From the NCBI RefSeq assembly GCF_018141445.1, contig NZ_CP058649.1:5475001-5539000 (forward strand): a stretch of 64,000 nucleotides of DNA, given 5' to 3'. Below are positions 1 to 64,000 of the stretch, piece by piece. Numbering within the stretch: position 1 is the stretch's first letter; every line of letters starts with the position of its first letter. The translations under genes and the position numbers were made by a program. The notes below the pieces were generated by a model that was not told where the DNA came from, did not search any database, and saw nothing but the letters and a program-made list of their open reading frames with translations. Source of the DNA: Vallitalea pronyensis (GTDB lineage: Bacteria; Bacillota; Clostridia; Lachnospirales; Vallitaleaceae).

Positions 1-483
1 ACTATAGCTTGGTCGATCAATATGTGCTGGTATGGCTATACCCCCATGGGTATGAATTAAGCCTATCACTTCATTAAGAGATAGATGAACTGCCGTTGAT
101 AGGAATTGCTCCAATTCCTTAACCACGTCATCATCTTTGTTCATGATTTTTTGAGAACCAAAGATGCTCACTCTGTTGTGAAGTGTTGGTAAGGAAGCAT
201 ATATTTTCTTTTGAACATTGTATACATCTTCCAGGCTTAAAAATAATCCCAACACATGAATTTCTTCCCTTGTTTCAATTTCAATGCCTGGAATTACGAT
301 TAAATCGGTGCTTTTGGCTACTTCCATTACTGCTTTTACATTCTCTGCTGAATTATGGTCCGTTATGGCTATGGCATCTAGCTCATTTAAAAGTGCCATA
401 TTGACAATATTATTAGGGGTCATGCCATCTTCACCACAAGGTGAAAGAACCGTATGGATATGAAAATCTACATGTAATTTCAT
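1..483 (-). CDS. PHP-domain phosphoesterase, partial (3' end outside window)
   Basis: The reading frame is open from an ATG at 483 to the window edge, giving 161 residues of N-terminal sequence. It begins MKLHVDFHIHTVLSPCGEDG. The HIHT motif, the later AITDHNS and PGIEIET motifs, and HTHGGIAIPAHID near the edge are the metal-binding signatures of the PHP (polymerase and histidinol phosphatase) family. This branch resembles stand-alone YciV/TrpH-like PHP phosphoesterases rather than DNA polymerase III. The substrate cannot be read from the sequence. The ribosome site is weak (GGTG about 8 nt upstream). No partner genes are visible beyond the window edge. Confidence 0.85.
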   Translation of the reverse strand, partial: MKLHVDFHIHTVLSPCGEDGMTPNNIVNMALLNELDAIAITDHNSAENVKAVMEVAKSTDLIVIPGIEIETREEIHVLGLFLSLEDVYNVQKKIYASLPTLHNRVSIFGSQKIMNKDDDVVKELEQFLSTAVHLSLNEVIGLIHTHGGIAIPAHIDRPSYS

Positions 484-1043
484 AAAGCAGCACCATCTTA
501 CGTTTTTTATTGTTAATATTTTATCAAATATATGCAAGATACAAGAGATATTATAACAAAAATAGTGACAAAAGTAAAGCAGCACTAATCGTTTTTATTG
601 ACATTTTTTTTATGGCATAAAATAAAATGGAAGAAAAGCTATAACGCCTTATATAGTAGGGTTTTAGCCTTTCTCAAAGCTGACGTATTTATCTATATTT
701 TTTATTTTCATTCTCGTATTTGTTTTATCTGTAACATGCATTTTTTAACTTTTACTGATTCAGGATAAGCATTCTTTGAATAACAAAATTAAGTAAAATG
801 ACAAAAAAAGACATAAACATTGTATTGTTTTTTCACGGATATACCCCTATTGATCTTATGCTACATGGCTTATTTTATCTTCTATATACCCACAAACTTA
901 TGAGAATAAGGCACTTTCTACAAATTCATCAACCTATAGGGTGACATCCATTATCATTTTTATGGTTTTAATAATGGTTATCATTATGTTGCAAGGTTCA
1001 TATTTAGCACTTTCAGCCATTAATCTCTTGTATAGAAGTGCAC
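484..1043. other. Gene-free AT-rich stretch between PHP gene and RPP terminator
   Basis: I see no coding frame with a credible ribosome site, no tRNA-like cloverleaf and no strong inverted repeat here. It should contain the promoter of the PHP gene near its left end. I could not pick a convincing -35/-10 pair. Confidence 0.4.
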
Positions 1044-1090
1044 AAAAAAACACTTGACATGATGATAGGATGCTTCACGCCAAGTGTTTT
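1044..1090 (-). terminator. Intrinsic terminator of the ribosomal-protection gene
   Basis: Read on the minus strand, AAAACACTTG pairs with CAAGTGTTTT across a 24-nt loop and is followed by a run of T (plus-strand A run at 1044-1050). It lies about 60 nt after the stop of the Tet(M)-like gene. Confidence 0.75.
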
Positions 1091-1151
1091 CTTAAATTTT
1101 TTTATTACGGTATGGATAAGTTGTCCTTCGAACCAAAAACAACCCTGAAAA

Positions 1152-3116
1152 CTACTTTCTATCCGATGATGTTGTTTTATTTTTCACTACGCCTCTTTTA
1201 TAGAGAATATACTGTCCTTTATTCAAAGGGTCAACTTTTGTTTTCTTGCGATGACATTCTACCTCTTTGGGTGCATCATCATAACCAGTAAAATGGGTGA
1301 CCCATACTCCTTTTCCCTCGGTATAGCTTATGACCTCTAATTCATACTTTCGGCATAATGCAGCAGGTATTGTTCCCTGTATGCGATAAAAGGGACCCAT
1401 TGGTTCAGGTTGACGAAAAACTGCTTTTTTACATATGAGGTCCGACATGGCTTTTCCTAGCATGGCTTGGGGTATTTTAAGCTTGAATGCCAGTATGGGC
1501 CACAACAATTTTGTTTTGGCTTGGTGGACAGCTTCTAACAATACCATTGGTGTCACATCGCGAAAATCAGAGGGTGTACTATTGACACTACAGAATTCCC
1601 CTTTAATAAGGGTAATGCGTATATCTGTTAATGCCCAACCTTTTAAGCCTTGACTAAATGCGTGATGAATCCCATCTTCTATACCATTCTGAAAGCTTCT
1701 AGGCAAAAAGCCTGTTGTTACTTCTGAATGATAAACTAATCCGCTTCCCCGTTCTAGGGGCTCAACCCTTAATCCAACGGTAGCAAAGAAAGGATGGTCT
1801 TTCGCATATTTATACATGACAGCTTCACCTATACCCACTGGTGTTTCTTTATAAATGGTCATGGGTTCTTCAAATAAGACATTCAGCTGATATTCTTGGT
1901 ATAAACGATCTCTTATGATCTCAAGTTGTATATCCCCAAAGATATTCAAATAAATATCCTGCTCGATGTCACTTATTTCATATTGAAGATAAGGGTCTTC
2001 TTCTGACATAAAAACTAAAGCGTCTAAAAGTTCTTTTCGCTTATAATCCTCTACCGGTTTGATCTGGACTTTTAAAGTAGGCGTACCCAATTGGATGGTT
2101 CCATGTGTCATAGCCTTACCAAAGCTATCACCCACCTGCAAATGTTCCATACCATATAAGATGCCTATATCACCACTTGTCAATGTATCAACAGGAATGA
2201 CCTTGCCAGATGACAAGCCTTCTATCTGCGTCACTTTATGCCCTTTAAGATAATCTCTTGTGTGCAGTTCCCCTTGGTATAAGCGTACATACACTTGCTT
2301 TTGATTATTGGTGTTACGTTTGATTTTGAATACCAGGCCAGATGGTTCCTCTTGTTGGTTGCCTGTTGGGTAAGCAGGTATAAAGCAGTCTATGGCTTTT
2401 ATCAGTCCTTCCATACCGATATTGTGTAAAGCACTACCATACAAAATGGGATATATTGTCCCTTCATGAGCTAAGGTTATAATAGTCTCCTTCATGGTTT
2501 CTATGTCAACACATACATTATCCACATAGCTTTCAAGGTATGTTTCATTGTAGTCAGCCAAAAACTCCAACACCTTCTGTGAAGCCGCTGAGAAAATATC
2601 CCCTACGCTACATGACCTATCCCCAGCATGGGCTACTTGCGTTAAGGGTAACCCCTTTGGTGTTAGATTCTTTTTAATATCATCTAAGAGTTGATCCATA
2701 TCTACACCTATCCGATCGATTTTATTGACAAAGATTATGGTTGGTATCTGTCTGCTGCAAAGGGCTTCAAAAAGGAGATTGGTATGGGATTGAACCCCTT
2801 CTTTGGCAGATATAACGAGGATAGCACCATCCAGCACTTGCATGGACCGTTCAACCTCTGCAATAAAATCACTATGTCCAGGTGTATCAATTAGATTAAC
2901 TTTTGTTTCCTCAAACATAAAAGAGATAGGCGTTGCTTGTATGGAGATACCTCTTTGTCGTTCAAGGGCCATGGTATCGGTTTGGGTATCGCCATGATCA
3001 ACTCTTCCAATGTGTCGTATGGCTCCTGCTCTGTGTAATAAGTGTTCTGTTATGGTTGTTTTTCCAGCATCCACGTGTGCGTAAATGCCTATATTTTTTA
3101 TTTTCAATTGCGTCAT
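1152..3116 (-). CDS. Tet(M)/Tet(O)-like ribosomal protection GTPase
   Basis: A translational GTPase of about 654 residues; Tet(M) is 639. The G domain is intact: AHVDAGKTT (G1), RGISIQ (G2), DTPGH (G3) and NKID (G4). The segment STPSDFR about three quarters along matches the domain IV loop of ribosomal protection proteins (STPADFR in Tet(M)), which displace tetracycline from the 30S A site. That loop separates it from ordinary EF-G. I chose the ATG at 3116; a GTG lies two codons upstream at 3122. Neither has a good ribosome site, which suits control from the leader upstream. It stands alone between uvrA and the PHP gene with no mobile-element genes nearby, so it is probably chromosomal. Whether it confers resistance is not shown by sequence. 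Confidence 0.85.
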   Translation of the reverse strand: MTQLKIKNIGIYAHVDAGKTTITEHLLHRAGAIRHIGRVDHGDTQTDTMALERQRGISIQATPISFMFEETKVNLIDTPGHSDFIAEVERSMQVLDGAILVISAKEGVQSHTNLLFEALCSRQIPTIIFVNKIDRIGVDMDQLLDDIKKNLTPKGLPLTQVAHAGDRSCSVGDIFSAASQKVLEFLADYNETYLESYVDNVCVDIETMKETIITLAHEGTIYPILYGSALHNIGMEGLIKAIDCFIPAYPTGNQQEEPSGLVFKIKRNTNNQKQVYVRLYQGELHTRDYLKGHKVTQIEGLSSGKVIPVDTLTSGDIGILYGMEHLQVGDSFGKAMTHGTIQLGTPTLKVQIKPVEDYKRKELLDALVFMSEEDPYLQYEISDIEQDIYLNIFGDIQLEIIRDRLYQEYQLNVLFEEPMTIYKETPVGIGEAVMYKYAKDHPFFATVGLRVEPLERGSGLVYHSEVTTGFLPRSFQNGIEDGIHHAFSQGLKGWALTDIRITLIKGEFCSVNSTPSDFRDVTPMVLLEAVHQAKTKLLWPILAFKLKIPQAMLGKAMSDLICKKAVFRQPEPMGPFYRIQGTIPAALCRKYELEVISYTEGKGVWVTHFTGYDDAPKEVECHRKKTKVDPLNKGQYILYKRGVVKNKTTSSDRK

Positions 3117-3202
3117 CCTCACTTTTCGTAGGATGCTCTATGAAAACCATCATCTATACACGAACTGAAAAGTACCAATTCAAGGTGATCGTCTTGTTCA
3201 CT

Positions 3203-3286
3203 TTATCGTATCGTACTTGATGGTTTCTCATCACCATCCCTTATGATTTTTCTTTCTTTTACGACTTTCATTGTATTTTTTAGCAT
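3203..3286 (-). other. Possible 27-codon small ORF in the RPP leader
   Basis: ATG at 3286 to TAA at 3203 encodes a basic and charged peptide (MLKNTMKVVKERKI...). It lies between the leader terminator and the GTPase gene. The upstream GAAGTGG is a poor ribosome site. It could be a second leader peptide or chance. Confidence 0.25.
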
Positions 3287-3384
3287 ATAAGACCACTTCT
3301 TTCTTTTTATTTTTTATGATTATTGATTCTTCGTTTAATGCTCTAAACATAGCATGATGTACCACTTTCGATAAAATTGGGTAC

Positions 3385-3411
3385 AAAAAAACACAGAGTT
3401 CATCCTGTGTT
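3385..3411 (-). terminator. Intrinsic terminator upstream of the RPP gene, possible attenuator
   Basis: On the minus strand AACACAG pairs with CTGTGTT across an 8-nt loop and is followed directly by five or more T. It sits 270 nt upstream of the RPP start and 375 nt after the uvrA stop. It may simply end uvrBA transcripts. With the promoter-like sequence and short ORF at 3526-3612 it may instead act as a leader attenuator of the RPP gene. Confidence 0.65.
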
Positions 3412-3463
3412 ATGTGTTGACGCTATAACAGTACTATTGGACTCTTCACATGATAAATGAACC

Positions 3464-3497
3464 TAGCAAGAATAAACCTCTCTATAAGGTCTTGCTA
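3464..3497 (-). promoter_or_regulatory. Leader hairpin between short ORF and terminator
   Basis: TAGCAAG pairs with CTTGCTA, with an inner ACCT/AGGT helix. It lies just downstream of the 7-codon leader ORF and upstream of the 3385-3411 terminator, as in peptide-controlled attenuators. No pairing with the terminator arms is obvious. Confidence 0.4.
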
Positions 3498-3525
3498 AAC
3501 ATTCATTTATACTTGTATGCAGTTC

Positions 3526-3549
3526 CTACTGTATTTTTTCCTTTTTCAT
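3526..3549 (-). promoter_or_regulatory. Possible 7-residue leader peptide ORF (MKKEKIQ)
   Basis: GGAG at 3560-3563 lies 10 nt before an ATG that opens an 8-codon frame ending in TAG. It begins about 30 nt after a candidate -10. Very short ORFs of this kind precede tet(M) and other ribosome-targeting resistance genes in Firmicutes. Assignment as a leader peptide is inference. Confidence 0.35.
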
Positions 3550-3583
3550 ATACGATCATCTCCAATAATGAATTGGTAGTTTC

Positions 3584-3612
3584 ATGGTATCATTTTTCAT
3601 CCATAAAATCAA
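3584..3612 (-). promoter_or_regulatory. Candidate promoter of the RPP leader
   Basis: Minus-strand TTGATT (3612-3607) and TACCAT (3589-3584) are separated by exactly 17 nt. The -35 abuts the hairpin that follows uvrA. Confidence 0.35.
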
Positions 3613-3650
3613 GGAGAAGATTTACGCAGTTAAGCCTATTCTTCTCCTTG
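3610..3650 (-). terminator. Hairpin after uvrA, likely weak terminator
   Basis: An 11-bp perfect stem, CAAGGAGAAGA with TCTTCTCCTTG, lies about 140 nt after the uvrA stop. It is followed on the minus strand only by ATTTTA, so termination may be partial. Confidence 0.5.
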
Positions 3651-3787
3651 TACCTATTAATTTCTAAGTCCTATTAACTTTTTATTTTGCTTCATCATCG
3701 TTAATTCTTGTATTTGGGGTTAAATCATATGCTAATGGATACAGCTTCATATGAGAGTTGACCATTAACTTAAGTTTTAGCTTTTTA

Positions 3788-6619
3788 CTATCTGCTCAGT
3801 ACTTTCTTTAAGAACTTTCCTGTATAGGACTTTTTAACTCTAACGACTTTTTCAGGTGTACCTTGAGCAACAACCAGCCCCCCCTTATCGCCGCCTTCAG
3901 GTCCAAGATCAATGATATAATCTGCTGTTTTAATCACATCCAGATTATGTTCAATGACAAGTACGGAGTTACCTGCTTCCACAAGCCGCTGAAGAATCAT
4001 GATTAATTTACTAACATCCTCAAAATGTAGTCCTGTTGTGGGCTCATCCAGTATATAAATGGTCTTTCCAGTACTTCGCTTACTGAGTTCTGTAGCCAGT
4101 TTAACACGTTGCGCTTCTCCCCCAGATAAGGTGGTTGATGGTTGCCCCAGTTTAATATAGGTTAAACCTACATCATACAGGGTTTGAAGTTTATTCTTGA
4201 TTCTTGGAATGTTCTCAAAGAAAACAAGGGCATCTTCAACTGTCATATCCAGTACATCGGATATGGTTTTATCTTTATACTTCACTTCAAGGGTTTCTCG
4301 ATTATAACGCTTGCCATGGCATACTTCACAAGGCACATAGATATCTGGTAAAAAGTGCATTTCAATTTTAATGATGCCATCACCTTTACAAGCTTCACAT
4401 CGTCCACCTTTTACATTAAAACTAAATCGACCTTTTTGATAGCCTCGCATCTTGGCCTCTGCTGTACTGGCAAATATATCTCGAATATGGTCAAAAACAC
4501 CTGTATAGGTGGCTGGATTGGATCTTGGGGTACGTCCAATAGGTGATTGGTCAATATCAATGACTTTATCCAGATGTTCAAGACCTTCCATGCTGATGTG
4601 CTTGCCTGGTTTAATTTTAGAACGATTCAGGTCACGAGCCAAACGCTTATAAAGAATCTCATTGACAAAAGAACTTTTACCTGAACCGGATACACCTGTC
4701 ACACATGTAAATATACCAAGGGGTATGTCAATGTTGATGTTTCTTAGGTTATTTTGCTTTGCGCCTTTTACCTTAATCCATTTGTGGTTAGTAGCACGTC
4801 GCTCTTTCGGTATGGCAATCTGCCTTCTTCCACTAAGGTATGCCCCTGTTATGGAATGTTCATTGTTCATGATTTCTTCTGCTGTACCTTCTGCAACCAC
4901 CTCACCACCATGTGCACCGGCACGTGGGCCAATATCCACGATATAATCTGCTTCAAACATGGTATCTTCATCATGCTCCACAACAATAAGAGTATTCCCT
5001 AGATTCTTCAGGTTGTTGAGTGTTTTCAGTAATTTTTCATTATCCCGCTGATGTAAGCCGATACTTGGTTCATCCAGTATGTACACCACACCAACTAAGC
5101 CAGAACCAATCTGTGTAGCCAGACGTATTCTTTGAGCTTCTCCTCCGGATAAGGTACCTGCTGATCGTGATAAGGATAAGTAATCCAAGCCAACATCTAC
5201 TAGAAAGCCAACACGTGCATGGACTTCTTTTAGAATCTGCTCACCAATCATCAATTGACGATTGTTTAACGTCAGTTGGTCAAAGAACTGCTTAATATCC
5301 CGAATGGACATTTGCGTGACTTGTGAAATGTTCTTGTCACCAATTGTAACTGCCAGAGCTACAGGATTCAGCCTGGCTCCACTACATACTGGACAAGGTG
5401 TATTGGTCATGTAGGATTCATATTCTTGCTTCATATAATCCGATGACGTTTCCTTGTAACGACGATGTAGGCTTTGAACCAATCCTTCAAAGACTGTTTC
5501 GTACTTGCCTTCACCTCTTTCACCTGAATAGGTGACCGTGAATTTCTCCCCTTTTGTACCATACATGATGATATCTTTTATTTCATCCGGATACTTTTCA
5601 TAAGGTGTGTCCAATTTAAATGTATACTTCTTCGCCAAGGATTTGAACATACTGCTTACATGACTCTCCTCATTGGAAGCAGCGACCCAGCCAGGTGCTA
5701 CAATAGCCCCTCCATTGATGCTCAGCTTTGGATTGGGAATAATGAGCTCTGGATCGAACTTCATTTTGAATCCAAGACCATGACACTCAGGGCATGCTCC
5801 AAATGGATTGTTAAATGAAAATAATCTGGGCTCTATTTCATCAATGCTCACGTTACAATCTGGGCATGAAAAGTTCTGGCTAAAGTTAAGTGGCTTGCCA
5901 TCAATTTGATCAATGACTAAAAGCCCGCCTGTTAACTTCATAGCCGTCTCTATGGAATCCGTTAATCTTTTTTCAATGCCTTCACGAATGGCTAGCCGGT
6001 CAATAACGATTTCAATGGTATGTTTTTGATTTTTATTCAACAGAATATCTTCCGATAGCTCATACATGTTGCCATCGACTTTAACTCTTACATAACCACT
6101 TTTTCTTGCTTGGTCAAGTAGTTTGAGATGTTGACCTTTTCGACCTCTTACAACAGGTGCCAATACCTGAATTTTAGTACGTTCAGGTAAATTCATAATC
6201 ACATCCACCATTTGGTCCACTGTCTGGCGGTTAATGACTTTCCCACACTTTGGACAATGGGGTATCCCTACACGGGCATAGAGGAGTCTTAAATAATCAT
6301 AGATTTCTGTTACGGTTCCTACTGTGGACCTTGGATTACGGCTTGTGGTTTTCTGGTCGATGGATATGGCAGGGGATAAACCTTCAATATTATCCACATC
6401 CGGTTTTTCCATCTGTCCAAGAAATTGTCTTGCATATGCAGATAATGATTCCACATAGCGCCGTTGCCCCTCTGCATAGATGGTATCAAAAGCCAAAGAG
6501 GATTTCCCTGAACCACTAAGTCCTGTAAAAACCACGAACTTTTCTCTTGGTATGGTTAGATTCACGTTTTTCAAATTATGTTCTCTTGCGCCTTTTATCG
6601 TAATTACATTCTTTCCCAC
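3788..6619 (-). CDS. uvrA: UvrABC system protein A
   Basis: The damage-sensing ATPase of nucleotide excision repair, 943 residues, full length for the family. Two ABC modules are visible: Walker [10 protein letters not shown] near residue 33 and GVSGSGKSS near 640, each with an LSGGEAQR signature and an ILDEP Walker B. Zinc ligands appear as CPKC, CPDC and CPEC in the first half and CEAC/CEVC in the C-terminal finger. The start is GTG at 6619, fixed by GAGGTGA 5-6 nt upstream. uvrB ends 49 nt upstream, so the two form the usual uvrBA operon. UvrA dimers load UvrB onto damaged DNA. Confidence 0.98.
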
Positions 6620-6668
6620 GACGTCACCTCATTCATATCTTAGCAATTTATCTTCTGCTTAATGTTTC

Positions 6669-8654
6669 TTATAATTCTTCCAGCTGTTTTTTTAACTGGT
6701 ATAATTCATCTCTTAACTGAGCAGCTCGTTCAAATTGTAAATCTGCAGCAGCTTGTTTCATATCTTTTGAGCATTTTAGTACAGCTTTCTCTAATTCTTC
6801 TCTGCTCATGGATTCGGGATCTTTACTTAATTCATAGGTGGCTTCATCTTCTGCTACCTTGGTGATACTGATGATATCTCTTACAGGCTTGTTGATGGTC
6901 TGTGGTGTGATACCATGCTCCTTATTATAGGCTTCTTGAATACCTCTTCTTCGGTTTGTTTCGGATATGGCACGGTCCATACTGTCTGTCATGTTATCCG
7001 CATACATAATAACACGCCCCTGATCATTACGAGCTGCTCGCCCGATGGTCTGAATAAGAGCTGTTTCAGAACGCAGGAAACCTTCTTTATCAGCGTCTAA
7101 GATGGCTACTAGCGTAATCTCCGGTATATCTAATCCTTCACGTAGAAGGTTGATGCCAATGAGTACATCAAATACATTCATACGTAAATCACGTACGATC
7201 TCAATACGTTCCAAGGTATCAATATCCGAATGAAGATACCTGACCCGTATACCTGATTCTTTCATATAATCTGTCAAATCTTCAGCCATACGCTTGGTGA
7301 GTGTGGTGATCAATACTTTGCTGTTCTTCTGGATTTCTTTCTGTACATTATAAATAAGATCATCAATCTGCCCTTTGATAGGCTTCACTTCAATGGGCGG
7401 GTCCAGTAACCCTGTGGGACGAATAATCTGTTCTGCCATGACCTGTTTGTGCTCATATTCATAAGGACCAGGTGTAGCGGATACAAAGAGCACTTGATTT
7501 AACTTATTCTCGAATTCGGTAAAATTAAGAGGTCGGTTATCCTTAGCTGACGGTAAGCGGAATCCAAATTCCACAAGGGTAGATTTCCTGGATTGATCCC
7601 CTGCGTACATGCCTCTTATCTGTGGTACTGTCCTATGGGATTCATCAATAATAAGTAAAAAATCATCTGGAAAGTAATCAAATAACGTATGGGGTGGTGC
7701 TCCTGGTTCTAATCCAGTCAAATGTCTAGAATAGTTCTCTATACCTGAACAGAAGCCTGTTTCACGAATCATTTCAATATCATAATTGGTCCGTTGTGCA
7801 ATACGTTGCGCTTCTAGCAGCTTGTCTTGATCACGAAATGCTTTGACTACTTGTGTTTTTTCTTCATCAATAGCCTGAATGGCCTTCTCTATTTTGTCAG
7901 ATGCAATCACATAATGTGATGCTGGAAATATAGCAATATGGTCAATGTAGCCTAGAATTTCACCTGTAATCACATTGATTTCTGTTAAGCGTTCAATCTC
8001 ATCACCAAATAATTCAACACGCACTGCTCTATCCGAAGATGTAGCGGGGAAAATCTCAACCACATCACCTCTAACCCGAAAAGTGCCTCGTGTAAAATTC
8101 ATATCATTACGCATGTACTGTATATCCACTAATTTCCGTAGTATGTCATCTCGATCTTTGATCATACCAGGGCGCAAAGATAATACCATGTTCTGATAAT
8201 CAATGGGACTACCAAGACCATAGATACAAGATACACTGGCCACGATGATGACATCCTTACGCTCAGCTAATGCCGCTGTGGCGGAGTGTCTTAATTTATC
8301 AATTTCCTCGTTAATGGAGGAATCTTTTTCTATAAAAGTATCCGTATGAGGGACATATGCTTCTGGCTGATAGTAATCATAATAGCTGACAAAATACTCC
8401 ACAGCATTGTTTGGGAAAAACTCTTTAAATTCACTATAAAGCTGGGCAGCTAATGTTTTGTTATGGGCCATGATAAGCGTGGGCTTGTTTAATTGTTTTA
8501 TGATATGTGCCATACTGAAGGTCTTACCTGAACCTGTTACACCCAGCAACGTTTCAAATGTATTACCTTGCTTAAAGCCCTCTGCCAATTCTTTGATGGC
8601 TTGAGGCTGATCACCTGTAGGTTGAAATTCTGATACTATTTCAAATGCTGACAT
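6669..8654 (-). CDS. uvrB: UvrABC system protein B
   Basis: The helicase-like excision repair factor that verifies damage and recruits UvrC; 661 residues, full length. Visible features are Walker A GVTGSGKT near residue 39, the DNA-clamping beta-hairpin with [12 protein letters not shown], the IIDESH motif II, helicase motif [11 protein letters not shown] and a C-terminal UVR domain ending [12 protein letters not shown], which binds UvrC. The start ATG has AGAGGTGA about 5 nt upstream. It heads the uvrBA operon. A LexA-like palindrome overlaps the likely -35 of its promoter, so SOS control is expected. Confidence 0.98.
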
Positions 8655-8707
8655 ATCGTCACCTCTTCTCTATGTTTAACAATAGACATGTTATCTTCAT
8701 CCTAACT

Positions 8708-8752
8708 ATTATATCATAAGGAACAAAAAATGCAAACATATGTTTGCATTTT
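8708..8752 (-). promoter_or_regulatory. uvrBA promoter with LexA-like operator; palindrome doubles as terminator
   Basis: A 26-bp perfect palindrome spans 8727-8752. Its core, CAAACATATGTTTG, matches the Firmicutes SOS box CGAACATATGTTCG at 12 of 14 positions. Minus-strand TATAAT (8713-8708) lies 17 nt from TTTGCA (8736-8731), which is inside the palindrome. In RNA the palindrome folds into an 11-bp hairpin followed by six T, so it can also terminate the minJ-like transcript that ends at 8780. Confidence 0.65.
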
Positions 8753-8779
8753 AATTTGGTAATATTTATGGACTTTATT

Positions 8780-10042
8780 TTATTTTCGAAAACGGTTTTT
8801 TATTATATGAAACAACCCTATTTTCTGTACACTTTGATGACGGTAGATAATTCTAGGGTTCTCTGGTATAAGTCTAACCTGTAAATCACGGATACCATCG
8901 GGATAGGCTTTAAACTCGAAGGTTTCCATATCGCCGTTTATATGTTGGACTTCAATCCACAAAAACGTATATTCATTTTTCAGAATAGCTCGAAACTGTC
9001 TTGTATTGAGCACTTCAATATCATTCACTTTGGTAATGATGTCCCCTAATTTCATACCCATCTGGTCCGCTGGACCATCTGCAATGACACTCATAATCCT
9101 TACACCTTTTTCAGGTAAGGTATAGAGGGGTGCATGGGTGTTTTCAATGTGTTGCTCATATAAAATTAAACCTTCATGCATGCCTGCCATTAAGATAAGA
9201 CCGATGACTTGAAGGGCCATATAATTCACCGATAATATGGCTAATACAATCAGTATAAGGCTATAAAACAACAACTTGACAGCTGTTTTCTTACACCGTT
9301 TTTTTGGTTCCTCACAGTATGTGGTACTGCTGTATCCAAGAGCCCCTACAAAAGGCATCAACCCATAGAAATATGTACTCATACCGCTAGGTACGTCTTT
9401 TAACAACGGCCACCAATTAGGCATCTCCACCACTTCTGAGCTGGCTACACTACCAGCTGACAGGACAAGCATGGCTATGGGAAGGGGCCAGTACTTTTGC
9501 ATGAGATGACCAACCATAATCTGATCATCTTTTTTGGACACAATGGGAATGGCATCGTCTGCTCCTACAAAATAGATGAGAATGGCTTCCATCAAGTGCA
9601 AGATGCCAACCAGTGCTAGAAGCCCGCTGATATTGATGTTGATATTGGGTAAGGTAATGCCAAATATCTGCTGTCCCCTGAAAATCATAGATAAAACACC
9701 CATGACAGAAGCGGCGTAAGAAAAACACAGATACCGTATGTTGATAAGTGCCAAACCAAAGGCTAGTGGTAACAGAAAGATCAGATAGTATGTAAGATTC
9801 ATAGGGAGCCCAATGACCGCAATAATCAGGCTCCCTATGCTACCTATAATAATGCCTTGTAGAATAGATTCTACAAGGGCATTAATGACTGTTTTCGAAT
9901 GATCGAAGTTATAGATATTGATATTTTTATATTTCTTAATGAGCATATAAATAATCCAAATCACGAAGACAAAAGAAAAGTTAAGTATGGCTCGTGATAG
10001 TGACACCAACGTTATATGGATGATTTCTAATAAGGCATTCAT
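8780..10042 (-). CDS. MinJ-like polytopic membrane protein with PDZ domain
   Basis: A 420-residue membrane protein with about eight hydrophobic segments over residues 8-305, then a PDZ domain at about 310-395 (GVRIMSVIADGPADQMGMKLGD). This is the architecture of Bacillus subtilis MinJ (YvjD), which links DivIVA to MinD/FtsZ at poles and septa. B. subtilis minJ also sits between ctpB and uvrBA, so synteny supports the assignment. Sequence identity is probably low and another PDZ role is possible. Start ATG has GGGAGA 5-6 nt upstream. CtpA ends 26 nt upstream, so the gene is in the ftsEX-ctpA operon. The palindrome at 8727-8752 likely ends the transcript. Confidence 0.7.
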   Translation of the reverse strand: MNALLEIIHITLVSLSRAILNFSFVFVIWIIYMLIKKYKNINIYNFDHSKTVINALVESILQGIIIGSIGSLIIAVIGLPMNLTYYLIFLLPLAFGLALINIRYLCFSYAASVMGVLSMIFRGQQIFGITLPNININISGLLALVGILHLMEAILIYFVGADDAIPIVSKKDDQIMVGHLMQKYWPLPIAMLVLSAGSVASSEVVEMPNWWPLLKDVPSGMSTYFYGLMPFVGALGYSSTTYCEEPKKRCKKTAVKLLFYSLILIVLAILSVNYMALQVIGLILMAGMHEGLILYEQHIENTHAPLYTLPEKGVRIMSVIADGPADQMGMKLGDIITKVNDIEVLNTRQFRAILKNEYTFLWIEVQHINGDMETFEFKAYPDGIRDLQVRLIPENPRIIYRHQSVQKIGLFHIIKNRFRK

Positions 10043-10068
10043 ATCGTTCTCCCTGACTCTAACACATA

Positions 10069-11370
10069 TTATTCTTTGTCTGCTATTGCTTTGTTTTCTT
10101 TAATTTTTTCTCCCAGTACCTGAATGGCTTTATCTAATTGGGTATCTTCTTCCCTTGGTACGGTAAGATATTTCTGCCATTCTTCTGGCAGCTCTGCCTC
10201 TATATCTGGTGTAATCCCTTTATCATGGATATAATCACCACTTGGTGTAAAGTATTTGGCAATGGTTAGTTTAATAGCTGACCCATCTTCTAGAGGAAAA
10301 ACCCTTTGTACAAGGCCTTTTCCAAAAGTTGTTGTACCAACAAGTGTTCCCGTTCCACTATCCTTTACAGCTCCAGCAAGAATCTCTGATGCACTGGCAC
10401 TGTTTTCATTAACCAATACCACCAGTGGTTTATTAAATTGATGCTTATTATCGGAATAGGCTACTTGTCGGTTACCTTCTTTATCTTCTGTATAGACAAT
10501 AAGACCTTCTGGTAATAATTCATCTGCCATGTCAATGACAATGTTAAGAAGACCACCTGGATTATTACGTAAGTCAATAATAAGACCTTCTAACATTTGG
10601 CTTTCCAAGTCCACTAAAGCCTCTTTGAATTGCTGATAGGTTACTTCCTCAAAACCTGTGACACGGATGTATCCCATGTTATTGTCTAACATGTCATAAG
10701 ATACCGTTGGCTCTGAAATAACATCCCGAATAATCTCAATGTCTATGAAATCTTCTTCTTTTACGTCTGTGTCTTTTATCTCCAGTTCACCTTCAGCATT
10801 TTCCACAATCTCTGGTCGATAAATGGTTAAGACCACTTTGGTATCTTTTTTACCTCGAATTTTATTTTGAACGACTTCTTCAAGGGATAATCCCTTAATA
10901 TCTTCACCATCGACTTTTTTAATGATGTCACCAGGTAATAACCCGGCTTTTTCAGCAGGCGAACCAATAAAAGGTGACACAATCATAATGTCCTTGGTTT
11001 CTTCATTAAAATTAACAGCAGCACCTATACCTTGGTACTCACCGGTACTGCTTTCAATAAAAGATGCGTATTGGTCTTTGGTAAAATAACCACTGTACCG
11101 ATCATCAAGGGTTTCAATTAAACCTCGATATGCATTTGCTTTTAACTGCTCTTTGTCGTAATCTTCCAGATAATATTTATCATCAATATAACGGATAATA
11201 TCGTTGATTTTGGAATTAGGTGACTCATAACCTTCTTCCACAACTTGTATCCCATTATCATCTTCAATTTTTCTAATTAAGGGTCCTGCGCCTAAATAAA
11301 TAATGTCAAAAATAAGGACAATGACAATACCGACAATCAAACCATATATAAACTTTTTCTTTTCAGCCAT
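10069..11370 (-). CDS. S41 C-terminal processing peptidase (CtpA/CtpB)
   Basis: A membrane-anchored serine protease of 433 residues. It has a short cytoplasmic tail, one TM segment at about residues 8-27, a PDZ domain at about 100-185 (GSPAEKAGLLPGDIIKKVDG) and an S41 core. The catalytic Ser is in ENSASASEIL and the Lys in TFGKGLVQ. I placed the start at ATG 11370 (MAEKKKF), with AAGGAG 7 nt upstream; a longer frame runs to 11448 without a ribosome site. It follows an EnvC-like peptidase gene and ftsEX. CtpB in Bacillus processes sporulation proteins, and other CtpA proteins control wall hydrolases. The actual substrate here is unknown. Confidence 0.93.
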   Translation of the reverse strand: MAEKKKFIYGLIVGIVIVLIFDIIYLGAGPLIRKIEDDNGIQVVEEGYESPNSKINDIIRYIDDKYYLEDYDKEQLKANAYRGLIETLDDRYSGYFTKDQYASFIESSTGEYQGIGAAVNFNEETKDIMIVSPFIGSPAEKAGLLPGDIIKKVDGEDIKGLSLEEVVQNKIRGKKDTKVVLTIYRPEIVENAEGELEIKDTDVKEEDFIDIEIIRDVISEPTVSYDMLDNNMGYIRVTGFEEVTYQQFKEALVDLESQMLEGLIIDLRNNPGGLLNIVIDMADELLPEGLIVYTEDKEGNRQVAYSDNKHQFNKPLVVLVNENSASASEILAGAVKDSGTGTLVGTTTFGKGLVQRVFPLEDGSAIKLTIAKYFTPSGDYIHDKGITPDIEAELPEEWQKYLTVPREEDTQLDKAIQVLGEKIKENKAIADKE

Positions 11371-11498
11371 ATGAATTCTCCTTACTGTGCTATTAATATT
11401 GTATTGATTTTTACCCCGTATTATACCTTTATAGGCACAAAAACTCATCCTTATTATTGAAGTCCCTTATTCAGTTTATCCCATATCGTACTTAATCA

Positions 11499-12638
11499 TT
11501 ATTTTTTCTTCAAAATTTTGTCCGGGTCTACCCATTCACCATTTTTCTTGATCCCTAAATGTAAGTGAGGACCTGTTGACCAGCCTGTACTACCGGACTT
11601 AGCAATGATTTCACCGGTTTTCACTTTGTCACCTTTTTTAACCAACATCGTCGCATTATGAGCATACGTACTTATGTAGCCTCCACCATGGTCCACAACG
11701 ATATAATTGCCCCATACTTTCATATATTGTGCAAAAATCACTTCACCTTTATAAATGGCTTTTACAGATGTACCTGTACTAGCTCTTATATCAAATCCTG
11801 TATGAAACGAGGGTTTCCTTGTCTTAGGATGTGTCCTGGGACCAAAATGGGATGTTATAAAATAATTGTTGTTAAAAGGCCATTTCATCATACCACCATC
11901 GTATACCATCTTACTCTTAACATTTTTGATGGATGCTAAAATTTTCTTTTCTTCATCTTCAAGAGCTTGTAACCTTGCCAGAACGGTTTCTCGCTCATTA
12001 TCTAGTTTAATCATTTCTCTTTCTTTGTTGGCTTGTAACTCTTCTACTTCTTTCTTCTTCATATCAAGGTCGTCTCGTAAAGCAATAAGACTTTCTTCTT
12101 CAGCAGCTAGTTTTTCTTCTTTTGCAACAATGTCATTTTTTATGGCTTCCAGGTCCTGAAGCATGTTGTTGTCATATTGCATCATGGCATTCACATACTC
12201 CACCCGATTAAAAAATTCACTGAGATTCTTAGAGGCAATTAAGGCTTCCATGTAAGCTGTGTTCCCATACTCATACATGATTTTAATGCGCTCTGCTGTT
12301 TGTTCAAAATAGGCCTGTTCTTTTTGCTTGGCTTCATCCAATTCCAATAAGGCTTGGTCAATTTCCTCACCTTTTAAGGCAATGTCCTGTTGGACTTCCT
12401 TGATATTGGTTTCATATGTATTAATCTGCTTGTCCAACTCATGCATACGTGCCACCACTTTATCAATGGTGCTTTGTAAATCTTTTACTGCATCTTTACC
12501 TTCATTAATACTGTCTTCTGTGTTTTTCTTATTATCTTCTAAATCCTTTAACTGTTGTTCCAATGAGGTTGCAACGCTATTCACGGTGAGCATGATGAAT
12601 AATATAAACACCACGCCATAACGTATTAATTTTTTCAT
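11499..12638 (-). CDS. EnvC-like M23 peptidase with coiled coil
   Basis: A secreted 379-residue protein: signal peptide 1-23, a long coiled coil at about 25-240, then a LytM/M23 domain. The zinc motifs HTGFD and HLHLG are intact, so it should be an active peptidoglycan endopeptidase, unlike the degenerate LytM domain of E. coli EnvC. The coiled coil is the part through which EnvC/PcsB proteins bind the FtsX extracellular loop. The gene follows ftsX by 22 nt, which fits FtsEX-controlled wall cleavage at division. Start ATG 12638 has a GGGG-type ribosome site upstream. Confidence 0.92.
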   Translation of the reverse strand: MKKLIRYGVVFILFIMLTVNSVATSLEQQLKDLEDNKKNTEDSINEGKDAVKDLQSTIDKVVARMHELDKQINTYETNIKEVQQDIALKGEEIDQALLELDEAKQKEQAYFEQTAERIKIMYEYGNTAYMEALIASKNLSEFFNRVEYVNAMMQYDNNMLQDLEAIKNDIVAKEEKLAAEEESLIALRDDLDMKKKEVEELQANKEREMIKLDNERETVLARLQALEDEEKKILASIKNVKSKMVYDGGMMKWPFNNNYFITSHFGPRTHPKTRKPSFHTGFDIRASTGTSVKAIYKGEVIFAQYMKVWGNYIVVDHGGGYISTYAHNATMLVKKGDKVKTGEIIAKSGSTGWSTGPHLHLGIKKNGEWVDPDKILKKK

Positions 12639-12660
12639 ATGTATCCCCCTTGCTTTCTTA

Positions 12661-13569
12661 TTACACTCTTAAATGTTTACGTATGGTTAGACGACTGCCA
12701 ACAACACCAATCCCCATACCGATAATTAAACTTAATGGAATTAACATTTTAAATATATCACCTATACCCACAAAATAAATAAACTGGCTCACAATACCAA
12801 ATTTCTCAACCACAAGATCCATCACATAGTCGTAGGCAAAATAAATGGCTGCCAGTGGTATCATGGCACCTACGGCTCCAATAACCATCCCTTCAATGAT
12901 AAATGGAAACTTAATCAGGTAATCTTTTGCACCAATGTATTTCATAATGTTAATCTCATTTTTACGTAAAGCAATACCCAGTCGCACGGTATTCGCAATT
13001 AAGAAAACAGAGATAACAATCAAAATGATAATCAGTACAATGCTTATATAATTAATAAAACTATTAAATCCTTTTAAAATCTTGGTCACATCTTGTTCTT
13101 GTTTGACAATCCGAACCCCTTCTAAAGTTTGAATGTACTTCACAAGGCTATCTTGTTGATCAATGGACTTTACTTTCACCAAATAGTTATCGGAGTTCAT
13201 CAGCGGATGATTGTTATCATTCCATGCGGATAAATATTCTTCTTGTCCTTTATACATTTCCTTAACGGACTCCCAAGCATCTTGGGGTGATATGTAATCG
13301 ATGGATTTCACTTCTTCTCTATTGGTGATTAAAGTCTGTATGGCTTTTTTCTGACTTTCTTCAATGTCTTCCTTAAAGAAAACAGTTATACCTAAATTAC
13401 TTTGAACCTCTACCAGTGTGTTTTCCACGTTAGCCGCTACGATGTAAAAGATGCCTACAATGAATAAGCAAGCTGCAATGGTACCAATGGAGGCCATGGA
13501 CATCAGTCTATTTTTAAATATATTCACAACACCTTGTTTAAAACAATAGTTGATGGTTCTAAGCTTCAT
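12661..13569 (-). CDS. ftsX: Cell division permease-like protein FtsX
   Basis: A four-TM protein of 302 residues. TM1 is near residues 25-45, followed by an extracellular domain of about 110 residues. Three TM segments follow in the last 150 residues. FtsX uses ATP-driven changes signalled by FtsE to activate wall hydrolases. I set the start at ATG 13569 (MKLRTINYCFKQ), preceded by AAAGGGGAG. This overlaps the end of ftsE by 11 nt, so translation is coupled. A longer frame to 13593 has no better site. Confidence 0.95.
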   Translation of the reverse strand: MKLRTINYCFKQGVVNIFKNRLMSMASIGTIAACLFIVGIFYIVAANVENTLVEVQSNLGITVFFKEDIEESQKKAIQTLITNREEVKSIDYISPQDAWESVKEMYKGQEEYLSAWNDNNHPLMNSDNYLVKVKSIDQQDSLVKYIQTLEGVRIVKQEQDVTKILKGFNSFINYISIVLIIILIVISVFLIANTVRLGIALRKNEINIMKYIGAKDYLIKFPFIIEGMVIGAVGAMIPLAAIYFAYDYVMDLVVEKFGIVSQFIYFVGIGDIFKMLIPLSLIIGMGIGVVGSRLTIRKHLRV

Positions 13570-14245
13570 CTCCGTAGTCTCCCCTTTGCACATCTCTTAC
13601 AATACTACCATTCTTAAGCGTTACTACGCGTTTTTTCATGGCATTGACCATTTCTTTATCATGGGTCACCACCACAACGGTTGTACCTCGCATGTTAATC
13701 TCTGTCAGTAATTTCATGATTTCCCACGAATTACTGGGATCAAGATTCCCTGTGGGTTCATCTGCAATTAAAATGGGCGGGTTATTCACAATGGCTCTGG
13801 CTAAAGCCGTCCTTTGCTTTTCACCACCTGATATTTCCTTAGGATACATTTTCGCTTTCTTGGATAAGCCTACCATGGACAATACGGTGGGTACCATGCG
13901 CCTTATTTTTTTATTAGGTTCTTCTGTCACTTTTAGTGCAAATGCAACATTGTCATACACACTCATCTTATCCAGTAATCGAAAGTCCTGAAATACAACC
14001 CCTATATTTCTTCTCAATATGGGAACATAACGTTTTTTTAATCGGGTGATGTCTTTATTATCAATGATGATTTTGCCTTCTGACGGCTGTAATTCCTTCA
14101 TTAATAACTTAATGAGGGTGGTTTTACCTGAACCACTGTTACCGACAACAAAAACGAACTCTCCCTTTTGTATTTGAAGCGATACATTATTCAAAGCCGT
14201 TACCCCATTGGGGTAAATCTTTGTCATGTTTTCTAGACGAATCAA
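13559..14245 (-). CDS. ftsE: Cell division ATP-binding protein FtsE
   Basis: An ABC ATPase of 228 residues. Walker A GNSGSGKTT near residue 35, signature SGGEKQR, Walker B ILIADEP followed by TGNLDP, and the H-loop VVVTHD are all present. It pairs with FtsX. The start codon is TTG at 14245, decided by AAGGAGGAACATCT just upstream. It is the first gene of the run ftsE-ftsX-M23-ctpA-minJ-like. A -10-like TATAAT lies about 65 nt upstream but its -35 is poor. Confidence 0.96.
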   Translation of the reverse strand: MIRLENMTKIYPNGVTALNNVSLQIQKGEFVFVVGNSGSGKTTLIKLLMKELQPSEGKIIIDNKDITRLKKRYVPILRRNIGVVFQDFRLLDKMSVYDNVAFALKVTEEPNKKIRRMVPTVLSMVGLSKKAKMYPKEISGGEKQRTALARAIVNNPPILIADEPTGNLDPSNSWEIMKLLTEINMRGTTVVVVTHDKEMVNAMKKRVVTLKNGSIVRDVQRGDYGDEA

Positions 14246-14330
14246 AGATGTTCCTCCTTACTCCCTACATGTATGGTTACTTGTTCATATGTACTGTATT
14301 GTGTCTTATTATAGTTTCTTATACCACAAC

Positions 14331-14371
14331 AAAACTTAGGCAATTACATGTTTTGTAATTGCTTAAGTTTC
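14331..14371 (-). terminator. Terminator after the CdaR-type regulator gene
   Basis: A long stem (AAACTTA with a bulge, then GCAATTAC, pairing with GTAATTGC and TAAGTTT) ends in TTTTG on the minus strand, about 30 nt after the regulator stop at 14400. It is upstream of ftsE. Confidence 0.7.
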
Positions 14372-14399
14372 ATTATAAGAATAAAGGGTATTATTCAAT

Positions 14400-15491
14400 T
14401 TAGAATTCAGATTCATTAATAAACTTCATATATTTAACCACCATTAATGCTATTTTAAATGTGATGGCATCTTCAAATACACGTAAATCCAATCCTGTAT
14501 TTTTCTGTAGCTTATCTAAACGATAAACCAATGTATTTCGGTGAATGTATAGCTGCCTAGACGTTTCTGATACATTCAAACTGTTTTCAAAGAACTTATT
14601 AATGGTTGTAATGGTTTCCTTATCAAAGTCATCGGGTGATTTACCATGAAAGATTTCTTTAATAAACATCTGGCACAGTGGTAATGGTAACTGATAGATG
14701 ATTCTTCCAATGCCAAGGTTATTATAACCAACGATGTACTTATCCACGTAGAATATTTTACCGACTTCAAGAGCCATCTTCGCTTCTTTGTATGACCGGG
14801 ATACATCTTTAATATCGTTCACAATGGTACCCATAGCTACATAAACACTGCTCATGGCCTCTGTGTTTAATGTGTCAAGGATGACCTTCGCTGTTTTAGA
14901 AATATCCTCGTTTGTATCATTCTCCGTTATTTCTTTTACAATAATGATATTTTTTTCATCCACAGCGGTGATAAAATCTTTTGTTTTCGTTGGGAAAATA
15001 CTGCGAACAATTTCAAGAGCATTGTTATCTTTTTCCAATCTTGTTTCCACTAAGTAGACGATTCTTCGAACATCTGTCTCAATATGCAATTTCTTAGAAC
15101 GGTTATAGATGTCCACCAGTAACAGGTTGTCCAACAATAGATTCTTAATAAAGTTATCTTTATCAAATCTTTCCTTATAAGCTACAAGTAAGTTTTGAAT
15201 TTGGAAAGATGCTATCTTGCCAATCTTATAGACATCTTCTGCTTCACCTTTTGCAGATACAACATATTCGACATTATGGTCATCATAGACTTTAAAAAAT
15301 TGATAACCAAGAACCAGTTGACTCTCTGCTTGTGATCGGACAAAATCTGGTACTGCGAAATTGTATTCCTCTAAACGACCTTCCTCTGTTGTTGCTAGGA
15401 TCTTACCATCAGCGTCCATAACACTTATGTCAATGCGTGTAATCGTTTTTAAGCCTTCAATGGTATTTTGAATAATTTGATTGGATATCAT
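14400..15491 (-). CDS. CdaR/PucR-family transcriptional regulator
   Basis: A 363-residue regulator. The N-terminal 130 residues (NTIEGLKTITRIDISVMDADGK...) match the putative sugar-diacid recognition domain of CdaR. A GGDEF-like middle region follows. The C-terminus has the PucR-type helix-turn-helix LYIHRNTLVYRLDKLQ. The start at ATG 15491 is chosen for GGGAGAG 7 nt upstream; the frame could extend to 15554. It is monocistronic, flanked by terminators. The only nearby sugar gene is the msmX-like ATPase upstream. The ligand is unknown. Direct repeats in its upstream region may be its own operators. Confidence 0.85.
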   Translation of the reverse strand: MISNQIIQNTIEGLKTITRIDISVMDADGKILATTEEGRLEEYNFAVPDFVRSQAESQLVLGYQFFKVYDDHNVEYVVSAKGEAEDVYKIGKIASFQIQNLLVAYKERFDKDNFIKNLLLDNLLLVDIYNRSKKLHIETDVRRIVYLVETRLEKDNNALEIVRSIFPTKTKDFITAVDEKNIIIVKEITENDTNEDISKTAKVILDTLNTEAMSSVYVAMGTIVNDIKDVSRSYKEAKMALEVGKIFYVDKYIVGYNNLGIGRIIYQLPLPLCQMFIKEIFHGKSPDDFDKETITTINKFFENSLNVSETSRQLYIHRNTLVYRLDKLQKNTGLDLRVFEDAITFKIALMVVKYMKFINESEF

Positions 15492-15608
15492 GTGTTTTCT
15501 CTCCCTTACACTTTTTCTATCGTAAACATTCTCTATTGAAATTATTTCCATCATTGGCGCTATTTATATCCCTTACTCTATATTTTATAGCAAAATTTAC
15601 AAAAATAA

Positions 15609-15760
15609 AAGAGGTAACCTATAATTTTGTAGATTTCCTCTTAAACTTTAACAGTTTGTTTACATTTATTAGTTGTTTTTTATAACAGATTTTATCAGAT
15701 AGGGACTTTTTTCATTTTAAATCATAGTCCACAGACTTATATCCATATGTAAGAGGTAAC
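15609..15760. repeat. Direct repeats AAGAGGTAAC upstream of the CdaR-type gene
   Basis: The same 10-mer occurs at 15609-15618 and 15751-15760, both in the 340-bp region upstream of the regulator. Possible autoregulatory sites. A promoter could not be fixed. Confidence 0.35.
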
Positions 15761-15788
15761 TATTACTAAATGCCATAAAGAACGATCT

Positions 15789-15820
15789 AAAAAAGGAAAT
15801 GCCTAAGCATTTCCTTTTTT
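15789..15820 (-). terminator. Bidirectional terminator after msmX-like gene
   Basis: Perfect 14-bp arms AAAAAAGGAAATGC and GCATTTCCTTTTTT around a CTAA loop. It begins 11 nt after the ATPase stop and has T runs on both strands. Confidence 0.92.
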
Positions 15821-15830
15821 TATATGATCA

Positions 15831-16943
15831 CTAGTTTGTGATAACTTTTTCTGTTTCTTTATCAAAGAGGTGGATTCTGTTTAAGTCAATGGCTAATTTC
15901 ACTTTGTCACCTGGTTTTGCTGTTGAACGAGCATCTACACGAGCAGTGATATCATCTGATTCTGCTGTTAAATATAAGAATGTCTCTGATCCAAGCATTT
16001 CTGTTACATTAACGGTAGCTGTAACAATACTGTTAGGTGATGACTCTAAGAAAATTTGCGTATCATGAATGTCTTGAGGACGAATACCCATAACAACTTC
16101 CTTACCTACATAACCACCATCTACTAATTTCTTAGCTTTAGCGTCTGGTACACTGATTTTATTGGATGCAAATTCTAATTCTACGTTATTACCATTTTTA
16201 GATACTTTTACATCTAGAAGATTCATCTGAGGTGAACCAATAAATCCAGCAACGAATAAGTTTTGAGGCTTTTCGTATAGATTGGTTGGTGTATCTACTT
16301 GCATGATGAAACCATCTTTCATAACAACGATACGTGTACCTAATGTCATGGCCTCTACCTGGTCATGTGTAACGTAGATAATAGTTGTTTGTAATCTTTG
16401 ATGTAATTTTGAAATCTCAAGTCGCATCTGAACCCTAAGCTTTGCATCTAGGTTTGAAAGTGGTTCATCCATTAAGAATACTTTTGGCTCACGAACGATT
16501 GCACGACCCATAGCAACACGCTGTCTTTGTCCACCAGATAAAGCTTTTGGCTTACGATCTAATAAATGCTCGATATCTAATATTCTAGCAGCTTCCGTTA
16601 CTCTTTTTTGAATTTCTGCTTTAGGTGTTTTTCTTAGTTTAAGACCAAAGGCCATATTATCATATACGGTCATATGAGGATATAATGCATAGTTTTGGAA
16701 TACCATGGCAATATCTCTATCTTTTGGCTCAACATCATTAACCATTTTGTCACCAATGTATAATTCGCCTTCTGTAATCTCTTCAAGACCTGCAATCATA
16801 CGTAGTGTTGTTGATTTACCACAACCTGATGGTCCTACAAAGATGATAAATTCTTTATCTTCAATTTCTAAATTAAAATCTTGAACAGCAGTTACGCCTT
16901 GTGAGTAAACTTTTTTAATATTTCTTAATGATAAGCTTGCCAT
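15831..16943 (-). CDS. Sugar ABC transporter ATP-binding protein, UgpC/MsmX type
   Basis: A 370-residue ATPase with Walker A GPSGCGKST, signature LSGGQRQR, Walker B VFLMDEPLSNLD, and the C-terminal regulatory OB/TOBE region (GIRPQDIH) found in the MalK/UgpC/MsmX group. No permease or sugar-binding gene lies nearby. In Firmicutes such lone MsmX-type ATPases energise several sugar importers in trans, and that is likely here. It is monocistronic, with GGGGGCT 6 nt before the ATG and a strong terminator at 15789-15820. Confidence 0.93.
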   Translation of the reverse strand: MASLSLRNIKKVYSQGVTAVQDFNLEIEDKEFIIFVGPSGCGKSTTLRMIAGLEEITEGELYIGDKMVNDVEPKDRDIAMVFQNYALYPHMTVYDNMAFGLKLRKTPKAEIQKRVTEAARILDIEHLLDRKPKALSGGQRQRVAMGRAIVREPKVFLMDEPLSNLDAKLRVQMRLEISKLHQRLQTTIIYVTHDQVEAMTLGTRIVVMKDGFIMQVDTPTNLYEKPQNLFVAGFIGSPQMNLLDVKVSKNGNNVELEFASNKISVPDAKAKKLVDGGYVGKEVVMGIRPQDIHDTQIFLESSPNSIVTATVNVTEMLGSETFLYLTAESDDITARVDARSTAKPGDKVKLAIDLNRIHLFDKETEKVITN

Positions 16944-17002
16944 AACAATAGCCCCCTTGATTTTTTTGTTGTTCTATTTCCGAATCTTTATGTAGCTTAC
17001 GT

Positions 17003-17031
17003 ATGATAATATACTATATTTTAATTCCCAA
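17003..17031 (-). promoter_or_regulatory. Candidate promoter of the msmX-like gene
   Basis: Minus-strand TTGGGA (17031-17026) and TATCAT (17008-17003) are 17 nt apart, about 60 nt upstream of the ATG. Confidence 0.4.
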
Positions 17032-17128
17032 TACCATTGATTAATTCAACAAATTAGCTTATTTCATTTTGTATATTTTGTATATTGACGGGTTGTTTCT
17101 ATCCTTATAACTAGAATAACTGATGGTT

Positions 17129-17176
17129 TAGTTTGTAAACTAGGTATAATGCATAATTTTTGCATGTTTTATGCAT
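17129..17176. promoter_or_regulatory. Two inverted repeats upstream of msmX-like promoter
   Basis: TAGTTTGTAAACTA (17129-17142) is a palindrome with a 2-nt centre. ATGCATAA and TTATGCAT (17149-17156, 17169-17176) form a second inverted repeat. They lie about 100 nt upstream of the candidate -35 and are possible operator sites. The first is not a good catabolite-control (cre) match. Confidence 0.35.
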
Positions 17177-17338
17177 ACACAATCCGTATTCTAGTAGCTT
17201 TTACTCAAAATGGGGATGAAAAACTAGGACAGTGTCACAAATCGAGTTTTTTCTTGGTTCAAATATAAGCCATATGGTCAATAAACAAAGGAAAAATAAG
17301 TTGTCCAATTGGTTAATATCAATAGATGTTGTTATAGT

Positions 17339-17475
17339 AAGAACTTTCATATAAGAGGTACAAAGGGACTACGTGGCGTCTTGCGAAGCAAGTTGTTGCG
17401 TTAGGAAAGTTTCCTTGACGCGTATGAAAACGCTTCTATTTCATATGCTAAATTCAGAGGACTTTCCTATAAGAA
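17339..17475. repeat. Structured intergenic element with flanking direct repeats
   Basis: Imperfect repeats GAACTTTCATATAAGAGG (17341 on) and GGACTTTCCTATAAGAAG (17457 on) flank about 100 bp. Inside are CTTGC-GAA-GCAAG, a 10-bp stem GCGTATGAAA/TTTCATATGC with one G-T pair, and GGAAAGTTTCC, which could pair with either flanking repeat. No ORF. Function unknown; it may be a small dispersed repeat or an RNA. Confidence 0.4.
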
Positions 17476-17500
17476 GAAAAAGAGCACCGTAGGGCCCTTT
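17474..17500 (-). terminator. Terminator after yitT-like gene
   Basis: On the minus strand AAAGGGC pairs with GCTCTTT (one G-T pair), with an inner CC/GG helix, followed by a T-rich tail. It starts 24 nt after the stop at 17524. Confidence 0.7.
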
Positions 17501-17523
17501 CATCTGTACATCCATACCTTGTC

Positions 17524-18393
17524 TTAATTGTATTCAATGAACCCTTCCCCGACCACTTCTCTTACATCAGCTACAATCACAAAAGCCTTTTTGTCAATAT
17601 CACGGGTAATTTCTTTTAAGCGAACAATTTCTTTTTTAGATACGACACAGAGCAGCACTTCTTTACTCTCTTTGGAAAATTTACCATTTCCATTCAGCCC
17701 TGTGACACCACGTTCCAATTTTGCCATGATTTCTTTGGCTATTTCTTCGTTATGCCCAGATATAATGAATGCTGCCTTGGAGAAATGGATACCTTCCAGC
17801 ATGGCATCCACCACTTTGGCTGTAATAAAGACAGCTACGATGGCATACATGGCTTTTTCTATACCAAATATAAAATAACCTGCCGTAATAATAACTGCAT
17901 CTAAGAAAAACATGATCTGAGCAACGGATATGTGTTTCATATAGTTCTGAATAATACTTGCAGCTAGATCCGTACCACCCGTCGTGGAATAAGCAGAAAA
18001 AACCAGCCCAAGTCCTGCTCCCGCTAACACACCACCAAACACACAGCCTAACAGCATATCATTGGTAGCCACAGGCAACTTACCTGTATAGATTAAAGCA
18101 ATGGACAAAAAGACTGTAGCAAATAAACTTCTACCTCCAAAACCTTTTCCTTTTATAGCAACGGCTAATAAGAATAGGGGTATGTTAATAATCAGGTTGG
18201 TAATCCATAGTTCCACACCACCTGGTACAATACCCGTTGTGAGTTCTTTGATAATAATCGCTAAACCCGTTACACCACCTGTTACTAAATTAAGTGGTAC
18301 AAAGAACATGTTAAGTCCTGCAGCCAACAAGGTTGTTCCGATCATAATGATGATATAATCCATAAAGGGCTTTCGCTTACTTGTTAATTCCAT
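17524..18393 (-). CDS. YitT family membrane protein (DUF2179)
   Basis: A 289-residue protein with five to six TM segments in the first 200 residues, including the glycine-rich GGVLAGAGLGLVFSAYSTTGGTD typical of YitT. A soluble C-terminal DUF2179 domain follows (VLLCVVSKKEIVRLKEI). The family's function is not established. Start ATG has AGGAGACA upstream. WecG/TagA ends 60 nt upstream, so it may be the last gene of the wall-polymer operon, and a hairpin terminator follows. Confidence 0.9.
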   Translation of the reverse strand: MELTSKRKPFMDYIIIMIGTTLLAAGLNMFFVPLNLVTGGVTGLAIIIKELTTGIVPGGVELWITNLIINIPLFLLAVAIKGKGFGGRSLFATVFLSIALIYTGKLPVATNDMLLGCVFGGVLAGAGLGLVFSAYSTTGGTDLAASIIQNYMKHISVAQIMFFLDAVIITAGYFIFGIEKAMYAIVAVFITAKVVDAMLEGIHFSKAAFIISGHNEEIAKEIMAKLERGVTGLNGNGKFSKESKEVLLCVVSKKEIVRLKEITRDIDKKAFVIVADVREVVGEGFIEYN

Positions 18394-18452
18394 GGTATGT
18401 CTCCTTCTGTTTCAATCTATTGCATATAGCCCTGTTAGATATGGGCGTCTTC

Positions 18453-19178
18453 TCAATGCTTTCGATGTCTGATGACATGTATTAAGAATAGTGGTAATTT
18501 TAGCATACGTCTTGCACGGGATGGCTGCTTAATGAGTCGATACAACCATTCCATATAGAGTTTTTGGAAAATAACAGGTGCTCTTTTTACATGACCTGCC
18601 ATGCCGTCCAAAGACCCGCCTACACCTATAGCCACTTTGACACCAAGTTTTTCAACATGATCATCAATCCATTTTTCTTGGCGATAAGCACCTAAGCCAA
18701 CGAGCAATACATCCGGTTGTAAGGATTGGATGGATGCGATGATATGCTTTTCTTCTTGATCATCAAAATAACCATCATGGGTGCCCATGACTTTTAAGCC
18801 AGGGTAAGCCTTTTCCATATGATGAGCCGCTTCTTCTGCTATCCCCTTTGCTGAACCTAGAAAATAGGCTGTCATTTTATTATCTGCTATTTCTGCCAGT
18901 ATATTCTGGACTAAGTCATAACCTGCCACCCGCTCAGGTATGTCTTTTTTCATGATCTTGGCTCCTATGACCACGCCTATACCATCAGGAATGACTAAAT
19001 CCCCTCGATTGAGAATGTTCATAAAGTCCATATGTTCATTTGCCATCATGACAATCTCGGGATTGGGTGTATAGATTTTATAGGCATTTTTTTCTTTTTT
19101 CAACTGCTGCACCACTTCATTCATGGCTTGGTCCATGGTATAGTTATCAAACTTCACACCCAGTATATCCACTTTCAT
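18453..19178 (-). CDS. WecG/TagA/CpsF family glycosyltransferase
   Basis: A GT26 enzyme of 241 residues with family motifs TPNPEIVMMA, IPDGIGVV, FLGSAKG and VGLGAYRQEKWI. TagA/TarA adds ManNAc to lipid-linked GlcNAc in teichoic acid linkage-unit synthesis, and WecG adds ManNAcA in ECA synthesis. A UDP-ManNAc dehydrogenase (25.9 kb) is in the same cluster, so transfer of ManNAc or ManNAcA to undecaprenyl-PP-GlcNAc is the likely step. It acts at the inner face of the membrane. It lies directly after csaB, a common pairing in SLH-type Firmicutes. Confidence 0.93.
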   Translation of the reverse strand: MKVDILGVKFDNYTMDQAMNEVVQQLKKEKNAYKIYTPNPEIVMMANEHMDFMNILNRGDLVIPDGIGVVIGAKIMKKDIPERVAGYDLVQNILAEIADNKMTAYFLGSAKGIAEEAAHHMEKAYPGLKVMGTHDGYFDDQEEKHIIASIQSLQPDVLLVGLGAYRQEKWIDDHVEKLGVKVAIGVGGSLDGMAGHVKRAPVIFQKLYMEWLYRLIKQPSRARRMLKLPLFLIHVIRHRKH

Positions 19179-19224
19179 TGACTGCCACCAACCCTTTCAC
19201 GCATACCTTATCCCAACGTGCACC

Positions 19225-20310
19225 TTATTCATTAATTAAGTCCATGAGATATTTGGTATTCAATTCCGCTTTTTTCTTCATATCCACTTTGATCCGATTC
19301 AATTTCTCTACATAGGTATCATAATGATCGTACACATGATTGATAAGATGGCTTATTTTATCTTGTTGGAGTGTACTGACATCCCCAGCCGATGGCATAT
19401 CCAATAACTCCAGATAGCAGCTCACCTTGGGGTCGTAAACAACACCCACCATGGGTACACTGCTTAGTGCCGCAAATAATAGTGCGTGGAGCCGCATACT
19501 AAAGATCATGTGCATTTCACCAATTAAGCTGATGATGGATGACGAATCCAGTTCTCTATCCAGCACATAAGCCTGGTGCTTCATCCTGCGACCAATGCGT
19601 TTACTGATACCAATATCTTCTTGATATTCCATTGGCATCAATACAATGGTCACATCTTTTTCTTCAATCAGTCGGTCACACACATCTGCTAAAACGTCTT
19701 CATAACGTAACTTATTCCATTCCCGAAACAACACCCCTACTAAAGGTTTATCAAGAGGAATCCCTGCATCTTTCAGTATATTCACTGCATGACGGTCAAT
19801 GGTTTTCATTGAAAATACAGGGTCTGCTGTGACATGCATACGGGGTTTTGACACTCGAATATCCTTCAAATCTTTTAAGGATAATTCATCCCGCAAGGTA
19901 ATAAGGTCCACTTGATTCACTATGTATTTCGTGATGATGCGATTAAGCCTTTTATTAATGGGTCCAATACCATTTGCATAGAGCATGACCTTTTTTTTGT
20001 ACAGTTTAGCAAGCTTAATAATCCCTAGATAATACAGCAACGACCTTGTACTTGTCCGGTCTTGTAGAAGACTGCCTCCTCCACTGATAATGATATCTGC
20101 TTCTCTAATGGCATGTACAACAGCCTTCCAATTAAAACGATAGACGGATTTAATATTGTTTTCCTTCATGGTCATGGATGGGTTTTTGGATAAGGCTGTA
20201 ATGTGCGCCTCGATATTCAGTTCTCTTATACCTTCACATATGGCAAGCAATATGGCGTCATCACCACAATTGCTATAGCCAATATATCCTGATATTACTA
20301 TATTGATCAT
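19225..20310 (-). CDS. csaB: Polysaccharide pyruvyl transferase CsaB
   Basis: About 361 residues. It opens INIVISGYIGYSNCGDDAI, contains ISGGGSLLQD and ends with the HALLFAALSSVPMVG region, all typical of CsaB. CsaB attaches 4,6-linked pyruvyl ketal to ManNAc of the secondary cell wall polymer, the ligand for SLH domains. An SLH protein is encoded at 43.5-46 kb, which supports the assignment. I prefer ATG 20310, with GGGTG 6 nt upstream; ATG 20322 is an alternative. Confidence 0.92.
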   Translation of the reverse strand: MINIVISGYIGYSNCGDDAILLAICEGIRELNIEAHITALSKNPSMTMKENNIKSVYRFNWKAVVHAIREADIIISGGGSLLQDRTSTRSLLYYLGIIKLAKLYKKKVMLYANGIGPINKRLNRIITKYIVNQVDLITLRDELSLKDLKDIRVSKPRMHVTADPVFSMKTIDRHAVNILKDAGIPLDKPLVGVLFREWNKLRYEDVLADVCDRLIEEKDVTIVLMPMEYQEDIGISKRIGRRMKHQAYVLDRELDSSSIISLIGEMHMIFSMRLHALLFAALSSVPMVGVVYDPKVSCYLELLDMPSAGDVSTLQQDKISHLINHVYDHYDTYVEKLNRIKVDMKKKAELNTKYLMDLINE

Positions 20311-20403
20311 TAGAACACCCATTTCTTCTGTAGCCTTTAGTCATTACTCAATCTTATTATTCGATGTTTGAATCTATCCTATCCGTTCAATACGGTCTTT
20401 CAT

Positions 20404-21807
20404 CTATCCACGTACAAAATTGTTTCTTTCTGATTTCAACACCATGATTAAGGCAATACAAATCCAGAAATACGTTACCATCATGGGTACCTCAAAAATA
20501 TTCTCTGTGGCATTATTAAATAAAATACCTAATACACCTGCAAACAGCCCCATCATAAGGTCTTTCCGCTGTGTATTTTTTTCCATAATGACAGCTGTGG
20601 AACACCATCTTATCACACATATCAGTAGAAGTATATAAGCAATAAAGCCGATATATCCCATCTCAACCAAAGTCTTCAAGTAGTAGTTATCCATGTAAAA
20701 AGGTGATAACTCATGATTGGTCGCCACAGCGCCACCAAATCGCCCAAGACCAAGACCAATGGCCTTGTTACCTTCACTCCATTCATTAATCCCTTCGTTC
20801 CATCGAAAGGTTCTGCCGCCTGTACTTGCTTTAATGGCATATTCATCCGTTAACATATAACTGATACGACTGGAAATGGATGGAATCAGTATAACACCTA
20901 AGGCTCCAATTAATAGAATGGGTAATAATATCTTTTTATTTTTATAAAAAATATAAACGGCTATACCAAATGCAGCAGCTGCCCAAGCACCTCTTGAAAA
21001 AGTAAATAACAACCCACCACACATGGCCAAAGTAAAGCCTGCTGCAATGATTCTTCTTAGTATATTTTTATCCGACGTTATCAAAGCCAGTCCAATCGGT
21101 ATAAACAACACGAATATGGAACCTAATATATTGGGACTCCCTACAATGGAGTAAACCCGTGTGGTAATGCTTTCTGCACTGTCTGTCCAGTTCCCTAACA
21201 TTTCAGCCCCAGTGACATATTGATAACAGCCATGAAGACCCATGAGCCCACCAATGGTTGTTAAGGTCCATGTAATGTAAGTCACACCTTTTGTTGTATC
21301 CACTAATTGCACCACAAGGAAATACCATAATATATATTGGACAACTGCTCGAAGTCCTTCAATGGCAATGGTTAAATCCGGTGAATTAACACATACAAGA
21401 ACAATGCCTATCACAACAAAAAAGACAATGGGTAAATCAAGGGGTGTCCACTTATAGGAAGCCCGCTTATAGCGTATCACCTTATAAATAAATAGACCAA
21501 TCAGAACCAAAAAGAACAGTTCGTCCCATATCCCTCCAAATCGGGCTAAACCTGCTACATTTCTCACACCAAAATCTATAAAGGCATATAAGGCTAAGAG
21601 GATAATTGCTCGTTCATAATCCATTAAAACCGCCATGCCCAATAGTCCAAATAAGGTTAAACCAAGAGCCATACTGATGCCGAATTTTGCACCAACAGCA
21701 CCCATGGCTAAACCGAATATCACAATAAGAATATTGATTTTATTCTTCACATCCCTCACCAACTCACTCTTTATTTTATATCCACATATTGTTTTACTCA
21801 TATACAC
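20404..21807 (-). CDS. O-antigen ligase/Wzy-type polymerase family membrane protein
   Basis: A 467-residue protein with about 12 TM segments and the Wzy_C region. TFSRGAWAAA and the periplasmic loop with RFGGAVATNHELSPFYMDNYYL are characteristic. It should join glycan units outside the membrane, as polymerase or ligase of the wall polymer. The start is uncertain: GTG 21807 or ATG 21801, neither with a strong ribosome site. It overlaps nothing and follows a small membrane protein gene by 15 nt, so it is within the operon. Confidence 0.85.
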   Translation of the reverse strand: MYMSKTICGYKIKSELVRDVKNKINILIVIFGLAMGAVGAKFGISMALGLTLFGLLGMAVLMDYERAIILLALYAFIDFGVRNVAGLARFGGIWDELFFLVLIGLFIYKVIRYKRASYKWTPLDLPIVFFVVIGIVLVCVNSPDLTIAIEGLRAVVQYILWYFLVVQLVDTTKGVTYITWTLTTIGGLMGLHGCYQYVTGAEMLGNWTDSAESITTRVYSIVGSPNILGSIFVLFIPIGLALITSDKNILRRIIAAGFTLAMCGGLLFTFSRGAWAAAAFGIAVYIFYKNKKILLPILLIGALGVILIPSISSRISYMLTDEYAIKASTGGRTFRWNEGINEWSEGNKAIGLGLGRFGGAVATNHELSPFYMDNYYLKTLVEMGYIGFIAYILLLICVIRWCSTAVIMEKNTQRKDLMMGLFAGVLGILFNNATENIFEVPMMVTYFWICIALIMVLKSERNNFVRG

Positions 21808-21822
21808 ATGAACAGACCTGTT

Positions 21823-22305
21823 CTACTGTGTTAAGGATTTCCACAGTTTTCCTATAAGGCTTGAATCTTTGAATCTCATCCATAGGTAAACACCTATATT
21901 GGTACCGATCATGATGCCCACGAAAGCAACCAAGTATTTTACTTTATAGGCTGCAAAAGTACCCAACACCAGATTGGTCACAATATACCCAACAATGATA
22001 CTCACCAATAATTGATTAAAAGCCCACAGCTTCGTCCTCTTCATGGCTTTCATGGCTGATCCAAAAACACCAATCATCCCACTTGACTTAGCGCCATGAT
22101 GAATGGCTTTAAACATATACCCAAAACATTTCCCAATAGCACAACATACACGGTACACTCTGGCTTGTCGATAGAGGGGTGTTTTAGGTTCATAGCTTGG
22201 GTAGCTGTTCTCTTTTTTACGCGATTTATAGAATAAACTGTGTTCATGAATGTTGATGATATACTTACACATGCGATAAAATACACTTGATTGTATCATG
22301 TTCAT
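21823..22305 (-). CDS. Unknown membrane protein in wall-polymer cluster
   Basis: 160 residues from ATG 22305, chosen for AAGGAAGGG 4-5 nt upstream. The first 100 residues are basic and polar with several cysteines (CCAIGKCFG). Two TM segments follow at about 104-128 and 130-150. I do not recognise the family. Its place between DUF4330 genes and the polymerase suggests a role in polymer assembly or complex anchoring, which is inference. Confidence 0.75.
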   Translation of the reverse strand: MNMIQSSVFYRMCKYIINIHEHSLFYKSRKKENSYPSYEPKTPLYRQARVYRVCCAIGKCFGYMFKAIHHGAKSSGMIGVFGSAMKAMKRTKLWAFNQLLVSIIVGYIVTNLVLGTFAAYKVKYLVAFVGIMIGTNIGVYLWMRFKDSSLIGKLWKSLTQ

Positions 22306-22333
22306 GGTATCCCTTCCTTTCATCCATGGTCGT

Positions 22334-22828
22334 TTATTCTTTTATCTGATAGACATGGCCGGAAATATTGCACAGTTGCGTGGTCACCCAATGAGGTGTG
22401 CCTACTCGAATTTCCTGGTCACCTAATTTGTAAATAGGGTCTTTATCGGAAACCGTTCCTTTAATGGTCACCAAGGCCACCTTAAAGAAAGGATGTTTTT
22501 TCTTATGAACTGTACCGTTTTCATCTGTCACCGACCGGTAAGCATCTACAATGTCTACTTGGGTAATTTCAGCATCTAAATAACGTTTTTTCTCAGCTAT
22601 CTTGTCCCCAACAGCAAGCTGGCTGAAATAAGCCTCGTAATTGGGACTTAACCGCACAACAAATTCCATTTCCTTTGTTCGATTAGAGGAAATAATAGAA
22701 AGATTGGTACCCCCCTTGAAGAACTTGGTGTACGCACCAAATACAACAGCAACGATGAGTACAATGGTGATTAAATCCAATATATTAATAAGACCAAATA
22801 ACTTACCCTTTTCATTGATAATCTTCAT
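22334..22828 (-). CDS. DUF4330 protein (copy 2)
   Basis: 164 residues. The opening NEKGKLFGLINILDLITIVLIV is the DUF4330 N-terminal signature with one TM segment. An extracytoplasmic beta-rich domain follows. It is a clear paralogue of the next gene upstream (KGRLFGIINLIDLLIIL), so the pair arose by tandem duplication. DUF4330 genes are common in clostridial surface-polysaccharide clusters, but no function is known to me. Start ATG has GGGAGTG upstream; 17 nt separate the pair. Confidence 0.88.
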   Translation of the reverse strand: MKIINEKGKLFGLINILDLITIVLIVAVVFGAYTKFFKGGTNLSIISSNRTKEMEFVVRLSPNYEAYFSQLAVGDKIAEKKRYLDAEITQVDIVDAYRSVTDENGTVHKKKHPFFKVALVTIKGTVSDKDPIYKLGDQEIRVGTPHWVTTQLCNISGHVYQIKE

Positions 22829-22845
22829 GTTTTCACTCCCTTATA

Positions 22846-23346
22846 TTATTCATCTAATCGAATTTCTTTCACATAACCCTGAATCTGACCTTTACTTGTC
22901 TTAATCCAATAGTTACTGCCTACCTTAATCATCTGTCCACCACTATCTATATATGGACCGCTTATATTGGCTTGGCAGATAATCCCCACTTCAATGGTTT
23001 TTTCTACAGGGTCTTTTGCCGCAATCAGGTTACCCTCTTTGTCTGTTGCCACATAATCGTTATCCCTTATTTCCACATAGTCGATTTCACCTTGCTGGTA
23101 CTTATTTTGAGAGACCAGCTGATCACCTGCTTGAATGGATGCTGCTATATCTGCTTCAACCCGGTAAGCTTCTGCTACAAGATAGATTTCTTTTTTATTG
23201 GAACTAGACCCGGTTGCCGTTTCATCTGTTTTTTTAATAAACCGGTTATAACCCACAAAACCAATAGCTATAACAATAAGTATAATCAGTAAATCGATTA
23301 GATTAATGATACCGAATAATCGTCCTTTTTTATCCACTAATTTCAT
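22846..23346 (-). CDS. DUF4330 protein (copy 1)
   Basis: 166 residues with the same layout as its neighbour: KGRLFGIINLIDLLIIL at the N-terminus, one TM segment, then about 125 extracytoplasmic residues. The two differ in most of the external domain, so they may bind different partners or form a hetero-oligomer. AAGGAATG precedes the ATG. It lies 35 nt after the GT4 gene. Confidence 0.88.
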   Translation of the reverse strand: MKLVDKKGRLFGIINLIDLLIILIVIAIGFVGYNRFIKKTDETATGSSSNKKEIYLVAEAYRVEADIAASIQAGDQLVSQNKYQQGEIDYVEIRDNDYVATDKEGNLIAAKDPVEKTIEVGIICQANISGPYIDSGGQMIKVGSNYWIKTSKGQIQGYVKEIRLDE

Positions 23347-23381
23347 GACAACATTCCTTTCTCTAGACGAACTTCTGTTAT

Positions 23382-24515
23382 CTATTTTCTATGATGATGT
23401 TTCAAAATATCTTCATAAATATCAACATGCATACGCGCCATTTTTTTATCTGAAAAATTGTTTTCAATGCGTTTGAATAAGGCATCACCAAGTGCAATAC
23501 GTAATGCCTCATCATCTGCTAATTTTTCCATGGCATGGGAAAGGGCTTCATAATCCCCATCCTCAAAAAGCAAACCGGATTTGTCATGCTCTATCATTTC
23601 TGGAATCCCGCCAACAGCCGTCGTAATGGTAGCTTTTCTATGAAGACCACCTTCTAATAAGGCATATGGGAAGCTCTCACTGTGAGAGGTCAACACATTG
23701 ATATCAATAGCCCCATGAAAACTAGGGATATTTTTTACAAACCCTAAAAAATGGATTGCTTCTTGAAGCCCATGTTGTTTCACATAGTCTTTGTATTTTT
23801 CCGTATGCTTGTCATCCCCATACCCTGCAATCAGAAATTGAATACGGGTATTTCTTTGGCGCACTTTTGCAGCTGCTTTTAGAAAAACAGGAATGCCCTT
23901 GACAGGATGAAGTCTTGTGACGATACCGATATAGGTGATGTTTTTGTCATAGGTCAACCCATATTGTTCAAGAAACGCTTCCTTTGTCAATGAACAGGGC
24001 TTTTCCTCAACAGCAATGCCGTTATAAGCCACATATATCTTATCCTCTTTGAAACCGCGCTTCACCAGCATGCCTTTAAATTGCTCTGTAATGGCGATAA
24101 AATAATCCATACGTTTTAAACTCATATAATTAAGTGGTGTATAGACCATCTTCTTATAGATGTTATTATCAAAATCGGACCGATAGTCACTATGTATGGT
24201 AGACACCATGGGAATTTTATATTTTCTTTTAATGAACATACCCAAAAAGTTCGCGCGTGCGCCATGACAATGTAGCAGGTTATAGCCATCTTTTAGGTGG
24301 TCAACAAGCTGATTAACAATCTGTAAATTATAACGTTTTTCTTGTTTAAGAATCACCACGTGAATACCTGCTTCTTTTGCCTCTTTGGCAAAGCTTTCAT
24401 CTAACAAGCACACTAAAGTGATGTCTTCATATTGACTTAATTCTTTTAATAAAGTGATGACATGGGTTTTGGCCCCTCCATCATCGCCTCCACTAATGAG
24501 ATGTAGAATTTTCAT
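23382..24515 (-). CDS. GT4 family glycosyltransferase
   Basis: 377 residues, GT-B fold. The N-terminal domain has KILHLISGGDDGGAKTHV and the C-terminal domain has the GT4 motif ESFPYALLEGG with the preceding GIVTRLHPVKG. It should use a nucleotide sugar to extend the lipid-linked wall polymer at the cytoplasmic face. Sugar and acceptor are unknown. Start ATG 24515 has GAGGAACG upstream; a TTG at 24527 is in frame but less likely. Confidence 0.9.
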   Translation of the reverse strand: MKILHLISGGDDGGAKTHVITLLKELSQYEDITLVCLLDESFAKEAKEAGIHVVILKQEKRYNLQIVNQLVDHLKDGYNLLHCHGARANFLGMFIKRKYKIPMVSTIHSDYRSDFDNNIYKKMVYTPLNYMSLKRMDYFIAITEQFKGMLVKRGFKEDKIYVAYNGIAVEEKPCSLTKEAFLEQYGLTYDKNITYIGIVTRLHPVKGIPVFLKAAAKVRQRNTRIQFLIAGYGDDKHTEKYKDYVKQHGLQEAIHFLGFVKNIPSFHGAIDINVLTSHSESFPYALLEGGLHRKATITTAVGGIPEMIEHDKSGLLFEDGDYEALSHAMEKLADDEALRIALGDALFKRIENNFSDKKMARMHVDIYEDILKHHHRK

Positions 24516-24605
24516 ATCGTTCCTCAACCTTCCTATGGATTGATGTTTTTGAACCGATACCCCTTTTATCTATATACTGGGAATCCTGTTCCCTTGATTT
24601 CACTT

Positions 24606-25868
24606 TTATTTGACGTCATTGGTCGCTTTATTCAATATGTGAACAAGTTGATTGGTTAACGCCTTTCGCTCAAAACATTGTATTTTTTCCCAATGTGGAT
24701 CAAGTGTGACTTGGTCTTGCTTCCAGTCCTTATAGAGTTTTTCCATCAGTTCCTTGATACGCGCCACATTGGTGGTTTCTGAAATATAGCCTGTTCTGGT
24801 ATCACGGATCACATCTGCTGCAACGCCCTTTGGTGGTACAAGGGCAAGGATTGGCCGGTTGGTGTTCATGTATTCAAACACCTTACCTGAATAGAAATTT
24901 TCTGCACCTTTACCTTCACCTATGATGAATAAGAGGATATCTGAAGCTAATAATTGTTCAATACTCTCTCGGTGAGGCATATAAGGTAAAGCTGTCACCA
25001 TGTCTTCAAGGCCATACTGCTGTTTGATATCCTCCATTTTCTTATTAGAAATATTCCCAATAAAACGTATGACTATATCCTGTCGGTCTATTTTTTCTTC
25101 ATGAATCAAGCCATGGACAGCTTCTAAAAAGTAATCGGGTTTTCTTCTGCCATACATGGAACCTGAATAGGTAATCACCAATTTGTCTTTTTTCTTATAG
25201 CTTTTATCAAGACCTTCAAAATCTTCTTCGTCATAACCATTCGGTATCACATAGGCTTTATCTTGTATGGCATAGTCTTTTAAAAAGTTCTTTAACATCA
25301 ATGGTGTATTGGTAATAAAGTAATCACAATGCTCCACAACTTCCTTTTCCATATGACGTTCTTTTTCCATACGTCTATTGGAATACCCAATATCCAATAT
25401 ATACGGGTTATTGCTCCATTCGTCCCTAAAATCAACAATCCAAGGTAAATGAGGCATATGTTTTTTCACATATAGACCTAATAAATGGTCACTGTAGGGA
25501 TAGGATGTGGTGTAAATGGCATCTATAGGGTTGTTTTTTATAACCTCTAATAAACGGTCTTTATTTTTTTCATACCAGATACGGTCTCCGTCAGGTATCA
25601 GCAGCTTTCTTGCAATCACTTTGCCTAGGATATCAAAGGGCTTTTTCCACTCACTGAGGTCATAAGCTTTGGTGCGTATTACCTTAAGGTTCTCTGGTAA
25701 GTCTTTTAACAAGGACGCGTCCATTAAACCTTGCTGGCATTCCCTGGTAAAAACCATAGGTTCCCAGTCAAAGTCAGGTAAATATTTAGCAAACTTTACA
25801 CTTCTTTGAACACCTGAACCACCCATGGGTGGAAACTGATTGGCTACCATTAATACTTTCTTTTTCAT
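24606..25868 (-). CDS. GT4-like glycosyltransferase
   Basis: 420 residues. The start KVLMVANQFPPMGGSGVQRS is the glycine-rich acceptor loop of GT-B glycosyltransferases. A later GKVFEYMNTNRPILALVP is the donor-binding EX7-type segment. This subgroup is common in Bacillota exopolysaccharide clusters. It starts 5 nt after the wecC-like stop, so they are co-translated. Substrates unknown. Confidence 0.88.
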   Translation of the reverse strand: MKKKVLMVANQFPPMGGSGVQRSVKFAKYLPDFDWEPMVFTRECQQGLMDASLLKDLPENLKVIRTKAYDLSEWKKPFDILGKVIARKLLIPDGDRIWYEKNKDRLLEVIKNNPIDAIYTTSYPYSDHLLGLYVKKHMPHLPWIVDFRDEWSNNPYILDIGYSNRRMEKERHMEKEVVEHCDYFITNTPLMLKNFLKDYAIQDKAYVIPNGYDEEDFEGLDKSYKKKDKLVITYSGSMYGRRKPDYFLEAVHGLIHEEKIDRQDIVIRFIGNISNKKMEDIKQQYGLEDMVTALPYMPHRESIEQLLASDILLFIIGEGKGAENFYSGKVFEYMNTNRPILALVPPKGVAADVIRDTRTGYISETTNVARIKELMEKLYKDWKQDQVTLDPHWEKIQCFERKALTNQLVHILNKATNDVK

Positions 25869-25873
25869 AAAAA

Positions 25874-27139
25874 TTACCTTCTACCTTTTCCAAGTAAATG
25901 TGCATCAAATCCAATGTCTATAAGTGCGTCATGATTGAAGAAATTGGTTGTGTCATAGATATGTTTTTCACGCATACCCTCATAGACTTTCGCCATATCA
26001 ATATCTCGAAATACCTTATGCCCCACACCTAAAACCACAAGGTCACTGTCTTTGCAAGCTTCGTAAACGTCTTTTTCCAAATACTTATAGTCATGAATGA
26101 AGGGGTCATATAAAGCGATGGTGATGCCGCTTACTTCTTCAAGCAGTTTAACTAGCTCGAGAATAGGACTCTCACGCATATCATCCACATCCGGCTTATA
26201 GGTCATGCCTAAGATGGTCACTTTTTTATGTTTTAAAGTGCCTAATATCTGACGGCATTTGTCAAAGACATAGGCTGGTCTGCCATCATTGGTCAAGCGT
26301 GCTAAAGTCATCATTTGTGCAAGATGTGGATGTTTCTCTACGATAAACCATGGGTCTACCGCAATACAGTGTCCGCCAACGCCTGGTCCTGGCAGGTGAA
26401 TATTCACTCTTGGGTGTTTGTTGGAGAACGCTCGTACATCCCATGCATTGATGCCCATGGCTTCACAGATGGTAGATAGTTCATTAGCAAGTGCAATGTT
26501 CACATCACGGTAAGTATTTTCCATGAGCTTACACATCTCTGCTGTTGTGGCATCTGTTAGGTAAATATCACCTTTCACGAAGGCTTCATATAATTTCTTT
26601 ACTTTTAAAGCGGACTTTTCATTAATCCCACCCACGATACGGTTATTTTCAACCAGTTCAAAGAGAATCTTGCCAGGTATCACCCGTTCTGGGGAATGGG
26701 CCACATAGAGATCTTCTCGCACATGAAGAGATGATTCCTCTAAGATAGGCACCACAACGTTTTCAACGGTATTGGGGGGTGATGTGGATTCTAATATAAT
26801 GATATCACCTTTTTTAACAAAGGGCACAATGGACTGTGTGGCACTGACCACATAAGATAAATCAGCGGTTTTATCTTCGTTAATAGGTGTTGGTACTGCA
26901 ATGATATACACATCTGCTTCTTCAGGTTGTGTTGCAGCTTTTAACTTACCTGATGCTACAACTTCTCTTACCATCACATCCAGATAGGGTTCTTCTATGA
27001 TAATTTCTCCTTGGTTTAATGCCTGAACGACCTTCTCGTTCACATCCACACCAATGATGGGATAGCCATTACTTGCGAACATGGCCGCTGTAGGCAGGCC
27101 AATGTAACCTAAACCAAGGACACATATTTTTTGTTTCAT
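25874..27139 (-). CDS. wecC: UDP-N-acetyl-D-mannosamine dehydrogenase
   Basis: A 421-residue nucleotide-sugar dehydrogenase with a Rossmann motif (GLGYIGLPTA), the IILESTSPPNT segment and the catalytic cysteine in PGVGGHCIAVDP. The GLPTA variant and overall sequence fit the WecC branch, which oxidises UDP-ManNAc to UDP-ManNAcA with two NAD+. This supplies the uronic acid of a teichuronic-like secondary polymer. The 2-epimerase that makes UDP-ManNAc is not in the window. Start ATG 27139 is chosen for AAAGG 9 nt upstream; ATG 27148 is in frame. Confidence 0.9.
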   Translation of the reverse strand: MKQKICVLGLGYIGLPTAAMFASNGYPIIGVDVNEKVVQALNQGEIIIEEPYLDVMVREVVASGKLKAATQPEEADVYIIAVPTPINEDKTADLSYVVSATQSIVPFVKKGDIIILESTSPPNTVENVVVPILEESSLHVREDLYVAHSPERVIPGKILFELVENNRIVGGINEKSALKVKKLYEAFVKGDIYLTDATTAEMCKLMENTYRDVNIALANELSTICEAMGINAWDVRAFSNKHPRVNIHLPGPGVGGHCIAVDPWFIVEKHPHLAQMMTLARLTNDGRPAYVFDKCRQILGTLKHKKVTILGMTYKPDVDDMRESPILELVKLLEEVSGITIALYDPFIHDYKYLEKDVYEACKDSDLVVLGVGHKVFRDIDMAKVYEGMREKHIYDTTNFFNHDALIDIGFDAHLLGKGRR

Positions 27140-27181
27140 GTTGTTCATCCTTTCTGTAAGTAGACCTTTTCATATGGCTCA

Positions 27182-28132
27182 TCAAAATGTCATACCTTCA
27201 TGTATATATTGAAAAGAATATTCGCCTCGCCATTTCATGGTTTCATCTTTCTTTAAAAATAAAGAACGTCCATTAATGAGATTGAAATATGATTTTTTAT
27301 AATTAACAGTAAAAGCATAGGGTGTATCTTCTGCCAGATAATGTCCTTTGCCAAGGCCATAATCTGTATCCAGTATAACTTGTAAGCGATGCTTATGTCC
27401 TGCATAAACAGCATAGTCTTTTTGTGTGACGTCTTTATGAGCTAATGCTTGACTGGATGCGCCCACTGGATAAGGTGTTTCTTCTGAACTTCTGTAGATG
27501 ATGTCACCGTCGTGAAAACTGTTTTGTGACTGTAAACCATAATACCTTTCAATGGTACAATCTGTCAATGCTTTTGTGGTCACTTGTACTTGTATACCTC
27601 TATTGGTTAACGTGTATGTCACGTGTTCTTCTAAAATATCTTCTTGACTGCCTGTGGTGTTATAGCCTTGTATCCTGTTAACCACCACAAGGCTTACCCC
27701 TACTACGGTATAATGGATGGTTCGGGCTGTGGGTAGGGTATCCTGTTCTAATGCATGCCATCCACCTGTAAAATTGGGGGTAACGCTTGATGGTCTGAAT
27801 CCTTTTCTAACCATATAGGGACCTATCCAATCGGTGCAGGCATCTAATAGTTCTTCTTTTTTTACTTGTGCAAATGCTTCAGCGGTCCATGTATGGTCAT
27901 GTGGCGTCAGGATGAATTTGGATATCCCCATGAGTTGATTAGGGCCTCTTGAAGCAAATTCAATCCAAAAATTCTGGTCGTGCTTATAGGAGAATCCCAT
28001 ATATACCTTATCTTCATAGGTCAGAATGGCTGCTTTTGATGGCAATCGCTGGAGGAAGCTTTGTCCTACTTGATTGATGTGATTGAATAAGGTCATACAT
28101 ATGATCACAATAAGGGATACGATTCTTAACAT
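27182..28132 (-). CDS. Unknown membrane-anchored protein in polysaccharide cluster
   Basis: 316 residues. One N-terminal hydrophobic segment (RIVSLIVIICMTLF) could be a signal anchor. The rest is beta-rich and Tyr/Trp-rich (TPNFTGGWHALEQDT, GEYSFQYIHEG) with no motif I recognise. It resembles a carbohydrate-binding or mutarotase-like sandwich in composition only. It sits between an acetyltransferase and wecC, and probably acts outside the membrane on the polymer. The start is ATG 28132, after AGGA. Confidence 0.7.
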   Translation of the reverse strand: MLRIVSLIVIICMTLFNHINQVGQSFLQRLPSKAAILTYEDKVYMGFSYKHDQNFWIEFASRGPNQLMGISKFILTPHDHTWTAEAFAQVKKEELLDACTDWIGPYMVRKGFRPSSVTPNFTGGWHALEQDTLPTARTIHYTVVGVSLVVVNRIQGYNTTGSQEDILEEHVTYTLTNRGIQVQVTTKALTDCTIERYYGLQSQNSFHDGDIIYRSSEETPYPVGASSQALAHKDVTQKDYAVYAGHKHRLQVILDTDYGLGKGHYLAEDTPYAFTVNYKKSYFNLINGRSLFLKKDETMKWRGEYSFQYIHEGMTF

Positions 28133-28144
28133 CTGTATCAAATC

Positions 28145-28669
28145 CTAAACTCTTGATTTTATCTTCTTGGCTGGTACACCACCGACGATGGTATAGGGTT
28201 GTACATCTTTGGTGACCACGGATCCAGCAGCGACGATGCTGCCTTTACCAATGCATACACCAGGTAATATAACCACCCTTGCACCAATCCATACATCATC
28301 TTCTATGGTTACTTCCCGAGGGGCTGTTATACCTTGTTCTATCATGGGTATATCGGTTCTTTTTGTTTCATGATTTTTTGTATAGATAATGGTATCTGGA
28401 CCCATCATGACGTGGTTGCCTATGGTGAGAGGACCTTGTATGCGTGCGTTGAGTCCGATACCTGATTGTTCTCCAATTGTGATACCTGATCCATTTCCAA
28501 AAAATACGCCTTTTTCAATGTTACATGTTTTGGATGCGTGGTCAAATATATGTTGACATAAAAATCTCCTGAAGGGTTTTGCTCCAAGGTTGATGAAGCT
28601 GTCGGATTCAGGCATTTTTTTTCCAATGATGTAGTATAGGGCTAAATAAAGTTTTTTTGGAAGGTTCAT
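28145..28669 (-). CDS. Left-handed beta-helix acetyltransferase (WcaF/maltose acetyltransferase-like)
   Basis: 174 residues with hexapeptide repeats (ITIGEQSGIGLNARIQG, VTIEDDVWIGARVVILPG) and the C-terminal IVGGVPAKKIKS typical of sugar O-acetyltransferases. The YTKNHET segment contains the catalytic histidine (KNHE). It likely acetylates a sugar of the polymer or its precursor. It follows the flippase gene by 9 nt. Confidence 0.92.
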   Translation of the reverse strand: MNLPKKLYLALYYIIGKKMPESDSFINLGAKPFRRFLCQHIFDHASKTCNIEKGVFFGNGSGITIGEQSGIGLNARIQGPLTIGNHVMMGPDTIIYTKNHETKRTDIPMIEQGITAPREVTIEDDVWIGARVVILPGVCIGKGSIVAAGSVVTKDVQPYTIVGGVPAKKIKSRV

Positions 28670-28678
28670 GGTGGTTTC

Positions 28679-30139
28679 CTATTTCTTTCTTATTTTCTTG
28701 AGCATCTTTATCTCTTCTTTAAGTTCCCCTGTTAGTAGGAGCAGGGTAAAGTAGATGATGATGGATAGTATGATGGTTACAATAAGTATGAGTACGGTGA
28801 AGGTGTAGTGTTGGCCAATGATCCAGATGACAGTGCCGAAGGTGGCTGCGCTGAGGAGAATGCGTAGCCATGTTCCAGGCTTTACGTGCCATATGAAAAT
28901 TCTACGGGCTCCTATAGAACTGAGTAGGAGGTATGTAGCGAAGGATATGACGGTTGTGATGGCTGCGAAGTAAAAGCCATATCGTGGTACTAGTATAAAG
29001 TTAAGGGCGATGTTGATGATGCCGCTTATTAAGCTGTTGTATAGGATTGTTTTGGTTTTGCCTGTTAGCTCCCAGGCTTTATTGCAATATTCTGTAAGGC
29101 CAAAGAACAGCATACCGATTGCAGTCCAGGCGACGATTTTTGAATAGCCGTGGACTTTTACATCTAAGACCAGATAGGATATGGGTTTGGCCAGTAAGAT
29201 AATGCCGACGGTGGCGGGAATACATAACATCAGGTAATAACGAACGCCTCCGGACAAGAGGTGTGTGGCTTTTTCTTTGTCTTTTTGCTGCCAGGCTAGG
29301 AGTAAATTAGGGTATACAGCCCGCATAATGCCCATGATCATCATCATATAGATAGCTGATGCTAAGGAATAGTTGGCAAAATAGATACCAGCTGCTGCTT
29401 CCCCGTGATAGTACTTAATGATGTATCGGTCTGACTGATTGAGTACAAACATGGTGAGGCTTAATCCTATAAGGGGATAGCCGAAATTTAACATGGTTTT
29501 TAAGGTTTCCCTGGAAAACTTGCTCATGACAAAATAACGGTGCATGTTCAAACGTAAAAAGATAATAAGAGCAACGCATAGATCCATGGTTCCATGGGAT
29601 ATAAGGATAACGGTGACTTCTTTTTTATAATAAACAGCTAAGATAATGGTTAATATAAGCTTACCTATGGCACTGCCTACAGATAAGAGGAGGTTCAGCT
29701 TAATTTTTTTAAGGGCTACCAGCAGGTTAAGCATAATCTGTGCTAAACCGTAGGCTACAAATAAGTAAAAGGCACTGAGGAGCAGTGCATTGGAAAACCA
29801 TGGGTTATTGAATATCACTAAACCAATGATACCAAGGCCTACAACTCCTGCACAGAGTAGATAGCTTACGATGCTTGTTGTGTAGAGTTCTGCTAATTGG
29901 TCTTTTTCTTTGTAGGCATTGACGTAGCGGTAGATACCATGCATTAACCATCCGAGAAGGATGAGGAATGTCACGGCTACCGTTGGGTTGACCAAACCGT
30001 ATTCACCAATGACTTTTGCTGTAAATAGCTTGGTATAGAGGTTTAAGGTTAATAACCCAACAATGCCTTCAATTAATTTTGCTGGTAAATAAAATAAGAT
30101 ATCTTTTGATATAAATGTTTTTGATGTATTTGCCTTCAT
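28679..30139 (-). CDS. Wzx-type polysaccharide flippase
   Basis: 486 residues with about 14 TM segments; MATE/MOP superfamily, polysaccharide-transport branch. FGYPLIGLSLTMFVLNQSDRY is the typical mid-protein motif, where the charged pair is placed for lipid-linked oligosaccharide translocation. It should flip the undecaprenyl-linked repeat unit outward for the polymerase encoded at 20.4 kb. GAGG precedes the ATG. Confidence 0.92.
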   Translation of the reverse strand: MKANTSKTFISKDILFYLPAKLIEGIVGLLTLNLYTKLFTAKVIGEYGLVNPTVAVTFLILLGWLMHGIYRYVNAYKEKDQLAELYTTSIVSYLLCAGVVGLGIIGLVIFNNPWFSNALLLSAFYLFVAYGLAQIMLNLLVALKKIKLNLLLSVGSAIGKLILTIILAVYYKKEVTVILISHGTMDLCVALIIFLRLNMHRYFVMSKFSRETLKTMLNFGYPLIGLSLTMFVLNQSDRYIIKYYHGEAAAGIYFANYSLASAIYMMMIMGIMRAVYPNLLLAWQQKDKEKATHLLSGGVRYYLMLCIPATVGIILLAKPISYLVLDVKVHGYSKIVAWTAIGMLFFGLTEYCNKAWELTGKTKTILYNSLISGIINIALNFILVPRYGFYFAAITTVISFATYLLLSSIGARRIFIWHVKPGTWLRILLSAATFGTVIWIIGQHYTFTVLILIVTIILSIIIYFTLLLLTGELKEEIKMLKKIRKK

Positions 30140-30184
30140 ATGGCAACCTCACTTTTATCGGATGTATACGTTTTGTTGAGCTGA

Positions 30185-30796
30185 CTATTCCGTTTCAGGG
30201 TCCATGATACGGTAGGGTCCCTTTACCATGATGAAGGATTTTTCAACCACTTCTAAGCCACGGCCATCGTCTCTAGGCACGATTAGCAGATGATTCTTAG
30301 GGGCAAATACACCCATGGATAGGTCAATACCTGCGGTGACGTCAGCTAAACCGTTGCCAGCATCATTACTAATGATCTTGCCTTTTCCTGCTCTTAATAT
30401 CAACTCTGTACTGGCACCACAGATAATTTTAGAGCCAGGGTTTGCTTCTATGACAACAAATTCATTGGCAGCATGGTCATCCCCTGTGTTATCATTGGAT
30501 CCGTTATGCTGATCATCTAAGTGGGTGGCAATATATCGGTCAATGCTTTCGTAAATCTTGGCCATATCCACACCTGTGTCTGGGTCGATGCCGCCATTAT
30601 TTTGTTCTGAACTAGAACCATTTTGTTTTTTTACTTGTTCGAGTAAATCGGCTATTTGACTGTCTACATATCCTTTGGTTACAAGAGGATCGCCAATGGT
30701 ACCTGCTTCCCCTCCTGATGCATTAGAAGAGATATAGAGTGCGCCTGTAATAACCACAACACAGCAACATACCCAAACATATATTTTTTTTGCCAT
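30185..30796 (-). CDS. Secreted or membrane-anchored protein of unknown function
   Basis: 203 residues from ATG 30796 (AGGTG upstream; an in-frame GTG lies at 30805). It has an N-terminal hydrophobic segment, then GDPLVTKGYVDSQIADLLEQV, a short coiled coil. A polar Asn/Asp-rich linker at about 65-105 follows, and then a compact C-terminal domain with LRAGKGKIISNDAGNGLADVT and LIVPRDDGRGL. I recall this C-terminal pattern from many clostridial surface proteins, without a function. It follows the phosphodiester glycosidase gene with 9 nt between. Confidence 0.75.
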   Translation of the reverse strand: MAKKIYVWVCCCVVVITGALYISSNASGGEAGTIGDPLVTKGYVDSQIADLLEQVKKQNGSSSEQNNGGIDPDTGVDMAKIYESIDRYIATHLDDQHNGSNDNTGDDHAANEFVVIEANPGSKIICGASTELILRAGKGKIISNDAGNGLADVTAGIDLSMGVFAPKNHLLIVPRDDGRGLEVVEKSFIMVKGPYRIMDPETE

Positions 30797-30805
30797 ATGC
30801 AACAC

Positions 30806-33658
30806 CTACTCAATTATTATTTTTGGATATACATTCATTACGTTATACGTGATGTCATCGGGTGTGATTTCAAAATTAAGGAGATAGAAAGCGTCTTTTA
30901 AATCCACTTGATTATAGTTATGGACTTTATACCATAAGCCATTCACATCCATGTAACTAATGCCTTCTACATAATCACAATTAAAATCATAACCACTACC
31001 ATTGATGACGAAGAGGTTTTTCCCTGTTTCTTCCTTGAATTTTTTTAGTACATCATGGAAGAGTTGTCCCTCTCTTTTATCTGAAAAACCATTTAATGGG
31101 TTTTTATTCATAGTCATTATAACATGTTTTTGGGGCGTCGCATATAAATCCTTGGTAAATTTTTTCCATTGATTAGCATCTGTTAAGCGCATACCTTTAC
31201 TGGATGTTGCCAATTCGATAATACGCACATTGGGGTAGTCTTTTACCTGATAAGCGTTTTTCCAAACCACTTGCTCATTGGCTATATCCATTCCACCTAA
31301 TTCCGTGCTGCCTACAAAAAGGCTAATATCCGATAGGGCATCCATTTTCTCAACCACCCGTCTTTGTATGATATAATCCAGTAAACGATTTTTACCGGCT
31401 GTACTACCAAAGACAGACATGGTCATCTTATCACCATGCAATTCCTTGTTATAATGGGGATCAAAGATACCACTGGTTGGTAAAATGAGTCCTGATGTAT
31501 CACTGATTTCATGTACTGTTAAGCCATCAAAGCCCATACTCCAAGTGCCTGCTTCGGAAGCACGTAAGCTAACGGGATAGATGCGTTGAAGCTCTATAGG
31601 ATAGGTCATGTTGTCTGGCAGCTTTGCCGTTACATATTGCCAGCCTGTCCAATCCACCTCATTAGCGAAGGACACTTTATGCTCTTTGCCAGCACCATCG
31701 ATGATTTTACCTCTTAACCAATGCCCCATACCGTTACCATTAACCCATAGACCTAACTTGTTAATGGGTTGATTAAACACATAGGGTTTTTGAAACTTTA
31801 CATAGGCCGCTTGGGTACCTTCTGAAGCATTGAAGGTATAGTCAAGCTTAATAGAGTTATTGCCTTCATAGCCTTCATTTATAACACTGGCTTGTGCAAC
31901 CACTGTGTCTGGATAGACCACTGCCTCCACACCGGTGTTGGTATCAAAGGAATCAATGAGCTTTTGTTCCCTAGCAACAACCACGTAGCCGTAGACATTG
32001 GTACCACCTATGCTGCCAGTGATTAAGCTGATGCCTTCTTTTTCCGCTACGAATTGTCCCCCATCATTAAAGGAACCCACTTGCTGATTCTGTAATTGCC
32101 ACTTAACGTTTCTTACATTCACTTTTCCACGATAACCGTCTCGATCAATACCCATTATGTCATATTGGACGGATTCGCCTGGTTCTAGGAACGTAAACTT
32201 TTTATTAATTTCCATGGAAATAGGCTCTAACATACACTGTACATCAATTTGGGCCGTTACGCCATTATACATTGCCGTTAAGGTACCTTTTCCTTCTTGG
32301 TCAGGATAGAATATATGGTTATTCCATGTGCCGTTGATGCCTGTGGTCTCCCAGGTGATTTGATTCATATCAATGGCAATGGGATTATAATCCTTGTCAT
32401 AACCAATCACTTGTAACGTGATGGGCATATCTTTAAAAGCTCTTGTGGTATTGGCCGTTATCTTCATTTCTGCTAGTTGGCCGACAGGGGCTGTTGATAC
32501 AATCCCAATACCATTGGGTATTTTACGCTGTATGCCACCAGATGGTTTATTTAAGACAGCTATCTGCTGATAACCTAAGGGGCGTCCCACCATGGTACTT
32601 GAACCGCCACCATCCAGATGCATGGCTTCGTATAAGCCTTTATTCAATAAGATCTTAGCTAAATCCACTTGGTCCACACCAATACTAGAGCCTCGTCCAT
32701 CAATGACGACCATGTACAGCTTATCCTTTGCTTGGTTATAGCCAATGGATGTCCGGGGTGCTTTCTGATTCTTGGCATAGAACATACCGCCTGTAGCCGG
32801 CTGACCAGCTGAAAGCACTTTGGTACCGCCGCTAATGGCCAGATTCATGCTGTCAATAGCAATATTGGTATCGATAAAGTGGGCAATCTTCGTACCCACT
32901 GGAAATCCCTTGAAACTATAGAACGCCGTCTGCTCATCCATGATGATAATAAACCCATTCTCAGGGACTGTCACTAATTCCCCTGGGGCAGATTGGTAGG
33001 TCACCACGTTATCCTCGATGACTAATTTACACATACCTGGATAACTTGCATCGAATCCAGCTGTGTCCACCATGGTTGTCCGATCATAGTAACTGGGATG
33101 CTTCACATTAATGAGTTTATTCAGTCCTGTTACATAAAGCTCTTTGCCTTCTTCACTGGTCATGACTAACCGCATGGAAACGAAATCAATCAATGGCTGA
33201 TTGTTAATGTCCATGATAAAGGAGGCCCAATCCTTGGCATCACCACCATTGAATTGGTGCTTACCAACAATACTGCTGCCCTTCTCATATTCAAATCCTT
33301 GAATATCCGTTGGGTTCTTACGCATATTAAAATAATCACCATTGACAGCAGCAATGACGCTGTTTTTGGTTGCTAGGTTGGATAGGGTATCTTTGTTACC
33401 GAACCTTTCTGTATCACGTAATACATCCACTTTCACATATGGATTATGTAAGTCAATTTCTAGCGTATGTACATCCAGCCACCCTGCTTCTGTCAGTCGT
33501 GTATCCTTTTCGTACATGACACCGCTGGCAATGGGTTCTTTTTCCACTGTTTGAAATAAAATGTTGTTAACACTGCTTCCATAGATCATGGCGGTGTTGG
33601 CTATCAATAGACAACACACCAACAAGAACTTCTTCATGATTCCCTTCATCTTCTTCAT
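30806..33658 (-). CDS. Large phosphodiester glycosidase (NAGPA) family protein
   Basis: 950 residues, secreted. A signal peptide (about 1-28) is followed by a NAGPA domain (about 75-390) with AAVNGDYFN, ISGGTKVL, RTSIGYN, VVIDGRGSS and EAMHLDGGGSSTMV. Beta-sandwich, Ig-like regions follow at about 395-570. A carbohydrate-binding-like segment is at 580-720. The C-terminus, about 745-925, resembles a calcineurin-type phosphoesterase but has SVFGSTAG and LFVGSTELGG where metal-binding Asp is expected, so it is probably inactive. NAGPA enzymes cleave sugar-phosphodiester links. In wall clusters they are thought to trim or remodel phosphate-linked glycopolymers. Confidence 0.88.
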   Translation of the reverse strand: MKKMKGIMKKFLLVCCLLIANTAMIYGSSVNNILFQTVEKEPIASGVMYEKDTRLTEAGWLDVHTLEIDLHNPYVKVDVLRDTERFGNKDTLSNLATKNSVIAAVNGDYFNMRKNPTDIQGFEYEKGSSIVGKHQFNGGDAKDWASFIMDINNQPLIDFVSMRLVMTSEEGKELYVTGLNKLINVKHPSYYDRTTMVDTAGFDASYPGMCKLVIEDNVVTYQSAPGELVTVPENGFIIIMDEQTAFYSFKGFPVGTKIAHFIDTNIAIDSMNLAISGGTKVLSAGQPATGGMFYAKNQKAPRTSIGYNQAKDKLYMVVIDGRGSSIGVDQVDLAKILLNKGLYEAMHLDGGGSSTMVGRPLGYQQIAVLNKPSGGIQRKIPNGIGIVSTAPVGQLAEMKITANTTRAFKDMPITLQVIGYDKDYNPIAIDMNQITWETTGINGTWNNHIFYPDQEGKGTLTAMYNGVTAQIDVQCMLEPISMEINKKFTFLEPGESVQYDIMGIDRDGYRGKVNVRNVKWQLQNQQVGSFNDGGQFVAEKEGISLITGSIGGTNVYGYVVVAREQKLIDSFDTNTGVEAVVYPDTVVAQASVINEGYEGNNSIKLDYTFNASEGTQAAYVKFQKPYVFNQPINKLGLWVNGNGMGHWLRGKIIDGAGKEHKVSFANEVDWTGWQYVTAKLPDNMTYPIELQRIYPVSLRASEAGTWSMGFDGLTVHEISDTSGLILPTSGIFDPHYNKELHGDKMTMSVFGSTAGKNRLLDYIIQRRVVEKMDALSDISLFVGSTELGGMDIANEQVVWKNAYQVKDYPNVRIIELATSSKGMRLTDANQWKKFTKDLYATPQKHVIMTMNKNPLNGFSDKREGQLFHDVLKKFKEETGKNLFVINGSGYDFNCDYVEGISYMDVNGLWYKVHNYNQVDLKDAFYLLNFEITPDDITYNVMNVYPKIIIE

Positions 33659-33702
33659 TCATCCCCTTAGTACGTTATGCTGGTTATTATGCTATCATCT
33701 AT

Positions 33703-35070
33703 CTAATAAGCCGATTGATCTGCCATACCAATAATAATGACGATGTCTACCCCTTCTGGTAGATTTTCTGGCTGGAGTGCTATATCTGGCTCACTAAAAT
33801 ACGCTGCTAAATCTTCTCCCATACCCTCATTTGGAATAATGATTTTCGTTTTTTGTGGTCGAGCATTATGGTTACCGATAGAGCTCACTGTATAACCATC
33901 GGATTCAAGTTTCGCTTGGGTTCGACCTGCTAAACCTTGCTTACCTGCTCCATTAAGTATCTGTATGTTTAACCCTTTACTACTAATAGGTTCTGGCTGA
34001 TCAGGTGTTGTTTCCTCTGGGTCCTTATCCCCTGTATCATCTGTTGCTGGAGTCGTCTCAGGTTGTTCCACGGTTGTAATGGCTTCAAAAAGCTTGGCTG
34101 TTTCTTCTTTATCGTACTCAAAGAATTTACTGACATCTCCTCGACCTTGTAAGCTATGAAACTCAATCTTGTCCACGGATAGATTTTGAATATGCTCCAG
34201 ATAATTCATCAATTGATCAAAGTCTGTATCCACCTTTGCCAACGCAAGGGTACCAATACGTAATAAGTTCTTTTTGTTGTTTTCGTTTAATACTTTTTCT
34301 AACACAGCCACCATAAAATCATGTTGGACCTTAATACGACCAATGTCACCGTCTGGATAACCACGATTATTGTTATCTTTTCGCCAACGGATTAACTGTT
34401 CTGCTTTTGCACCATTAAAAGGCTGAGTACCTGCTTCAATATTCACATAGAAATCTTGAACAGGGTCTTTGTATGTTAAAGCTTTGGGCACATGAAATTC
34501 AATAGGTCCTACAATGTCAACAAGGCCACGAAAAGCGGATAGATCCACTTTTACATAATAATCCACATCAATATCAAAAATCTCTTCAATGACTTTAACG
34601 GAGTTTTGATTGCGCTCTTCCACACGGGAATGGCTTGGTACCTCATTGATTTTTATCTTTTTTGCTACTTTCTTCCCTCTGCTTTTAAAATCGTTATATA
34701 TATCCGTTGGTAATTCAACACCTGTATCCCTTGGAATGGACACAATGTTCATTTCTGAATTAAGATGATTCAGTGTCGCAATCATGATCACGTCTGTCCG
34801 GTAACCATCTTTATCAACACCAAAAATAGCAAATGTAGTTAATTGTTTTACCGGCTCTTGTGCTTCCCCATCGTTGGTCTGGGATGATTCATCTGTATCC
34901 TGACCTGAGGGCACATTGAGATTATCCCCACTTACTTCCTTAGCTTTTGATCGATTAATGAGCATATATGTACCTGTTGCTGTTCCAATGATTAATGTAA
35001 AAACAACCACACATAACGTAAAGACTTTTAGAAACTTCGTTAATAGTGATCCTTTGTTATTATTATCCAC
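33703..35070 (-). CDS. LytR-CpsA-Psr (LCP) ligase with LytR_C domain
   Basis: 455 residues: one N-terminal TM segment, a Ser/Glu-rich linker, an LCP domain at about 75-280 (FGVDKDGYRTDVIMI, SIPRDTGVELP, GDIGRIKVQHDFM), a Pro/Thr linker and a LytR_C domain at about 360-440 (NIQILNGAGKQGLAG). LCP enzymes transfer lipid-linked glycopolymers to peptidoglycan. The pyrophosphate-binding Arg residues (RTD, PRD, RIKVQ) are present. Start is GTG 35070 behind AGGAGGG. With the second LCP gene upstream it should attach the polymer made by this cluster. Confidence 0.93.
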   Translation of the reverse strand: MDNNNKGSLLTKFLKVFTLCVVVFTLIIGTATGTYMLINRSKAKEVSGDNLNVPSGQDTDESSQTNDGEAQEPVKQLTTFAIFGVDKDGYRTDVIMIATLNHLNSEMNIVSIPRDTGVELPTDIYNDFKSRGKKVAKKIKINEVPSHSRVEERNQNSVKVIEEIFDIDVDYYVKVDLSAFRGLVDIVGPIEFHVPKALTYKDPVQDFYVNIEAGTQPFNGAKAEQLIRWRKDNNNRGYPDGDIGRIKVQHDFMVAVLEKVLNENNKKNLLRIGTLALAKVDTDFDQLMNYLEHIQNLSVDKIEFHSLQGRGDVSKFFEYDKEETAKLFEAITTVEQPETTPATDDTGDKDPEETTPDQPEPISSKGLNIQILNGAGKQGLAGRTQAKLESDGYTVSSIGNHNARPQKTKIIIPNEGMGEDLAAYFSEPDIALQPENLPEGVDIVIIIGMADQSAY

Positions 35071-35138
35071 GTTGACCCTCCTAAATATATCTTTTGTTTG
35101 TCTAACCCAAAATACCTTCTATGTGCATGAGATCGTAA

Positions 35139-35204
35139 CTTAATATATCCGTGTCTAACAGGCTTGTACGGATACAGGCTTGCACTGGTAACGCATATAT
35201 TAAG
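35139..35204 (-). promoter_or_regulatory. Large hairpin between the two LCP genes
   Basis: Arms CTTAATATAT (35139-35148) and ATATATTAAG (35195-35204) are perfectly complementary. An alternative stem TATCCGT/ACGGATA (35146-35152, 35168-35174) uses part of the left arm and so excludes the outer stem. The loop carries ACAGGCTTG twice. There is no T run, so it is not a standard terminator. It may regulate or process the mRNA upstream of the GTG start. Confidence 0.45.
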
Positions 35205-35218
35205 CTACCCACTCCCTT

Positions 35219-36298
35219 TTATGGTTTATAGGATATATCCGATGACGTGCTCTGGTCATTAACTTCATCAGACTCTGTGTCGGTTAACATATCCTTTTGA
35301 AACAAATCATCAATGGTTTCTTTGGCTTTCTCTCGGCTCCAGACCTCAAACCACTGTCCATCTACTTTTTTCCCAGAAGAGGGTATAATAGCCATGTTAT
35401 CCCCACTTAGTAATTGGGTCAAGTCTTGATTAAAGAGATAATCCACGTACTTGGCAACCACCAAGTAACCAAAATCCGTCTTCACTAGATCATAAGCTGT
35501 AGAAGCCAAATCTTTAATTTGTTCAAAATCTCTTATTTTAAGTATTTTATTGCTCATGGCAATTAAAAAATCTTGTTGAATTTTAATTCGCTGTTTATCC
35601 GGTGCAGGCACACTTTTTTTGAACCTACGGTTTCTCACCAATTGTTCTGCTTTATCACCATCAAGGAGCTGTAAGCCTTCTTGTAAGTCAATGTAGAGAT
35701 CTTGGTAATCATCACGATACCACATTCTTTCCGGTACATAGAACTCTACGCCTCCAATGGTATCCACTAAGTCCTTAAAACTGTCAATATCAATGGCTGC
35801 TGTATACTCAATATCTAAGCCTGTAATTTCTTCCGCAATATCCCGAATGACCAAAAGGGCTTGTTCGTTCCAGCCAGCAAGGGAGTACACTTCTGTTAAT
35901 TTACAATATTTTATCTTTAATTGATTCTCTTTCTTAATGGTATCAAAACCATCTTCTCTAAAATCAATCATCAAATCTCTTGGTAAGTTAATAATCTTCA
36001 CTTCATTGGTATCTGTATCAAGATGAGCGACCATGACAACATCTGTTAACCCTTTGGATTTGTCAAAACCAATGATTAAGGCATTGGCAGATGGGGGCTT
36101 GGTATTTACCTCTATGTCATCTTCACCATCTATGTTATCGTTTGTATCGGTTACATCAACTATGTCAGGTTCCTCTTCTTGCCCTTTATCCGGGGTATTA
36201 AAGTCACCCGCTAGTACAATACCAACAGTAATCAACAAGACGGCGGTCACCGCTATGATTAACATTGGTAAGGGACTAGTCTTTTTATTTTTGTTCAT
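35219..36298 (-). CDS. LytR-CpsA-Psr (LCP) family protein, short form
   Basis: 359 residues with one N-terminal TM segment, an acidic linker (about 35-65) and an LCP domain (IIGFDKSKGLTDVVMVAHLD, INLPRDLMIDF, DKQRIKIQQDF). It lacks a LytR_C domain. The first arginine motif reads LTD instead of RTD, so this copy may be weaker or specialised. Start ATG 36298 has TAGGAGGTAG just upstream; the frame also extends to 36319. It is the first gene of the leftward wall-polymer cluster, divergent from nfo. Confidence 0.9.
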   Translation of the reverse strand: MNKNKKTSPLPMLIIAVTAVLLITVGIVLAGDFNTPDKGQEEEPDIVDVTDTNDNIDGEDDIEVNTKPPSANALIIGFDKSKGLTDVVMVAHLDTDTNEVKIINLPRDLMIDFREDGFDTIKKENQLKIKYCKLTEVYSLAGWNEQALLVIRDIAEEITGLDIEYTAAIDIDSFKDLVDTIGGVEFYVPERMWYRDDYQDLYIDLQEGLQLLDGDKAEQLVRNRRFKKSVPAPDKQRIKIQQDFLIAMSNKILKIRDFEQIKDLASTAYDLVKTDFGYLVVAKYVDYLFNQDLTQLLSGDNMAIIPSSGKKVDGQWFEVWSREKAKETIDDLFQKDMLTDTESDEVNDQSTSSDISYKP

Positions 36299-36677
36299 CT
36301 TACTACCTCCTATAATCAACTAATATCATACCATAAAATTATGACAAACCGTTAACATTTTTTAAATTTTATATTTCAATTCGACTACAATCACATACTA
36401 TACCATTTTTTACGCGGTTTTATATGGTTTTTAATTCAATTCTAATGTAAAATTAAGCAATATGGAAAATATTGGCGTCGAACCTTTCGCTTATAAGGAA
36501 ACACTATTGATTCCCATGTGACTTTCATGTATAGTAAACATAACTAACATTTAGTTTCCCCAGTTTTACATGAAAATATATACCTTGAAATAAGAACATT
36601 ATGGGTTTACAACTGAAAGAAAATAGACAAACTATCAACAGATATTATTATATAAGTAAAAAGAAAGTGGTGATTAT
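36299..36677. other. Divergent intergenic region, LCP gene and nfo
   Basis: An AT-rich 379-bp region that must hold both divergent promoters. A minus-strand TATAGT near 36400 and a plus-strand TAGACA near 36624 are possible elements, but I cannot pair them convincingly. No ORF or strong hairpin. Confidence 0.4.
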
Positions 36678-37541
36678 ATGGGATTACTAATTGGTTCACA
36701 TGTCTCCATATCAAAAGGACTCATTGGTGCTGCAAAAGAAGCCCATTCTTATGGAGCAAATACATTTATGATTTATACTGGTGCGCCTCAAAACACCAAA
36801 CGCCGCCCCATTGATGATTTAAAAATTGAAGAAGGTCGTACCTATATGGCCGAACATGACATACAGGATATTGTGGTTCATGCACCTTACATTGTCAACA
36901 TGTCATCGGTAAAAGAAGACATTTATGAACTGGCTCAGACTTTTTTGTCAGAAGAAATTCGACGGACAGAAGCCATTGGGTCACGATACATTGTCCTTCA
37001 TCCAGGCTCCTTTACCGTGAAAGACCCCGATTGGGGCATCAAACGTATTGCAGAAGGACTCAATAACATTCTCACCAAAGATACCAAGCCTTTTATCTGC
37101 TTAGAAACAATGGCTGGAAAAGGCTCTGAAATAGGACGGTCCTTTGAAGAATTACAGCAAATCATTGAATTAATCGATTTAAAAGATAAAATTGGCATAT
37201 GCTTTGATACATGTCATACCCACGATAGCGGCTATGATATTATCCATCAGTTTGATGATGTGTTAGCCACTTTTGATGAGATTATTGGTCTTGACCGGTT
37301 AAAAGTCTTCCATATTAACGGTTCTCTCAATGTATGCGGTGCCAGAAAAGACCGGCATGCCAATATTGGCGCCGACACATCCAATAAGCGTGGTATGGAT
37401 CAGATAGGTATGGAAGCACTAAGAAACGTGGTGCAGCATCCTATCTGTCAAGATAAGCCCCTTATACTGGAGACACCTTGGATTGATAAGAAAACCAACC
37501 TGTATAAAGAGGAAATTGCCATGTTACGTGGTACAGAGTAA
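36678..37541 (+). CDS. nfo: Endonuclease IV (AP endonuclease)
   Basis: 287 residues, full length for Nfo. The metal-site motifs are complete: HAPYIVNM, VLHPGS, CLETMAGKGSEIG, CFDTCHTHDSGYD, HINGSLN, DRHANIG and LETPW. It incises DNA 5' to abasic sites in base excision repair and uses three zinc ions. GGTGATTAT precedes the ATG. The reductase gene follows by 57 nt on the same strand, so they may be co-transcribed without an obvious functional link. Confidence 0.97.
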   Translation: MGLLIGSHVSISKGLIGAAKEAHSYGANTFMIYTGAPQNTKRRPIDDLKIEEGRTYMAEHDIQDIVVHAPYIVNMSSVKEDIYELAQTFLSEEIRRTEAIGSRYIVLHPGSFTVKDPDWGIKRIAEGLNNILTKDTKPFICLETMAGKGSEIGRSFEELQQIIELIDLKDKIGICFDTCHTHDSGYDIIHQFDDVLATFDEIIGLDRLKVFHINGSLNVCGARKDRHANIGADTSNKRGMDQIGMEALRNVVQHPICQDKPLILETPWIDKKTNLYKEEIAMLRGTE

Positions 37542-37598
37542 GTATCCTTATACATTGAATTATTTAGAGGCTATAGATATAGAAAGGATTAATGAACC

Positions 37599-38333
37599 AT
37601 GGATAAGAAAACCGTCTTAGTAACCGGGTCTTCTCGGGGTATTGGTAAAGCCATTGCCATGAAATATGCCACTGAAGGTTATCAGATTGTGATTAATTGT
37701 GCCCATAGTTTGAATGAATTGCTGAAAACTGCTTCTGAGATACAAGCGCTTGGCGCAAAATGTCTGCCCATCATGGCGGATGTATCTAATCTGGAGGCCA
37801 TTGAGCATATGTTTGAAGAGATTGCTATGGTATTTGGTCATGTGGATGTAGTGATTAACAACGCAGGCATGGCTTGCATGAAGTTATTCACGGATACCGA
37901 TGATGAGGATTGGCATCGGGTCATCACAACCAATCTGACTTCCGCCTATCGGATCTGTTCAAAAGCCGTCCCATCCATGGTGAAAAGACAGGCAGGGTGC
38001 ATCGTTAATATCTCCTCTATATGGGGTATTACTGGCGCCTCCTGTGAAGTGGCTTACTCCGCATCAAAAGGAGGCGTCAATGCTTTTACCAAGGCTTTGG
38101 CAAAAGAACTGGCACCTAGTCATATACGTGTCAATGCTATAGCATGTGGTTTCATTGAAACATCCATGAACAGCCGTCTTACAGATGCCGATACACAAGC
38201 TTTTATAGACGATATCCCGGCTAACCGCTCGGGTAAAGCTGAAGAAGTGGCTAATCTCTGCTATTACCTATCCTCAGACGCATCTACTTACCTGACAGGA
38301 CAAGTGATTACCCTTGATGGGGGACTATTGTAG
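37599..38333 (+). CDS. SDR-family reductase, resembles EF-P 5-aminopentanone reductase (YmfI)
   Basis: 244 residues, a classical short-chain dehydrogenase: cofactor motif TGSSRGIGKAIA, NNAG, the catalytic Ser in NISSIWGITGASCEV, and YSASK with Tyr and Lys. The SSIWGITGASCE segment is what I associate with YmfI, which reduces the 5-aminopentanone modification on Lys32 of elongation factor P in Bacillus. FabG-type 3-oxoacyl reductase or another SDR role remains possible, and no efp gene is in the window. The stop lies only 9 bp from the convergent lipoprotein gene, with no terminator between. Confidence 0.7.
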   Translation: MDKKTVLVTGSSRGIGKAIAMKYATEGYQIVINCAHSLNELLKTASEIQALGAKCLPIMADVSNLEAIEHMFEEIAMVFGHVDVVINNAGMACMKLFTDTDDEDWHRVITTNLTSAYRICSKAVPSMVKRQAGCIVNISSIWGITGASCEVAYSASKGGVNAFTKALAKELAPSHIRVNAIACGFIETSMNSRLTDADTQAFIDDIPANRSGKAEEVANLCYYLSSDASTYLTGQVITLDGGLL

Positions 38334-38342
38334 CAATACAAT

Positions 38343-39224
38343 CTACCATACGATTTGATTTTCTAATAGGTTGTTGTCAAGCCTTCTGACAACCTGGCTG
38401 TTATTGTCCAGCCACCCATTTACCACACTCAGGTCATTCTGATTGTCTTCTAACAATTGAATCAGTTCGTTAAGTTCACCAGGACGGACATAATAATTAT
38501 TCAATATTTTCTCCAGCATGGGTTGATTGAACTGTTTGTGCACTAAGGTATGGGTGTCCACTTTGTTGGTATAGACCCCCTTGGTATCCCTTAATTGTCG
38601 CAATCTATACTGACTGATATTGCCATTAGGGGTCCATAGGGCAACGGCAATCCATTCTTTATTGTCGGTGGACTTGGTCAATAATTCGTCCAAGTCTTTA
38701 TAGCTAATCATTTGAATTTCAAAATCCAATTGATACTGGTCAAGCATGTCTTGTGTTTCCTGATAGGTTAAATCACTTTCTTCACATACATAAATCCTAT
38801 GGTCAAATTTCTCACCATAATTTTCTAACTCGGATAAAAATGCAACATATGTGTAGGCAGGCACAAAAATACCATTGGACATGTTGCGGCAGTTGGAGCC
38901 TAAATCTTCTATATGTGTTCCAAGTTTAGCCCGTCTGTTGGTGTCGATGGTAGGTATCCAGCTGCTTAACACCACATCCGTATTGCCTGAACCTAGACTA
39001 TCCCACATCTGATTGGTCTCTTCAATGACCACTTTTGACGTATAGCCTTCCCTGGTTATAAGCGCATTTAGTAAAGCTGCTTTGGCATATGACGATGGAT
39101 AAGTGGTACATCCAATTCTTATATCTACGGGTGTTTCTTCCCTTTGTTCTTGTTCTATTTTGGCACAAGATGAACATACTGCTACAATACATATGAGGGC
39201 TACTAGAAGTCTACGCATAGGCAT
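38343..39224 (-). CDS. Glycine betaine-type (OpuAC) substrate-binding lipoprotein, orphan
   Basis: 293 residues. Lipoprotein signal with lipobox CSSC at about residue 20. The body matches the OpuAC/ProX family: IGCTTYPSSYAKAALLNALI, then MWDSLGSGNTDVVLSSWIPT and ALWTPNG, which carry the tryptophans that usually cage a quaternary amine. No permease or ATPase gene is adjacent, so it either serves a transporter elsewhere or acts as a sensor. The AraC regulator upstream on the same strand is a plausible controller. ATG has AAAGGAAATGAG upstream. Confidence 0.85.
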   Translation of the reverse strand: MPMRRLLVALICIVAVCSSCAKIEQEQREETPVDIRIGCTTYPSSYAKAALLNALITREGYTSKVVIEETNQMWDSLGSGNTDVVLSSWIPTIDTNRRAKLGTHIEDLGSNCRNMSNGIFVPAYTYVAFLSELENYGEKFDHRIYVCEESDLTYQETQDMLDQYQLDFEIQMISYKDLDELLTKSTDNKEWIAVALWTPNGNISQYRLRQLRDTKGVYTNKVDTHTLVHKQFNQPMLEKILNNYYVRPGELNELIQLLEDNQNDLSVVNGWLDNNSQVVRRLDNNLLENQIVW

Positions 39225-39376
39225 CTCATTTCCTTTCTGTCTGGGATACTTATATCCATCACTTATAAGCTGTCTACCATGGATGTTCTTTTGAATAACT
39301 TAATCATTATGGATAGTATCTCTCAATCATAAAATGGTTATCATGGTTAGTTTTGGAAATAAATGCTATGCGGCCT

Positions 39377-40219
39377 TTACTTTTGTCGTCGATGATGCAC
39401 TGGTGAATAGCCCATTATTTTTTTATATTGCTTAGAAAAGGTATACAAATCCGTATAGCCAAGCTTGTGAGCAATCTCTCCGATACTCAGTGATGTATCC
39501 GCCATGTAATAGTTAGCTTGCCGGATAATCTGAGCGATAAGGTATTGCTTGGGTGTGATTCCGTAGTGATTTTTAAAGATACGGCTGAGATGTTTGGCGG
39601 ATAGTCCCAGATGTTTGGCCATTTCTTCAACTTTTAATTGATGGTGCAGGTGTTTATCCATGTAAGCTTTGATGGCTATACTCCGGTTATCTTTTTGTGT
39701 GCCTTCCTTCATGTGATGATAGAACTCCACCATGATCTGGGTTAATAAACCATGACATATCTGTCTGTTGCCTAACCGCTCTACATGGCTATTATAATCA
39801 TATAAGGCTCGAAATGTATCTAGGAATGCAATGCCCTGGTAATCTACTAGGGTCATATAATAAGGCTTATGAAACACGCTAATCTGCTCCAAGGTTGTGT
39901 TATCATAGAAGCCAAACCGTATGGGCATGATCCTTGGCAAGTCATGAGGGTCAGCCCCAGAACTGTGTAAACAACCGTTACTGACAAAAATCAGTCTTCC
40001 TGCTTCAAGTGGTATCCGCTGACCTTCCACGTCATACCAACCTTGACCGCCTTTTACATAGATGATGTGCTGGTCCTTATTTCGCCTATTGGTAATCTGC
40101 CATTGAGAGGGTACGGTTACATTATACATGGTGTGGATGCGCATATGGGTTTGATGGTTAAGTGACGTGAGCGTGGATTCCAGTGTTGATTGTGGGTTGT
40201 ATTGTGTTGATGGACACAT
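39377..40219 (-). CDS. AraC-family transcriptional regulator
   Basis: 280 residues: an N-terminal cupin domain (about 35-150, with VKGGQGWYDVEGQRIPLEAGRL) and a C-terminal pair of helix-turn-helix motifs (VEEMAKHLGLSAKHLSRIFK and IGEIAHKLGYTDLYTFSKQY). This is the arrangement of sugar or small-molecule responsive activators. It is monocistronic or co-transcribed with the orphan binding lipoprotein 150 bp downstream. The ligand is unknown. Confidence 0.92.
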   Translation of the reverse strand: MCPSTQYNPQSTLESTLTSLNHQTHMRIHTMYNVTVPSQWQITNRRNKDQHIIYVKGGQGWYDVEGQRIPLEAGRLIFVSNGCLHSSGADPHDLPRIMPIRFGFYDNTTLEQISVFHKPYYMTLVDYQGIAFLDTFRALYDYNSHVERLGNRQICHGLLTQIMVEFYHHMKEGTQKDNRSIAIKAYMDKHLHHQLKVEEMAKHLGLSAKHLSRIFKNHYGITPKQYLIAQIIRQANYYMADTSLSIGEIAHKLGYTDLYTFSKQYKKIMGYSPVHHRRQK

Positions 40220-40324
40220 ATAGCCACATCCTTTCCGTTATTCTTCACAGGTATAGTATAGCATAATATGCTATAGGTTATGATGGGAATGGTATGTCTA
40301 GCCTTGTCATAACATGATTTGTGC

Positions 40325-40380
40325 AAAAAAGGGCTATTTCACCTCATCATTATGGTTTCAATGGTTTGGTAAAATAGCCC
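40325..40380 (-). terminator. Terminator of the cpsBCD transcript
   Basis: GGGCTATTT and AAATAGCCC form the stem on the minus strand, with a long partly paired loop, followed by six T (plus-strand A at 40325-40330). It begins about 10 nt after the cpsD-like stop. Confidence 0.8.
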
Positions 40381-40388
40381 CTAATGGG

Positions 40389-41105
40389 TTAAGCTCTTTT
40401 CTTTCTTCTTCTTTTCTTGGTGGTTGCTTCTTCACCATACTCGTAATAGTGATAATAATAACCACCGGTTTTAGATGTATCTGCTTTTGATAGGACAACA
40501 CCTAAGATGTTGCCATTTACTTTATTCAGTAATTTTTTAGCCAGCTTAGCGGATTCAATGTTGGTTTCCGCTGAAGCCACAACAAGGATGACACCATCCA
40601 CTAAACTTGTTAAAACGGCTGCATCAGTGACACTGCATACCGGTGGTGCGTCAAATAGAATCACATCATACGCTTCTCTAAACTTAGCGATGAGCTCCTG
40701 CATCATCTGTGACTCTAAGATCTCCGTTGGATCTGGTGGTATAGGACCCGATGTAATGATATCAAGGTTGGGTAGTTCGTCTATCTTCTGGATCACATCC
40801 TGTACAGGTACTTTCTCCACAATGACATTCACTAAGCCCTTTCCATTAGCTATTCTAAAGGATTTATGAATCCTTGGCTTTCTTAAATCACATTCCACAA
40901 GCAATACACGTTGTCCCACTTGTGACATGGTTATGGCTAAGTTAGCCATGGTGGTTGTTTTTCCTTCACCTGGATTGGAGCTGGTCACAACAATGGCTTT
41001 GTTTTCTTTATCAATGTTAAGATAGTGGAGATTGGTTCTTAGCATTCTATATGATTCCGATATAGGGCTCTTAGGGTTTTTATAAGTAATTAAATTTCTA
41101 TTCAT
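40389..41105 (-). CDS. cpsD: CpsD/CapB-type tyrosine autokinase (BY-kinase)
   Basis: 238 residues with Walker A SSNPGEGKTTTMANLA, Walker A' VLLVECDLRKP and Walker B VILFDAPP. The tail carries a tyrosine cluster (GGYYYHYYEYG) as autophosphorylation site, followed by a basic end. With the adjacent CpsC-type activator it forms the usual two-gene Firmicutes kinase that controls polysaccharide polymer length and export, and CpsB is its phosphatase. Ends at a strong terminator. Confidence 0.95.
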   Translation of the reverse strand: MNRNLITYKNPKSPISESYRMLRTNLHYLNIDKENKAIVVTSSNPGEGKTTTMANLAITMSQVGQRVLLVECDLRKPRIHKSFRIANGKGLVNVIVEKVPVQDVIQKIDELPNLDIITSGPIPPDPTEILESQMMQELIAKFREAYDVILFDAPPVCSVTDAAVLTSLVDGVILVVASAETNIESAKLAKKLLNKVNGNILGVVLSKADTSKTGGYYYHYYEYGEEATTKKRRRKKRA

Positions 41106-41107
41106 GG

Positions 41108-41797
41108 CTATCGCTCCTCCCCTTTGAACTTTGGTATCACACCAATAACAGTTAATCCAAGGTGCTTTTCAATATCTTCCTCACTCTTAACGGTGTTATC
41201 TAAGAATTCAATGATAAAGATAATGAATAGGGCAACCATGATACTTAGCACACCGGCTATTGCTATGTTCATCTTTTTATTGGGTTTAACAGGTGATGTA
41301 GGCTCTAAGGCTTCATCAATGACCTGTACATTTTTCACATCAATAATGGTTGACACTTTTTCCACCAATACATTGGCAATCTCATTGGCCACGTCCATTG
41401 CCACCTTTGGATTCGTATGCTGCACATTGATGGTAAAGAGTCTTGAATCTTTTATGGTACTGACAGATAAGTTATTACGAAATGTGTTAAGGTCCATGTT
41501 GAGCTTCAGTTTTTCAATAACTTCTGTTGCCACTAGTCGACTCTTGGCTATTTCGCGGTAATCCGTGATTAATTTACTGTTTAGCTGTATATCACCAATG
41601 GATATACTGCCTATGTCCCCTTTTTCCTTACCGATAAAAAGTGATGTCTTTGCTTCATATATAGGTTCCATGTACTGTGTGGTAATGATGTATGCGGCTA
41701 CTGTACTGATGATAAAACATAAGGCGATAATCCACCATCTTTTTAGTACGGCTGAAATCAGTTCTCTTAGGTCTATTTCTTGATACTCATTTTCCAT
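41108..41797 (-). CDS. cpsC: CpsC/Wzz chain-length protein, kinase activator
   Basis: 229 residues with TM segments at about 18-38 and 178-200 flanking an external Wzz domain. After TM2 comes a short cytoplasmic tail (EFLDNTVKSEEDIEKHLGLTVIGVIP), the part that activates CpsD. It ends 2 nt before cpsD. GAAGGAGAC precedes the ATG. Confidence 0.95.
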   Translation of the reverse strand: MENEYQEIDLRELISAVLKRWWIIALCFIISTVAAYIITTQYMEPIYEAKTSLFIGKEKGDIGSISIGDIQLNSKLITDYREIAKSRLVATEVIEKLKLNMDLNTFRNNLSVSTIKDSRLFTINVQHTNPKVAMDVANEIANVLVEKVSTIIDVKNVQVIDEALEPTSPVKPNKKMNIAIAGVLSIMVALFIIFIIEFLDNTVKSEEDIEKHLGLTVIGVIPKFKGEER

Positions 41798-41836
41798 TAG
41801 CTAGTCTCCTTCTGGCTCTCATCTACATCGTCTCTC

Positions 41837-42625
41837 TTACTCATATCCAAAGATACATCGTAATCTATTCATAAAACCATTTTTCTCCTGAACAAGGGGT
41901 TCAACGTATGTCACCGTTTCGTGTTGAATGACCTGCTGACCATTTTCGATGAATAGACGATTGGCATAAGCTTCCCCATAGCCATTTTTAACCATGTCAT
42001 AAGCACGCTTTAGTTTAGGTGCACGTCTACGGCTGGTATGGGCATCTGATGCCACAAAGTGTACCATTTTATATTTTAAAAGTGCGTGGGCAAACTTTCT
42101 AATCTCATCACCATAGAGTCCTTTAATGGAGCCGCTATTGATTTGTATGTAACAACCTTTTCTAATAAGGCCTCTTAATATCTCCATATGGTTCTTTCTG
42201 TTAAATGTACGCTCTGGATGGGCTATAATGGGTCGATAACCTTTCAAGACCACATTATAGAGAATAGTCTCCACAATGTGTTCACTGGTTCCTGGTGAAA
42301 ACTCAATCAAGACATACTGACTCTTATTAAGGGTATGACAATCCCCTTCAACTAACTTGTCCGTTAACATTGCATCAGCAAATAACTCATTACCCAGATA
42401 CAGTTTAATGGGCAACTGCTCCTTATCTATCAGCTCACAGACTTCTCTATAGCGTTCATTTAGCTCATGTAATACATACCCATTACTTCCTATGATATAG
42501 TGAGGCGTAGCGATGATGCTGGTGATGCCTTCTTTGACAGCTATATGCAGCATCTTCTTGGTCTCTTCTATACTGGATGAACCATCATCCATATGATACA
42601 ATATATGGTTGTGAATATCAATCAT
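41837..42625 (-). CDS. cpsB: CpsB/CapC-type tyrosine phosphatase (PHP)
   Basis: A 262-residue PHP-family manganese phosphatase: MIDIHNHILYHMDDGS, ATPHYI, LGNELF, IAHPERTF and ASDAHTSRRR give all metal ligands. It removes phosphate from CpsD. The start at ATG 42625 is decided by AAGGAGG 8 nt upstream; an in-frame extension to 42700 lacks a site. Confidence 0.95.
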   Translation of the reverse strand: MIDIHNHILYHMDDGSSSIEETKKMLHIAVKEGITSIIATPHYIIGSNGYVLHELNERYREVCELIDKEQLPIKLYLGNELFADAMLTDKLVEGDCHTLNKSQYVLIEFSPGTSEHIVETILYNVVLKGYRPIIAHPERTFNRKNHMEILRGLIRKGCYIQINSGSIKGLYGDEIRKFAHALLKYKMVHFVASDAHTSRRRAPKLKRAYDMVKNGYGEAYANRLFIENGQQVIQHETVTYVEPLVQEKNGFMNRLRCIFGYE

Positions 42626-42715
42626 ACCATCGGCCTCCTTACTTAAGTCCATGGCATTATCACTTATCTCAATACTTTGTCTATCAACGCATGACAACAC
42701 TTAATACCATGACAC

Positions 42716-43441
42716 TTATTGAAACATATAATTGTACTTACTAAAGAGCGCATCTAGCTTACTCATTTCTTCTGGTGTTAGGACCACTTCCAGATATTCC
42801 TTTAAGTCAACCCGCTCTTCATCTGTTAATCCACCATCCAGATACCCCAACAGGATATCGTCATCTATTTTATCCCCAATGGATAAACCATCTTCTAGAT
42901 CAGCATCGGCTATATCTTCTCGGTTTTCATTAATGGTATCGTCAACCCATCCATGACCTGTATAGTCTTTTTCAACTGTGTTTTGGTCAGGCTTGGTGGG
43001 TTCTTCACTATCCGATTCGGATTGGTCGGTGCTCTCACTATCCGGTGCTCCTTCAACGTCTTCACCACTGGGCTTGTTATCTTCATTCTCTTTATCTATT
43101 GGATCTTTCCCTTTGTGTGGCTCTGATTCTGCTGCTTGTTCCTGTGTTCCCTCTTCTTCATCCTGTGTTGTTTCCTGCTCATTATCTGTTGACGCTTCAC
43201 TTGCGTTATCAACTGTTTCTTCGTCTAATTCATCGTTTGTTTCTGTGTTATCTTTTCCTGCATCAGTCCCCACATCTGCATTGGTACTTCCTTCATTGTT
43301 TTGATTCTTTGATACATAATCCCGGTCTACATCATATCCTGCTTGTTTTCTATTGGAAGCCCAGACATGATAACCTACCATGGCAAGAGAAGTTATGAGT
43401 ACGCCTGTTAGTATAATTGTCATCCATTTGTATTTTTTCAT
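42716..43441 (-). CDS. Membrane-anchored highly acidic protein, unknown function
   Basis: 241 residues from ATG 43441 (TAGGTGATGAC upstream). One TM segment at about 7-26 is followed by about 115 residues dominated by Glu, Asp, Asn, Ser and Thr. A folded-looking tail at about 165-241 follows, with DDDILLGYLDGGLTDEERVD and VLTPEEMSKLDALF. I know no family for the tail. Its place between the SLH protein and cpsBCD suggests a surface role. The acidic stretch may bind calcium or act as a wall-spanning stalk; this is inference. Confidence 0.8.
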   Translation of the reverse strand: MKKYKWMTIILTGVLITSLAMVGYHVWASNRKQAGYDVDRDYVSKNQNNEGSTNADVGTDAGKDNTETNDELDEETVDNASEASTDNEQETTQDEEEGTQEQAAESEPHKGKDPIDKENEDNKPSGEDVEGAPDSESTDQSESDSEEPTKPDQNTVEKDYTGHGWVDDTINENREDIADADLEDGLSIGDKIDDDILLGYLDGGLTDEERVDLKEYLEVVLTPEEMSKLDALFSKYNYMFQ

Positions 43442-43541
43442 GTCATCACCTATATCCCTTATTAACAATACACCAGCCACCATAAGGACATACATCCCAT
43501 AGGTAGCTGGCATTTATCTAGCTACTTTTATAAGCTATATT

Positions 43542-46022
43542 CTAATATAAGAAGTATAACTTGTAAACCATCATGGCTACTTCTGCTCTTGTTGCATCAC
43601 CAGATGGGTCAAATACGTTGCCTGGTTTACCCTTAATAATACCTTCGCGATAAACGGTTGCAATGGCATCGTCTGCCCAGTTAGCAATACTGCTCATATC
43701 CACAAACTTATCATCAATTAAGCTGCTATCTGTTTCACTCTTAATACCTACATGGTTCAATGCATTATTAATGACTTTTGCTGCTTCTTGTCTTGTAATG
43801 GTTGCCATAGGTGCAAACGCATTGCTTGACTTACCAGCAATGATACCATTTTGGTAAGCAGCTGCTACATCTTGTGCGTACCACTTGCTTGTGTCTACAT
43901 CATCAAATGGTAATACACTATCATTGGCTTCTAATTGAAGCATTCTTGATATTAAGGCTACAAATTCAGCTCTTGTAATCTTTGCTTTAGGTGCGAACAC
44001 ATCGTCACCTTTTCCATTGATAATACCTTTTCCAGCTAATACTTCAATGGCTTGTCTTGCCCACTCAACACTACCAATATCACCAAATGTATCATTGGAT
44101 ACATTCACGAAATACTTACTGAAGTGTTTACGTGAAACAGTTACTTGACCTGTTGCTGGGTCATATTTACCTGCTACTTTTTCAATGGTACCTTCATCTG
44201 TTAATAAGTAGAAGGATACTTTTTCTGGGTCTTGTCCAGAACTTAAGGTATATGGAACCGTTACTTGAATGGCTTGTCCGAAAGTGGTTACTTGCTCACC
44301 TGCAACTGTAGCATTCAAGTCGATAACATTTTTAACGCCTGATGGTAATGCTGCTTTTTGTGTAGCTGATAATTGAGTTGTCGCTACTGTGTCAGCGCTA
44401 AGTACAATGTCTTTTGTAGATGTAAATGTTTCTACACCAACAGTGAACGCAGCTGTCTCAGTCTCTACTTTTACCATATCCACAGCTTCAAAAGCATCTT
44501 CTAAGTCTGGTAATGCGATTTCTACATTTTCTTGTGTAGCGGGTACTTGTAAGGTTAAGGAAACAGCTAATTCTCTGTTACCATCAATTTTGCTATCTAC
44601 AAGAAGTTTTTCCATGTCTTTGGCTGTGTCTTTTACTTTACTAAGACGATAAGCGTAATCATAAGTGGATAAATCTGCTGTTGCTTTGCCATCTTGTACT
44701 TTTACTTTATCATCGGATACACTTGCAATACCTGATTTCTCAATAGCTACTTCTGCTAATTCAAGAGCTGCTTCTTCAAGAGCTAGACCTTGCTCATCAT
44801 CTGTCACCACGTTGTTAATCTTTGCAACATCAGCAATAAGTGCTTTTGCTTTAAGTGTTACGGAAGATGAGTTGGTAATGAATTCTAATGCGGTGATTGT
44901 GCTGTCAAGGGTTTCTGCTACTTGCTCAACAACTTCTGCTACCGCTTCTTCGTCATCCAGTGCATTGATCACTTTTTCTGTACTTTCAAGAACTGCTGAA
45001 ACGGATTTTAATGCAGCGTATGCACCGTTTTGATCTGTTACGTTGTCTAAGCTATCCACTACTTTATCAACAACTTCTGCTACTTTGTCAGCTACTTCGT
45101 TGTCGTCTAGATTACCATTGGCTAGGTCTTCTGTTATTTTGTCAAGTTCTGGATCGGATGTTACTGGCGTCCCTGTGTCTCCACCAGGTGTTGGCGTAGG
45201 TGTTGGGTCTGTCCCTGGATCATTTCCGCCACCGCCAGTTGAATATCTGTAGATAAAGCTGTAATTATCTAGTAAATAGGCAATGGCAACTCGGTTTTGT
45301 CCAGTGTTGTATTCTGCAATTACAACGTTAAAAGCATTTGTAAATGTTTCTTTATTTTCAATAGGTTCTTTTTTAACTGTTTCAATAGTACCTATAAATG
45401 TGGTCATACCACCACTATTAATAAACATTTGATTATTGGTTGTATTTAAGTTAACAATCTTAATATCTCCATAGCCGATACTATGTAGGTTTTTATATGT
45501 TTGTAAATCATCATATAGACCTGCTATTTTAGTTATACTAGCACCAATCTTGTCTACAGTTAAACCAGCAGTGCTAAGTGCAGTACCAAAATTTCTTGCA
45601 TTTAGGGCCTCAGCAAAAGTATTACTTGGTGTTGTGCCTCCACTTAAACCTAAGTGACCTCTTAAGTTAGCTATATCTGAACTCAAATCGCCTGTTTGAG
45701 TTTCTACATAATCAGCTAACTCAGAAATCATATCCATAGCACTAGTAACTTCTAGATAAGTATTAAATCGTTGTTTTTGACCCTCCAATAATTGGTTATA
45801 CATATCTGTAACAACTTGCTTCATACTTGCTTTATCATCTGCTTTTAAGAAGGCTTCTACTGTTACAACTAATCCTTCCTTTGCATCGGTACTCATACCT
45901 TGAACAGTAGCAACAAATTTTGCAACTAACTGTTCTTCAAGAGTTGCTGCATTCACGCTAACTGGTATAACCAGCATAGTCACTGCTATTACTAATGCAA
46001 CGAGTTTTTTCACATGTCTCAT
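43542..46022 (-). CDS. S-layer homology (SLH) domain protein
   Basis: 826 residues: signal peptide (about 1-25), an alpha-helical N-terminal region (to about 220), a Pro/Thr/Gly linker near 270-290 (PTPTPTPGG), a long Ala/Val/Glu/Asp-rich helical section, a beta domain, and three C-terminal SLH repeats (about 645-826). The repeats carry ITRAEF, ITRQEA and ATRAEV, the TRAE-type motifs that hold the pyruvylated polymer. CsaB and the polymer genes are in the same window. GAGGAGAG precedes the ATG. It could be an S-layer or accessory surface protein; the strong ribosome site suggests abundance. Confidence 0.92.
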   Translation of the reverse strand: MRHVKKLVALVIAVTMLVIPVSVNAATLEEQLVAKFVATVQGMSTDAKEGLVVTVEAFLKADDKASMKQVVTDMYNQLLEGQKQRFNTYLEVTSAMDMISELADYVETQTGDLSSDIANLRGHLGLSGGTTPSNTFAEALNARNFGTALSTAGLTVDKIGASITKIAGLYDDLQTYKNLHSIGYGDIKIVNLNTTNNQMFINSGGMTTFIGTIETVKKEPIENKETFTNAFNVVIAEYNTGQNRVAIAYLLDNYSFIYRYSTGGGGNDPGTDPTPTPTPGGDTGTPVTSDPELDKITEDLANGNLDDNEVADKVAEVVDKVVDSLDNVTDQNGAYAALKSVSAVLESTEKVINALDDEEAVAEVVEQVAETLDSTITALEFITNSSSVTLKAKALIADVAKINNVVTDDEQGLALEEAALELAEVAIEKSGIASVSDDKVKVQDGKATADLSTYDYAYRLSKVKDTAKDMEKLLVDSKIDGNRELAVSLTLQVPATQENVEIALPDLEDAFEAVDMVKVETETAAFTVGVETFTSTKDIVLSADTVATTQLSATQKAALPSGVKNVIDLNATVAGEQVTTFGQAIQVTVPYTLSSGQDPEKVSFYLLTDEGTIEKVAGKYDPATGQVTVSRKHFSKYFVNVSNDTFGDIGSVEWARQAIEVLAGKGIINGKGDDVFAPKAKITRAEFVALISRMLQLEANDSVLPFDDVDTSKWYAQDVAAAYQNGIIAGKSSNAFAPMATITRQEAAKVINNALNHVGIKSETDSSLIDDKFVDMSSIANWADDAIATVYREGIIKGKPGNVFDPSGDATRAEVAMMVYKLYFLY

Positions 46023-46121
46023 TTTTATCTCTCCTCTTTCCTTTTGTATTTAATTATCTACTGGAAGATAACCTATCCATTATTTATGTTTTTCCCGTAG
46101 TATAATTCATATGTACTTAGC

Positions 46122-48065
46122 CTATCCCCTTGCAACTGATATTTCTCTGTGGTTAAGTCGTTGCATAAATTCTCCATTTACCACATTGTTTTCTATTTTA
46201 TACGTAGGTATCATCTCTGCTAATGATTGTTTAATCATTGCTCGATTATCTCTAGCTATTACTTCTCTTAACCCATCCAAACCTTGTAATAAACTATCAT
46301 AATCAATCTCAGCTGGCTTCCCAATAAATATCTTATGATGGGCTGTTGACGACATACCTTCTTCAGCCATGAGTAATTCCTCATATAATTTTTCACCTGG
46401 TCTTAGACCTGTTACCTCTATGGGTATATCAATATAAGGTTTTAAGCCTGATAGTTTAATAAGGTCTTTTGCAAGATCCATGATTTTAACAGGTTCTCCC
46501 ATATCAAGGATGAATATTTCACCTCCCTTAGCCATCGCACCAGCTTGCATGACAAGCTTAGCGGCTTCTGGAATCGTCATAAAATATCTTATAATATCCT
46601 CATGGGTAACTGTAATTGGACCGCCTTCAGCTATTTGACGCTTGAAGAGTGGGATCACACTACCGTTACTACCTAGAACATTACCAAAACGCACTGCAAC
46701 ATATTCTGTTTTAGAACGTTTATTGATGGATTGAATAATCAATTCACATGTTCTCTTTGTAGCTCCCATGACATTGGTTGGGTTAACAGCTTTGTCAGTC
46801 GATATAAGTACAAATTTTTTCACATTGTATATATCGGCAACTTGGGCGACATTAAGCGTCCCAAAGACATTATTTTTTATAGCTTCTGATGGATTATCTT
46901 CCATTAACGGTACATGTTTATGGGCCGCAGCGTGAAAAACCACATCAGGTTTATTCTGTCGGAATACTTTTTCTAAACGAAGTCTATCCCGTACAGAAGC
47001 AATGATTACCTTTAAGTACATCTTATCCTTGTGATAAACTTTTGGTTTCTCATCAGGACTAATCAACTGGACATTGTAGGTTCGACATAATTCATTTTGT
47101 AAATCATACGCATTGTTCTCATAGATATCTAGTATGATAAGCTCCCTGGGCGAAAAACTTGCAATTTGGCGACATAGCTCAGAGCCAATTGAGCCTCCAC
47201 CACCAGTTACCAAGACTTTTTTATTTTTTATGTAACTGCTGATACCATCCATGTTAAGTTTTACTTCTTCTCTACCTAGTAGATCTTCTATTTGAACGTC
47301 ACGTATATCGCTTAGTTTTACTTTTTTACTCATCATGGTGTACATGCTGGGTAGAATCCTTAGTTTACATTTGGTACGCCTGCATTCTTCTATGATAGCT
47401 TTTATATCATCCTTGCTTGCTGAAGGTAGAGCAATAATAATTTCATGTATGTTCTTTTTGAAAGCTACACTGGCTATGTCTAGCCTCTGACCAAGAACGG
47501 GTACATTATTGATGACTTGTCCTTGTTTTCTTCTGTCATCATCGATTAGTGCGATTGGTTTACCTGTGATGTTACGGTTGTTTTTTAGTTCTTTAATAAT
47601 CATGGCTCCAGCATCACCTGCACCAACAATCATAATTCTCTTTATTTCTTTCTTGCTGAATAATAGATCGCTGTGTTTGACACGTCTTAAGGTACGGTAT
47701 GTGAACCTTACACCACCAATAAACATTAATTCAAGAATAGGTGCCAATATGTATATGGACCTCGGTAAGTGCTGTTGTTGAAAATACAAATAGGCTAATA
47801 CCGATGCATTAGCTACGATAACACCACTTACGACCTGTATCATTTCTTCAATGCTGGCATATTTCCATAAACTCTGATAGAGTTTAAATATATAAAAGAC
47901 GACAAGTTTAATACATGTTATCATGATGATGTTGTCTATATATATATTAATATACTTTGGGTCAATATTCCAGTCAAATCTGACAAAACATGATAAAAAA
48001 TAGGCCAAATGTATTAGAAAAACATCCAGTAACATAAATATTAACATTTTTATTTTCTTATGCAT
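46122..48065 (-). CDS. PglF/CapD-type nucleoside-diphosphate-sugar 4,6-dehydratase
   Basis: 647 residues. Four to five N-terminal TM segments lead to a CoA-binding-like domain (GAGDAGAMIIKEL) and a C-terminal extended-SDR domain starting VTGGGGSIGSELCRQIA. HAAAHKHVPLM, STDKAVNPTNVMGATKR and RFGNVLGSNGSVIPLF are typical of the family, with Met in place of the usual SDR Tyr (MGATK). It converts UDP-GlcNAc to the 4-keto-6-deoxy sugar. It may feed bacillosamine-type or nonulosonic acid sugars. GGGGG precedes the ATG. Confidence 0.92.
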   Translation of the reverse strand: MHKKIKMLIFMLLDVFLIHLAYFLSCFVRFDWNIDPKYINIYIDNIIMITCIKLVVFYIFKLYQSLWKYASIEEMIQVVSGVIVANASVLAYLYFQQQHLPRSIYILAPILELMFIGGVRFTYRTLRRVKHSDLLFSKKEIKRIMIVGAGDAGAMIIKELKNNRNITGKPIALIDDDRRKQGQVINNVPVLGQRLDIASVAFKKNIHEIIIALPSASKDDIKAIIEECRRTKCKLRILPSMYTMMSKKVKLSDIRDVQIEDLLGREEVKLNMDGISSYIKNKKVLVTGGGGSIGSELCRQIASFSPRELIILDIYENNAYDLQNELCRTYNVQLISPDEKPKVYHKDKMYLKVIIASVRDRLRLEKVFRQNKPDVVFHAAAHKHVPLMEDNPSEAIKNNVFGTLNVAQVADIYNVKKFVLISTDKAVNPTNVMGATKRTCELIIQSINKRSKTEYVAVRFGNVLGSNGSVIPLFKRQIAEGGPITVTHEDIIRYFMTIPEAAKLVMQAGAMAKGGEIFILDMGEPVKIMDLAKDLIKLSGLKPYIDIPIEVTGLRPGEKLYEELLMAEEGMSSTAHHKIFIGKPAEIDYDSLLQGLDGLREVIARDNRAMIKQSLAEMIPTYKIENNVVNGEFMQRLNHREISVARG

Positions 48066-48498
48066 TTTAAATTATCCCCCAAAATAGATAAATTTTATTT
48101 TTACTTCTATATCTCTATATATGTCTGTTAAGTCATTATTTTATGTACTTGAACGAGTTCATTATATGCCACTATCATTCATACAACGATGCTAAATAAA
48201 CCTATTAAGACTTCTTTTCTATATCTAGGAAAAATAATACGTTTGTTATTGCCGTCGTAAGATGACATATCTTTGTTATCAACATTGGTTTTTTTATCTT
48301 ATCTTAATTTGCCTAATCGTATTTATAGACAAATCAAAACAAAATAAAGATGGACATGATAAAAGAACTGTTAATTATAAAGAATAAGATTCTATAGATT
48401 TGCTATGTACTGTTCATTCTTTTCCCACATCAATAATACAATTTAAAGATAATATAAATTGTTCTATAATCCCTCAATAATGTTTCATTTCGCTCCAT

Positions 48499-48546
48499 AA
48501 AAAACTATATGTATATAAATTGACAAACGATTCACTCTACATATAG
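48499..48546 (-). terminator. Early terminator-like hairpin in dehydratase leader
   Basis: On the minus strand CTATATGTA pairs with TACATATAG across a 24-nt loop and is followed by six T. It lies about 30-80 nt after the expected start from the 48584-48613 promoter and about 430 nt before the gene, so it could act as an attenuator. The stem is AT-rich. Confidence 0.5.
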
Positions 48547-48583
48547 CTAATTTATGCACGCATCATACATAAAACACTATGTT

Positions 48584-48613
48584 ATCATATACCTTTACGC
48601 GTATATTTGTCAA
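48584..48613 (-). promoter_or_regulatory. Strong sigma-A promoter far upstream of dehydratase gene
   Basis: Minus-strand TTGACA (48613-48608) and TATGAT (48589-48584) are 18 nt apart. Transcription would begin near 48577, giving a leader of about 510 nt before the ATG at 48065. No gene is visible in the leader. Confidence 0.65.
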
Positions 48614-48735
48614 TATTACATGCAATTTTCTATTTTTTAATGAATACCCATATAGAAATCTACGTATTATTTAGTGTTTCTGTACAAGAGAATCAGAAAA
48701 AATTGGGTACATGACTATTTTGACCAAAAGACATT

Positions 48736-48755
48736 TGTAGGTTATATGACCTACA
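48736..48755 (-). terminator. Short inverted repeat after vanZ-like gene
   Basis: TGTAGGT and ACCTACA around a 6-nt loop. It is about 75 nt after the VanZ-like stop, with only a weak T-rich tail (TGTCTTTT). Weak terminator or operator. Confidence 0.35.
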
Positions 48756-48829
48756 TGAACATTATAAGGATTATATGTGAAATGTATGTGAAGTGTATTA
48801 ATGTTAAAATTTGCTATTAATTAAGGATA

Positions 48830-49303
48830 TTATTCCCCTTTATTTTTTCTAAACACCCCTATTAATAACGTACCTAACACAACTGCTGTTAGTGCTCCAG
48901 CACTATCCAATATTACATCACTAACCTGTCCACCCCTACCATCTACAAACGTCTGATGGTATTCATCAAATATGGCAAAGACAGTAGCTATTAACCATGC
49001 AACAATTAATGCCACTGCTTTTTTCTGGATCATGGCATATAATACCATGAAAGTAATAAATCCCAATATAAAATAAATGGTAAAATGTGTAGCCTTTCTT
49101 AAGTAATGATCCCATTGTTTTATGGTTGAATAATGGGTACTATTGGCTTCCTCTTCTGTCATGATACCTAGTCCTACTGCAACCTGCTTAACAATGCCTT
49201 TTGATAAGGCATCTGATTCCGTTGCTGTTTGTGCTGAAAATATGGTAATCGTAATCATAATGGCTATAATAACACTTATCCCAACTATATGTTTTGCTTT
49301 CAT
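48830..49303 (-). CDS. VanZ-like family membrane protein
   Basis: 157 residues. An N-terminal TM is followed by a polar loop, and three more TM segments carry the VanZ signature RKATHFTIYFILG and FDEYHQTFVDGRGGQVSDVILDSAG. VanZ relatives are linked to envelope-targeting antibiotic tolerance, mechanism unknown. It is monocistronic. AGAGAGG precedes the ATG. A candidate promoter (TTGTAA, 17 nt, TAACAT) lies at 49338-49366. Confidence 0.9.
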   Translation of the reverse strand: MKAKHIVGISVIIAIMITITIFSAQTATESDALSKGIVKQVAVGLGIMTEEEANSTHYSTIKQWDHYLRKATHFTIYFILGFITFMVLYAMIQKKAVALIVAWLIATVFAIFDEYHQTFVDGRGGQVSDVILDSAGALTAVVLGTLLIGVFRKNKGE

Positions 49304-49337
49304 TTGTTTTCCTCTCTACTTAACTTTGGTAATAACG

Positions 49338-49366
49338 ATGTTAATCTTATGAACTTTTACTTACAA
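49338..49366 (-). promoter_or_regulatory. Candidate promoter of vanZ-like gene
   Basis: Minus-strand TTGTAA (49366-49361) and TAACAT (49343-49338), 17 nt apart, 35 nt upstream of the ATG. Confidence 0.4.
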
Positions 49367-49415
49367 CCTGTATATTATTGTTAATTAATTAACTTTGAAA
49401 TATTTTTTATTTTTT

Positions 49416-49456
49416 TGTAACCTTTTAGGTTATTTTGCCCCTTATATATATGAGAG
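49416..49456 (+). promoter_or_regulatory. ECF-type promoter, copy 1
   Basis: TGTAACCTTTT (49416-49426) and CTTATATATATGAGAG (49441-49456) are shared almost exactly with the promoter of the secreted-protein gene at 49853. The gap from TGTAACCTTT to CTTATA is 15 nt, the usual ECF spacing. TGTAAC resembles the -35 of ECF sigma factors. No coding gene follows; a multi-hairpin stretch does. Confidence 0.55.
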
Positions 49457-49749
49457 GGTTTTTAAATTGGTACATATAATAAACAATTGTTTAGCTTAAA
49501 TAGACGAGGATTACCCCTAATATAATCCTATATTCATTTCATGCTAAATAATCGTACATGTTCGCAATCAAAACGTCAAGTAGCGAACTCATTCCTAAAA
49601 GGGTATCTGCAAAGATACCCTTAGCTATGTTTTAATGAAATGTCTATCAACTAACCCAATAGGTAATGACTCTATAAATTGTATTATACATGCCATCATA
49701 AATCAACATGATAATTGATTAAATGTGTACAATTATCATGTTTTCTTTT
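49453..49749 (+). ncRNA. Candidate structured small RNA under ECF-type promoter
   Basis: There is no plausible ORF with a ribosome site on the plus strand. Four hairpins follow in series. AGGATTA/TAATCCT is at 49507-49529 and GTTCGC/GCGAAC at 49560-49588. AAGGGTATC/GATACCCTT is at 49599-49622. The fourth is a 13-bp AACATGATAATTG/CAATTATCATGTT at 49705-49742 with a TTTTCTTTT tail. The last is a strong intrinsic terminator in the plus direction. Expected transcript about 290 nt. It could also be a decayed protein gene or two adjacent untranslated regions. No family recognised. Confidence 0.45.
49705..49749 (+). terminator. Strong intrinsic terminator ending the candidate RNA
   Basis: 13-bp perfect stem, 12-nt loop, then TTTTCTTTT. 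It is correctly placed only for plus-strand transcription, yet no plus-strand protein gene ends nearby. Confidence 0.85.
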
Positions 49750-49852
49750 GTATCTTAGCCCTATTATAATTTGCATTTATTATTTAGTTTTCCCACAAAA
49801 TCAATCCCTTTAACTACTTTCTTTTTGAATAATTAAATTTCTTATATGTTTT

Positions 49853-49892
49853 TGTAACCTTTTGTTGTTTTAAAACCTTATATATATGAGAG
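49853..49892 (+). promoter_or_regulatory. ECF-type promoter, copy 2, of secreted-protein gene
   Basis: TGTAACCTTTT (49853-49863) and CTTATATATATGAGAG (49877-49892); the gap from TGTAACCTTT to CTTATA is 14 nt. The gene's ATG is about 40 nt after the predicted start point. An ECF sigma factor is encoded about 1.2 kb away in convergent orientation. Confidence 0.55.
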
Positions 49893-49931
49893 TATTTAAA
49901 TTAGTCATTTAAAAAGAAAGGAAATGTAAAA

Positions 49932-50396
49932 ATGAGAAAATTAAGGATTTTAGTATTAACTGTTGTTATGCTATGTATGTTTACTATTGGAGCTAGTGCA
50001 ATGGATAACGAAACATCATTGAGAGAGATTAGAATGGGAAATACGATTCTCCGTTCTATGCCTAGATCAACTGCTACGGATATCATTATCTATATGTCTG
50101 ACGCTGCTATCGGTTCTGAGTCCCAGATATCAACATCTAGTCAAACTTATACAGCTGTTGAATGTGAAACGATTAAAGTAGATGTATATGTTCAAAAGAA
50201 AAATTCTAATGGTTATTGGACAACTGTAAAAACTTTTTCCTTCACTGAAGAAAATACAGATTATGTTGGTGTGTACCCTGCATATCATGATGTAGAATCC
50301 GGTTCTACCTACCGAACGAAAGCTTATAGATATGCAACTGTTGATGGAACAACTTACTACGATTATAACTGTTCTTCTGAAACCACAATTAAGTAA
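49932..50396 (+). CDS. Small secreted protein of unknown function
   Basis: 154 residues with a clear signal peptide (about 1-23, cut after GASA). The mature part is 130 residues, Thr/Ser/Tyr-rich and beta-rich, with VDVYVQKKNSNGYWTTVKTF and GSTYRTKAYRYATVDGTTYY, resembling a single Ig- or FN3-like sandwich. I do not recognise the family with certainty. AAAGGA lies 9-10 nt before the ATG. The upstream ECF-type promoter and the neighbouring sigma/anti-sigma pair suggest it belongs to an envelope-stress regulon. Confidence 0.8.
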   Translation: MRKLRILVLTVVMLCMFTIGASAMDNETSLREIRMGNTILRSMPRSTATDIIIYMSDAAIGSESQISTSSQTYTAVECETIKVDVYVQKKNSNGYWTTVKTFSFTEENTDYVGVYPAYHDVESGSTYRTKAYRYATVDGTTYYDYNCSSETTIK

Positions 50397-50398
50397 TG

Positions 50399-50438
50399 AA
50401 AAAGAGGTGCTATACTAATTAATAGCTCCTCTTTTTTT
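50399..50438. terminator. Bidirectional terminator between secreted-protein and anti-sigma genes
   Basis: AAAGAGG-T-GCTAT pairs with ATAGC-T-CCTCTTT. T runs follow on the plus strand and flank it on the minus strand. It lies 2 nt after one stop and 2 nt before the other, so it serves both convergent genes. Confidence 0.9.
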
Positions 50439-50440
50439 AA

Positions 50441-51160
50441 CTACTGATTACTAAATAAATCTACTTGATTAAGCATATCTTGATAAACGTTACTTGATAT
50501 TTCAAACTCTATGTTCTCCTTCGTAAATAAGCAAATGTTCAGTTGCTTACTTTCTAGGATTACAAGTTCAATACCGTTTCGTTTCATTGATTTTATGTTA
50601 AAGATACTATCATTAAATGTGGCTGTGGTTCCCGAACCTTCTGCTACATCTTTTTGTATAATTTTAATTCTGTCTTCTGAATCTTTATGTTTCAAATCGA
50701 TTCTTAGTATACCTATATCGGCTGTTGCTTTCACAAAATCATAAGCATTAGGTATCGCAGTAGATACATATTCTTTTCCATAAAGTTCTGCTAATTCCTC
50801 AATCTGTCTATCCATATTTTCATTTTGATAAGACTCTTCTTCTAGGTGGACGCCACGTTCATAAAAAGTAATTGTATTACCACTAATATCTATTAACAAT
50901 CGCTTAAATAAACTTGCGTCACTTGTTAAATCAACACTTACCAATAATACAATCACCAAACTACACACAAAAGCTAAACGATATATGCGCCTTTTCTTGT
51001 ATTTTTTTACCATGTTTCTCTCATGAATCTCATGATGTAAGTTATGCCATATTCTGTTCTTAGCCCCCTGGTCAATCTGTATTGCATCGGCATGATTAAC
51101 TACATATGTACTCAGTCTACGATCTAGCTCGTTATATGCGCATGCTTTCTTTTTCTTCAT
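50441..51160 (-). CDS. Anti-sigma factor, single-pass membrane protein
   Basis: 239 residues. A cytoplasmic N-terminal domain of about 60 residues (NELDRRLSTYVVNHADAIQ...) is followed by a very basic stretch, one TM segment at about 63-80, and an external domain of about 155 residues. Gene order and topology fit an anti-sigma factor that holds the ECF sigma encoded just upstream. The external domain resembles the DUF4367-type sensors only loosely. It overlaps the sigma gene by 29 nt, giving coupled translation. AAGGAA lies about 9 nt before the ATG. Confidence 0.8.
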   Translation of the reverse strand: MKKKKACAYNELDRRLSTYVVNHADAIQIDQGAKNRIWHNLHHEIHERNMVKKYKKRRIYRLAFVCSLVIVLLVSVDLTSDASLFKRLLIDISGNTITFYERGVHLEEESYQNENMDRQIEELAELYGKEYVSTAIPNAYDFVKATADIGILRIDLKHKDSEDRIKIIQKDVAEGSGTTATFNDSIFNIKSMKRNGIELVILESKQLNICLFTKENIEFEISSNVYQDMLNQVDLFSNQ

Positions 51161-51668
51161 CGGTGATCGTTCCTTCCATCTTCTCCCATAATATCTTTCT
51201 TGTTCGATGTAACTTGACTTTTGTGTAAGGCAGGGATATTTTCAATATGTTTGAAATCTCTTTGAGTTTATAGCCTTGTGCTGCTAATATAATGACTTCT
51301 CGATCTTTTACTGGTATATCTTCTAACATCTGCGAAAAAAAGATATCTTCAAATGCTTCTCCAATACTATCTACATCTGAGCTAATTTCTTCATTAATAG
51401 TCGTAGGGAATAGACTATTTCTTCTAGCGTTCTCCTTAGCTCTTTTTAATGCGTCATTATACGCAACTCTTAGAAGATAGTTACGAAAGTGATTCGAGTC
51501 TTTCATTCTTGCCATATTTTTGAAGGTAATTCGAAAAGAATCTTGTGTTATTTCTTCACTATCTTCCTTATTTTTAACTATCCGATATGCTGTCCCATAA
51601 ACAAGTTTATAATATGTCTGATACAAGTACTGTAATTGGTCATCGTGATCCCCATGGTTATTTAGCAT
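51132..51668 (-). CDS. ECF RNA polymerase sigma factor
   Basis: 178 residues. Region 2 (YLYQTYYKLVYGTAYRIVKN and EEITQDSFRITFKNM) and region 4 (PVKDREVIILAAQGYKLKEI then LPYTKVKLHRTRKILWEKM) are intact, with no region 3, as in ECF sigmas. Start ATG 51668 is chosen for GGGAG 7-8 nt upstream; the frame extends to a TTG at 51716. It is likely inactive until the anti-sigma factor releases it. The twin TGTAACCTTTT promoters at 49.4 and 49.9 kb are its best candidate targets. I did not find a clear copy upstream of its own gene. Confidence 0.93.
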   Translation of the reverse strand: MLNNHGDHDDQLQYLYQTYYKLVYGTAYRIVKNKEDSEEITQDSFRITFKNMARMKDSNHFRNYLLRVAYNDALKRAKENARRNSLFPTTINEEISSDVDSIGEAFEDIFFSQMLEDIPVKDREVIILAAQGYKLKEISNILKISLPYTKVKLHRTRKILWEKMEGTITDEEKESMRI

Positions 51669-51720
51669 AATGCCACTCCCTTGTAGTAATAATCTGTTAT
51701 TCGTTTCACTACACAAGGTT

Positions 51721-51750
51721 ATTTTCTCATTAAATGCTTCATCAAGTCAA
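51721..51750 (-). promoter_or_regulatory. Candidate promoter of sigma/anti-sigma operon
   Basis: Minus-strand TTGACT (51750-51745), 18 nt, GAAAAT (51726-51721), about 50 nt upstream of the ATG. It looks like sigma-A rather than ECF. Confidence 0.35.
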
Positions 51751-52182
51751 GAATATGTTATGTAATTGTAGCATGTTATTTTTATATACCTATTTTGTTA
51801 TGAACACCTATATGTTACGTTACTTATATAACTGTTATTTAATATTGTATTACATATTTGCTTATTAAGCAATTATTATTTTAATTTTATAATTTTTATT
51901 AACTGTTTAATTTTATTATATATTTACTGATGATGCTAATAATATATTTTTTGACTATGTTTATAGAGATTTATATGAGGTTTTTCGTAATTAATAAATG
52001 CAAAATCATCAATATATACAGATTTCACACCTTTTTATGCATCGTTGATATATTTTTAGATGATTTAATAGAGCTTTTCTTGATACTCAATGTTGTTTCA
52101 TAAAATATTGATTATGCAGGATGATATTAATAAATCTATGTGGTGATTATTTGACACGCTTACTCTTATATAGCATTATCCG
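51751..52182. other. AT-rich gene-free stretch before the capsule operon end
   Basis: No ORF, tRNA-like fold or strong terminator is visible. TTGCTTATTAAGCAA near 51858-51872 is a small palindrome. The region separates the sigma operon from the AT-richer capsule operon. Confidence 0.4.
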
Positions 52183-53697
52183 TTATTCTCTCTTTCTAAG
52201 CTTATAAATTGTATGGTTGAACATTGAATTAACATTACCAATTTTCATAAAATAAATAATTATAAAGTACAATATTGCTGCAATTGAAACTGAAATAGCT
52301 AATGAAATGGTCTCATATAATATTGATTGAAGTTGCAAAAAAAGCATTTTAGCAACTATTCCAATAATAATTGAAGAGCCTAATATTTTGATAAAATTAA
52401 AGATTATTTCTTTAATTCCAAACTGCCCAATTTTACGCCTTAACGAAATTGATAATAGAATTATTGTAGCTATTGCAGAAATTGATGTAGCTAATGCTAG
52501 CCCATTTATCCCCATATATTTAGACAAGGTGAAATTCAAAATTATATTTATTACAATCCCCAGAGCGCCGTTTTTTACAGGTATAGTCGTTTCTTTCATA
52601 GCATAAAAAACTTTTGTAATTATACTTCTTAATCCATAAGCTACCATTCCTATACAATAATAAAACAAGGCTTGTTCAGTCATGGTTACTGCAAGTGAGT
52701 CAAACTCCCCTCTTTTAAATAAAATTTCAATGATTTGCTCTGAAAAAAGTAATGTGCCCACCGTGATAGGAGTAACTAATAACAATACGAAAATAATCGT
52801 TTCAGCAATTGTATCTTTGAAAGGCTTTTTAGATTCAATTAACCTTGATATTGTTGGATAAAAAACAGATGTTATAGACAATACTAAAATACCTTGAACA
52901 AATCCATTCAAACGGTTTGCATAGTTTAAGGCAGAAATACCACCTATTGATATCTGTGACGCCAAAGTTCTATCTATTATTGTATTAATTTGATTTAAGC
53001 TGCTACCAATTAACATCGGTAATGAGAATATTATTATTTTCTTGATATACTTATCGTTGAGAATTGAGCTAAACTTATATCTGAATCCAACTTTATATGA
53101 AGATATAAGCAAAATAAGAAATTGTAATATAGGTCCTAATACCATCCCAATCGGTAAAAGTATTAAGCCATATTTTGTACTAAGTATGATGGATAATATA
53201 AGTATAGCATTTAATGGTATTGTACTTAATGCAGAAGTATTATACTTTCCTTTTGCTTGTAAATAACTCTGAAAAATATATATAATACCTATAAAAAAAA
53301 TACTGATTATACTAATTCTTGTAAAACTTATAGCTAATTCTATTTGTTCACTTGAAAATCCAAATGCAAATAATAATACCACTTCTTTTGTATAAATATA
53401 AACTATAGAAACAATACCAAGACAAATAAATATTACAATGTTCATAACATTACTTGTAAAAATATTTTGCTTTTTTCCCTCTCCTTTATTATCAATTTCT
53501 AACAAAATAGGAATATATGCAGACGCTAAACTGACACCTATCATTCCAAAAATTACTGTAGATATCGACGAGGCAATAATATAAACATCACTAGTTCCAC
53601 TTGCACCATAAGAATAAGAAAGCACTAAGTCTCTAGTAAAGCCAAAAATTTTAGATATAATTGTTATAAACATTAACATAATAGCCGCTTTTTTCAT
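52183..53697 (-). CDS. MurJ/MviN-family lipid flippase
   Basis: 504 residues with about 14 TM segments, MOP superfamily. The start ISKIFGFTRDLVLSYSYGASGTSDVY and later NYANRLNGFVQGIL, FKRGEFD and YGLRSIITKVFYAMK are the conserved MurJ positions, including the cavity Arg residues. MurJ flips lipid II, but this copy is the last gene of a capsule operon with no other Wzx. It more likely exports the capsule repeat unit, as MurJ-like proteins do in several polysaccharide clusters. Composition is AT-rich like its operon. GGGGAGA precedes the ATG. Confidence 0.9.
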   Translation of the reverse strand: MKKAAIMLMFITIISKIFGFTRDLVLSYSYGASGTSDVYIIASSISTVIFGMIGVSLASAYIPILLEIDNKGEGKKQNIFTSNVMNIVIFICLGIVSIVYIYTKEVVLLFAFGFSSEQIELAISFTRISIISIFFIGIIYIFQSYLQAKGKYNTSALSTIPLNAILILSIILSTKYGLILLPIGMVLGPILQFLILLISSYKVGFRYKFSSILNDKYIKKIIIFSLPMLIGSSLNQINTIIDRTLASQISIGGISALNYANRLNGFVQGILVLSITSVFYPTISRLIESKKPFKDTIAETIIFVLLLVTPITVGTLLFSEQIIEILFKRGEFDSLAVTMTEQALFYYCIGMVAYGLRSIITKVFYAMKETTIPVKNGALGIVINIILNFTLSKYMGINGLALATSISAIATIILLSISLRRKIGQFGIKEIIFNFIKILGSSIIIGIVAKMLFLQLQSILYETISLAISVSIAAILYFIIIYFMKIGNVNSMFNHTIYKLRKRE

Positions 53698-53751
53698 TAA
53701 CTGTATCTCCCCTATAGCCTATTATAATTTGTTATTATAAACATAGAATCG

Positions 53752-54966
53752 TCATATACTATCAAAGAAGTCTCTGTATTTTGACGCAACTTTTTCCCAA
53801 GAATATTGAGACATTAGTTTAGCAATATCTTTTCTATTAAACTCTGATAACGAATTAATACTATTAGCTCCCTTGAATTTTATCGGGATAACATATTTCA
53901 TTAATTCATTACTAAATTCTAATGTACTATAAATTTTATTGTTAACATATACAGGTAAACCACAAGCCAATGATTCTAATATTGTCATTGCCTGACCTTC
54001 AGAACTACTTGGCAATATAAATGCATCGGCTGCTGAATAGTATTTATAGAGCTCATTATTAGGTATTACCCCTAATAATTTAACTTGATCTTCAAGTTTC
54101 AGAATACAGATTTGTTCCTTTAAATTATCATATTCAGGGCCATTACCAATAATCCAATAAGTAATATTCAGATTATTTCTTGCAATATAATCCAAAAATA
54201 AAGAATGTCCTTTTCGCTTTGTTAAAGATGCCACTGTAATAAATACATTATCATCTTTATTTATCTTATTTTTCTTTCTAACTATGTTTCTACTATTATC
54301 CTCAAAATAAAATTTATCTAAATTTATACCATTTCCAATTATTTCAAAATTGATTTCCTTACTGATTAGGTACTCAATTTGTTTGTATTTGTCTTGATTT
54401 AAGCATGTAAAGTTCCCTAACAACTTTGCAGTTTTGGTATATAACTTTTCAATATCAATACCTTTATTCCTATTAAAGTCAACTGCAGCTTTATTTGTAA
54501 ACGGTATTTCATGAAAAGTAGTTACTACTTTTGAATCATTATCTATGTACTTTAATATTGGTAAAAATATAACTCCGTGAGAATGAATTAAATCTGGACT
54601 AAATTCATCAATTATTTTTTCTAAGCTTAATCTATATAACAGCATTTTTTTAGCTGGCATTCCATAGACATTTCTGTAGTCTTTTAACTCTTTTATTAGA
54701 CCTATCGGGTTCTTCACTAATTCTATAAAAAGTGAAACTAGTAAGTGCAGAATTGAGTAACCAAATATTTTTACTTTTTCATTTCCCTTATACATTAAAT
54801 GTTTGTTTTTAATTTTAGTTTTATTCAAATTAGTTGCAAAGATAGCTACATTATAATATTCAAGAAAATGTGGAGTTAAATCTCTTATAACCGTTGTAAC
54901 ACCACTAAAATAACTTCCACCCATTTCAGTCGGTAAAACTCCCAAAACTAATAATTTTTTTTTCAT
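53752..54966 (-). CDS. GT4 family glycosyltransferase
   Basis: 404 residues, GT-B fold. GGSYFSGVTTVIRDL in the acceptor domain, VASLTKRKGHSLFL, and the donor motif EGQAMTILESLACGLPVYV are classic GT4. It adds a sugar to the lipid-linked capsule unit. Start ATG 54966 has GGAGG 7 nt upstream; the frame extends to 54987. The polymerase gene ends 14 nt upstream. Confidence 0.92.
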   Translation of the reverse strand: MKKKLLVLGVLPTEMGGSYFSGVTTVIRDLTPHFLEYYNVAIFATNLNKTKIKNKHLMYKGNEKVKIFGYSILHLLVSLFIELVKNPIGLIKELKDYRNVYGMPAKKMLLYRLSLEKIIDEFSPDLIHSHGVIFLPILKYIDNDSKVVTTFHEIPFTNKAAVDFNRNKGIDIEKLYTKTAKLLGNFTCLNQDKYKQIEYLISKEINFEIIGNGINLDKFYFEDNSRNIVRKKNKINKDDNVFITVASLTKRKGHSLFLDYIARNNLNITYWIIGNGPEYDNLKEQICILKLEDQVKLLGVIPNNELYKYYSAADAFILPSSSEGQAMTILESLACGLPVYVNNKIYSTLEFSNELMKYVIPIKFKGANSINSLSEFNRKDIAKLMSQYSWEKVASKYRDFFDSI

Positions 54967-54980
54967 ATATTTTCCTCCAA

Positions 54981-56342
54981 TTAACATTTTCTCCTCAAAC
55001 TATTTTTATTCAGTAATAGAGTTAATAAAATAAATAATATTATTGTATGGATAAATTTTGTAATATAAATCGCGATTGGTAATCCCGATCTCCCTATTTG
55101 TATAAAATATGGAATTAATAATATATAATAAACTTCAAATATTTTACCATGTTTATTAATCTTATTATCAATATAGCTTGTAAATATTCCAACAGCTATA
55201 AAACTTAGCCAAAACAAATACTTACTTAGATTTAGAACAGAGTCCAATATTAATGAATAACCAGTTCCTCCATAATTACCTGAACTTAAATATCTATCCA
55301 TGAAAAAAAGGTCTCTATATATTAGAATAGGATTCTTCTCCTTTAATGATGGATCTATATATGATATGACTCCATTTTTCAATTCAACAAAATAACTCTG
55401 TAAGGGATAATCATAAGTAAAATCATTGTTACTTGCTACTGTATAATTCATATAACTTGCTCCATATTCAATTGACCCTAAATTAAAAAATAAAGGATTG
55501 TTCTTTAATACTTCAACGACTCTTGAAAAATCTTTATCTGGAAGACTCCTATAAACTGAAGAGAAAATAAACAATATCAACATAACTAATATTATTGTTA
55601 TATGCTTATAATTTATTTTTATTGGTCTCTTGCTATAAAAACCTGATAGCATAATTATGATTAAAATTAATACTTGTCCTCTAAATCCAACCAATAATAA
55701 AAATGCTATATAAATTAACAAAGATACTATTGTAATGACCGATATAACTTTACGGTTAAAATTAATTTCTTTCATAAAATAATAAATGCCAACATACATT
55801 AAATATTTTATATAAACTTCACCTTTCATTTCTTGGTAAAGAAATCCTCTGTTTAATAGTACATATTCAATTGCCCCATTTAGATACATAGCTAGAAAAT
55901 ACATCACAATCGAGACAATAACAAAAATACTAGCAATACTAAGAGGTATACTCCATCTTTTATAGTTTCTTTCGTTTCTTTTATTTATTATAAATGCGAA
56001 TGCTAGGCTCCCAACCATAGTTAAGTTTGTAAAATTTACAAAATGGATATGCTCTGGATCAGCGAAAAAAGTTTGAACAACTCCAAAGCTTATACCTTCT
56101 CCTAATATAAGATAATTTAAAACAGGGATCAATGTATAAACATTAAAAAAGATGAAAAACAAAGACGATAAAGATAGAATATATATTTTTTTGATTTTAT
56201 ATATAATTATAAAAGATAATGAAAAATTAAATAAATAAATTAAGCTTGATATAAGAGGACTCCCAATTAGAATTGATAGTAGGGTCAACATGGAACTAGA
56301 AAAGATAAACATATAATTGTATATTTTATTTTTATTTGACAT
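54981..56342 (-). CDS. Wzy-type polysaccharide polymerase
   Basis: 453 residues with about 12 TM segments and a large outer loop at about 265-360. VGFRGQVLILIIIML matches the conserved arginine region of O-antigen polymerases (oligosaccharide repeat unit polymerase family). It should join repeat units after flipping. It is the only polymerase in this operon. GGAGC precedes the ATG. Confidence 0.85.
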   Translation of the reverse strand: MSNKNKIYNYMFIFSSSMLTLLSILIGSPLISSLIYLFNFSLSFIIIYKIKKIYILSLSSLFFIFFNVYTLIPVLNYLILGEGISFGVVQTFFADPEHIHFVNFTNLTMVGSLAFAFIINKRNERNYKRWSIPLSIASIFVIVSIVMYFLAMYLNGAIEYVLLNRGFLYQEMKGEVYIKYLMYVGIYYFMKEINFNRKVISVITIVSLLIYIAFLLLVGFRGQVLILIIIMLSGFYSKRPIKINYKHITIILVMLILFIFSSVYRSLPDKDFSRVVEVLKNNPLFFNLGSIEYGASYMNYTVASNNDFTYDYPLQSYFVELKNGVISYIDPSLKEKNPILIYRDLFFMDRYLSSGNYGGTGYSLILDSVLNLSKYLFWLSFIAVGIFTSYIDNKINKHGKIFEVYYILLIPYFIQIGRSGLPIAIYITKFIHTIILFILLTLLLNKNSLRRKC

Positions 56343-56385
56343 TTTTTTTGCTCCGTTCTATATCAATGAAGTTTAACAATCTTTC

Positions 56386-57759
56386 TCATTCACTTCCAAA
56401 AATTATATTGTAATTTATATTATTTCTAATTGAATTATTTAACTTTATATATGCCACAGTATCCTCTACCGTTTCTACAAGTTTTGCATATTTATTTTCT
56501 AACAAGTAGTTCATGTATTCATAGCCTGGTAATTTTAATACAATAATATTACATTCAAAAAATAACGCTTCATAAACAGCAGTAGAATATACACCTACAA
56601 TATAATTTGACTTGGAAAATAAGCTTAATATTGTTTCTTCATCAAAAATTAGTTTAATATTTTGAGGTAATTCAATTTCATTGACTTTACTTTTCCATGT
56701 AAGAAATTCACCTGGATGCAACTTATAATAAATGGTGTGATTTTCTAATTTACAAGCTAAATCAGTAGCAAATGAAAATAAGTTTTCACCAACAGTACCT
56801 TGAGAAACTATTGTGATTGCATTTTCCTTCTGAATAGATGCTAATCTATTCTTTTGTTCATATAGATAATCAAATTTTCTTAAAATCAGATTATAATTTA
56901 ATATTGGTATATTTACCATATTATTCCATATACTACCATATAGAATCATAGAATCAGGAAAATATGGTATATTCGTGTTTGCTCCATAAGAATATCCTAA
57001 ATGAAAGGGAGTTATTATTCCATGTTGAATTTCAATGGATTTTATTCCCAATTCATGAGCTGCAGCAATTAATTCATGTCTTGAATAATGTACCACTAAA
57101 TAAATTCTATTTGGTTTTTTCCTTTTTAGAATTCTAGTATAAAATTTCTTTCTATAATTAAATTTTGCTATAGCTCTAATTACTATTTCAGATAAATTAA
57201 TATTAACTTTGAAACTACTATTTATTATTTCATTAAGATCATTGATAAGTTCATAATCTTCTTTAGAGATTCTATGTTTTAGAATTATTTTTCTCTGTAA
57301 TAGACCGTATAAATAATCCATACCCAGAGAGATACTTTCAATATTTTTAACCGAACCATCATATTTTGTTCTATGAATTAGATTATTTGGAAAATCAATA
57401 CTTCCATAATCAATGCTTGAAAGTTTCATTTCATCTTCTAAATATTTTGTGTAAATATCGATGTAGTCATTATTTACCATTACTTTTCTGGGATGTCTAA
57501 AAACTAGAACATCCTTTTGTGAAAAATCTAATGACCATGATCTAATAAAAGTATTTATTAAAATATTAGGCATTTCAGAAAGGATATTAAAGAATCTAGT
57601 ATTCGTATTGTTCTGAGCTTTTTTGTGATATCCTTTGTTAAACATAATACGTTCATATACTTCTAATCGAATTAACTTCCAAAAAAAAACTCCTAAAATA
57701 CTCTTTTCGAATAAGTTGTATCTATCTTCAATTTCAATTATTTTCTCTATTTCTCTCAA
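56386..57759 (-). CDS. GT-B capsule glycosyltransferase, candidate nonulosonic acid transferase
   Basis: About 457 residues, no signal peptide. The C-terminal half carries IEIQHGIITPFHLGYSYG, YYKLHPGEF and VGVYSTAVYEALFF. HP and ST motifs like these mark sialyl-, Kdo- and polysialyltransferases and CDP-glycerol transferases, where they bind the nucleotide. In an operon that makes a nonulosonic acid, transfer of the CMP-sugar is the natural guess, but it is inference. The start is a TTG: 57759 is 8 nt from AAAGGG, better than the TTG at 57765. Confidence 0.65.
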   Translation of the reverse strand: MREIEKIIEIEDRYNLFEKSILGVFFWKLIRLEVYERIMFNKGYHKKAQNNTNTRFFNILSEMPNILINTFIRSWSLDFSQKDVLVFRHPRKVMVNNDYIDIYTKYLEDEMKLSSIDYGSIDFPNNLIHRTKYDGSVKNIESISLGMDYLYGLLQRKIILKHRISKEDYELINDLNEIINSSFKVNINLSEIVIRAIAKFNYRKKFYTRILKRKKPNRIYLVVHYSRHELIAAAHELGIKSIEIQHGIITPFHLGYSYGANTNIPYFPDSMILYGSIWNNMVNIPILNYNLILRKFDYLYEQKNRLASIQKENAITIVSQGTVGENLFSFATDLACKLENHTIYYKLHPGEFLTWKSKVNEIELPQNIKLIFDEETILSLFSKSNYIVGVYSTAVYEALFFECNIIVLKLPGYEYMNYLLENKYAKLVETVEDTVAYIKLNNSIRNNINYNIIFGSE

Positions 57760-57839
57760 AATCAACGCCCTTTCTAAGCATCAAATTTTCATCTTTACTA
57801 CAATTTTCTTTACTGTAGAATGTTTGATAGAAATAATAC

Positions 57840-58110
57840 CTAGTCTACGAATATCTGTTGGAAGAGAACTATAATATTAGCATAACCAATTATTTTTTCG
57901 CCTTTAAGATTATATTTAATATTAACATTATTCTTTAAGAGCCAGTAAATAACATCTTCTAATTTGGGCAGATATTCTAATACAATTACATATAAATCTT
58001 GTCCACCAATTTGAATTCGCCCCTCACTTAGATTATCAAAGTTTATACTTAGTAAATACTAAAATACTCTTAATTGCAAAATCAATACCTTTAATGTTAT
58101 CTACTATTAT
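57840..58110 (-). pseudogene. Decayed YhcH/YjgK/YiaL family gene (DUF386)
   Basis: Read leftward, an AAAAGGAG site is followed by ATA-ATA-GTA-GAT-AAC where ATG would be expected. One frame gives IIVDNIKGIDFAIKSIL. After a frameshift the next frame gives NFDNLSEGRIQIGGQDLYVI, then VLEY, later NVNIKYNLKGEKIIGYANI, and a TAG at 57840. Family members read roughly LPEGR(I/Y)EIDGD..V.VQEY...E.H..YIDIQY.L.GEE.IGYA. The histidine-containing segment is degraded and the C-terminal third is missing. The family processes sialic acid-type sugars and is often linked to nan genes. It lies within the capsule operon. Confidence 0.7.
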
Positions 58111-58127
58111 AGTTTAATGTGCTCCTT

Positions 58128-58922
58128 TTAATAATATCTATGTATACTCTCATGAATCCTCTTATCAAGCAAGTTCCTGAAATCGCCATATCTAATGCTA
58201 CCGTTGTCAGGTAATTTGATTATTGTATCCTTATCAATTTCATAAAATGGTATTTTATTATCATGGCTTAATTTTACAATATCTCTGTATAAGATTATTT
58301 TTGAATCAATATTATTAAAAATATACTTAGTTCTTTCCATATCGCTTGGAGTATCTACTGTTAAGCTTGCGTATTCCTTGATGAGACTATTGTCTTTAGG
58401 CAACATTACAAGCGTTTTGTATTTTGTTGGATCAAAAATGTAATAGAATAAGTATTCACTCTTTTCTGGATCAATAGAGCAATAACAGCGTTTAAGTGCA
58501 TTAACATCAATAACTTCTGCAGTTGTTCCAATCGGAAGTTTCTCTGCACGTGAGTACTCAGCTTTTGATTCTTTATGCGCAGTTAGAGTCATCTCTAGTA
58601 TTTGTGGGTCTGTAAAGATATTATCACCAGTAATTCTTATTAGATTCTTAGCATTTTCTTTTTCTCCAATTTCTAGCATTCTATCAATAACTGATGTTTC
58701 ACTTCCATAATGAATTTTAATATTATTTTGATAAGCTATTTGACCTAAAATTTTATCATCCGGATGGGTAGAAGTTGCAATATAAATCTCATCAATATTT
58801 TTTACTTCTTTTATTCTATTAATAATATGTTCAATAACTCTTCTACCATTTACCTCTAATAATACTTTTTGGGGTAAACGAGTAGAATTGGTTCTAGCTA
58901 TTATACATGCTATAGTTTTCAT
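58128..58922 (-). CDS. SpsF-like cytidylyltransferase
   Basis: 264 residues of the cytidylyltransferase family (SpsF branch): IIARTNSTRLPQKVLLEVNG has the nucleotide-binding R...S.RLP.K, followed by RITGDNIFTDP for the metal site. It probably makes the CMP-sugar for the transferase downstream. Canonical NeuA/LegF enzymes start IPARGGSKGIP..K, so this is a different branch and may have another donor sugar. Its ATG overlaps the preceding stop (ATGA), so translation is coupled. The decayed YhcH gene follows. Confidence 0.8.
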   Translation of the reverse strand: MKTIACIIARTNSTRLPQKVLLEVNGRRVIEHIINRIKEVKNIDEIYIATSTHPDDKILGQIAYQNNIKIHYGSETSVIDRMLEIGEKENAKNLIRITGDNIFTDPQILEMTLTAHKESKAEYSRAEKLPIGTTAEVIDVNALKRCYCSIDPEKSEYLFYYIFDPTKYKTLVMLPKDNSLIKEYASLTVDTPSDMERTKYIFNNIDSKIILYRDIVKLSHDNKIPFYEIDKDTIIKLPDNGSIRYGDFRNLLDKRIHESIHRYY

Positions 58923-59968
58923 ATCAATCTAAACTCCTCTTTTAATATAGGTTGATCTTTTTTAACTGGTTTATTGATTGTTTTACCAATCAATTTATCA
59001 CTTTCATAGATTGTATAATCACTCTTTATAGTTGATCTTTTAAAGCTAATATCATTTGCTTTAAGTGTATGCCCTTCACAATAATCTCTATAATATACTG
59101 GTATCTTTCTAAATTTAACAGAATATTCTATCTCAGAGTCACTCATACCTTCTTCTTCTTTTCCTAAAGCAGTAAAAAGTAATTCTAACTTATCATGAAG
59201 TGAAATAATTCTACTTGCATCATATGCAGTTATATAATCTATTCTATCTATTCCAAATTCCAAGACATAATGAAGTTCAAAAATATTAACACCCATGCCA
59301 TAAATCATAGAAACTAAATGATCTTTGATTTCGTTATCAAATTCTGTATGGTCTGCATATGCTACTTTAACGCCATATTTCTTTTCATATATTCTCATTC
59401 TTTTTAAATTTACAGCACTTAATCTTGTTGGATAGTTTTGAAATCCATACATTAAAATCAATCTATCTTTATCAAAGTTGTTCATATAATTTTCCATTAG
59501 ATAATCCATTTCCTTGATTTCAAAACCGCTTACTCCAATAATTAATGGAATATCTTCCAAATTGCAAAACTGTATTGCTTCAGATAATAACCTATTATCT
59601 GGAATACAACTTGGATGAATCTCAACCGCTGATATCTTATCTTTATTCTTCTTTGCAATTTCAATTGCTGTTCTATCTAGCACGGCTAGAATTACATTCA
59701 CGCTATTCGTATATGCAAACTCAATAGTTTCAGACCACTGTTCTTCACTCAACATCCACTTATCAATTTCCGAATATATTGCATTAGAATCGGTTAAGAA
59801 ATCATCTTTATTAATTAAAACCTGAAATTTTATTGCAATATTTTTCTGGTTTCTCAGATTAGTAATCATCTCTTTTAAATAGTCTACAGACCCTTCATGG
59901 CTAAATGCTGTTTCAGCAATAATTAAAGGTTCTTTAGAATTTCTAATCAACATTTCTTTATTATTCAA
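58919..59968 (-). CDS. Divergent NeuB-family sugar acid synthase
   Basis: 349 residues. The N-terminal TIM barrel shows IIAETAFSHEG where NeuB has IAEIGxNHxG. It keeps IKFQVL, QNYP, YADHTEFD (the usual SDHT site) and FELHYVLE (usual EKHFT). A SAF/antifreeze-like domain follows at about 285-349 (DISFKRSTI, IGKTINKPVKKDQPI). Key histidines at the metal site are retained but the phosphoenolpyruvate-side motifs differ. It may condense PEP with another sugar or be a non-catalytic partner. It overlaps both neighbours by 4 nt. Confidence 0.75.
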   Translation of the reverse strand: MNNKEMLIRNSKEPLIIAETAFSHEGSVDYLKEMITNLRNQKNIAIKFQVLINKDDFLTDSNAIYSEIDKWMLSEEQWSETIEFAYTNSVNVILAVLDRTAIEIAKKNKDKISAVEIHPSCIPDNRLLSEAIQFCNLEDIPLIIGVSGFEIKEMDYLMENYMNNFDKDRLILMYGFQNYPTRLSAVNLKRMRIYEKKYGVKVAYADHTEFDNEIKDHLVSMIYGMGVNIFELHYVLEFGIDRIDYITAYDASRIISLHDKLELLFTALGKEEEGMSDSEIEYSVKFRKIPVYYRDYCEGHTLKANDISFKRSTIKSDYTIYESDKLIGKTINKPVKKDQPILKEEFRLI

Positions 59969-61875
59969 GCTAAATCACCCCAGTCCAAAATCTCATCTTC
60001 CTTCATATTACGATTTAATTTTCTTCCAATAACATATTTTTCTTCATCAGGTCTAATATGTGTACCAGGTCTTTTAAATGTAATATCCTTTTCTGTTAGT
60101 ACTTCGCCCCCTTTTATATCTCGTGTTAATACAATGCTCCTTCTAAATTTCTTTTTCTTATTCTGTTCAGCAACTGAAACTATTCTTTCAAAATTCCCTA
60201 ACGCTTCATTTATAATATGGCTTTGTTCTACAATAAATTTCATCTCTTCAGGATCAGCAGAAACCTCGTGATCCCATCCTGGTAAATCTTTATCAGTTGT
60301 GAAGTGTTTTTCTATTACTGAAGCTCCTAACGCTATGGCTGCTACTGGTACAGACACCCCAATTGTATGGTCAGAGAATCCAATTGGATAATTAGGGAAT
60401 AGTTTTTGGAGCATTACTATATTGTTTAAGTGAATATCCTTTGCATCTGGTGGATAAATTGATATGCAATGAAGAATTATGATTTGGTAGTTTCCCATTT
60501 CTTCAATTGTTTTTACTGCTGTTTCAATTTCAGACAATGTTGCCATCCCCGTAGATAACACAACAGTTTTTCCTTTTTTAGCTATATGTTTTAGTAATCT
60601 AAGATTATTAATATCCATAGAAGCTACCTTGAAAAAAGGGACGTCTAGATCATTTAATAAATCTACTTCTTGTTCAGAAAATGGAGTTGAACAGAAGTCC
60701 ACTCCTTTTTGATTGCAATACTCTTTTAACAGGTAGTGATGGTCTTCTCTTAAATAGTACTTGTCTACCATCTCTTTTAGCGATCCGAAATGCTTCTTAG
60801 GAGAATCATCATATTTTTGATTTTTATCATACTCCTCTTGTGCAATCAATGACTTATTAGTCCAAGACTGAAATTTAACCGCATCTACCCCACATTTAAC
60901 AGCTGAATCAATCATTTTTTTTGCTAACTCCATGTTTCCATTATGATTTGCTCCGATCTCAGCAATGATATATGGCTTTCCATAATTCTTAATTTCTTTG
61001 TTATTAATTCTCATTTGCTTTCTCTCCTTAAAAAAATAATCTGTGCTTAGTCTTCCCCACCAGTAACAATTGTTAATTGCCAATTTTTCTAATAGTTTGC
61101 TAGAATACTCATCAAATAAATTATTAAGCATACTATAAAACTCCAATAAATCAATATATTCCGAATCAATATCAATTAGTTTAGAATAGTGATCAATTTT
61201 TATTTTAATTTCCTTCTTCAACCCTCCTAGGCTAATATCAACTTCACCTGCAGTGTTTTGACAGTATATACGGTAGTAAGTTTTACATGTATCTACTTTT
61301 TTTCCCTTGTGTCCCTGCAATAATAAAAGAGAATAAATCATCCAGTCAAAAGTTGTCGTCTGTTTATTATATAGTGTTTTTAACAAAGCACAATCAATCT
61401 TATTTAAATTAAGAGCTGTATTACTTAGTCCAAGAAAATTACATTCACAAATCGGACGTATATATTCAATTGTTGGGGGTAAATAATGAAAGAATTTTTT
61501 GTCTTTATTCAAGTAGTACAGTTCATTATAAAAAAAACTGTAATCATCATCAAAATTAGATACTATCATACCAATTCTGTTTTCTGACATAGTATCATCA
61601 AAATCCCCCAAAATAAGCAAATCGTATTTATCTTTTTTGGCTCTTTCTATAAGTTTTATTCTATTTTCAGGAATTGAACACTCTTGATCATTCATTGCTC
61701 TAATTACATTTCGATTTATGGCTTGAGTTAAATTGTCATACTCATCATCATTCAAATCATCGTTAAGAAGAATGACGTCAAACTCTATAGAATCTTGCTT
61801 ATTAAGCATATCAATAAAGTCTCTATGAAATTTGTATGCAGCTTTATAAACCACCGTACCAAAGGCTACTCTCAT
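59965..61875 (-). CDS. Glycosyltransferase-NeuB/LegI fusion with internal start
   Basis: 636 residues. Residues 1-285 look like a GT-A (GT2-like) transferase: VAFGTVVYKAAYKF, LLNDDL and ILGDFDDT as a DxD-type site. Residues 288-636 are a complete NeuB/LegI synthase: PYIIAEIGANHNGNMELAKK, VKFQSWTNKSL, FFKVASMDINN, LSTGMAT, LHCISIYP, IGFSDHTIG, EKHFTTD and a C-terminal SAF domain. At the joint, AAGGAGAG lies 7 nt before ATG 61014 in frame, so a free 349-residue synthase can probably also be made. The synthase condenses PEP with a 6-deoxy-diacetamido hexose to a nine-carbon acid. Confidence 0.85.
   Translation of the reverse strand: MRVAFGTVVYKAAYKFHRDFIDMLNKQDSIEFDVILLNDDLNDDEYDNLTQAINRNVIRAMNDQECSIPENRIKLIERAKKDKYDLLILGDFDDTMSENRIGMIVSNFDDDYSFFYNELYYLNKDKKFFHYLPPTIEYIRPICECNFLGLSNTALNLNKIDCALLKTLYNKQTTTFDWMIYSLLLLQGHKGKKVDTCKTYYRIYCQNTAGEVDISLGGLKKEIKIKIDHYSKLIDIDSEYIDLLEFYSMLNNLFDEYSSKLLEKLAINNCYWWGRLSTDYFFKERKQMRINNKEIKNYGKPYIIAEIGANHNGNMELAKKMIDSAVKCGVDAVKFQSWTNKSLIAQEEYDKNQKYDDSPKKHFGSLKEMVDKYYLREDHHYLLKEYCNQKGVDFCSTPFSEQEVDLLNDLDVPFFKVASMDINNLRLLKHIAKKGKTVVLSTGMATLSEIETAVKTIEEMGNYQIIILHCISIYPPDAKDIHLNNIVMLQKLFPNYPIGFSDHTIGVSVPVAAIALGASVIEKHFTTDKDLPGWDHEVSADPEEMKFIVEQSHIINEALGNFERIVSVAEQNKKKKFRRSIVLTRDIKGGEVLTEKDITFKRPGTHIRPDEEKYVIGRKLNRNMKEDEILDWGDLA
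61007..61030 (-). promoter_or_regulatory. Internal ribosome binding site and start of the LegI part
   Basis: Minus-strand AAGGAGAG, 7 nt spacer AAAGCAA, ATG at 61014-61012, in frame with the fusion. This site is as good as any gene start in the operon and would yield a 349-residue synthase. Confidence 0.6.
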
Positions 61876-62537
61876 GTTTCTTTCCTCTTCGCTTTATTCC
61901 AGTTAATAGTGCATGGATTCCCATATGCTATTGAATTTGGTGGAATATCATTAAGAACAACACTTCCCATTCCAATAATTGAATCATTTCCTATTCTAAT
62001 CTGCTGTTTAATAACAGCTCTCGCTCCGATATGGACGTTCTCTTCGATAACAACATCTCCACAAAGAACTGTCCCAGGTGCAATATGGGCAAATTCACCC
62101 ACAATACAATCATGTTCAATAATTGTGCCCGTATTAATAATTGCTCCTTCACCAATTACAGAACCAATATTTATAACTGCATTCTTACCTATAAAAATAC
62201 CTCTATCTAATTTTGCATTCTCGCTAACTATTGCAGATGAATCAATAATACTTGGAATATTAAATCCAATCTTCTTAAGCATTTCAAATAATTTTCTCCT
62301 TAGTCGAGTATCTCCTATACTGCCAACTGTAATAAATGCGTTCTTATAGCCGTAATTAAACAATTTTTCTAAATCATCATCCGTACCGATTATTTTTCTA
62401 TTCAATATTTCTTTACCTAAATTTTCTTTAGTATCAATAATTGCAATATCAGTAAAATTAAATGATGTAATTAATGAATCTAGAACCGATTTACAGTGAC
62501 CTCCACCACCTATTAAAAGAATTCTATTATTCATCAT
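61872..62537 (-). CDS. NeuD/PglD-family sugar O- or N-acyltransferase
   Basis: 221 residues. A short Rossmann-like N-terminal domain (RILLIGGGGHCKSVLDSL) is followed by left-handed beta-helix repeats (NVHIGARAVIKQQIRIGNDSIIGMGS), ending NSIAYGNPCTI. PglD and LegH-like enzymes N-acetylate the 4-amino sugar made by the LegC-type aminotransferase; NeuD relatives O-acetylate sialic acid. Either is possible. It overlaps the nucleotidyltransferase by 11 nt and the fusion by 4 nt. Confidence 0.88.
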   Translation of the reverse strand: MMNNRILLIGGGGHCKSVLDSLITSFNFTDIAIIDTKENLGKEILNRKIIGTDDDLEKLFNYGYKNAFITVGSIGDTRLRRKLFEMLKKIGFNIPSIIDSSAIVSENAKLDRGIFIGKNAVINIGSVIGEGAIINTGTIIEHDCIVGEFAHIAPGTVLCGDVVIEENVHIGARAVIKQQIRIGNDSIIGMGSVVLNDIPPNSIAYGNPCTINWNKAKRKET

Positions 62538-63573
62538 GTTCTAACCTTCTTCTCATCTCTTCCATTTCATCTAATTGGCCCATATCCAGCCAACTATTTT
62601 CTCCAATTGGAAAAACACCAATTCTTTCCCCTTCAGCTTTGTACTTTTCAATGATGTCAGGAAACCCCACTTTCTTGTTTTCTTCAAGATCTTGAATTAT
62701 CTTAGGTTCAACAATATACATTCCCGTATTTGTTAAAAATGAAAACTCTGGTTTTTCTTTCATAGATTCAATCTCTCCGTTTTCACCAATCTCTATTACC
62801 CCATAAGGTATTCTTATGTTTTTTAGAGAACACACCATAGTTATAAGATTCTTATTTTCAATATGAAATTTATAAATTTTTTCATAATCTTCTTCTATTA
62901 ATATATCGCAATTTGACAAGATAAAAGTCGAATTAATCTTACCTTTTAGCAAACTAAGACCTCCACCTGTTCCTAATGGTTCTTCCTCATCAGCATAGTT
63001 GATAGAATACTCTTTGTCTATTTCGTTGAAATATGCTTTAATCATATTTTTTTTATGATTTACTATTAAATGAAATTCTTTTGCTCCCAACTTATGAAAC
63101 CTATTGATGATATGTTCTACAATTGGAATCTCACCTATTGGTATCAAAGGCTTAGGAAGAATTTTCGTATAAGGATATAGTCTCGTCCCTAATCCCCCAG
63201 CCATAACAACTACGGGCACCTCTAGATTCTTTTCTACACCAAATTCTTCTTCATTCCATAATACAACGGAAACGATATCCATATTACTATCTAATACTGG
63301 AAGTCCTTCTATGAAGTTCTCTTTCATATATTCATTCGCATTGCTTTTTTCAGATTCCATTAGATACTTCGGATTATAATTAGCAATATCTTTCACTAAA
63401 GCATCGATATTCCCTTTTTTTAGAATCCAACGTCTAATATCGCCATTTGAAATGGCAGCAATAAACTTATCATTTCTTGTTACAAACAACACTTTTTTAG
63501 AAACTCTATCCAGCTGTTCCATAGCTTCTCTCATTGAAGCTTCTTCATCTATTAAAAAACTATTTATTTTCAT
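62527..63573 (-). CDS. PtmE-like CBS-domain nucleotidyltransferase
   Basis: 348 residues. Two CBS motifs (about 1-110) precede a sugar-1-phosphate nucleotidyltransferase domain: VVMAGGLGTRLYPYTKILPKPLIPIG, LGTGGGLSLL, LSNCDILI. This architecture matches Campylobacter PtmE, which makes GDP-glucosamine for legionaminic acid. The rest of the operon agrees (LegC-type aminotransferase, NeuD, LegI). The nucleotide used cannot be read with certainty. GAGGTG precedes the ATG. Confidence 0.88.
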   Translation of the reverse strand: MKINSFLIDEEASMREAMEQLDRVSKKVLFVTRNDKFIAAISNGDIRRWILKKGNIDALVKDIANYNPKYLMESEKSNANEYMKENFIEGLPVLDSNMDIVSVVLWNEEEFGVEKNLEVPVVVMAGGLGTRLYPYTKILPKPLIPIGEIPIVEHIINRFHKLGAKEFHLIVNHKKNMIKAYFNEIDKEYSINYADEEEPLGTGGGLSLLKGKINSTFILSNCDILIEEDYEKIYKFHIENKNLITMVCSLKNIRIPYGVIEIGENGEIESMKEKPEFSFLTNTGMYIVEPKIIQDLEENKKVGFPDIIEKYKAEGERIGVFPIGENSWLDMGQLDEMEEMRRRLEHDE

Positions 63574-63598
63574 TTTAGCACCTCACCCTAGAGATGAA

Positions 63599-64000
63599 TT
63601 ACACCACCTCTGGTTGTTTTAAACACTCAATAACATATCCAACATCTTCTCCAGAAAGATTAGAGCTACATGGGATATTTATTACCTTGTCCAAATACTG
63701 TTTAGCTTTATTAATCTTATAGGTTTGACTTCCTTCGTATGGTTTTTGATCACTGATCAATCCCCATATTGGTCTTGTCTGGATCTTCTTAGAAGCTAGA
63801 TATTTGATAATTTGGTCTCTATTTAATGCGTATCCTTGGTCTACATATAATGCATAAAACCAATAGTTAGGACGAATACTATCCTTGAAATCTAAAATTC
63901 TCAATCCAGGTATCTTTTGGATTCCATCCCTATAGAAATCATAATTATTCTTTTTATTCTCGATAAAATCTTCTAATTGCTCCAGTTGTCCAAGTCCTAA
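63599..64000 (-). CDS. LegC-type DegT/DnrJ/EryC1/StrS aminotransferase, C-terminal part
   Basis: The frame is open to the window end; 133 C-terminal residues are seen. LGLGQLEQLEDFI and the end segment KKIQTRPIWGL, EGSQTYKINKA, INIPCSSNLSGEDVGYVIE are typical of the LegC branch, which aminates the 4-keto sugar of legionaminic acid synthesis with PLP. The PLP lysine lies outside the window. The stop is 25 nt before the PtmE-like ATG. Confidence 0.88.
   Translation of the reverse strand, partial: LGLGQLEQLEDFIENKKNNYDFYRDGIQKIPGLRILDFKDSIRPNYWFYALYVDQGYALNRDQIIKYLASKKIQTRPIWGLISDQKPYEGSQTYKINKAKQYLDKVINIPCSSNLSGEDVGYVIECLKQPEVV

Follow-up and report, generated by a model that had tools for sequence, protein, structure and literature searches.

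A candidate noncoding RNA behind a duplicated ECF-type promoter, and a conserved candidate RNA family sharing that promoter, in a Clostridial genus

Two near-identical promoter-like blocks lie on the same strand beside an extracytoplasmic-function (ECF) sigma factor gene in the 64,000-nt stretch of DNA analysed here ("the window"; coordinates without a prefix are positions within it on the forward strand, and G000 denotes the source genome). One of them precedes a gene and the other does not, which raises the question of what, if anything, is made from the promoter that has no gene. An earlier note on this DNA, written from the letters alone, proposed a stress-induced small RNA with four hairpins belonging to the regulon of the neighbouring sigma factor. 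Here, we examined the promoter, the predicted transcript, and their relatives in the genus, family, and order, and weighed the small-RNA reading against four alternatives; the features concerned are collected in Table 1.

Table 1. Positions and supporting evidence for the features discussed
Feature	Position	Strand	Evidence
Promoter P1: TGTAACCTTTT, 14 nt, CTTATATATATGAGAG	49416..49456	+	two-block match
Candidate noncoding RNA, ~297 nt	49453..49750	+	no ORF, fold z -4.54; ends inferred
Stem enclosing hairpin 49507-49529; loop ACCCCUAAU is C-rich	49487..49551	+	z -3.24, 0/200 shuffles as stable
Hairpin GTTCGC/GCGAAC	49560..49588	+	300-nt fold
Hairpin AAGGGTATC/GATACCCTT	49599..49622	+	300-nt fold and terminator scanner
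Intrinsic terminator (hairpin 49705-49742 with AT-rich stem, then a T-rich tail)	49705..49751	+	16th of 472
Promoter P2: same blocks as P1, 13 nt between	49853..49892	+	two-block match
First gene behind P2: exported-type protein of 154 aa	49932..50396	+	no Pfam family at cut-off
Candidate anti-sigma factor, 239 aa	50441..51160	-	position; sub-threshold DUF4367 match
ECF sigma factor (178 aa if begun at ATG; TTG start at 51716 possible)	51132..51668	-	profile matches
Conserved RNA, source copy	G000:C1:515576-515732 = L012:350-505	-	relatives L014, L018, L022, L027, L066

The two-block arrangement of P1 and P2 occurs exactly twice in the window, and none of 100 shuffled versions contained two matches. 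Both copies were found where the earlier note had placed them, at 49416 and 49853, though its gaps of 15 and 14 nt proved to be 14 and 13 nt, and P2 does stand ahead of a secreted-protein gene as had been described (the structure prediction for this protein from its single sequence was poor, pLDDT 48.7, and was not used). The P1 blocks probably represent the -35 side and the -10 side with the start region, element names that we infer, and transcription would begin at about 49452-49454.

Beyond the window, the pattern TGTAACNTTNTN{13,14}CTTATA was searched in six genomes of the genus and 16 others of the family, yielding 19 sites that were spread over all six genus genomes and absent from the other 16, while the same pattern read backward gave one site in the genus and two elsewhere in the family. 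Thirteen of these sites precede an ORF of at least 60 aa that has a ribosome-binding site and whose product is hydrophobic at the N-terminus, namely nine members of the 49932-50396 family and four other exported-type proteins. The remaining six have no ORF of this kind within 330 nt downstream, and comprise P1 itself and five copies of a single conserved RNA described below. In a nucleotide search with 49400-49760 as the query, matches at E<=1e-5, self aside, were found in all five other genus genomes (one match in G003) and at three further places in the source genome, and were confined to the first 87 bases of the query. Nineteen stretches were retrieved, and those without the promoter (L026, L028, L029, and L030) were dropped. 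Relaxing the pattern to three or fewer mismatches mostly added noise, as backward controls were similarly frequent in many genomes, and such near matches were left out of the 19-site count; three of them (G001 C51:208, G005 C10:3759, and G000:C1:2945197) lie upstream of open frames whose N-termini are of the exported type, making them possible regulon members, and another (G004:2561774) sits within an open frame.

The sigma factor is distributed in the same way as the promoter. Relatives of the sigma protein (E<=1e-20) and of the candidate anti-sigma protein (E<=1e-8) were each present in 6/6 genus genomes and 0/16 elsewhere in the family, which supports the view, from comparison of these genomes, that the promoter block marks a regulon whose common signature is confined to sigma-bearing genomes. 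The identity of the sigma protein is backed by an NCBIfam ECF superfamily match above cut-off and by a region 2 match above cut-off, with region 4 falling just below (25.3 vs 25.7 bits). Of the adjacent sigma/anti-sigma pair that had been claimed, the sigma gene is there, while its partner is a candidate by position with the sub-threshold DUF4367 match. Two sigma cassettes are carried by the source genome, the one in the window and one at G000:C1:1168946-1170745 (L059), the latter consisting of sigma, candidate anti-sigma, and secreted-protein genes, its sigma 63% identical to that of the window. Scanning genome contigs for the sigma protein yielded a single distant locus, which is irrelevant here. 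In G004 (L060) and G005 (L061), pairs of candidate anti-sigma and secreted-protein genes carry the promoter without an adjoining sigma gene. It is common, though not universal, for an ECF sigma gene to stand under its own promoter. That usual autoregulation was not seen here, with the promoter site upstream of 0/7 sigma genes, and the link between sigma factor and promoter therefore rests on adjacency and co-occurrence. On those grounds, the ECF sigma encoded at 51132-51668, or its paralogue, probably reads this promoter.

What lies behind P1 is a stretch with little coding potential. Between 49453 and 49931, there is no plus-strand ORF of at least 40 aa, and the longest frames starting within the RNA and before the terminator span 25-27 aa (at 49541, 49558, and 49635), with no Shine-Dalgarno-like sequence upstream of them. 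GAGAGGG stands 8 nt ahead of one TTG frame of 10 codons at 49467, at the extreme 5' end of the inferred RNA, so that no frame above 10 codons has a ribosome-binding site, in keeping with the description of the stretch as ORF-less. This small frame, together with the three of 25-27 codons, is what could be offered for a P1 transcript encoding a very short peptide, a reading that we consider very unlikely given that the longer frames lack the ribosome-binding sites carried by the regulon's 13 mRNAs and that no homologue with a conserved frame was found.

The stretch is also predicted to be strongly structured. Folding 49453-49752 (300 nt) gave -67.1 kcal/mol (z -4.54), with 0/200 shuffles as stable, and stem-loops are predicted at the four places given in Table 1, the first of them enclosing a nested hairpin. 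When the intergenic DNA of the window was ranked as 174 pieces of 150 nt, each against 60 shuffles, 49504-49653 on the plus strand came third (z -4.36), while three overlapping plus-strand pieces ranked only 27th, 68th, and 88th. Strong predicted intergenic folds (z about -4 to -5) without an Rfam match also occur elsewhere in the window, at 951-1150 (minus) and 3123-3722 (both strands). The same 49504-49653 piece folds well on the minus strand (z -3.01), where sigma-70-like matches are also found, and the structure might accordingly sit in an extended leader upstream of the VanZ-like gene at 48830-49303. These matches, however, are no commoner than in shuffles (30 vs 32.3), and the plus strand both folds better and carries the promoter, which makes a minus-strand leader highly improbable and, to us, the least credible of the alternatives.

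The predicted transcript ends at the hairpin 49705-49742 (-12.6 kcal/mol), which has an AT-rich stem and an interrupted tail, TTCTTTTGT, and ranks 16th among 472 T-tailed hairpins in the window; one terminator scanner listed the hairpin at 49599 and did not list this one. A plus-strand hairpin with a T-rich tail is hence present as the earlier note had it, but it is a good to moderate terminator rather than a textbook one. The left-hand neighbours, the VanZ-like gene and a polysaccharide biosynthesis gene (46122-48065), are on the minus strand, and because these are the nearest upstream genes, the plus-strand terminator has no obvious gene to serve.

The terminator-like hairpin also lies upstream of 49932, and P1, P2, and that gene follow one another on the same strand, with P1 and P2 80% identical over 78 bases. 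P1 and P2 could then be tandem promoters of 49932, with a structured leader between them, an attenuator at 49705-49751, and an RNA that acts in cis. We judge this unlikely. P2 alone already gives the usual spacing, its site lying 79 nt from the start codon of 49932, a distance that is 75-101 nt in the eight remaining members of the family; no other pair among the pattern sites stands as close together as P1 and P2; and no alternative antiterminator fold has been put forward.

Another origin for P1 is suggested by its own sequence, since P1 and the first transcribed bases resemble the promoters of secreted-protein genes (the best in G004, 85% over 69 bases), and P1 could be the remnant of a duplicated promoter-gene unit that has lost its gene, any RNA made there being functionless. 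Two weak, roughly colinear tblastn matches to the secreted-protein family (E 0.08, in different frames) point the same way. We nevertheless find this quite unlikely: the protein-family profile, with stops read as X, scored at chance on the stretch (283/500 shuffles as high), on which ground a decayed gene of the 49932 family was rejected, and the fold is unusually stable, with a terminator-like hairpin at its end. A genuine sigma-dependent noncoding transcript from P1 is, in our assessment of these sequence features, likely.

Nothing homologous to the body of this RNA turned up in the other five genomes of the genus, and a search of 295 genomes of the order, in which two candidates were scored per genome, returned for it one 29-base match in one genome (E 7e-4), about the chance level over so many genomes. 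Rfam gave no match in the window at gathering score, and the SNORD87 and mir-374 matches that appeared at lower thresholds on the minus strand of the stretch were rejected as chance. The earlier note had set two outcomes against its own proposal. A conserved reading frame was not found in the window RNA; an absence of conservation, taken literally and for the genomes searched here, was. Its placing of a small RNA in the sigma regulon is partly supported: comparison backs the shared sigma-type promoter, which defines a regulon, and the presence of noncoding RNA within it, while the stress induction it named is a prediction, and conservation of the window RNA itself received no support. It is plausible, from this distribution, that the window RNA, known from one genome, is a second, young, and species-specific noncoding member of the regulon.

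The other noncoding member lies outside the window. The five ORF-less sites other than P1 all head one RNA, found at G000:C1:515576-515732 and as relatives in G001, G002, G004, and G005. A covariance model, R1, was built from four copies, leaving the G003 and G002 copies independent of the model, and base pairs of all six copies were counted in two halves because including the whole G002 copy misplaced alignments. R1 matched 6/6 genus genomes (E<=3e-12), finding a sixth copy in G003 (E 1.5e-21), where the promoter has two mismatches to the consensus, and the split copy in G002 (E 3e-12), which carries an insert of ~146 nt between L018 268 and 439. The RNA measures 155-173 nt in five genomes. 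Against 190 other genomes of the order, R1 gave no match at E<=0.001, the filters used being of a kind that drops weak ones. R1 also hit G009, G008, and G015 weakly (E 0.2-0.6), which we set down to chance. A thymidine kinase gene (tdk) adjoins the RNA in 5/6 genomes, and genes for polymerase IV and for an 87-aa product are nearby in 6/6 (neighbours were assigned by Pfam for G004 and by eye for the other genomes). DnaA-box-like TTATCCACA sites were seen to the right of the RNA in five genomes (L053-L056 and L066) and not in the source stretch that was read (L052).

Within the conserved RNA, it was the 3' half that showed the strongest covariation: there, 98.4% of cells pair, both sides have changed in 6/22 pairs, and 0/500 shuffles reached as high, for six genomes and with shuffles that leave relatedness in; when partners were shifted by one column as a control, two double-changed pairs still remained. 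The 5' half is consistent with its fold, with covariation that is not significant (90/500 shuffles as high). In all six copies, GCCC is found in two hairpin loops. No Rfam match was obtained in the five copies scanned (the G003 copy was left out), an IBV_D-RNA match in L014 lying outside the RNA and being regarded as chance. Taken together, we propose this RNA as a candidate new RNA family. That a conserved, ORF-less RNA stands behind the same promoter makes a noncoding RNA within the regulon likelier, and from these comparisons it is very probable that noncoding RNA forms one arm of the regulon.

The window RNA resembles the conserved tdk RNA in its promoter, the absence of an ORF, several hairpins, a terminator-like end, and a C-rich loop, and differs from it in having no sequence or model similarity to it and in occurring in one genome rather than in 6/6 genus genomes. 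The possibility that it is a copy of the conserved RNA was rejected, as the sole R1 hits in the window, at 15700 (E 0.31) and 9847 (E 0.76), fall outside 49453-49750.

How might such RNAs act? The explanation that we favour, and hold to be reasonably probable, is that P1 is a genuine ECF-sigma promoter driving a noncoding RNA of the regulon that most likely acts in trans. P1 would be read by the ECF sigma at 51132-51668 or by its paralogue at G000:C1:1168946-1169458, and the resulting transcript of ~297 nt would end at the terminator at 49705-49751, joining a regulon of exported-type proteins and at least one conserved small RNA. The RNA would then most likely pair in trans with mRNAs, potentially adding repression to what is otherwise an activating sigma factor, the part that MicA and RybB play in the E. 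coli RpoE system; its exposed C-rich loop and UCAUUCCU could pair with purine-rich ribosome-binding sites, and so could the C-rich loops of the conserved RNA. Induction by envelope stress would be expected, and the whole looks like the small-RNA branch of an envelope-sensing control system.

A pairing scan of 51 mRNA starts, weighted by RNA accessibility, gave no regulon mRNA that stands out. With the window RNA, the paralogue's mRNA tied for 10th and the neighbouring gene 49932 was 46th of 51; with the conserved RNA, these were tied 39-42 and 30th of 51, respectively. In the prediction, UCAUUCCU of the window RNA is able to pair with GGGAAUGA of the paralogue's mRNA. This mRNA was rejected as a target, and we claim none, because another window gene scores equally and 9/51 starts score better. 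That the window RNA is a trans-acting regulator at all we put, on the present analysis, at an even chance.

The nearest parallel is the well-studied RpoE (sigma-E) of E. coli, an ECF sigma factor served by repressing small RNAs, which, as passages of PMC8103513 describe, activates protein genes and represses others through MicA, RybB, and MicL. The likeness to the RpoE regulon described there would lie in the activation of both envelope-related genes and small RNAs by one ECF sigma factor; the differences are another promoter sequence and another lineage, and RNAs that here are known from sequence, neither of them with an Rfam match. For Clostridia, the system treated in PMC7438776 is alike in having ECF sigma factors, and in the parts of that paper drawn on here, the consensus sequences of its three ECF sigma factors remained to be identified, and most noncoding RNAs were assigned SigA promoters, a few being put under SigD, SigB, or sporulation sigma factors. 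None of the titles listed in our literature search dealt with a Clostridial small RNA dependent on an ECF sigma factor, from which we claim no absence from print; the kind is already known from E. coli, and the members are new as far as our searches reach. We give roughly equal odds, for and against, to the broader proposal that one Clostridial ECF sigma controls exported proteins and two unrelated, ORF-less, structured RNAs, one genus-wide and the other young, species-specific, and beside the sigma cassette; the envelope regulon would then have a small-RNA arm that evolved independently and bears comparison with RpoE, MicA, and RybB. The promoter signature and the covariance model R1 provide means of finding further members, and, if true, a Clostridial regulon with a conserved and a young RNA would suggest that the design known from E. 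coli RpoE arose more than once.
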